DNA of 33,244 nucleotides. Origin: Candidatus Omnitrophota bacterium (lineage in GTDB: Bacteria; Omnitrophota; Gorgyraeia; Gorgyraeales; Gorgyraeaceae). Position numbers and translations under genes: made by a program. Location of the stretch: NCBI GenBank assembly GCA_030691625.1, contig JAUYDX010000048.1, positions 1 through 33,244 on the forward strand, read 5' to 3'. Below, one piece after another: positions 1 through 33,244 of this stretch (the stretch's first letter is position 1; each line of letters starts with the position of its first letter). The notes beneath the pieces are model-generated. The model did not search any database, was not told where the DNA came from, and saw only the letters and a list, made by a program, of their open reading frames with translations.

Positions 1-33
1 GGCAACTTGCGAAGTTGGACAGGTGGAAAATAT

Positions 34-978
34 ATGCTATTAGAGATAAAAGATTTAAAAGTAAGTTATGGCGGGGTGGAAGTGGTAAGGGGGGTTGATC
101 TCGCTATTGATAAAGGCGAGTGCGTGGGTCTGATAGGCGAATCAGGGTGCGGTAAAACCACAGTGGGTTTAAGCATTACAAAACTTATACCCAGTTGTAA
201 AGGCAATATCAATGGAGGTGAGATTTTATTCAGCGCCAGGGATATATTGAAACTAGATCCCGAAGAGCTTAGGAAAATAAGAGGACATGAGATTTCTTAC
301 GTGTTTCAGGAGCCTTTCAGCTCGCTGAACCCTGTTTTTACTATTTATGAGCAGATAAGAGAGGCGCTGGAAGAAAAAGATAATAGCGATGCCAGGGTAG
401 CTGAGATTTTAAAAAGCGTGGGGCTGGAGAAGATTATAGGCAGAAAGAATATGTATCCTCACGAGCTTTCAGGCGGAATGCAGCAGAGGGCAATGATAGG
501 CATGGCAATAGCGTCTAAGCCGAGCATTGTAGTGCTGGACGAACCTACAACAGCGCTCGACGTCACTGTCCAGCGCCAGATACTGGACCTTATAATGGAG
601 CTTAAAGAAAAAATGGGACTTGCGATTTTATTCATATCGCATGACTTAAGGATGGTTTTTAATATCGCTGACAGGATATCTATTATGTACGCGGGTAAGA
701 TAATGGAAAGCGGCTTAAAGGAAAAAATAGCTTCGCGACCAGCGCATCCTTATACGATGGGCCTGATAGATTCAATCCCCTCTTTGGAGCACAGGAAAAG
801 GACTTTTAACGCAATAGGCGGGAAAGCGCCTTTGTTTTCAGATCTGCCCAGGGGGTGCAAATTTTATCCCAGGTGCAGATTCAGGATAGACAAGTGTCTG
901 GAAAAAGAGCCAGAACTTGAAAACGTATCCAGCGGCCAGGCGTCAAGGTGTATAAGAGTGAGGGATGTTGTTCATTAA
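34..978 (+). CDS. Oligopeptide/dipeptide ABC transporter ATP-binding protein (OppD/DppD type)
   Basis: Walker A GESGCGKTT, signature LSGGMQQR, Walker B IVVLDEPTTALD, C-terminal oligopeptide-type motif PRGCKFYPRCRFRIDKC. The listed ORF starts at 7, but ATG at 34 (MLLEIKDLKVSYGG) after aggtgg is the better start. Confidence 0.93.
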   Translation: MLLEIKDLKVSYGGVEVVRGVDLAIDKGECVGLIGESGCGKTTVGLSITKLIPSCKGNINGGEILFSARDILKLDPEELRKIRGHEISYVFQEPFSSLNPVFTIYEQIREALEEKDNSDARVAEILKSVGLEKIIGRKNMYPHELSGGMQQRAMIGMAIASKPSIVVLDEPTTALDVTVQRQILDLIMELKEKMGLAILFISHDLRMVFNIADRISIMYAGKIMESGLKEKIASRPAHPYTMGLIDSIPSLEHRKRTFNAIGGKAPLFSDLPRGCKFYPRCRFRIDKCLEKEPELENVSSGQASRCIRVRDVVH

Positions 979-987
979 CCAATTCCA

Positions 988-1030
988 AACAACTTGACAC
1001 TACAAACATTGTTACAAGTGTAAAGTTGTT
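988..1030. repeat. 43-nt imperfect palindrome AACAACTTGACAC...GTGTAAAGTTGTT (family P43, copy 1)
   Basis: Arms AACAACTT/AAGTTGTT; nearly identical to 17591-17633 and related to 33168-33210. Confidence 0.85.
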
Positions 1031-1053
1031 GGGGTTTAGAGGCGGCAAGAGAT

Positions 1054-1806
1054 ATGGAGCTTGTAAGAGTTAACAATTTATGCAAAACTTTTAAGAAACA
1101 CGCTGTGCCTGCTGTGGACGGGGTGAGTTTTTCTGTTTTTAAGGGAGAGGTCCTGGGCCTCGTGGGCGAATCGGGATGCGGCAAGACCACGCTCGCGAAA
1201 TTGATATTGCGCCTGGCAGGCGCTGATAAAGGCAGTGTCTATTATAAAGGAATGGATTTACTAGGGATTTCCCATGGCGAGATGAGAGGGATGCGAAAAA
1301 GTTTACAGATAATATTTCAGGATCCGTACGCGTCTTTAGATCCCAGAATGAGGATAGGCAGCGTAATAGAAGAGGTTTTTGATATTCATAAGGATATCCC
1401 TTCGGCTGAAAGGAAAAGTAAAACCATAGAGCTTTTAGAGTCAGTAGGCCTGGGAGAGGCGTATCTGGCCAGGATGCCTTCAGAGCTATCAGGAGGGGAG
1501 CGCCAGAGGGTGGGGATCGCGAGGGCGCTGGCCACTGACCCGGAATTTATAATATGCGACGAGCCTGTTTCAAGCCTTGATATTTCTATTCAGGCGCAGA
1601 TATTGAATCTTTTAATAGAACTGCAGAAGAAAAAGAATCTTACGTATTTATTTATAAGCCACGACCTCGGAGTGATAGGCTCTATATGCGACAGGGTCAT
1701 GGTCATGCAGTCAGGACGGATAGTGGAAATGGAAAAATGCGAAGATGTATTTAAAAATCCTAAAGAGGATTATACCAAGACCCTTTTAAAGGCGGTATTC
1801 TTATGA
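1054..1806 (+). CDS. Oligopeptide/dipeptide ABC transporter ATP-binding protein (OppF/DppF type), lacking an evident C-terminal HPY motif
   Basis: GESGCGKTT, LSGGERQRVGIARAL, FIICDEPVSSLD; ends NPKEDYTKTLLKAVFL. Confidence 0.92.
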   Translation: MELVRVNNLCKTFKKHAVPAVDGVSFSVFKGEVLGLVGESGCGKTTLAKLILRLAGADKGSVYYKGMDLLGISHGEMRGMRKSLQIIFQDPYASLDPRMRIGSVIEEVFDIHKDIPSAERKSKTIELLESVGLGEAYLARMPSELSGGERQRVGIARALATDPEFIICDEPVSSLDISIQAQILNLLIELQKKKNLTYLFISHDLGVIGSICDRVMVMQSGRIVEMEKCEDVFKNPKEDYTKTLLKAVFL

Positions 1807-3011
1807 ATATAAGAGCGATGCGGATAATAGATTACTGGCTGGGCAGGCCATTATGCTTTTTATTCAGCGTAGCGAATTTTATTGCGAGGATAATAGGGCT
1901 TGGCAGGAGAAAGCAGAAGGCCGGGCAAGAAAAGATATTATTTATAAAGCTTTCAGAGATGGGAGCAATAGTCCTGGCGTATCCTCTTATGAATAAGATG
2001 AAAGAAGAGCGCCAGTCAGAGGAGATGTTCTTTTTAACGTTTTCAAAGAATAGGGACATATTTAAGATATTAGGCGGGATTATCCCGGATAAGAACATTT
2101 TTGTTATACGCGAGGACTGTATATTTTTATTTATTATGGATACGTTTCGGGTTATCAGTAAGATAAGAAAGGAAAAGATAGATATAGTCTTTGATCTAGA
2201 GCTTTTCTCGCGCTTTACATCGATACTGGCGTATTTAAGTAATGCCAGAAAAAGCATAGGGTATTTTAAGTTTACATTTGAAGGTTTGTACAGGGGTAGT
2301 CTTTTGACCCACAGGTTCCAGTATAATCCGTTCTTACATATCAGTAAGTCGTATCTGGCTTTACTGCAGGGGATCGAAAAAGAAAAGAAGCTAAGCCCGG
2401 AATTAGAAAAAAGAATAGAGGATTCAGAAGTCAGCCTGCCCGGGTTTATTTCAGAGACAAAGATAAAAGATGCGATGAAACAGAGATTAAATGAATGCGG
2501 CATAGGCCAGGGAAAGAGGATCATACTTATAAATCCCGGAGAAGGGGCTTTGCCTTTAAGAGAATGGCCCATAGAGAATTTTATAGCATTATCCAGGAGG
2601 ATTTTGGAAAATAGCGCTGACTGCATCGTAATCATCGGCACTAAAGACGCTTCAAAAAAGTCAAAATTACTCTCCGGCGCGCTTAATAATAAAAGGTGCG
2701 TGGATTTTACGGGTAAGACAAGTCTGGATGAACTCATGGAATTATTCAATATCGCCAGTATTTTAATCACAAACGACTGCGGATTAGCGCATCTGGCAGC
2801 GCTTACCCCTATAAAAAAGCTGGTTTTTTTCGGCCCGGAAACCCCGCGCGTTTTCGGGCCATTAGGCGATAATAATACTATTTTTTATTCACACCTGCCG
2901 TGCTCCCCGTGCCTGTCCGCTTTTAACAACAGGGACTCACAGTGCCGTGACAACAAATGCCTCAAGGCAATTGACCCAAATTATGTATATCAATTAATTA
3001 AAGATTTGTAG
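1803..3011 (+). CDS. Glycosyltransferase family 9 (ADP-heptose:LPS heptosyltransferase-like)
   Basis: KILFIKLSEMGAIVLAYPLMNKMK start; INPGEGALPLREWPIENFIALSRRI; LITNDCGLAHLAALTPIKKLVFFGPETPRVFGPLG; C-terminal Cys cluster. Overlaps the upstream stop. Confidence 0.9.
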   Translation: MNIRAMRIIDYWLGRPLCFLFSVANFIARIIGLGRRKQKAGQEKILFIKLSEMGAIVLAYPLMNKMKEERQSEEMFFLTFSKNRDIFKILGGIIPDKNIFVIREDCIFLFIMDTFRVISKIRKEKIDIVFDLELFSRFTSILAYLSNARKSIGYFKFTFEGLYRGSLLTHRFQYNPFLHISKSYLALLQGIEKEKKLSPELEKRIEDSEVSLPGFISETKIKDAMKQRLNECGIGQGKRIILINPGEGALPLREWPIENFIALSRRILENSADCIVIIGTKDASKKSKLLSGALNNKRCVDFTGKTSLDELMELFNIASILITNDCGLAHLAALTPIKKLVFFGPETPRVFGPLGDNNTIFYSHLPCSPCLSAFNNRDSQCRDNKCLKAIDPNYVYQLIKDL

Positions 3012-3036
3012 GGGACGGTTTAAAACCGTCCCCTAC
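3008..3036. repeat. 29-nt perfect palindrome GTAGGGGACGGTTTAAAACCGTCCCCTAC (family P29, copy 1)
   Basis: 14-bp arms around a central base. Its TAG is the stop codon of the GT9 gene. Confidence 0.95.
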
Positions 3037-3053
3037 GATTCCAAAAATTTTTC

Positions 3054-3082
3054 TTGAAAAAATATAGTTTATATGGTATAAT
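3054..3082 (+). promoter_or_regulatory. Sigma70-like promoter TTGAAA-N17-TATAAT with TGG extended -10
   Basis: Direct read; 34 bp upstream of the ATG at 3117. Confidence 0.7.
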
Positions 3083-3116
3083 TTTAAAAGATTATAAAAG
3101 TATTTAGGAGTCTATT

Positions 3117-4412
3117 ATGTTTTCAAACAAGCCTTATTTAAAAATAATTTCAACCACAGTATTTTTAATATTCTTATTAACTAATGTATACCCTTCTTGT
3201 GCATTAGCTTTAAGGCCTAATTTGATGGGAGATAAGGGAAAAGAAGGCCTTAGATGGAAAATTGCTGTGCAAGAAGTCGCAAAATTCAGTATACATAATT
3301 ACAGGCCTGGATGGACATTTAAAGGGTGGGTAGTTAGTAAAAAAGCTATAATAGATAATTTTAGAATTTTTCATGGAGGTTGGAGGGAGAAAGAAGGTGC
3401 ATCTATAACTGCTCAGGACAGAAAGGAAGCTCTAAAATTGGTTAGGATTCTTGCGAGAAAACTTGCTGAGAATAGAATAGAAACTTATTCTACATTGACA
3501 TATGCCATTCCTGATATAGCGTTAAGAGCGCTAAATATTGACGAGTTTAAGCTACTTATAGGTATTGGAATAGAGCTTGCTAAGCGCGGAGAAAATCCCT
3601 CCGAGATATTACAATTTTGTTCGAACATAGTTTGGTTGGTAAGAGGTATTAACGAGCCGGAACTATTTGCAGATCTAGTAATAGAAGCAGTTGCCAATCA
3701 TGATATAGATCAAATAGACTCAGTTGATAAAATAAGATATTATCTTCCTAAAGTAGGAATAATAACAGACAACGAAGCAAAAAAGCTATTTATGATTCTT
3801 GGAATAGAGCTTTTTAGAAATAAGGCAAATCCTTCGGGATTAGAGCCTTCTATTATATATGAAGCGTCAGCGAGAAACATTGAGGTGCTGAGAAAGTTTA
3901 TAGATATGGGAATAAATTTAGCTAAACATGGAGAAGAACCCTGGGAGCTATTAATGCAGACTATTCCAGATGAATATGAAGTATTGCCAAATGATAATGC
4001 GCGGCGTCTATTTATAGATCTCGGTATAGAACTTAGTAGGGAGGGAGTAAAACCTGATGTTGCTTTGTATGCTTTTTCTGAGGCAAGTTTGTTAACACGG
4101 GATCAGAAAAAATTACAATCTATATATAATGAATTATTAAAGCTCAATATAAAACTTAGTCAAGAAGGTGTCAAACTTGAGCCGTGGCATTTAAGAGAAT
4201 CTATGGCTAATTTGACTAAGGTGGCAATAACTGCCAATAGTGATGAAATACGCAAAGAATTATATGCGGAATTTGAAAAGGCAGTAATAAAACTTTCTGT
4301 AACAGATGAAGGTCTTTATGGGCTAAGCGCTCTTCAGGAAATACCCCCTATTATTACTGATATTAAAGAAAAAGTCCAATACGTTACGAATGCTTTAAGA
4401 AATGCTTTATAG
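3117..4412 (+). CDS. Putative secreted alpha-helical repeat protein, unknown function
   Basis: N-terminal signal peptide ISTTVFLIFLLTNVYPSCALA then LRPNL; aggag SD; internal repeats of the form F-I-x-x-GIELxxxGxxPxxxL. Confidence 0.8.
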   Translation: MFSNKPYLKIISTTVFLIFLLTNVYPSCALALRPNLMGDKGKEGLRWKIAVQEVAKFSIHNYRPGWTFKGWVVSKKAIIDNFRIFHGGWREKEGASITAQDRKEALKLVRILARKLAENRIETYSTLTYAIPDIALRALNIDEFKLLIGIGIELAKRGENPSEILQFCSNIVWLVRGINEPELFADLVIEAVANHDIDQIDSVDKIRYYLPKVGIITDNEAKKLFMILGIELFRNKANPSGLEPSIIYEASARNIEVLRKFIDMGINLAKHGEEPWELLMQTIPDEYEVLPNDNARRLFIDLGIELSREGVKPDVALYAFSEASLLTRDQKKLQSIYNELLKLNIKLSQEGVKLEPWHLRESMANLTKVAITANSDEIRKELYAEFEKAVIKLSVTDEGLYGLSALQEIPPIITDIKEKVQYVTNALRNAL

Positions 4413-4470
4413 TAGTTCATAGATACAGATAAACAAGACTACTTTAATTAAAGTTTGATTAACTATTTTA

Positions 4471-4510
4471 ACCGCGTAGGAAGCCTAAAGGCCACCTACG
4501 CGGTTTTTTT
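4471..4510 (+). terminator. Rho-independent terminator-like hairpin (ACCGCGTAGGAAGCC-TAAA-GGCCACCTACGCGGT) followed by T7
   Basis: 15-bp stem with two mismatches, TAAA loop and 7-T tract. Confidence 0.8.
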
Positions 4511-4550
4511 ATGCAGTTTTTCATTAAAATAGGAAATTAAATCAACTATA

Positions 4551-4614
4551 GATCCTTCGGCTGTCAGCCTCAGGATCAAGCAAAATTGCGCTACGCATGG
4601 CAATTTTGCTTGAC
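4551..4614. repeat. Composite two-hairpin element GATCCTTCGGCTG...CAGCCTCAGGATCAAG...CTTGAC (family A, copy 1)
   Basis: GATCCT/AGGATC with GGCTG/CAGCC stem, then TCAAGCAAAATTGC/GCAATTTTGCTTGA stem. Paralogous architecture at 19495-19561. Confidence 0.8.
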
Positions 4615-4638
4615 AAGGTTCATCACTTGTGATACACT
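4610..4638 (+). promoter_or_regulatory. Promoter TTGACA-N17-TACACT; the -35 is formed by the end of the upstream repeat
   Basis: Direct read; upstream of the TA operon. Confidence 0.65.
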
Positions 4639-4662
4639 TTTATTTAGAGGGAGGGAAGGGTT

Positions 4663-4893
4663 ATGTCAACTAAGCATCCGAGGTTAAATGTTGTGCTGGA
4701 GGAGCCTTTGTATATGTCACTGAAGAGGCTTGCGAAGAAAGAGGGTATGTCTTTGTCGCTGAAGGCAAGGGACTTGATACGCGAGTCTCTTGCTGAGTAT
4801 GAGGATTCTTACTGGTCTAAAAAGGCAGAGGCAAGGGAAAAGACGTTTCATCCGCATAAGGCAATGACCCATAAAAAGGTATGGAATGATTAG
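4663..4893 (+). CDS. Ribbon-helix-helix-type antitoxin (type II TA)
   Basis: PRLNVVLEEPLYMSLKRLAKKEGMSLSLKARDLIRESL resembles RHH antitoxins; immediately followed by a RelE/ParE-like gene. Confidence 0.75.
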   Translation: MSTKHPRLNVVLEEPLYMSLKRLAKKEGMSLSLKARDLIRESLAEYEDSYWSKKAEAREKTFHPHKAMTHKKVWND

Positions 4894-5169
4894 ATGGACT
4901 ATAATATTCTATATCATCATCTGATTAAAAAAGAAGATCTGCCAGGGATACCTGTAAATATCAGAGATAGAATTAAGGCGGCTATTGAAGAGAGACTGCT
5001 TAAAGAGCCATTTCTGGCAGGCGCGCCATTGCGCCATAGTTTAAAAGGACATAGGAAGATGCGGATAGGAGATTATCGGATTATTTATAGAATAGAAAAG
5101 AATAATATTATAGTGTTAAAAATAGGGCATAGAAAAGATATATACTGGAAGGTTTTTTCTAGAATATAG
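4894..5169 (+). CDS. RelE/ParE-superfamily toxin
   Basis: APLRHSLKGHRKMRIGDYRIIYRIEKNNIIVLKIGHRKDIY is typical of RelE/ParE; starts directly after the antitoxin stop. Confidence 0.88.
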   Translation: MDYNILYHHLIKKEDLPGIPVNIRDRIKAAIEERLLKEPFLAGAPLRHSLKGHRKMRIGDYRIIYRIEKNNIIVLKIGHRKDIYWKVFSRI

Positions 5170-5190
5170 ATTGCTTTGCTTTGGTTGCCA

Positions 5191-5219
5191 TTGACATAAC
5201 CCGTGTCGTCTGGTATATT
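5191..5219 (+). promoter_or_regulatory. Promoter TTGACA-N17-TATATT (TGG extended -10), 7 nt before the ATG
   Basis: Direct read; start codon at 5227 implies a leaderless transcript. Confidence 0.7.
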
Positions 5220-5226
5220 AACCAAT

Positions 5227-5430
5227 ATGAGTAATGCGAACGAAATAAGACATAGTCATTTCAGGCAGTTTGAGAAATTGACGCCGGAAGAGCGGATTAG
5301 ATGGGCGCTTAGCGCAGGCTATTCGCTATGGCAGGCCATGCCAAAAGATTCTAAGAAATACGCTGAAAGGTTGAGAAATGGCTGGAAAAAATATCTTTCC
5401 TGTTCCAGAAATTCCGTTAAAAGCCCTTAA
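5227..5430 (+). CDS. Small hypothetical protein paired with a nucleotidyltransferase
   Basis: MSNANEIRHSHFRQFEKLTPEERIRWALSAGYSLWQAM; overlaps the downstream NTase ORF. ATG at 5227 preferred over GTG at 5203. Confidence 0.65.
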   Translation: MSNANEIRHSHFRQFEKLTPEERIRWALSAGYSLWQAMPKDSKKYAERLRNGWKKYLSCSRNSVKSP

Positions 5431-5878
5431 GAGATTCGCTGGAGAAAAGCTCCCGTTTGTTATTGTTGGCGGAGTGGCTATCGCGCTACATGGTATTCCC
5501 AGGAGTACGATAGATATTGACATTGTGATGCCTGCAGAGGCTGAGGCAGCAGGGAAACTATTTTCAGTGATGCGGCATGCAGGCCTTTTAAGCCGCGACA
5601 GATACATTTTTACACTCATAGACAAGCCGCATTTATTAATCGGACAGTGGATGACATTGCAGGATAAGTCAGGCATGGAGATTATTGACATATTTTTTGA
5701 AAGCGAAAAAGAGTTTACAGGGCTTTTGAAACACGCAAAGAAAATAAAAATGGCAAGGTTAAATTTTTATGTAGCGTCTCTGGATGACCTTGAAAGAATG
5801 AAGAGGATGTCTGCTAGGGCTATAGATATGGCAGACATTGCTTTAATAGAAGAGAAGAAAGGCAGTAAAGATAAGTAG
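5378..5878 (+). CDS. Nucleotidyltransferase, AbiEii/DUF6036-like
   Basis: FVIVGGVAIALHGIPRSTIDIDIVM NTase motif (GG...D-x-D). Confidence 0.8.
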   Translation: MAGKNIFPVPEIPLKALKRFAGEKLPFVIVGGVAIALHGIPRSTIDIDIVMPAEAEAAGKLFSVMRHAGLLSRDRYIFTLIDKPHLLIGQWMTLQDKSGMEIIDIFFESEKEFTGLLKHAKKIKMARLNFYVASLDDLERMKRMSARAIDMADIALIEEKKGSKDK

Positions 5879-5937
5879 GTAAGATTGCTTCGGCCGCATT
5901 TGGCGGCCTCGCAATGGGCATTATATTAACCACCCTA

Positions 5938-5971
5938 ACCGCGTAGGAGGCCTAAAGGCCACCTACGCGGT
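5938..5971. repeat. 34-nt hairpin ACCGCGTAGGAGGCCTAAAGGCCACCTACGCGGT, possible terminator
   Basis: 33/34 identical to 4471-4504; followed by ttttatta. Confidence 0.85.
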
Positions 5972-5983
5972 TTTATTATTTAA

Positions 5984-6012
5984 TTGCATTTTATGCAGGG
6001 GTATTGTAAAAT
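5984..6012 (+). promoter_or_regulatory. Promoter TTGCAT-N17-TAAAAT, 9 nt before the ATG
   Basis: Direct read; glgC ATG at 6022 with no SD. Confidence 0.6.
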
Positions 6013-6021
6013 AAATTCTCT

Positions 6022-7236
6022 ATGAGAAATGTGCTTACTTTTATAATGGCTGGGGGGAAGGGCGAGAGGCTTTCTCCGCTCACAAAGGATAGGACCAAGC
6101 CTGCGGTGCCTTTCGGGGGCATATACAGGATTATAGATTTTACGCTTTCAAACTGCATCAATTCCGACCTCAGGAAGATACATGTGCTTACCCAGTACAA
6201 GTCTTATTCGCTTACAAGGCATATCTCTATGGGATGGAATGTGCTGAACGGCGAACTGGGCGAATATATAGACGCTATACCTGCGCAGCAGAGGGTGGAT
6301 GAGGAGTGGTATAAGGGCACAGCTGATTCTATTTATCAGAATATATACGCTATTGAGGATGAAAAGCCGGAATATGTTTTGATCCTGGCAGGGGATCATG
6401 TGTATAAAATGGATTACAGAGAGATGCTGAACTTCCATAAGGAGAAGAAAGCGGATCTTACTGTGAGTGTGATAGAGGTGCCGAAAGAAAGAGCGGGAGA
6501 ATTCGGCGTATGCGAGATAGATAAAGACAGTAAGGTAAAAAACATTGTAGAAAAGCCAAAGAAGCAGGTGGAAAATATAAGCGGCGGAAAGACTGTTTAC
6601 GCGTCAATGGGGATTTATATATTTAATACTGAGACGCTGGAAAAGATACTGGAAAAAGACGCCAAGAATGAAAAGTCCAGCCATGATTTCGCGAAAGACA
6701 TTATTCCAATGATGATAGCTTCCAGCAGGGTTTACGCGTTTAATTTAAGAGATAAAGAGGCAGGTAATCCTAAGTACTGGAGGGATGTGGGTAGTATTGA
6801 TGCCTATTTTGAGGCCAATATGGATTTAATCCAGGTGATACCGCCGATAAATATATATGATAAGGAATGGCCTTTCAGGACTTATCAGGAGCAGTATGGC
6901 CCGGCAAAGAGCGTGTGGGCAGAAGAGGACACGAATAGGATAGGCATGGCATTGAATTCTATCATATCAAATGGCTGCATAATAAGCGGCGGAAAGGTAA
7001 AGTCCAGCATCCTTTCTCCTGATGTGAGGATAAACAGTTTTTCAGAGGTGTCGGATTCAATACTGATGGAAGGCGTGGACATAGGCAGGTACGCTAAGGT
7101 GCGCAGGGCCATAATAGATAAAAACGTGAAAGTGCCGCAGAAGATGGAAATAGGATATGATCTGAAAGAGGACAAAAAGAGATTTACCGTAACAGAATCC
7201 GGAATAGTAGTCATACCAAAGGGCATGGTGTTATAG
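6022..7236 (+). CDS. glgC: Glucose-1-phosphate adenylyltransferase
   Basis: IMAGGKGERLSPLTKDRTKPAVPFGGIYRIIDFTLSNCINSD; ILAGDHVYKMDY; YWRDVGSIDAYFEANMDL; length 404 aa. Confidence 0.97.
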   Translation: MRNVLTFIMAGGKGERLSPLTKDRTKPAVPFGGIYRIIDFTLSNCINSDLRKIHVLTQYKSYSLTRHISMGWNVLNGELGEYIDAIPAQQRVDEEWYKGTADSIYQNIYAIEDEKPEYVLILAGDHVYKMDYREMLNFHKEKKADLTVSVIEVPKERAGEFGVCEIDKDSKVKNIVEKPKKQVENISGGKTVYASMGIYIFNTETLEKILEKDAKNEKSSHDFAKDIIPMMIASSRVYAFNLRDKEAGNPKYWRDVGSIDAYFEANMDLIQVIPPINIYDKEWPFRTYQEQYGPAKSVWAEEDTNRIGMALNSIISNGCIISGGKVKSSILSPDVRINSFSEVSDSILMEGVDIGRYAKVRRAIIDKNVKVPQKMEIGYDLKEDKKRFTVTESGIVVIPKGMVL

Positions 7237-7686
7237 ATGATACGAAAAGCTACGATAAGCGACATAAAGGAAATTCAGGATCTTATAAATTTTTACGCGA
7301 AACAGGACCGGATGCTGCCCAGGTCATTGAACGAGCTTTACGAAAATATAAGGGATTTCTTTGTTTATGAAGAAGGCGGGAAGATTTTAGGGTGCTGCGG
7401 CCTGCATATCGCGTGGGAGAATCTGGCTGAGATAAAATCGCTTGCTGTAGAAGAATCCCAGCAGAAAAAAGGCATAGGCGAGAAGCTGGTAAAAGAGGCC
7501 CTGGATGACGCCAGGAAACTCAAGGTAAAAAGGGTTTTTGCCCTGACCTACGCGCCTGTATTTTTTGAAAAATTAGGGTTCAAGAGAATAGAACACGCGG
7601 AACTGCCGCACAAGATCTGGTCAGAGTGCATTAAATGCGTGAAGTTTCCTGACTGCGCGGAAAACGCGCTGGCGATGGATATTTAG
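7237..7686 (+). CDS. argA: GNAT N-acetyltransferase, short ArgA-like (probable N-acetylglutamate synthase)
   Basis: AEIKSLAVEESQQKKGIGEKLVKEAL acetyl-CoA loop; FFEKLGF; C-terminal KIWSECIKCVKFPDCAE typical of short ArgA. Confidence 0.8.
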   Translation: MIRKATISDIKEIQDLINFYAKQDRMLPRSLNELYENIRDFFVYEEGGKILGCCGLHIAWENLAEIKSLAVEESQQKKGIGEKLVKEALDDARKLKVKRVFALTYAPVFFEKLGFKRIEHAELPHKIWSECIKCVKFPDCAENALAMDI

Positions 7687-7767
7687 TTCTCGACTAAGCT
7701 TACGTGTATAGTAGCTATGTCCGCTCGAACAATATTCTTCGAGCGAAGTCGAGAAGAATATTGTGAA
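7687..7767. repeat. TTCTCGAC...GTCGAGAA nested hairpin element (family S, copy 1)
   Basis: Outer TTCTCGAC/GTCGAGAA, inner CGCTCGAACAATATTCTTCGAGCG, alternative ACAATATTCTTC/GAAGAATATTGT pairing. Confidence 0.8.
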
Positions 7768-7769
7768 TT

Positions 7770-9032
7770 ATGGCATATACGATCACTGAAAAGATATTAC
7801 TGGCTCATGCGGATAAGAAGACTGTGGCGCCTGGGGATTTTATCTACGCGAAGATAGACCTCGCGCTCGGTAACGATATTACCGCGCCTATAGCGATACA
7901 GGAGTTCGAGGCAATCGGAGCGAAAAAGGTTTTTGACAGACGAAAAATAGCGCTTGTGCCGGATCACTTTACCCCTGCGAAAGACAAGAAAAGCGCGGAG
8001 CAGGCGAAGGTGCTGGCAAATTTCGCGAAGAAACACAAGATAGAGAATTATTTTGAAGTGGGCAGGATGGGAGTGGAGCACGCGCTTTTGCCAGAGAAGG
8101 GGCTCGTGGGGCCAGGGGATCTGGTCATAGGCGCTGATTCGCATACGTGCACATACGGCGCGCTCGGCGCGTTTTCTACAGGTATTGGATCTACTGATCT
8201 CGCGGCAGGGTTTATAACAGGGTGCGTGTGGCTTAAAGTACCCGAGACTATTAAATTTGTTTATAGCGGAAAATTGAAAAAATGGGTCGGAGGCAAAGAT
8301 CTGATTTTACATACTATAGGCGATATAGGCGTGGACGGCGCTTTATATATGGCAATGGAATTCACAGGTGACGCAATAAAGGCCTTACCGATGGATGACA
8401 GATTCGCAATGTGCAATATGGCAATAGAGGCAGGAGGCAAATCAGGTATTATAGAGCCGGACGAGATCACGAAAAAATATGTTACTAGCGAGGGCAGAAA
8501 AAAGAAGGGCGTATTCTATAAAAGCGATGAAGGCGCGAAATATCACAAGGTAATAGAATATGACGCGGATAAAATAGAGCCGCAGGTTTCAGCGCCGCAT
8601 CTGCCGAGTAATTCCGGGCCTGTGAGCAAATTTAAAAAGGTAAATATAGACCAGTCAGTTATCGGGTCGTGCACTAATGGAAGGATTTCAGATTTAAGGA
8701 TAGCCGCGCAGATTTTAAAAGGGAAAACTGCGAATTCGCGCGTAAGGCTTATAATAATCCCTGCGACCCAGAAGATATATAACCAGGCGATAAAAGAAGG
8801 CCTGGCTGAAATATTTTTAAAGGCGGGCGGGGTGTTTTCTACGCCGAGCTGCGGGCCGTGCCTGGGCGGGCATCTGGGGATACTGGCGAGCGGAGAAAAG
8901 GCAATTGCCACCACAAACAGGAATTTCAGGGGCAGGATGGGTAGTCCTGACAGCGAGGTATATCTCTCAAATCCGGCTGTGGCTGCGGCAAGCGCTATTA
9001 AGGGAAGAATCGCGCATCCGGAAGAGGTTTGA
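7770..9032 (+). CDS. leuC: 3-isopropylmalate dehydratase large subunit
   Basis: Aconitase-superfamily motifs: [80 protein letters not shown]. Confidence 0.93.
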
Positions 9033-9033
9033 T

Positions 9034-9537
9034 ATGAAATTTAAAGGCAAGGTCTGGAAATTCAAGGACGACGTTAATACGGACGAGATAATTCCTGCCA
9101 GGTATCTGAATACCATTGACCCGAAGGAATTTGGCAGTCACTGCATGGAAGACATTGACGCTGAGTTCTCCAAAAAGATATCTAAGGGTGACATAATCGT
9201 GGCGGGCAGGAACTTTGGCTGCGGCTCTTCAAGGGAGCACGCGCAGATCTCCATAAAAGGCGCTGGGATTTCGTGCGTGATCGCGGAAAGTTTTGCCAGG
9301 ATATTTTTAAGGAACGCGATAAATATGGGCCTTCCAATACTGGAGATCAAGGATATCAGCGGGATAAAGGAAGGGGATTATCTAGAGGTCGATTTAGCTG
9401 GCGGGGCAGTGACGGATCTTACAGAGCATAAAGAATACAAGGCAAAGCCGCTGCCGAAATTTATACAGGAGATCATCCGCTCAGGCGGGTTATTAAAATG
9501 GGTACGAAAGAGAGGAATGAGGAAATGCACAGGATAG
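9034..9537 (+). CDS. leuD: 3-isopropylmalate dehydratase small subunit
   Basis: GKVWKFKDDVNTDEIIPARYL; VAGRNFGCGSSREHAQISIKGAGISCVIAESFARIF. Start at 9034, not 8905. Confidence 0.93.
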   Translation: MKFKGKVWKFKDDVNTDEIIPARYLNTIDPKEFGSHCMEDIDAEFSKKISKGDIIVAGRNFGCGSSREHAQISIKGAGISCVIAESFARIFLRNAINMGLPILEIKDISGIKEGDYLEVDLAGGAVTDLTEHKEYKAKPLPKFIQEIIRSGGLLKWVRKRGMRKCTG

Positions 9538-10574
9538 CAGTGATAGCTGGAGACGGAACAGGGCCAGAGGTTATAAAAGAGGGCCTGAAGGTTTTAAGCG
9601 CTATAAGTAAAAAGGCAGGTTTCAAATACGAGACAGTGGATTATGATTTAGGCGGAGCCAGGTATTTAAAGACAAAGGAACTGGTGCCTGAATCTGTCTT
9701 AAAGGAACTCGCTAAGGTGGATGCCATATATCTGGGCGCAATAGGGCATCCTGATGTAAAACCAGGGATACTGGAACAGGGGATTCTTTTGAAGCTCAGA
9801 TTTGCGCTGGATCAGTATATAAATTTAAGGCCAGTGAAGCTTTACAACGCAAATTTTTGCCCATTAAAGGATAAAAAAGAGTCGGATATAGATTTTGTGG
9901 TGGTGAGGGAAAATTCAGAAGGGCTTTATAAGGGCCTGGGGGAATTTCAGAATAAAGATACCAAGGACGAGGTGGCAATACAGATTTCCCATAACACAAG
10001 AAAAGGCGTTGAGCGCTGTATCAGGTATGCCTTTGAATACACTAAAAAGAGAAATAGAAATAAAAAATTAACGCTTTGCGGAAAGACTAATGTCCTGACA
10101 TTCGCGTGGGATCTGTGGCAGAGGACATTTAATGACGTGGCAAAGGAATATAAGGATATAACCACTGATTACGCCCACGTGGATGCCACTACAATGTGGT
10201 TTGTAAAAAATCCTGAATGGTTTGACGTGATAGTGACAGATAATATGTTCGGAGACATTATTACTGACCTGGGCGCGATGATCCAGGGCGGCATGGGTAT
10301 CGCGGCTGGCGGAAATATAAATCCTGAAGGCGTTTCAATGTTTGAGCCCATAGGCGGTTCAGCTCCGAAATATACAGGCAAAAATGTAATCAATCCTCTG
10401 GCAGCCATATGCGCAATGGGAATGATGCTGGAAAATCTGGGCGAGGAAAAGGCAGCCAAGAGCGTGGAGGACGCTGTTATAAAGGTGGTAAAGACAAAAT
10501 TAAAGTCGCTCGCAGCAGGCAAAATGGGGTATTCGACAACCGAGGTAGGCGACCTGGTTATAAAAAATCTTTAA
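9525..10574 (+). CDS. leuB: Isocitrate/isopropylmalate-family dehydrogenase, probable 3-isopropylmalate dehydrogenase
   Basis: IAVIAGDGTGPEVIKEGLKVL; YLGAIGHPDVKPG; VVRENSEGLYKG; VTDNMFGDIITDLGAMIQGGMG; FEPIGGSAPKYTGK. Start at 9525 with aggaatgagg SD. Confidence 0.8.
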   Translation: MHRIAVIAGDGTGPEVIKEGLKVLSAISKKAGFKYETVDYDLGGARYLKTKELVPESVLKELAKVDAIYLGAIGHPDVKPGILEQGILLKLRFALDQYINLRPVKLYNANFCPLKDKKESDIDFVVVRENSEGLYKGLGEFQNKDTKDEVAIQISHNTRKGVERCIRYAFEYTKKRNRNKKLTLCGKTNVLTFAWDLWQRTFNDVAKEYKDITTDYAHVDATTMWFVKNPEWFDVIVTDNMFGDIITDLGAMIQGGMGIAAGGNINPEGVSMFEPIGGSAPKYTGKNVINPLAAICAMGMMLENLGEEKAAKSVEDAVIKVVKTKLKSLAAGKMGYSTTEVGDLVIKNL

Positions 10575-10602
10575 AGTTGTTGGGGACATAGAGGGATAAA
10601 AT

Positions 10603-11628
10603 ATGAAAAAGACTAAATATAATGTAGCGGTTATAGGCGTGGGAGTGGTGGGGATAGAGATGCTGAGGGTATTAAAGCAGAGAAATTTTCCCGTAGGGAA
10701 ACTGACTGTGCTGGCGCGTTCAGCCAGGAATATTAATGTGGACGGGGTGAGCTATCCTGTGCAGGCAGTATCCAATGAGGCGTTTGAAGGCGTGGATATT
10801 GCCTTATTCGCAGGTACCGAAGGAGAAAAAGGCGCGGCAGTTACTTACGCCAGTGAGGCTGTAAAACGGGGAGCCGTAGTAATAGATAACGGCGCTGATT
10901 TCAGGATGGACCCAAAGGTGCCGTTAGTGATACCTGAAGTTAACGCAAAAGACGTGAAAAAACATAAAGGCATAATAGCGAATCCGAATTGCTCCACTAT
11001 ACAGATGGTAGCGGCGCTGTGGCCTATTTATCAAAAGGCAGGGCTGAAAAGGGTAGTTGTAACTACATTACAGGCTTCGTCCGGCGCTGGTAAATCAGCT
11101 GTAGAGCAATTAAAAGAGGAAAATTCCATTATTGCAAAAGGTGGATACGAAAATGTGCATGCTGACCTTCTGGATCGGTCTATGCCCCAGCAGTTAGCTT
11201 ATAATGTATTTCCGCATATAGGCGGTTTCAGCGATTTTGATTACACCAGCGAAGAGTGGAAACTCGTGAAAGAGGCCCATAAGATCATGCACGATGATAA
11301 AATAAATATCTCCGCTACCACTGTTAGGGTGCCTGTCAGGACCGGGCATTCTGAGGCGGTCTATATTGAAACGGATAAAGTTATATCTCCTGAAGACGCC
11401 AGGTGCGCGCTTTCCAAATCCAGCGGCATTATAGTGATAGACGACCCGAAAAATAGCTTATACCCGATGCCAAAAGACGCAGAAGGTAAAGACGAGGTTT
11501 TTGTGGGCAGGATCAGAAAAGACCCGTTTGTGAAAAATGGGCTGTGGCTATGGGTAGTGGCTGATAATCTGCGTAAAGGCGCTGCCACTAACGCTGTACA
11601 GATCGCGGAATGCGTAATATCAAACTGA
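10603..11628 (+). CDS. asd: Aspartate-semialdehyde dehydrogenase
   Basis: VAVIGVGVVGIEMLRVLKQRNFP; VVIDNGADFRMDPKVPLVIPEVN; GIIANPNCSTIQMV; LQASSGAGKSAVEQL; VPVRTGHSEAV. Confidence 0.95.
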   Translation: MKKTKYNVAVIGVGVVGIEMLRVLKQRNFPVGKLTVLARSARNINVDGVSYPVQAVSNEAFEGVDIALFAGTEGEKGAAVTYASEAVKRGAVVIDNGADFRMDPKVPLVIPEVNAKDVKKHKGIIANPNCSTIQMVAALWPIYQKAGLKRVVVTTLQASSGAGKSAVEQLKEENSIIAKGGYENVHADLLDRSMPQQLAYNVFPHIGGFSDFDYTSEEWKLVKEAHKIMHDDKINISATTVRVPVRTGHSEAVYIETDKVISPEDARCALSKSSGIIVIDDPKNSLYPMPKDAEGKDEVFVGRIRKDPFVKNGLWLWVVADNLRKGAATNAVQIAECVISN

Positions 11629-12353
11629 TAATCGAATACGACGGATCCGGATTTAACGGCTGGCAGGCGCAGGTTCAAAAGGGAAGGCTAAGGACAATAC
11701 AGGAAGAAATAGAGAAGGCCGCAAAAAAACTTTTCGGAAAAAAGATCTCTCTGACAGGCGCCTCGAGGACTGATTCAGGCGTCCACGCCAGGGCGCAGGC
11801 AGCGAATTTCAGGATAGATTCAAGGTTATCGCTGGATAAAGTCAAGAACGGTTTAAATAACTATCTGCCTCGCCGCATCTCAGTAGTTTCCGCAGAAGAA
11901 GTTCCGGTAAAATTCCATTCCAGGTTTAATTCAAAGGGAAAATTATATAAATATACCATACTGAACAGGCAGACAAGGTCGCCTTTACTTGAAAGGTATT
12001 CCGCTTTTGTGCCTTATAATCTTAGTCTGCCGGATATGAAAAAGGCAGCGAGGTATCTGGTGGGTAAAAAAGATTTCAAGTCATTCCAGGCAATGGGTAA
12101 AAAAGAGAAAAGTTCGGTAAGGACTATCAAGAGGATAGATATTATTTCCAGGCCCCCCGCGATAGAGATATATATGGAGGCGGACGGGTTTTTATATAAT
12201 ATGGCCAGGAATATCGCAGGCACGCTGATAGAGGTAGGTAGAGGCAGGTTCAGGCCTGAATATGTTAAAGAGATATTAGAGAAAAAACAGAGGCCCTTAG
12301 CCGGCCAAACTGCGCCTGCGAAAGGGCTGTGTCTCGAAAAGGTATTTTACTGA
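11610..12353 (+). CDS. truA: tRNA pseudouridine synthase A
   Basis: IEYDGSGFNGWQAQ; LTGASRTDSGVHARAQAANF; GFLYNMARNIAGTLIEVGRGR. Confidence 0.97.
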   Translation: MRNIKLIIEYDGSGFNGWQAQVQKGRLRTIQEEIEKAAKKLFGKKISLTGASRTDSGVHARAQAANFRIDSRLSLDKVKNGLNNYLPRRISVVSAEEVPVKFHSRFNSKGKLYKYTILNRQTRSPLLERYSAFVPYNLSLPDMKKAARYLVGKKDFKSFQAMGKKEKSSVRTIKRIDIISRPPAIEIYMEADGFLYNMARNIAGTLIEVGRGRFRPEYVKEILEKKQRPLAGQTAPAKGLCLEKVFY

Positions 12354-12901
12354 TGGGATATGACATAGCTTTAAAAAAATCCTGGGATGCGCTGGAAGGA
12401 TCCGCCATCAAGGAAAGATACGTCAGATTCTTCAATGACGAGTACGAGATAAATTATTCTGATAGAATTGTTCTTTCAATGTCCTGCAATGCGCCTGCCA
12501 AGGATTACTATAAGCTTCTGATCCTTCACTATCTTGCCAATCAGCATAAAGTAGCCAGCGCGAGCGCCGATAAGTGGATATCCTTTAAAGAGCTCGACGG
12601 CGGGGAGTCGTATTTCTCAGCTTTCCGCAAAAGGGCTATAGACCCGGTCATTAAAAAATACGGGGATAATCCATTGGCTATAATTGAGCGGGGCAAATCT
12701 TTCAATGCCGAAAAAATAGGCACCGGCACCGCGGCCATTTCCATAAACGCCTTTCCGAAAATAAAAATAGCCATTATACTCTGGGCAAAGGACGAGGAAT
12801 TCAGCGCAGAATGCAGCATGCTTTTTAATCAGGAAATAAAAGAGATATTGCCTACCGAAGATGTGGCTGTATTAGGCGGCATAACCGCGGCTTTGATATA
12901 A
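12353..12901 (+). CDS. DUF3786-like protein of unknown function
   Basis: MGYDIALKKSWDAL start by TGATG overlap with truA; recalled resemblance to DUF3786 (ILHYLANQHK, WISFKELDGGESYFSAF). Confidence 0.65.
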   Translation: MGYDIALKKSWDALEGSAIKERYVRFFNDEYEINYSDRIVLSMSCNAPAKDYYKLLILHYLANQHKVASASADKWISFKELDGGESYFSAFRKRAIDPVIKKYGDNPLAIIERGKSFNAEKIGTGTAAISINAFPKIKIAIILWAKDEEFSAECSMLFNQEIKEILPTEDVAVLGGITAALI

Positions 12902-12926
12902 GGATGGTGCGTGGCACCAATTTAAT

Positions 12927-13835
12927 ATGGATAGAGTTTGGTATGAGGTGGATCCGTTTAACAGGCTTATTGTGGCCGGCCCGCCAGGTAAAGAGAGGCG
13001 CTCCAGGGTCAGGAAGTTCCGAAGATTGGTTTCAGGCAGGTTCAAGATAGATACCGGTAACGAGCTTTTCTACGAAGTCAATAAATCTTCAGATGCAGAT
13101 ATCCCGCAAAAGATAAAATTCTCAGGCAAATACTCTCTGGATAAAAATCATAACCTGGTCTTTACGCTCAATAAATGGAATAACCAGTGCGAGGGGAATA
13201 GACTTACTTTAAAGACCAGGATAATGGACGCGAAGAGTAACGAGATCACGCTGCTGGTAAATTCCAAGGCGGATAAGAATAAAGGCCTAACTTATATAAT
13301 GAAACTTTACGGCGTGTGGCAGGCTGATAAGCGTAATAGGCTTATGTTCGGGGTAGAAAGGGATCCTGGGCGCGCGGATAATCTGACGCTTTCCGGCGCG
13401 TGGGAGATAAATAAGAATAATGAGATAGTTTACAGGCGCGGGAAGGAATCGCAGGCTATTATTTTCAGGGGCTCCTGGGATATTTCTGACAGGAATAGAA
13501 TAAGTTATGCGCTTGATAAAAAAATAAACTCAGGATTTAATTTTAAGGCTTCTCTTGGCGCCGTGGTTTCAAAAGCCAAGGATAAATCTCTTGTCTTTGA
13601 TGTAGGTATAGGGATATCCAAGGCTAAAAAGCTGCGCAAAAAAGTTATTTTCTCGGGCAAGTGGAAAATGGATAAGGGCAAAGAGCTTATTCTGGAGACA
13701 TCTGACGCGGAACAGGCTGGGGTGAAGTTAAAGCTTACAAAAGAAATGTTTGACAAGAGTGCCATAGCTTATATAGAATCTATATTTAGGGATGAAGAAG
13801 GGTATGTCGGCGGAGGCATAGCGTTTAAATGGTAA
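12927..13835 (+). CDS. Hypothetical protein with tandem beta-hairpin-like repeats
   Basis: At least six copies of a (F/L)-x-G-x-W/F/Y-x-(I/L/M)-(D/N)-K-x-N-x-(I/L) motif; overlaps the downstream pilin-like gene by 7 bp. Confidence 0.8.
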   Translation: MDRVWYEVDPFNRLIVAGPPGKERRSRVRKFRRLVSGRFKIDTGNELFYEVNKSSDADIPQKIKFSGKYSLDKNHNLVFTLNKWNNQCEGNRLTLKTRIMDAKSNEITLLVNSKADKNKGLTYIMKLYGVWQADKRNRLMFGVERDPGRADNLTLSGAWEINKNNEIVYRRGKESQAIIFRGSWDISDRNRISYALDKKINSGFNFKASLGAVVSKAKDKSLVFDVGIGISKAKKLRKKVIFSGKWKMDKGKELILETSDAEQAGVKLKLTKEMFDKSAIAYIESIFRDEEGYVGGGIAFKW

Positions 13836-14266
13836 AGAAAAAGGCAGGTTTTACGCTTCTGGAGCTAATGATAGGCGTGTGCGTGCTTATCGTGGCGCTC
13901 GTGGGACTATTAAGTGTCTTTGCCCACATGATATCTCTCAATGAAAATTCCAGTAAGCTCACGCTGGGAGTGGCCGCGTGCCAGGCAAAACTGGAAGAGA
14001 TGCGGAATTCCACATTTTCCATTTTATACACTACCTACAATAATACAAGCTTTAATCCCAGCGGTTTCGCAACAGGCGAGGCAAAAGGCGCCATATCAAT
14101 AAATAATTCAAATCCAAATCTTTTACAGGTTTCTGTAAATGTTTCCTGGAGGACGCGCTCTAACAGGGTGATAGGCGGGGATCAAAACCTCAATGGAGTC
14201 CTGGATGCGGGAGAATCTTCGCTGAATTCCCCGGCATCCATCACCACTCTTATTGGCCAGAGATGA
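13829..14266 (+). CDS. Type IV pilin/pseudopilin-like protein (PilV/GspI style)
   Basis: KKKAGFTLLELMIGVCVLIVALVGLLSVF prepilin N-methylation motif. Confidence 0.88.
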   Translation: MVKKKAGFTLLELMIGVCVLIVALVGLLSVFAHMISLNENSSKLTLGVAACQAKLEEMRNSTFSILYTTYNNTSFNPSGFATGEAKGAISINNSNPNLLQVSVNVSWRTRSNRVIGGDQNLNGVLDAGESSLNSPASITTLIGQR

Positions 14267-14790
14267 TTAAAAAATATAAAGGTTTTACCTTAATTGAAAT
14301 AGTTGTCGTGGCGTTTTTATTTTCAATAATCTCCGCGGCTATTTTTAGCGTGCTCGCGACCGGCAGAAACTCCCTTACTTCCGGAGAATCGCGGGTAGGC
14401 GTAGTGCAGGCGTGCAGAAATGGACTTGATTCCATGATAAAAGAATTAAGGCAGGCAGGCGCAGCCACGATAACAGGGGTGCCGGCAAACGGCACAAACT
14501 ACAGCTCAATAACATTTCAGATACCTGCGGCCATAGCCAGCGCGGGTATAACATGGTCAAACGCTATCCAGTACAGCCTGGGAGGTTTAAATGGCACGCA
14601 GTTGATCAGGACACAGTCAGGGAACCAGAAGGTCCTGGCAAACAATATCTCGGCAGTAAGTTTTAATAGGAGCGCCGCGAATCCTAATGTGGTGAATATA
14701 AATATCACGGCGCAGAAAAATACATTTCCGGGTTTTACAGCAGGGCAGACTATCGTAACACTTAGTTCGCAGGTAAGGGCTAGAAACTAA
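14263..14790 (+). CDS. Type IV pilin/pseudopilin-like protein (PilW/GspJ style)
   Basis: IKKYKGFTLIEIVVVAFLFSIISAAIFSVL prepilin motif; 4-bp overlap with the upstream gene. Confidence 0.88.
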   Translation: MIKKYKGFTLIEIVVVAFLFSIISAAIFSVLATGRNSLTSGESRVGVVQACRNGLDSMIKELRQAGAATITGVPANGTNYSSITFQIPAAIASAGITWSNAIQYSLGGLNGTQLIRTQSGNQKVLANNISAVSFNRSAANPNVVNINITAQKNTFPGFTAGQTIVTLSSQVRARN

Positions 14791-14791
14791 T

Positions 14792-15679
14792 ATGCTGAAT
14801 TTAAAAAATAGAAAAGGTTTTGTGCTCGTCACAGCTTACATGGTGGTGGCGGTTCTCGTGATAATGGCCACGAGTTTTTCAGCCAGGACCATCAGCGAAA
14901 AAAGGGTGGCTGACAAGGAAAGGGACACTGTCCAGGCGCTGTGGCTCGCAGAGGCAGGCGTGGACAGGGCTATTCAGGAACTGCCCGCTACGCCTTTATC
15001 AGGCACGCTAGGCCAGGGCGCGTATTCTACTCAGACAACTGCTTTGGACTCATCCGCTTATCTTATAACTTCAATAGGCGGGGTCCCAGATGCCAATGCA
15101 GCCAGCGCTAATAATGCTATCAGAAAACTCAGCGTGGTTTTGCAGCGGGCTATGAGCCCTGGTAATCCAGGAGACGTGACCAGCGCTATTACTGCAACCG
15201 GAGCTGTCACTATAAAAGGAAGCGCTGTTGTAAATGGCGAAGTGGATGAAAACCAGGTTTTCGATTTCGAGGAGATATTCGGGATATCTAAAAGCGCCAT
15301 GAGAAGCAGGGCCACGCGAATCTACACAGATCCAGCCAATAATATTACCCCTGTAAATCAATGCACGTGGGTGGATATGAACAGCATAACTGAAATGAAA
15401 ATCACAGAGACTGGCTGGTCAGGAAGCGGAATACTGGTTGTGGACGGAGACCTGAATATAACAGGAGGGACTTTTTCAGGCATAATATGGGTGATAGGCA
15501 CGCTGACGGTGAGCGGCAACCCTATTATAGACGGCGCTTTATTTGTGGAAAGCGGGGCAGAGGTTAATACCCTTACAGGTAACCCCACAGTGAGTTTTGA
15601 CAGCGATGCTGTGGCTGACGCATTTGGTTTTATACCCACCACCTCGAGTCCCACTATAATAGGCTGGAAAGAAGATTGA
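14792..15679 (+). CDS. PilX-like pilus assembly protein
   Basis: NRKGFVLVTAYMVVAVLVIMATSFSARTISEKR...ALWLAEAGVDRAIQEL typical of the PilX N-terminus. Confidence 0.78.
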   Translation: MLNLKNRKGFVLVTAYMVVAVLVIMATSFSARTISEKRVADKERDTVQALWLAEAGVDRAIQELPATPLSGTLGQGAYSTQTTALDSSAYLITSIGGVPDANAASANNAIRKLSVVLQRAMSPGNPGDVTSAITATGAVTIKGSAVVNGEVDENQVFDFEEIFGISKSAMRSRATRIYTDPANNITPVNQCTWVDMNSITEMKITETGWSGSGILVVDGDLNITGGTFSGIIWVIGTLTVSGNPIIDGALFVESGAEVNTLTGNPTVSFDSDAVADAFGFIPTTSSPTIIGWKED

Positions 15680-15681
15680 TT

Positions 15682-15710
15682 GTAGGGGAGGGTTTAAAAC
15701 CCTCCCCTAC
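15682..15710. repeat. 29-nt perfect palindrome GTAGGGGAGGGTTTAAAACCCTCCCCTAC (family P29, copy 2)
   Basis: 14-bp perfect arms; differs from copy 1 by a compensated base pair. Confidence 0.95.
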
Positions 15711-15719
15711 AATTACGCT

Positions 15720-17600
15720 ATGGTCATATATAATCTGAACAAAAATTTTATAGATTCCTGCAGGCGCTTTAGCGGAAGGATTGCCATTGAGGCAAAAAAA
15801 GACGGCAGGCTGGAAAGAATCACGTATAAGGATTTATATAAAAGGGTAAATTCCCTCGCGTTTTTTCTGTCTTCACTGGGCGTCAGGAAATCCGACAGGA
15901 TAGCGATCATACTGGAAAACAGGCCTGAGTGGCCTGTGATTTTTTTCGCTGTTTCTTTTACAGGCGCTATAGCAGTTCCCATAGCGCCGTCATCTCCCCA
16001 TAAAGATATATCGCTTATATTATCCGATTCTGGCGCAAGGTTTGCGTTTATCCCTGAGGACAATAAAGAGCTTAGGGAATTTTTAAAGAGCTGTAAAGGC
16101 ATTGAGAAAATTTTAACTGTTCCATTAAGCGGCATGGAAGAAACCGGAAAAATCTGCGAGCCTGTTTCTATTGAGCAGGATGACCTGGCAGTGCTTTTAT
16201 ACACATCAGGCACCACCGAGGCGCCAAAAGGCGTGATGCTTACGCATAAGAATCTCTGCGCGAATTTCCATTCAATAGAAAAAGAGAAGCTTTTTTCAAA
16301 GAAAGATTCTATGCTCAGCATACTCCCGCTTTTTCATTCTTACGCGCTCATGACTACGCTCATTGTCCCGGTATTTTCAGGGCTTAAGATAATATATGTT
16401 GCGGCTGACTGGCCTGAGAGGCTCGGTGAGTACGTGAAAAGCTCTGGATCGAGCATTTTAATAGGCGTGCCGCAAGTTTTCAGCATGATGCATGCTAGAA
16501 TTACTAGAAAGATCCAGGAACTGCCAGGTCTTTTAAAGCCATTTAAAAAAATACTTATAAAAATAGGGCTTGGGAGTAGAATGAGGCTTTTTGTTTCAGG
16601 GGGCGCAAAGCTGGATGAGACAGTGTGCAGGGATTTTTTAAAACTGGGCATAAAGATACTGGAAGGTTATGGACTGACAGAGACATCGCCTGTCGTAAGC
16701 ATTAATCCTTTCAGGAAACCAAGGCCTGGTTCGTGCGGAATGGCAGTGGACGGGGTGGAGGTAAAGATCTTTGATAAAGACAAAGACGGCATTGGCGAGA
16801 TAGCAGTCAAAGGCCCAAATATAATGAAAGGTTATTATAGGGACGATGCCAAGACAAAATCTGTATTCAGAGATGGCTGGTTTTTAACAGGGGACCTGGG
16901 TTATTTAGACGAGGAAGGGTATATTCATATAAATGGCAGATCCAAAGAGGTAATTGTTTTAAGCTCGGGGAAGAATATATATCCTGAAGAAGTGGAAAGA
17001 CATTACCTGAAAGATCCTGGCATAAAAGAAATGTGCGTCATGGGCGTGATTAAGCAGAAAGGCGCGGGGAATATAGAGGCGCTTCACGCAGTGATATTGC
17101 CGGACGATGAATATCTGAAGGGTTTTTCCCAGGAAGAGGCGAGAAGAGTGTTTACGAAAAAACTAGAGGCGTCCGGAAAAGACCTGCCGAGCCACAAACG
17201 CATAACAGGTTTTACTATTATAAAAGAGAAGCTGGGACGCACAGCGCTTGGCAAGATAAAAAGATATGAGGTGCAGAAAAAATACATGCCGCTTATAATG
17301 GACGAGGAAAAAAAGAGGCAGAGGATTCTCACCCAGGAGGAAGAGGCGCTTATGAAGACCGATATAGCCAGAAAGGTAATAGCGTGCCTTAAAGAGGGCC
17401 TGGAAATAAACGATGAAATAAATTTGAACGACAATATACAGTTTGATCTCGGAGCTGATTCGCTGGGTATGGTGGGCCTGGTGTCAGCGATAGAAAAGAA
17501 TTTCAATATAGAGCTGGACGAAGACATCATGCAGCAGAACATCTCCACTGTCAAAGACCTGATCCTGAGAGTAAAAGAGTTAACCAGCCAAACAACTTGA
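15720..17600 (+). CDS. AMP-dependent acyl ligase (long-chain acyl-CoA/acyl-ACP synthetase) fused to a C-terminal acyl carrier protein domain
   Basis: LLYTSGTTEAPKGVMLTHKNL; YGLTETSPVVSINP; GWFLTGDLGYLDEEGYIHINGRSKEVIVLSSGKNIYPEEVE; C-terminal FDLGADSLGMVGLVSAIEKNF phosphopantetheine site. Confidence 0.93.
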   Translation: MVIYNLNKNFIDSCRRFSGRIAIEAKKDGRLERITYKDLYKRVNSLAFFLSSLGVRKSDRIAIILENRPEWPVIFFAVSFTGAIAVPIAPSSPHKDISLILSDSGARFAFIPEDNKELREFLKSCKGIEKILTVPLSGMEETGKICEPVSIEQDDLAVLLYTSGTTEAPKGVMLTHKNLCANFHSIEKEKLFSKKDSMLSILPLFHSYALMTTLIVPVFSGLKIIYVAADWPERLGEYVKSSGSSILIGVPQVFSMMHARITRKIQELPGLLKPFKKILIKIGLGSRMRLFVSGGAKLDETVCRDFLKLGIKILEGYGLTETSPVVSINPFRKPRPGSCGMAVDGVEVKIFDKDKDGIGEIAVKGPNIMKGYYRDDAKTKSVFRDGWFLTGDLGYLDEEGYIHINGRSKEVIVLSSGKNIYPEEVERHYLKDPGIKEMCVMGVIKQKGAGNIEALHAVILPDDEYLKGFSQEEARRVFTKKLEASGKDLPSHKRITGFTIIKEKLGRTALGKIKRYEVQKKYMPLIMDEEKKRQRILTQEEEALMKTDIARKVIACLKEGLEINDEINLNDNIQFDLGADSLGMVGLVSAIEKNFNIELDEDIMQQNISTVKDLILRVKELTSQTT

Positions 17601-17633
17601 CACTACAAACATTGTCACAAGTGTAAAGTTGTT
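17591..17633. repeat. 43-nt palindrome family P43, copy 2
   Basis: AACAACTTGACACTACAAACATTGTCACAAGTGTAAAGTTGTT; overlaps the 3' end and TGA stop of the upstream CDS. Confidence 0.88.
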
Positions 17634-17661
17634 TGATTGCGACGCGGGATTGTGGTAAAAT
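17633..17661 (+). promoter_or_regulatory. Promoter TTGATT-N17-TAAAAT (TGG extended -10), 9 nt before the ATG
   Basis: Direct read; ADH ATG at 17671 with no SD. Confidence 0.65.
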
Positions 17662-17670
17662 TACAAAACT

Positions 17671-18702
17671 ATGCGCGTAGGAATGTATTATTCCAATAAC
17701 GATGTGAGGGTAGAGGAAAAGCCAAAACCTGAGATAGGGCCGGGTGAGATTCTCGTCAGGGTAATGGCGAGCGGCATATGCGGCACAGATGTGGTGGAAT
17801 GGTACCGTAGAAACAGGATCCCTTTAGTATTGGGGCACGAGATAGCAGGGGAGATTACTGAAGTCGGTAAAGGAGTAAAAGGCTATAAAAAAGGGGACAG
17901 GGTTTCTGCGTCGCATCACGTGCCGTGCGGGGAATGCCACTATTGCAGGATGGGACACGAGACAACGTGCGATATGCTTCGCAAAACAAGTTTTGACCCA
18001 GGGGGATTCGCGGAATTTTTAAGGATCCCTGCTATAAATGTAGAGAAAAAAGGAGTTTATTTATTGCCTAAAGAAGTGTCTTTTGAGGAAGCCACTTTTG
18101 TGGAGCCTCTGGCGTGTGTCTTAAGGGGCCAGAAGCAGGCGGGTTATAAAAAAGGCCAGTCGCTTTTAGTGATAGGAAGCGGCATTTCAGGGCTTTTACA
18201 TATACAGCTCGCAAAATCCAGGGCATTCGGGAAAATAATCGCCACTGATATCAATGACTATAGATTAAAGATGGCTAATAAGTTCGGGGCGGATCTGGTT
18301 ATTGATGCCAGAGAGGATGTAGCTTCAAAGGTTAAGGAATTTAATGAAGGAAGAGGAGCTGACCTGGTTATCTTATCTACAGGCGCGAAACCTGCTATAG
18401 AGCAGGCGCTTAAGTCAGTGGGTAGGGGTGGTGTAATATTATTTTTCGCTTCCACTGAAGAAGGGCTGACATTTCCATTATCCGTGAATGAATTTTTCTG
18501 GAAGAATGAAGTGACCCTCACATCCAGCTACGCTGGAAATCCGAAGGAACACCTGGATGCGCTGGAACTCATCCGCAGTAAAAAAGTGAACGTAAAAGAA
18601 ATGATCACTCACAGGCTGGGGCTGGGTGAAATTCAAAAAGGTTTTAAGTTAGTGGCTGAGGCAAAGGAATCAATAAAAGTAATAATAGAGCCGCAAAAAT
18701 AG
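17671..18702 (+). CDS. Zinc-dependent alcohol/polyol dehydrogenase (MDR family; sorbitol/threonine dehydrogenase-like)
   Basis: ASGICGTDVVEWYRRNRIPLVLGHEIAGEITEVGKGV; CGECHYCRMGHETTC; LVIGSGISGLLHIQLAK. Confidence 0.93.
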   Translation: MRVGMYYSNNDVRVEEKPKPEIGPGEILVRVMASGICGTDVVEWYRRNRIPLVLGHEIAGEITEVGKGVKGYKKGDRVSASHHVPCGECHYCRMGHETTCDMLRKTSFDPGGFAEFLRIPAINVEKKGVYLLPKEVSFEEATFVEPLACVLRGQKQAGYKKGQSLLVIGSGISGLLHIQLAKSRAFGKIIATDINDYRLKMANKFGADLVIDAREDVASKVKEFNEGRGADLVILSTGAKPAIEQALKSVGRGGVILFFASTEEGLTFPLSVNEFFWKNEVTLTSSYAGNPKEHLDALELIRSKKVNVKEMITHRLGLGEIQKGFKLVAEAKESIKVIIEPQK

Positions 18703-18710
18703 GAGGCATT

Positions 18711-19484
18711 ATGGACTGGGGCATGAAAAACAGGATTTCAAGGATAATAAAACCAAAGACCGGAAAAACAGTGATGCTGGCAGTGGATCACGGTTATTTT
18801 TTGGGGCCTACCACAGGCCTGGAAGAGCCGCGTGATGTAATAAAACAGCTCGTGCCTTTTGCTGATTCCCTGATGCTGACCCGCGGGTTACTACGCACAG
18901 TAGTGGACCCTGCGAACGATACGCCGATAGTTTTAAGGGTCTCAGGCGCAAATAGCATTATAGGAGATGACCTTTCAAATGAGGCAATAACTGTTTCTGT
19001 AGAGGATGCCATACGCTTAAATGTAAGCGCTGTTGCGCTTTCCATATATGTGGGCGGAAAATATGAGCATCAGACCCTGAAAAACCTCGCCACGATCATT
19101 AGCGAATGCGAGGGATATGGTATTCCTGTTCTCGCTGTTACCGCGGTGGGCAAAGAAATGGCAAGAGACGCTAAATATCTTAGCCTGGCATGCAGGATTG
19201 CCGCTGAATTAGGCGCTCATATAGTAAAGACTTATTACTGCGAAGACTTTGAAAAGGTGGTAAAAAGCTGTCCTGTTCCAGTGGTGATCGCGGGCGGCAA
19301 AAAGATTTCTGAAAAAGACGCCCTGGAACTGGCTTTTAACGCTATAAGAGACGGCGCATCAGGCGTGGATATGGGAAGGAACATATTCCAGTCCAAAGAT
19401 CCCGTAGGCATGATAAAGGCAGTGAGAAGCATTGTCCACGAAAAGGTAACCGCTGAAAAAGCCTTTGAGACCCTGAAAATATAA
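18711..19484 (+). CDS. DhnA/LsrF-type class I aldolase family protein
   Basis: VMLAVDHGYFLGPTTGLEEP; HIVKTYYCEDFEKVV; PVVIAGGKK; GASGVDMGRNIFQSKDPVGMIKAV. Confidence 0.85.
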   Translation: MDWGMKNRISRIIKPKTGKTVMLAVDHGYFLGPTTGLEEPRDVIKQLVPFADSLMLTRGLLRTVVDPANDTPIVLRVSGANSIIGDDLSNEAITVSVEDAIRLNVSAVALSIYVGGKYEHQTLKNLATIISECEGYGIPVLAVTAVGKEMARDAKYLSLACRIAAELGAHIVKTYYCEDFEKVVKSCPVPVVIAGGKKISEKDALELAFNAIRDGASGVDMGRNIFQSKDPVGMIKAVRSIVHEKVTAEKAFETLKI

Positions 19485-19494
19485 CCATCATAAA

Positions 19495-19561
19495 GATCCT
19501 TCGACTGCTCCTTATTCAGTCACAGTCTCAGGATCAAGTAAATTTTTCAAATTTACTTGAC
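19495..19561. repeat. Composite two-hairpin element GATCCTTCGACTG...CAGTCTCAGGATCAAG...CTTGAC (family A, copy 2)
   Basis: GATCCT/AGGATC, GACTG/CAGTC and TCAAGTAAATTT/AAATTTACTTGA stems; same layout as 4551-4614. Confidence 0.82.
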
Positions 19562-19585
19562 TTTTAAGCTGTAATTTGTTATAAT
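19557..19585 (+). promoter_or_regulatory. Promoter TTGACT-N17-TATAAT
   Basis: Direct read; the -35 overlaps the end of the family A repeat. Confidence 0.75.
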
Positions 19586-19607
19586 TCAACAACATAGGTA
19601 TTAAAAG

Positions 19608-19634
19608 AGGGCCATGGGAAAAGGCCCTTTTTCT
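19608..19634 (+). terminator. Short intrinsic terminator-like hairpin AGGGCC...GGCCCT followed by TTTTTCT
   Basis: 6-bp GC stem plus U-rich tract, starting 22 nt after the -10. Confidence 0.6.
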
Positions 19635-19666
19635 GTCTACGAATATAAAAGGCTTTATAAATGATA

Positions 19667-19704
19667 CACCTCGTAGGTGGGGTTTAAACCCCACCTACGA
19701 GGTG
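19667..19704. repeat. 38-nt perfect palindrome CACCTCGTAGGTGGGGTTTAAACCCCACCTACGAGGTG
   Basis: 19-bp self-complementary arms. Confidence 0.95.
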
Positions 19705-19715
19705 GGGGTGGTTTA

Positions 19716-21932
19716 ATGAGAAAAATTAATATAGCATTTATATCTACGTTAATAGGGGTGTTTTTGGCCTCAGGGACATCGTATGCTATCAGGGTGCCGA
19801 TGGGCTTAAAGCTGGAGCAGAGAAATAACTTGAGGCCGGAGTTTACTTATTATACAAGAGATGAAAACGGGAATCTTCTTAAAGAGCCATGCGGTTTTCC
19901 AGGATACTGGGCAGTAGAAGCGAAGGTTCCGATAGAAGAAAATACAAATGCCAGCATACAGAGAATGGTAAAGTCTTTTTCCTTATCTATGCAGGTCTCT
20001 GGCAGGGAAGATGTAAAGAAGGCTAAATTTACTGTAGTAGATAAATTGCCTAAAGAGAAAGTAGTTTTAGCAAAGGGAATTGGTTTTTATATAAAGGCTT
20101 CTGGAAAATTTGGTCTTGAAGTAGTTTTGGAGCCATCCTTTTTAAAAAATGGTATAAGCGCGCAAAGGGCTATATTTTCGAGTGTCGCAGGAGAAATCCC
20201 TGAACAAAAAGATCTTATTGCGATTAAAAATAAAAAATTAGACGATAAGTCAAAAAGGATACTTATAATCAATACCCTCTCTCAAGAATTGAATAATAGG
20301 GAGTTTTCAACGCTTAACTTAACATCGCTTGCGCTGGCCAGCCTTCTAAAAAAATATGGCCATGATGTTAAAGTGGAAAATTTTGATTTATCTGGAAAAA
20401 GCATAGATGACATAAAGCTACAAAGCGCTGATATCGTATGTATATCTGTGTATGATGAACAGGTTGCTTATATAAAGGCATTCACGGAGCGCATAAAGAA
20501 GGTGAATCAAAAGATTATGATCGCAGTCGGCGGACCTGCCTTAACTGTAATTCCGGAACATATGTTCGCGCATTTACCAAACGCGGACATTTTTTATAGA
20601 GGTGAAGCAGAGGCTGGATTTGCGGATGTATTAAATAATTTAGAGAACCTGGATTTTGAATCATTATCCGAACTTTCCGGAGTGGCAGTCCATAGAGATG
20701 CTATGTATTATTTTAACGATCTTATTTCAGTGAATAGGATGAATGAAGAGCAATTGAATCAGAGGCCCATGGATTTTTCTTTTTTGAACCAAGGCAATAT
20801 AGACGGTTCGTTTAGCCTTATGACAAGCCTGGGTTGTCCGTATGGCTGTGTGTTCTGCGCCACAGGCGGGGGCAAGGCGCACAGGGCAATGTCTCCTGAA
20901 AAGGTCATAGAAACTGCTCGCAGGTATCAGGAAAGACTGGAGACGCTTGAATCAGAAGGCGCAAAAATCCCAGATCTAGCCTGGATTTTTTGTTTTAACG
21001 ACGATGACTTTTTGTGGGACGCTGAAAGGGCTATGAAGATACTGGAATTATGGAGAAAGGCAAGGCTTAGATTAAAAATCACTACATTTCAATCTACAGT
21101 ACAGTCATTTCTCACAAGAGATGAAACGGGAGAAAGAATGGTAAATATAGATTTAATCAGAAGAATTTCTTCTTTTAGAGATATATTTAGCTACGGCTTT
21201 AAAATCGGAATAGGTACAGACGCTCTTATAGACTCAGAGATAGGGCGGTTAAAAGGTCCAAATAATAAGAAACTTCCATATTATAATGAGAAGCTTATTG
21301 AAGATGTTATGGCGGAATTAGGAAAAAGATATATTCCAAATGAACATTACCTTATTTTAACAAACGCAGATACTTCTTTAGAGGATTTGATAAGAACGCT
21401 TTTAAAAGCGGCTACATTTGAGCTAATATATCCTTATACATTTTTTCATATTAATTATGCAGTAATACCGCATGCGGGAACTTCTGTTATTAATAAGCTT
21501 ATTGAAGATCAAAGGGAATCGCTATTAAATGGCACAACCTCTATGTATAGGTATACTAAAATTCCTGATTTTAAGGAATACGATTTTTTTGGCTTACCTT
21601 ATTTAGTTGCTCCGGAAAAGATTCCACAAGATATTTCTACTAATATGGACGCTTATTTTTTTAAGTACTATTTCTATAACTCTTTTCTAAAATATATTGC
21701 GCTTGGATGTTTAGAAGATCTTTCAATGGAGGTATTTAAAAATACAGGGCTATTTTCATCAATAAGGAGCGAGGTAGTTAAAAAAGAGCTATTCCAATTT
21801 ATAATGCTCGCATTTGAAATAAAAGGCAGGAATGAAGAGAAAGTTTTACATATAGCTACAATATGGCATAGTTTATATAATATGCTGCTATTACATGCGC
21901 CAGTCTCTGAAAGCGTAGAGACAAGTCTATAA
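19716..21932 (+). CDS. Radical SAM protein with B12-binding-like domain and N-terminal signal peptide
   Basis: MRKINIAFISTLIGVFLASGTSYA signal-like; KRILIINTLSQ...VGGPALTVIPEHMF B12-binding-like; CPYGCVFC (CxxxCxxC). Listed start 19677 lies inside the palindrome; ATG 19716 preferred. Confidence 0.85.
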   Translation: MRKINIAFISTLIGVFLASGTSYAIRVPMGLKLEQRNNLRPEFTYYTRDENGNLLKEPCGFPGYWAVEAKVPIEENTNASIQRMVKSFSLSMQVSGREDVKKAKFTVVDKLPKEKVVLAKGIGFYIKASGKFGLEVVLEPSFLKNGISAQRAIFSSVAGEIPEQKDLIAIKNKKLDDKSKRILIINTLSQELNNREFSTLNLTSLALASLLKKYGHDVKVENFDLSGKSIDDIKLQSADIVCISVYDEQVAYIKAFTERIKKVNQKIMIAVGGPALTVIPEHMFAHLPNADIFYRGEAEAGFADVLNNLENLDFESLSELSGVAVHRDAMYYFNDLISVNRMNEEQLNQRPMDFSFLNQGNIDGSFSLMTSLGCPYGCVFCATGGGKAHRAMSPEKVIETARRYQERLETLESEGAKIPDLAWIFCFNDDDFLWDAERAMKILELWRKARLRLKITTFQSTVQSFLTRDETGERMVNIDLIRRISSFRDIFSYGFKIGIGTDALIDSEIGRLKGPNNKKLPYYNEKLIEDVMAELGKRYIPNEHYLILTNADTSLEDLIRTLLKAATFELIYPYTFFHINYAVIPHAGTSVINKLIEDQRESLLNGTTSMYRYTKIPDFKEYDFFGLPYLVAPEKIPQDISTNMDAYFFKYYFYNSFLKYIALGCLEDLSMEVFKNTGLFSSIRSEVVKKELFQFIMLAFEIKGRNEEKVLHIATIWHSLYNMLLLHAPVSESVETSL

Positions 21933-21962
21933 ATTTTAGTTCAAATATTTTAGCTAAAAGGC

Positions 21963-21990
21963 TTGACATTTTAAAAGTTTGTGGTAAAAT
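21963..21990 (+). promoter_or_regulatory. Promoter TTGACA-N16-TAAAAT (TGG extended -10) for rplM-rpsI
   Basis: Direct read; 24 nt upstream of the rplM ATG. Confidence 0.7.
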
Positions 21991-22014
21991 TTAAACTTCT
22001 TGGAGTTTTAGAAT

Positions 22015-22440
22015 ATGGATACAAGCCTAATCACAAAAAAAGACATAGAGAGGAAATATTACCTTATGGATGCCGAGAAGCAGATTCTCGGCAGACTTGC
22101 GGTGAAGGCGGCTATGCTTTTAAGCGGCAAGCGCAAGGTAAACTACACTTCTAATGTGGATAACGGAGATTTCGTGGTGGTAGTGAACGCCGCGAAGGTG
22201 GCTGTAACAGGCAAAAAGCTCACTGACAAGACGTATACGAGTTTTTCAGGTTATCCGGGCGGATTAAAGATAAAGACTCTGGAGAGGGTTTTAAAGACAA
22301 GGCCTGGAGAAGTGATAAGGCACGCTGTTAAAGGCATGCTTCCGAAGAACAAGCTGGGCTCCAGGATGATAACCAGGTTAAAGGTTTACGCAGGTTCAGA
22401 GCATCCGCACAGCGCTCAGAATCCTGAGAAGATAACATAA
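22015..22440 (+). CDS. rplM: 50S ribosomal protein L13
   Basis: [57 protein letters not shown]. Confidence 0.98.
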
Positions 22441-22450
22441 GGGATAAAAA

Positions 22451-22846
22451 ATGACGACACAGAATACAATATGGGCTACAGGAAGGCGAAAGCGGGCAAT
22501 AGCCAGGGTCCGGCTAGTATCCGGAAACGGCGAGATAGAGGTCAATAAGAAACCTCTTGAGGAGTACTTTGACAGGCCCACTCTTAAGATGATAGTCATG
22601 CAGCCTATACAGGCTTCCAATATAGGGAATAAATTCAATATAATCGCGAAGGTAGAAGGCGGCGGCAAATCTGGCCAGGCAGGCGCGCTCAGGCACGGGA
22701 TTTCCAGGGCGCTCGCTCTTACTAGCGAAGAGCTGAGGGTTTTACTGAGAAAGAAGGGATTCTTGACCAGAGACCCGAGAAAAAGAGAGAGAAAGAAATA
22801 CGGCCAGAAAGGAGCCCGTAAGAGATTCCAGTGGACTAAACGATAA
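22451..22846 (+). CDS. rpsI: 30S ribosomal protein S9
   Basis: ATGRRKRAIARVRLVSGNGEIEVNKKPLEEYF; GGGKSGQAGALRHGISRAL; C-terminal ARKRFQWTKR. Confidence 0.98.
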   Translation: MTTQNTIWATGRRKRAIARVRLVSGNGEIEVNKKPLEEYFDRPTLKMIVMQPIQASNIGNKFNIIAKVEGGGKSGQAGALRHGISRALALTSEELRVLLRKKGFLTRDPRKRERKKYGQKGARKRFQWTKR

Positions 22847-22850
22847 TTTT

Positions 22851-22879
22851 GTAGGGGACGGTCAATGACCGTCCCCTAC
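22851..22879. repeat. 29-nt perfect palindrome GTAGGGGACGGTCAATGACCGTCCCCTAC (family P29, copy 3)
   Basis: 14-bp perfect arms. Confidence 0.95.
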
Positions 22880-22898
22880 GATTGTGATAAATTCATCG

Positions 22899-22952
22899 AC
22901 GCCTATCCGGTCGTTTCTCGACGAGAAATAAATTGACAGGATAGGCGTTTTT
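22899..22952 (+). terminator. Branched terminator-like hairpin ACGCCTATCC...GGATAGGCGT followed by T-tract
   Basis: 10-bp stem enclosing a second perfect hairpin TTTCTCG-A-CGAGAAA; T5 immediately after. Confidence 0.75.
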
Positions 22953-22961
22953 GTTTATAAT
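22933..22961 (+). promoter_or_regulatory. Consensus promoter TTGACA-N17-TATAAT for the arg operon, overlapping the terminator 3' arm
   Basis: Direct read; both hexamers match consensus. Confidence 0.8.
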
Positions 22962-22988
22962 TCTAATATTCTACACACGGAGGAAAAC

Positions 22989-24008
22989 ATGCTGAAAATC
23001 GGCATAATGGGAGCGAGCGGATTTGCCGGAGAAGAACTTATAAAGATATTACTGAAACATCCTGAAGTTAAGATCACGGCCCTGGCCGCGAAGATCGAAA
23101 GGACGCATTTATCAAAGATGTATCCGTGGGCCAAAGGCATGTTGGATATAGACTGTTATGACATGACCGCAGAGGATGTAGGAAAGAAGTCAGACGTAGT
23201 GTTTCTAGCGCTTCCTCACAAGATCTCAATGGATTTCGCGCCAGAGCTTTTAAAGCAAGGCAAAAAGGTGATAGACTTAAGCGCTGATTTCAGGATACAG
23301 GATAAAGTTATTTATGAAAAGTGGTATGAGATAAAACACGAGTGTCCGGAACTTATTAAAAAGGCGGTTTACGGGCTTCCTGAACTATATAGGAAAGATA
23401 TAAAAGGCGCTGATTTAATAGCGAATCCAGGGTGTTATCCCACGAGCATTATTTTAGGCTGCGCGCCATTACTAAAGAAGAAACTCGTGGATACGGATAA
23501 TATAATATGCGATTCAAAGTCAGGCGTGAGCGGCGCAGGCAGGACTCCGACGCAGTCTCTGATGTTTACTGAGATAGCTACGAATAGCTTCAGGCCGTAT
23601 AAAGTGAATTTTCACAGGCACATGCCTGAGATAGACCAGGAGTTAAGCAATTTAGCCGGCGCAAAGATAGAGGTGAATTTTATACCGCATCTGGTGCCAA
23701 TGGAGCGGGGAATATTAAGCACTATTTATCTAAAGCTCAATAAAAAAATAGATACAAAAGAGGCGCTCGGGATGTATAAAGATTTTTATAAGGGCGAATA
23801 TTTTGTAAGGGTGCTGGAAGAAGGGATCTTACCTGATACGAAAAATGTGGTGAGGTCGAATTTCTGCGACATAGGCATAAAGGTTTTTCCTGAAAAGTCG
23901 CTCGCTGTGGTAATGACCGCGATTGACAATCTGGTCAAGGGCGCGAGCGGACAGGCTGTGCAGAATATGAATATAATGTACGGATTTGACGAGAAACTAG
24001 GTTTGTAA
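22989..24008 (+). CDS. argC: N-acetyl-gamma-glutamyl-phosphate reductase
   Basis: GIMGASGFAGEELIKILLKHPEV; DLSADFRIQD; ANPGCYPTSIILGCAPLL; SGVSGAGRTPTQSL; gaggaa SD. Confidence 0.97.
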   Translation: MLKIGIMGASGFAGEELIKILLKHPEVKITALAAKIERTHLSKMYPWAKGMLDIDCYDMTAEDVGKKSDVVFLALPHKISMDFAPELLKQGKKVIDLSADFRIQDKVIYEKWYEIKHECPELIKKAVYGLPELYRKDIKGADLIANPGCYPTSIILGCAPLLKKKLVDTDNIICDSKSGVSGAGRTPTQSLMFTEIATNSFRPYKVNFHRHMPEIDQELSNLAGAKIEVNFIPHLVPMERGILSTIYLKLNKKIDTKEALGMYKDFYKGEYFVRVLEEGILPDTKNVVRSNFCDIGIKVFPEKSLAVVMTAIDNLVKGASGQAVQNMNIMYGFDEKLGL

Positions 24009-24023
24009 CCAGGTTACAAACCT
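23999..24023. repeat. 25-nt perfect palindrome AGGTTTGTAACCAGGTTACAAACCT
   Basis: 12-bp arms; overlaps the argC stop codon. Confidence 0.93.
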
Positions 24024-24033
24024 AATGCAATTG

Positions 24034-24058
24034 TTCAGTGTAACCAGGTTACACTGAA
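24034..24058. repeat. 25-nt perfect palindrome TTCAGTGTAACCAGGTTACACTGAA
   Basis: 12-bp arms; same core GTAACCAGGTTAC as the preceding copy. Confidence 0.93.
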
Positions 24059-24068
24059 AGAGGGATAT

Positions 24069-25271
24069 ATGAAGATAGTTAAAGGCGGGGTGACTGCGCC
24101 AAAGGGGTTTCTGGCCGGGTCTACAAGCTGTGGCATAAAAAAGAGCGGTAAGACTGACCTGGCGTTATTATTTTCTGAAGCGCCGTGCGTGGCTATAGGG
24201 ACATTTACTACAAATAAGGTAAAATCAGGTTCTGTGGTCTTATGCATGGAGCGGCTTAAAAAAGGCACGAGCCAGGGAGTTATCGTAAATAGCGGCAACG
24301 CGAACTGCTGTTCAGGTAAAAAAGAGACAAAAAACGCTGTGGAGATAACTAAGGTGTTAGCTGCGAAGCTGGGCGTAAAAAAAGACCTGATACTCATGGC
24401 TTCCACCGGTATCATAGGAAGGCCTTTACCCACTGATAAAATAAAAAATGGCCTGAATAGTCTTATGGATGATCTTTCAGCCAGTAACGGAACGAATTTC
24501 GCAAAGGCCATAATGACCACAGATACTGTCCATAAGGAAATAGCTGTGCAGATAAATATAAAAGGTAAGGCAGTTAAGATAGCGGGCGCGTGTAAAGGCG
24601 CTGGCATGATACGGCCTGACATGGCTACAATGCTCGCATTTTTTACAACAGACGCGGTAGTGGAAAAAAATGCCGTGGCTAAGGCATTCAGGGAATCTAT
24701 ATATGATTCCTTTAATAAGATAACTGTGGACGGAGATATGAGCACTAATGATTCCGCGATTATTTTTGCGAATGGCCTGGCTGGAAATAAGGCAATTAAA
24801 AACAATACGCCGGAGTATGATATTTTTCTGGAGGCGCTGAGTTTCGTGTCAAAGGAGCTTTCCAGGAAGATAGTCCTGGACGGCGAAGGAGCTACGAGGT
24901 TCATAGAGATAATAGTAAAAGGCGCCGGAAACGAGAAGGACGCGGAGCTCGCTGCAAGGCGGATATCAGAATCAAGTCTGGTAAAGACTATGATAGCCGG
25001 CGGAGACCCTAACTGGGGCCGCATAGCAGCGGCTGTGGGCTCGAGCGGGGCTAAGATAGACCCTGAGCGCATGGATATATATTTCGGCAATGTATTAGTG
25101 ATGAAAAATGGCTTAGGGACCAACGCGCCAAGAGATCTACTTTTAGCCATATTCAGGAAAAAGGATATAGAGATACTTGTGGACCTGAAATCAGGAAAGG
25201 CGCGCGCCAGGATCTGGACGTGCGACCTGACAAAGGAATACGTGCGCATTAACGCGGAGTATGAGACGTAG
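24069..25271 (+). CDS. argJ: Bifunctional glutamate N-acetyltransferase/amino-acid acetyltransferase ArgJ
   Basis: GVTAPKGFLAGSTSCGIK; VIVNSGNANCCSG; AGACKGAGMIRPDMATMLAF; NWGRIAAAVGSSGA; C-terminal YVRINAEYET. Confidence 0.97.
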   Translation: MKIVKGGVTAPKGFLAGSTSCGIKKSGKTDLALLFSEAPCVAIGTFTTNKVKSGSVVLCMERLKKGTSQGVIVNSGNANCCSGKKETKNAVEITKVLAAKLGVKKDLILMASTGIIGRPLPTDKIKNGLNSLMDDLSASNGTNFAKAIMTTDTVHKEIAVQINIKGKAVKIAGACKGAGMIRPDMATMLAFFTTDAVVEKNAVAKAFRESIYDSFNKITVDGDMSTNDSAIIFANGLAGNKAIKNNTPEYDIFLEALSFVSKELSRKIVLDGEGATRFIEIIVKGAGNEKDAELAARRISESSLVKTMIAGGDPNWGRIAAAVGSSGAKIDPERMDIYFGNVLVMKNGLGTNAPRDLLLAIFRKKDIEILVDLKSGKARARIWTCDLTKEYVRINAEYET

Positions 25272-25274
25272 GGC

Positions 25275-25351
25275 TTCTCGACTTTGCTCCCATAGCTGGC
25301 TTTCGGGATCGCTCGAAGAATATTGTTCGAGCGAACGAAGTGAGTCGAGAA
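25275..25351. repeat. TTCTCGAC...GTCGAGAA nested hairpin element (family S, copy 2)
   Basis: Outer TTCTCGAC/GTCGAGAA, inner CGCTCGAAGAATATTGTTCGAGCG. Confidence 0.8.
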
Positions 25352-25370
25352 CATAAGAGGAAATTTCAAT

Positions 25371-26231
25371 ATGGAGCGAGCGATTAAGAAGGCTGATGTA
25401 CTGATAGAGGCATTGCCGTATATAAAATCTTACAGCGGGAAGATTTTTGTAATTAAATACGGCGGAAGCGCTCTCGTAAACCCTGAGATCAAAAAAGGCG
25501 TGCTCCAGGATATTGTTTTCATGAGCTACGTGGGCATAAGGCCGATAATCGTGCACGGCGGCGGGCCTTTTATAAACGAGGAATTCAGGAGGATGGGCAA
25601 AAAGGTGGAATTTACAGAAGGCCTGAGGGTTACCACAAAGGAAGAAGCGCAAGTGGTTGACAGGGTTTTATCCAAGGTAAATGAAAATATAGTATCTGAC
25701 ATAAAGGCGCTGGGCGGCAGGGCAGTAAGTATGAATACCTCAAAGAAAAATATAATAGTGGCAAGGCCTCACAGGGAATCAGAAAGGCTGGGATTTGTAG
25801 GGGAGATAGATGATGTGAATGCTGATACTATAAGGAATGCTGTGCGGCCGAGGGCTATACCTGTCATATCTCCTGTGAGCATGGGAAGCGATAAAGAACT
25901 TTACAATATAAACGCTGATGACGCTGCCTCAGAGATAGCAATAGCTATAAAGGCTGTGAAGCTGGTGCTCTTAACAGACGTGAAAGGCATAATGAGGCAT
26001 AAGGGCGAGGAGACTACGCTTATATCAACCCTTGCCATGAAAGATGCTGATACTCTTATAGATAGGAAGATCATCCAAAGCGGCATGATCCCAAAAGTAA
26101 GGGCGTGTATGAATGCGTTGAAAGCCGGGGTGTCAAAGACCCATATCATAGACGGCAGGATCTCGCACAGCCTGCTTCTGGAGATTTTTACGGATAAAGG
26201 CATAGGCACAGAGATAATCAAGGATAAGTAG
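25371..26231 (+). CDS. argB: Acetylglutamate kinase
   Basis: VIKYGGSALVNPE; PIIVHGGGPFINEEF; GFVGEIDDVN; NINADDAASEIAIAI; LLTDVKGIM. Confidence 0.97.
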   Translation: MERAIKKADVLIEALPYIKSYSGKIFVIKYGGSALVNPEIKKGVLQDIVFMSYVGIRPIIVHGGGPFINEEFRRMGKKVEFTEGLRVTTKEEAQVVDRVLSKVNENIVSDIKALGGRAVSMNTSKKNIIVARPHRESERLGFVGEIDDVNADTIRNAVRPRAIPVISPVSMGSDKELYNINADDAASEIAIAIKAVKLVLLTDVKGIMRHKGEETTLISTLAMKDADTLIDRKIIQSGMIPKVRACMNALKAGVSKTHIIDGRISHSLLLEIFTDKGIGTEIIKDK

Positions 26232-26256
26232 GGACAGGACATTGTCCTGTCCCTAC
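26228..26256. repeat. 29-nt perfect palindrome GTAGGGACAGGACATTGTCCTGTCCCTAC (family P29, copy 4)
   Basis: 14-bp perfect arms; its TAG is the argB stop codon. Confidence 0.95.
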
Positions 26257-26271
26257 AGAAAAGGGATAGAC

Positions 26272-27447
26272 ATGAATACGAAAGAAGTGATAGCACAGTA
26301 TGATAAGTTTGTGATGAAGACTTACGGCCGGATACCCTGCGTGATAGTAAAGGGTAAGGGGCTCAAGGTGTGGGACCTGGATGGGAAAGAGTATTTGGAT
26401 TTTTTCCCAGGATGGGCTGTTAGCGGGCTGGGGCATTGCCACCCGAAGGTGGCGAGCGCGGTCAGGAATTATCTTAAAAAGATAATTCACGTGCCGAATA
26501 ATTATTACAACATGCTCCAGGGAAAGCTGGCAGAGAAAATAATAGAGAATTCTTTTGAGGGAAAGGTGTTTTTCTGCAATAGCGGGGCAGAGGCGAACGA
26601 AGGCGCGATAAAACTGGCAAGGTCTTACGGCAATTCCACTGGCGGAAGGTACGAGATAATAACAATGGAAAATGCCTTTCACGGAAGGACACTCGCCACG
26701 ATCACCGCTACAGGACAACAAAAATACCTTCAAGGGTTTGAGCCATTGCCAGCGGGTTTTAAAAAAGCGGCTTTCAACAATATAAAGGCAGTAGAGAATG
26801 CCATAACAGATAAGACCGCGGCTATTATGATAGAGCCGATACAGGGAGAAGGCGGGATAAATGTGGCAGGAGATGATTATATAAAACAATTAAGGGAACT
26901 CTGCGATAAAAAGGATCTGATACTGATTTTTGACGAGGTGCAGACAGGAATAGGAAGGACCGGGAAGATGTTCGGGTTCCAGCATTACGGGATAGCGCCT
27001 GATGTGATGACGCTCGCTAAGTCATTAGGAGGCGGACTTCCTATAGGAGCAATGGCGGCAGGTAAAAAATTCGCGGATATATTAAAGCCAGGGATGCACG
27101 CGTCTACTTTCGGAGGCAGTCCTATTGTATGCAGCGCGGCGCTGGCTGTATTTGAAGCGATCCAGAAGGAAAAACTTCTTCCGAATACTGTAAGGATGGG
27201 AAAATATCTGGTAGAAAAATTAGAGGAATTAAAGAAGAAAAAATCTATTATAAAAGAGGTGAGGGGTAAAGGCCTTATGATAGGCGTAGAGCTCACTATT
27301 CCAGGTAAGGAGATAGTGGAAAAATGCCTGCAGGAAGGGCTTATGATAAACTGCACGCATGACAAGGTTCTGCGTATAATGCCCGGCATGATAGTGACAA
27401 AGAAACAGATAGACAAGGCAGTGGGGATTTTGAATAAGGTGATGTAA
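26272..27447 (+). CDS. argD: Acetylornithine aminotransferase
   Basis: FFPGWAVSGLGHCHPKV; FFCNSGAEANEGAIKLAR; LIFDEVQTGIGRTGKMFGFQHYGI; TLAKSLGGGLPIGAM. ATG 26272 preferred over TTG 26242 in the palindrome. Confidence 0.95.
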   Translation: MNTKEVIAQYDKFVMKTYGRIPCVIVKGKGLKVWDLDGKEYLDFFPGWAVSGLGHCHPKVASAVRNYLKKIIHVPNNYYNMLQGKLAEKIIENSFEGKVFFCNSGAEANEGAIKLARSYGNSTGGRYEIITMENAFHGRTLATITATGQQKYLQGFEPLPAGFKKAAFNNIKAVENAITDKTAAIMIEPIQGEGGINVAGDDYIKQLRELCDKKDLILIFDEVQTGIGRTGKMFGFQHYGIAPDVMTLAKSLGGGLPIGAMAAGKKFADILKPGMHASTFGGSPIVCSAALAVFEAIQKEKLLPNTVRMGKYLVEKLEELKKKKSIIKEVRGKGLMIGVELTIPGKEIVEKCLQEGLMINCTHDKVLRIMPGMIVTKKQIDKAVGILNKVM

Positions 27448-27462
27448 ACCAAAACCTTAATA

Positions 27463-27498
27463 AACCTCGTAGGTTGCCGTACGGCAACCTACGAGGTT
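27463..27498. repeat. 36-nt perfect palindrome AACCTCGTAGGTTGCCGTACGGCAACCTACGAGGTT
   Basis: 18-bp self-complementary arms; related to 19667-19704. Confidence 0.95.
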
Positions 27499-27510
27499 GG
27501 GGTGGTAAAT

Positions 27511-28389
27511 ATGAAAAAAGATCTGTTGACGATCAATGATTTGAGCGTGAGCGAGATAAACGAGATACTCGCGCTCGCCAAAGAATTAAAGGAAAAAAGG
27601 CAGGGGTTTGGCGAGCCGCTTAAAGGAAAGACCATCGGCCTTATATTTGAAAAGCCGTCCAATAGGACCAGGGTGTCTTTCGAGGTAGGCGTAACAGAGC
27701 TGGGCGGCCACGCCATATACCTGGGGTCGTACGAGATAGACCTGGGCAAACGCGAGTCTCCGCGCGATGTGGCAATGGTGCTCTCGAGGTATCTTAAAGG
27801 CATTATAGCGAGGACGTTTTCTCATAAGACAGTGGTGGAGCTCGCAAGGCACGCGTCCATACCTGTTATAAACGGGCTGACTGATTTTCAGCACCCGTGC
27901 CAGGCGCTAAGCGATCTATTCACGATAAAGGAAAAGAAGGGCCTGGAAAATATCACAGTGGCTTATATAGGAGACGGTAATAATGTTTTAAATTCGCTTT
28001 TATGTATATGCAATAAAATGGGAATCAAGATAAATGCGGCGTGCCCAAAAGGATATGAGCCAAGCAAGGATGTAGCGGGAAGCGCAAAGATATTTAACGC
28101 GCCTGAGGATGCTGTGAAAGGCGCTGATATCGTCTACACAGATGTGTGGACCAGCATGGGCCAGGAAAAAGAGTATAAAAAAAGGCTGAAGGTTTTTAAG
28201 AAATACCAGGTGAATAGCGATTTAATGAAGCTGGCGAATAAAGATGCCATAGTGATGCATTGCCTGCCCGCGCACAGGGGCCAGGAGATAACTGACAGCG
28301 TGATAGACGGGCCTCAATCAGTGGTGCTGGACCAGGCTGAGAACAGGCTGCACGTGCAGAAGGCGATATTGATAAAGTTGCTGAAATAA
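27511..28389 (+). CDS. argF: Ornithine carbamoyltransferase
   Basis: GLIFEKPSNRTRVSFEVGVTELGGHA; NGLTDFQHPCQALSDLFTI; VMHCLPAHRGQEIT; DQAENRLHVQKAIL. Confidence 0.97.
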   Translation: MKKDLLTINDLSVSEINEILALAKELKEKRQGFGEPLKGKTIGLIFEKPSNRTRVSFEVGVTELGGHAIYLGSYEIDLGKRESPRDVAMVLSRYLKGIIARTFSHKTVVELARHASIPVINGLTDFQHPCQALSDLFTIKEKKGLENITVAYIGDGNNVLNSLLCICNKMGIKINAACPKGYEPSKDVAGSAKIFNAPEDAVKGADIVYTDVWTSMGQEKEYKKRLKVFKKYQVNSDLMKLANKDAIVMHCLPAHRGQEITDSVIDGPQSVVLDQAENRLHVQKAILIKLLK

Positions 28390-28399
28390 TATGAAATGG

Positions 28400-28506
28400 T
28401 TCTCGACTGTGCTTACACGTATAGTCAGGACGTCCGCTCGAACAGTATTGTGTGGTAATATTCTTCGAGCGATCATGAGAGCATAATACGGGAGTGGAGT
28501 CGAGAA
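28400..28506. repeat. TTCTCGAC...GTCGAGAA nested hairpin element (family S, copy 3, expanded)
   Basis: Outer TTCTCGAC/GTCGAGAA, inner CGCTCGAA...TTCGAGCG; aligns to copy 1 with insertions. Confidence 0.78.
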
Positions 28507-28522
28507 GATAAGAGGAGTAATC

Positions 28523-29695
28523 ATGAATAAAAAGGTGGTTTTAGCGTATTCAGGCGGATTAGATACATCAGTGGCAGTGGCGTGGCTCGCTGATAAAGGC
28601 TACGAGGTGATCTGCTACATGGCTGATGTGGGCCAGGGCGGCGATTACGCTAAGTTAAAGAAGCGCGCTATGTCAGCGGGCGCCAAAAAAGTGATCGTAG
28701 AGGATCTAAAGGATGAGTTCGCGAAGGATTTTGTCCTTATGTCTTTAAAGGCAGGCGCTGTTTATGAATCAAAATATCTTCTGGCAACAGCTCTTTCAAG
28801 GCCGATCATAGCAAAAGGCCTGGTAGAGAGCGCGAAAAAGGAAAAGGCAGATTCTGTGGCGCATGGCTGCACAGGCAAGGGCAATGACCAGGTGAGGTTT
28901 GAGGTCACTATCATGGCGCTCGCGCCTGAACTTAAAATAATCGCTCCTTTAAGGGAGTGGCACATGTATTCAAGGGAAGAGGAAATAGAATACGCCAAGG
29001 AAAATAATATCCAGATAGATACCACAAAGAAAAGCCCTTACAGCCTGGATAAAAATATCTGGGGCATGTCTATAGAGTGCGGGGCGCTGGAAGACCCGTG
29101 GAACGAGCCGCCTGAAGACGCGTATCAGATGACAATAGGGCCTGGCAAGGCGCCTTCAAAACCCGCATACGTGGAGATTGGTTTTGAAAAAGGCGCGCCA
29201 GTGAAGCTCAACGGGAAAAAGATGAAACCAGTGGATCTTATATTGAAGCTCAATGAGATAGGCGGGAAAAACGGGATCGGAAGGACTGATCTCGTGGAAA
29301 ACAGGCTCATAGGAATAAAATCCAGGGAGATATATGAGGCGCCAGGGGCGTGGATACTCTATAACAGCCATAAGGAACTGGAATCGCTTACGCTGGACAG
29401 GGAACTCCTGCATTTTAAAGAGGGCATTTCCTTAAAGTACGCGGACCTGGTGTATTACGGGCTGTGGTTCACGCCTCTTAAAAAGGCGCTGGACGCATTT
29501 ATCAACGAAACGCAGAAGAATGTGACTGGAGTAGTAAAGGTAAAATTATTAAAGGGCGTGGCGAGCGTAGTGTCAAGGAAGTCGCCGCACTCATTATACA
29601 GGAAAGAAATGGCCACGTACGATAAAGGCGATAAATTCGACAGGTCAGTGGCAGAGGGGTTTATTAAAGTTTGGGGAATGCCGTACAAAAAGTGA
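28523..29695 (+). CDS. argG: Argininosuccinate synthase
   Basis: VVLAYSGGLDTSVAVAWLADKGYEVICYMADVGQG; AHGCTGKGNDQVRFE; LVENRLIGIKSREIYEAPGA. Confidence 0.98.
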   Translation: MNKKVVLAYSGGLDTSVAVAWLADKGYEVICYMADVGQGGDYAKLKKRAMSAGAKKVIVEDLKDEFAKDFVLMSLKAGAVYESKYLLATALSRPIIAKGLVESAKKEKADSVAHGCTGKGNDQVRFEVTIMALAPELKIIAPLREWHMYSREEEIEYAKENNIQIDTTKKSPYSLDKNIWGMSIECGALEDPWNEPPEDAYQMTIGPGKAPSKPAYVEIGFEKGAPVKLNGKKMKPVDLILKLNEIGGKNGIGRTDLVENRLIGIKSREIYEAPGAWILYNSHKELESLTLDRELLHFKEGISLKYADLVYYGLWFTPLKKALDAFINETQKNVTGVVKVKLLKGVASVVSRKSPHSLYRKEMATYDKGDKFDRSVAEGFIKVWGMPYKK

Positions 29696-29697
29696 GC

Positions 29698-29754
29698 TTT
29701 CAGCTATCAGCTTTCAGCTGTCAGCTGCTGAAAGCTGATGGCTGATAGCTGAAA
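29698..29754. repeat. 57-nt palindromic element TTTCAGCTATCAGC...GCTGATAGCTGAAA
   Basis: 14-nt outer arms plus inner CTTTCAGC/GCTGAAAG. Confidence 0.88.
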
Positions 29755-29767
29755 CAGGGAGAAATCC

Positions 29768-31126
29768 ATGAGCAAGATGTGGGGCGGAAGGTTTAATAAA
29801 AAGACAGATCCTCTGGTGGAAGAGTTTACGAGGTCTATTCAGTTTGATAAAAAACTGGCTGAGTATGACTGCTTAGGCAGCATCGCGCACGCGAAGATGC
29901 TGGGTAAATGCCGTATAGTGCCTAAGAAGCACGCGGTAAAAATAGTCTCAGGCCTGAACTCTATTTTAAAAGAGATCAAAAGCGGAAAATTTAAAATAGA
30001 CGCATCATCAGAGGATATACACACTGTTATACAGAATGCGTTGGACAAAAAAATAGGAAAATCCAGCGCCATGCTTCATACAGCGAGGAGCAGGAATGAC
30101 CAGGTGTCTTTAGATACAAGGATGTATTGCAAAGATAAATTAAATTATCTTATCGGGCTAATATCATTGCTAAAGGCGTCTATAAAGGTATTTTCCAGGA
30201 AAAATATAGATGTAATAATCCCTGGATTTACGCATATGCAGAATGCCCAGCCGGTTCTTCTGGCTCATCAGATGCTCGCATACTGCGATATGTTTGACAG
30301 GGATATGGAGAGGATTAAAGACACTATGAAGCGCGTGGATATTTTGCCGCTTGGCTCGTGCGCTATCAGCGGAACAAGTCTTCCCATAGACAGGAATTTT
30401 GTGGCCAAAGAGCTGGGCTTTTCAAAGGTCTCTTCTAACAGTATGGACGCTGTGAGCGACAGGGACTTTGTCGTAGAGATTATATCCGGCCTGGCTATTT
30501 TAGGAATGCATCTTTCAAGGCTTTCAGAGGATTTTATAATTTTAAGCTCTCAGGGGTTTGGCGTCCTGAATTTAGGCGATGAATTTTCTACAGGCTCGAG
30601 CATGATGCCGCAGAAGAAAAATCCGGATGTCCTGGAGCTCGTGAGGGGCAAGGCAGGCACGCTCTATGGAAATCTTATAGAAGTGTTGACTATTATGAAA
30701 GGCCTTCCGCTTACATACAATAGGGACATGCAGCTGGATAAAGAGCCTTTGTTCAAGGCAGTAGAAACAGTGGAAGGGTCATTAAAGGTAATGACAGGGC
30801 TTTTCAAGGTATTAAAGGTGAATAAGGATAACGCGCTAAAGCTTTTAGAGGATGAGTCCATATACGCGACTGACGTGATGGAATACCTGGTGAAAAAAGG
30901 GATTCCTTTAAAAGAGGCGCACGATATTACGGGTAAGATACTTTCATACAGCATGGACAGAAAATTGAAACTAGGGGAGGTGTCTTTAAGGGAGCTCAGG
31001 ATTTTCAGCTCCGAGTTTAATAAAGACGTTTATGGGCTTTTAAATCCGGGAAAATCCGTGAGCCTTAAAAAATCTTACGGAGGCACAAGTCCGGACGAGG
31101 TAAGGAAGAAACTGAAAAATGAATGA
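29768..31126 (+). CDS. argH: Argininosuccinate lyase
   Basis: KMWGGRFNKKTDPLVEEFTRSI; SRNDQVSLDTRMY; PGFTHMQNAQPVLLAHQMLAY; GSSMMPQKKNPDVLELVRGK. Confidence 0.98.
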   Translation: MSKMWGGRFNKKTDPLVEEFTRSIQFDKKLAEYDCLGSIAHAKMLGKCRIVPKKHAVKIVSGLNSILKEIKSGKFKIDASSEDIHTVIQNALDKKIGKSSAMLHTARSRNDQVSLDTRMYCKDKLNYLIGLISLLKASIKVFSRKNIDVIIPGFTHMQNAQPVLLAHQMLAYCDMFDRDMERIKDTMKRVDILPLGSCAISGTSLPIDRNFVAKELGFSKVSSNSMDAVSDRDFVVEIISGLAILGMHLSRLSEDFIILSSQGFGVLNLGDEFSTGSSMMPQKKNPDVLELVRGKAGTLYGNLIEVLTIMKGLPLTYNRDMQLDKEPLFKAVETVEGSLKVMTGLFKVLKVNKDNALKLLEDESIYATDVMEYLVKKGIPLKEAHDITGKILSYSMDRKLKLGEVSLRELRIFSSEFNKDVYGLLNPGKSVSLKKSYGGTSPDEVRKKLKNE

Positions 31127-32369
31127 TTTTAATTACAGGCACAATAATCTTTATTGCGAATCAGTAGCTGTAGAAGAGCTGGCTAGAAAATACGGCACGC
31201 CGCTTTATGTATACAGCCGCAATACTCTCGTAAGCCATTTCAGAAAGATAAAAGAGGCTTTTAGGCCAATAAATCCTCTTATATGCTTTTCAATGAAGGC
31301 TAATCCGAACCAGTCTATATTGAGGATCCTTGTAAGAGAGGGTTCTGGCCTGGATATTGTTTCAGGGGGAGAACTTTACAGGGCTCTAAGAACAGGAGTT
31401 TCTTCAAGAAAAATAGTTTACGCAGGCGTGGGCAAGACAGAAAAAGAAATAGAGCTGGCAATAAGGCATCGTATATTTCTGTTTAATGCGGAGTCGATTC
31501 CGGAACTGGAGCTGGTAAATAAAATAGCCGGGAGGCTCGGGATAAGGCAGAAGGCGGCGATACGTATAAATCCTGATATAAAAGCCAAAACCCATAAATA
31601 TATCACTACGGGCCATGGCGATAATAAATTTGGCGTGGATTTTGATACTGCCAGGAAAATATTCCTTGATAGGAGAAAATATAAAAATCTGAACATATCC
31701 GGGATTCATATGCATATTGGCTCCCAGATAGTGGAAGCGGAGCCGTTTGTCAGGGCGCTTAAAAGATTGACAGGTTTTGTGAAATACCTTGAGGCCCGCG
31801 GCGTGAATATCAGATGGGTTAATATAGGGGGAGGCCTTGGAATAATATATTCCAGGGAAAGGCCACAGACTGCCCGGGAATACGCAAAAGAGGTTTTGCC
31901 TATACTGAGGAAATTAAAAGCTAATATAATACTGGAACCCGGAAGGTTTATCGTGGGTAACGCTGGACTGCTCGTTACAAGAGTCCAATATATAAAAGAA
32001 ACACCTAATAAAAGATTCGCCATAGTGGACGCCGGCATGAATGATCTTATAAGGCCGAGCCTTTATGGCGCTTATCACGAGATACTGCCCGTGAGATCGC
32101 CTTCTTATTCAGGCTCAAAAAAGATCAGGGTGTACGATGTGGTGGGGCCTATATGCGAAAGCGGGGATTTTCTGGGAAAAGGCAGGAAATTTATAGAATT
32201 AAAACAAAGGGATTTACTGGGCGTTATGGGCGCAGGCGCGTACGGCTTTAGCATGTCCAGCAATTATAACTCCAGGCCAAGGCCTAGCGAGGTAATGGTG
32301 GACGGCTCGGCTGTAAAACTTATAAGGCGCAGGGAAACATACGAAGACCTGATACGCGCCGAAACTTAA
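31119..32369 (+). CDS. lysA: Diaminopimelate decarboxylase
   Basis: YGTPLYVYSRNTL; CFSMKANPNQSILRIL; GSGLDIVSGGELYRAL; HMHIGSQI; EPGRFIVGNAGLLVTRV; VVGPICESGDFLGK. Confidence 0.97.
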   Translation: MNDFNYRHNNLYCESVAVEELARKYGTPLYVYSRNTLVSHFRKIKEAFRPINPLICFSMKANPNQSILRILVREGSGLDIVSGGELYRALRTGVSSRKIVYAGVGKTEKEIELAIRHRIFLFNAESIPELELVNKIAGRLGIRQKAAIRINPDIKAKTHKYITTGHGDNKFGVDFDTARKIFLDRRKYKNLNISGIHMHIGSQIVEAEPFVRALKRLTGFVKYLEARGVNIRWVNIGGGLGIIYSRERPQTAREYAKEVLPILRKLKANIILEPGRFIVGNAGLLVTRVQYIKETPNKRFAIVDAGMNDLIRPSLYGAYHEILPVRSPSYSGSKKIRVYDVVGPICESGDFLGKGRKFIELKQRDLLGVMGAGAYGFSMSSNYNSRPRPSEVMVDGSAVKLIRRRETYEDLIRAET

Positions 32370-32391
32370 AGTTATTTGAAAGATAAAGTAA

Positions 32392-33186
32392 ATGGGAAAG
32401 TTAAATTTTACTAAGATGGCTGGGGCGGGGAATGATTTTATAGTTATTTCCTCTGAAGAGAAGGATTTTTCTTCCCTGGCAAGAAAACTATGCGAAAGAA
32501 AGACAGGTATAGGCGCGGACGGGATGCTGGTTATAGGGAGATCAAAGACAGCTGATTTCAGGATGCAGATATTTAACGCTGACGGCAGCGAGGCGGAGAT
32601 GTGCGGGAATGGCCTGAGATGCGCTGTATTATATAACGGTAAAAAAGAAAAGATAAAGGTGGAGACAATAGCCGGTATATACGAGGGAGAGATCACAGGG
32701 AAAAACAGGGTCATGGTAAAGATGGAAGACCCTAAAGATTTAAAGATGGGTATCCCTATAGAGATAAATTCCAGAAAATTAAAGGTCAATTTTATAAATA
32801 CAGGCGTTCCGCATACAGCGATATTTGTAAATGGGATCGATAGGATTGATGTGGATAATATCGGCAGGGCTGTGAGATCGCACGAGGCATTCAAGCCAAA
32901 AGGCACGAATGTGGATTTTGTGGAGATAATTGACGATGAAAACATAAGGATCAGGACGTTTGAGCGCGGTGTAGAGGGTGAAACCCTTGCGTGCGGCACA
33001 GGGGCTGTGGCTTCCGCAATAATCGCGAGTCATGATTCGCGAATCATGAATCATGAAATCAATGTGCACACAAAGGGCGGAACCCTGAAAGTGGCATTCG
33101 AGAAAAAAGGCAGCAATATACAAAACGTGTATCTGGACGGAGAGGCAAAAGAGATATTTACCGGGCAAACAAATTTACACTTGTGA
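32392..33186 (+). CDS. dapF: Diaminopimelate epimerase (with an in-frame palindrome-encoded segment)
   Basis: FTKMAGAGNDFIVI; NADGSEAEMCGNGLRCA; FINTGVPHTAIFV; RTFERGVEGETLACGTGAVASA. Confidence 0.97.
   Translation: MGKLNFTKMAGAGNDFIVISSEEKDFSSLARKLCERKTGIGADGMLVIGRSKTADFRMQIFNADGSEAEMCGNGLRCAVLYNGKKEKIKVETIAGIYEGEITGKNRVMVKMEDPKDLKMGIPIEINSRKLKVNFINTGVPHTAIFVNGIDRIDVDNIGRAVRSHEAFKPKGTNVDFVEIIDDENIRIRTFERGVEGETLACGTGAVASAIIASHDSRIMNHEINVHTKGGTLKVAFEKKGSNIQNVYLDGEAKEIFTGQTNLHL
33030..33049. repeat. 20-nt perfect palindrome TCATGATTCGCGAATCATGA inside dapF
   Basis: Self-complementary; followed by a further partial copy ATCATGAA. Confidence 0.93.
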
Positions 33187-33210
33187 CAATGTCACAAGTG
33201 TAAAGTTGTT
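33168..33210. repeat. 43-nt palindrome family P43, copy 3 (AACAAATTTACACTTGTGACAATGTCACAAGTGTAAAGTTGTT)
   Basis: Overlaps the dapF 3' end and stop; right half identical to copy 2. Confidence 0.85.
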
Positions 33211-33221
33211 GAGGAGGAAAT

Positions 33222-33244
33222 ATGTTTCAGGGCGCGATGACGGC
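33222..33244 (+). CDS. dapA: Start of a truncated CDS, probably 4-hydroxy-tetrahydrodipicolinate synthase
   Basis: gaggagg SD then MFQGAMT, similar to DapA N-termini; runs off the window. Confidence 0.6.

Follow-up and report, generated by a model that had tools for sequence, protein, structure and literature searches.

A Sec-like leader on a predicted cobalamin-dependent radical SAM protein of Omnitrophota recurs on giant open reading frames

Enzymes that rely on radical SAM chemistry or use NTPs normally reside in the cytosol. What, then, is a hydrophobic leader doing at the start of a B12-binding/radical SAM protein in the Omnitrophota, an uncultured and apparently host-dependent phylum of tiny host-associated cells? 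The question is raised by a gene in a 33,244-nt stretch of Omnitrophota DNA (the window; contig C53 of a 1.44-Mb genome in 101 contigs), in which the initial annotation had described the frame 19716-21932 as opening with a signal-peptide-like leader followed by IRVP. Translation bears this description out, the N-terminus of the encoded protein, here called P0001, being MRKINIAFISTLIGVFLASGTSYA-IRVP (Table 1).

Table 1. Features of the P0001 locus, with positions counted along the window
Feature	Position	Strand	Basis or remark
Leader-bearing B12-binding/radical SAM protein gene (P0001), 738 aa	19716..21932	+	ATG 19716 to stop 21932; G008 ortholog
Sec-like leader, residues 1-24	19716..19787	+	leader profile match E 2.6e-8
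Post-leader IRVP motif (in relatives: LRxP tag)	19788..19799	+	Arg invariant in 15/15 aligned leaders
Novel N-terminal domain, residues ~40-168	19833..20219	+	AlphaFold model; precedes B12/radical SAM modules in other genomes
B12-binding domain, residues 201-305	20316..20630	+	PF02310 E 2.7e-12
Radical SAM core, residues 371-407	20826..20936	+	PF04055 26.1 bits; Foldseek to OxsB, TsrM, CysS, TokK
CxxxCxxC [4Fe-4S] motif, residues 374-381	20835..20858	+	nearly invariant across family members
C-terminal, mostly helical region, low model confidence	21627..21929	+	placed like the helical bundle of OxsB
Perfect 38-nt palindrome, 19-nt arms (CACCTCGTAGGTGGGGTTT/AAACCCCACCTACGAGGTG)	19667..19704	+	ends 11 nt before the P0001 ATG
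Second leader-tagged protein, 431 aa, SCALALRPNL	3117..4412	+	repeat-like helical sequence; no Pfam match

The anatomy of P0001 (gene, domains and leader) is well supported. As had been proposed, an unfamiliar N-terminal stretch leads into a B12-binding domain and then a CxxxCxxC radical SAM domain: Pfam gives no match for residues ~25-200, PF02310 scores 47 bits against a cut-off of 32.1, and PF04055 (Radical_SAM) falls just below its cut-off of 29.5 bits. The modelled radical SAM fold extends past the residues matched by PF04055, and the best PDB folds returned by Foldseek for the whole model (pLDDT 71.5, with leader and C-terminus at low confidence) are OxsB (5ul4, E 2.6e-14), TsrM, CysS and TokK. 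All four resemble P0001 in the succession of a B12-binding domain, a CxxxCxxC-bearing radical SAM domain and helices towards the C-terminus, and the four-part domain order of OxsB is the same as that of P0001 (PMC13331322); the differences lie in a sequence identity of about 15%, in the leader of P0001 and in the presence of its family's modules inside giant open reading frames (ORFs). NCBIfam matches also run through the B12/radical SAM core, which HpnR, KedN5 and HpnJ have in common with P0001, but membership in these families is ruled out by scores of 46.9 of 650 (the best match), 45.8 of 700 and 42.2 of 577.6 bits, respectively. The case for P0001 as a cobalamin-dependent radical SAM protein is strong, with SAM cleavage and cobalamin chemistry predicted.

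The CxxxCxxC motif occurs only once in P0001, and Cys374, Cys378 and Cys381 are nearly invariant throughout the P0001 family, which fits selection for [4Fe-4S] binding. This near-invariance argues against a module that is exported yet catalytically dead, one with a binding or structural role in surface proteins. Such a role would suit both the sub-threshold Pfam radical SAM score and the location of the module inside very large ORFs, many of whose regions are uncharacterised; it is improbable in our judgement, also because a tagged NDP kinase described below retains its expected active-site His.

A new domain had been suspected in the N-terminal region, and the suspicion has held up. A unit of ~130 aa is modelled by AlphaFold as discrete and with confidence (pLDDT 88.9, pTM 0.83), with a topology of strands, long helix, strands and helix, and it has no credible match in Pfam, PDB sequences or PDB folds. 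Compared with PDB folds on its own, the model gave matches only at E of 0.18 or more, and the 50 matches listed do not include OxsB, which sets the domain apart from the N-terminal domain of OxsB. Several zincin-type proteases and YbeY are among the listed matches, all insignificant, so that the model offers no more than a lead towards a degenerate zincin fold. The domain carries the signature D-x-x-G...GFPGxW...RxxKS...Q, which in the looser form D-x-x-G...G(F)PGxW...R...S...Q is seen to precede the B12 domain in roughly a dozen genomes, giant ORFs included. Profiles reported the domain in 4 to 9 of 384 phylum genomes, and an alignment search of contigs from an 84,980-species collection returned two loci, both from Omnitrophota; a contig scan of the same collection with the single P0001 protein as query gave no match. 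The P0001 family thus brings a new domain joined to a B12/radical SAM clade.

By inspection, the leader of P0001 has an n-region of charge +3 (N-terminus counted), a hydrophobic core and an SYA end. In n-region, core and small residues it has the make-up of a Sec-type signal peptide, for which cleavage and translocation are predicted. A same-genus ortholog in genome G008, 60% identical to P0001, retains the leader (...INIALIFMLIGVFLFSDVSYALRVP). Neither leader contains RR, and residues 1-58 of P0001 are free of Cys, which rules out a Tat substrate or a lipoprotein. A gene-start artefact is likewise ruled out by the conservation in G008, by the excess of third-position changes between the two sets of leader codons (8, against 4 and 5 at positions 1 and 2) and by residue 29, which is the nearest downstream Met in P0001 and a Val in the ortholog. 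The flanking order aldolase, P0001 gene, ribosomal L13 and S9 is also kept in G008; given this synteny, a search that found no close plasmid relative (best 27%) and no viral relative found, mis-binned or mobile DNA is unlikely.

Is the leader simply a habit of such proteins? That is ruled out by 27 ordinary B12/radical SAM paralogs from related genomes, all of which start right at the B12 domain and are leaderless. The concern that homologs might begin downstream of the hydrophobic segment proved unfounded for the full-length G008 homolog and for leader-bearing distant ones, but it applies to two family members (G204 and G152), which lack the leader and the N-terminal domain as well. These two members, together with the fact that every cofactor is cytosolic, would suit a leader that the cell ignores (vestigial, or concerned with mRNA translation or localisation only), so that the enzyme stays in the cytosol like any radical SAM protein. 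We consider this quite improbable, since the leader is absent from all the ordinary paralogs examined and is conserved in sequence and direction over many unrelated proteins and genomes.

With the entire module as a profile, relatives of P0001 were found in ORFs of 813 to 45,379 aa, several of which occupy whole contigs and may truly be larger; the 45,379-aa match (G041) spans part of the module only. Leader-bearing members occur in G210 (1,338 and 2,245 aa), G216 (1,141 aa), G284 (953 aa) and G121 (7,924 aa). In a tree of 66 rows, built without G041, the P0001 clade (17 rows, one of them a duplicate of G008) is split from 49 ordinary B12/radical SAM rows with a support of 100/100. Modules of this clade occur almost solely in leader-bearing or giant ORFs.

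The initial annotation had regarded export or membrane tethering of a radical SAM enzyme as unusual; the leader is real, but it is no isolated oddity, being common to many unrelated proteins and to giant ORFs. Our census of leaders combined sampled stretches with profile searches. In an unbiased sample of P0001's genome, 16 leader-like proteins included only 3 with the motif [LI]R[PVIA][PVNLM] just past the core, where shuffling gave an expectation of 0.49 (P 0.011); this low fraction also weakens the reading of P0001 as routed by a conserved leader. A profile of four such leaders found more tagged proteins in this genome, and among those not used for training E reached 2e-8. Fifteen aligned leaders gave the common pattern K-x-I...LI..FL...aLRxP, and the profile made from them (P0001 and its G008 ortholog are among the training rows) returned 280 matches at E <= 0.1, training leaders counted, in 59 related genomes: 193 in 19 of the same family and 87 in 40 others. 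The reversed profile returned 6 in all, ruling out a chance hydrophobic N-terminus. LRxP usually lies within about 15 residues past the leader core, with L[SA]Px in other families. The computational case for a putative Omnitrophota leader class, conserved in sequence, is strong, and a literature search of partial coverage found no description of it. Sequence-conserved signal peptides, often on large surface proteins, are represented elsewhere by ESPR of autotransporters and YSIRK-G/S of Gram-positives; the Omnitrophota leader differs from these in its motif (KxISxxLIxxFL...LRxP) and in its presence on metabolic enzyme domains.

The charge distribution of the leaders bears on their direction. 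In all 15, charges run from +2 to +6 in the n-region and from -1 to +2 over the 15 residues that follow the core, and this excess of positive charge before the core favours an N-in/C-out orientation, and thus either export or an anchor that faces outwards. An anchor at the inner membrane, whether uncleaved or cleaved slowly, would agree with a single hydrophobic segment and with the conserved Arg just past it, which could slow translocation; it would hold P0001 at the periplasmic face or, if inverted, leave the catalytic part in the cytosol, removing the cofactor problem. The inverted arrangement, however, violates the positive-inside rule in view of the charge bias, and many of the leaders end in an SYA/AYS-type sequence resembling signal peptidase sites, and hence we regard an anchor as unlikely. 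Exported mature chains do not typically begin with an Arg close behind the leader; the invariance of this Arg here, as well as the leaderless G204 and G152 members, also weakens the reading as Sec export.

The proteins that carry the leader are diverse. Among the tagged proteins of P0001's genus, Pfam identified enzymes of cytosolic type, namely an NDP kinase, a HATPase_c protein (histidine-kinase ATPase), several methyltransferases and a HAD hydrolase; a class-II aldolase was recognised weakly, another tagged protein combines a carbohydrate phosphorylase with a starch-synthase-like domain, and several have no Pfam match. Long leader-bearing proteins of G210 contain PPDK_N/PEP-utilising, phosphoribulokinase/uridine kinase and LOG/methyltransferase domains, and another protein is a subtilase that carries lectin domains, which would be in keeping with secretion. 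The tagged NDP kinase contains the sequence NKIHASGS, whose His we take to be the expected active-site residue, and it is an extra paralog: a leaderless housekeeping NDK of ~170 aa is present in nearly every related genome, while second, divergent copies are for the most part embedded in long ORFs (four genomes, 456 to 2,941 aa), those of P0001's genome (456 aa) and G036 (605 aa) bearing the leader. Similarly, ribulose-phosphate 3-epimerase recurs as a second domain in ORFs of >2,100 aa (G025:C32 and G006:C29) beside the housekeeping gene.

A class-wide leader profile (LIQxFL...L[SA]P) has matches in 42 of the 59 genomes, giant ORFs included. Matches lie close to where several giant ORFs begin, at lengths of 45,379 (G041), 20,415 (G038), 18,022 (G048), 10,989 (G006) and 9,699 aa (G033), with the exact start codons uncertain where giant-ORF leaders begin 30-50 residues past the upstream stop. 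Giant Omnitrophota proteins have been proposed to be adhesive or predatory surface proteins; they have few annotated domains, and the term 'signal peptide' is absent from that paper (PMC10066038). The proposal is context here and no evidence for P0001 itself. Like P0001, the giant ORFs of that kind contain P0001-family modules and the leader class, whereas P0001 is small and stand-alone. In five cases (G385:C5, G239:C35, G308:C48, G187:C38 and G245:C9) a whole contig of 16-98 kb is one ORF, such giants being truncated by assembly. By eye, the giant ORFs L114 (G385), L142 (G308) and L141 (G315) show J-domain-like and histidine-kinase-ATPase-like stretches. A VHIQDAHxxxxAQ-like motif, shared soon past the leader by the large leader-bearing proteins L145 and L146 (G121) and L199 (G210), suggests another common domain.

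Taken together, we would put at about one half the probability that P0001 is a radical SAM enzyme dependent on cobalamin and that a conserved Sec-like leader routes it into the extracytoplasmic set of the giants. The nascent chain would most likely be brought to the Sec translocon by the leader, N-terminus in and C-terminus out. After cleavage, mature P0001 would join this set, possibly directed to a partner cell, and, once loaded with its cofactors, would perform a B12/SAM-dependent modification, probably a methylation, where SAM and reductant occur.

An extracytoplasmic P0001 is disfavoured because it would have to obtain low-potential electrons, SAM, cobalamin and a [4Fe-4S] cluster beyond the cytosol, and we know of no cofactor or substrate supply there, whether for a B12/[4Fe-4S]/SAM enzyme or for NDP kinase. 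Respiratory reductive dehalogenases (RdhA) are corrinoid enzymes, and they offer a likeness as Fe-S enzymes active outside the cytoplasmic membrane, although they are not radical SAM enzymes. They leave the cytosol through the Tat pathway and bear an RRxFxK motif for it (PMC6797604). Sec export of a corrinoid/FeS enzyme is disfavoured, since such known exported enzymes use Tat and P0001 has no twin-Arg. With this cofactor conflict, either the proteins would end in the cytoplasm of a partner cell, or they would be held in the envelope, or the leader would be no normal signal peptide.

On sequence grounds, the sharing of the leader hints at a dedicated route for metabolic enzymes, out of the cell or into the envelope. 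A wider and more tentative reading is that a dedicated, sequence-conserved Omnitrophota export signal sends out cofactor-dependent metabolic enzymes (B12/radical SAM, NDP kinase, methyltransferases and glycan phosphorylase) along with giant multi-enzyme proteins, and that the duplicated enzymes may act in partner or prey cells. The leader class supplies candidates, open to test, for enzymes directed to a host or to the surface and, being common to such enzymes and the giants, offers a handle on the purpose and site of action of the latter.

Two further observations concern the window. The palindrome upstream of P0001 (fold z-score of the region -5.96) forms a predicted strong hairpin adjoining the ribosome-binding region; no other site was found among the loci compared, and it could be a translation control or a leftover repeat. 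At 13829-15679, three consecutive genes have type-IV-pilin-like N-termini (GFTLLELMIG, GFTLIEIVVV and GFVLVTAYMV).
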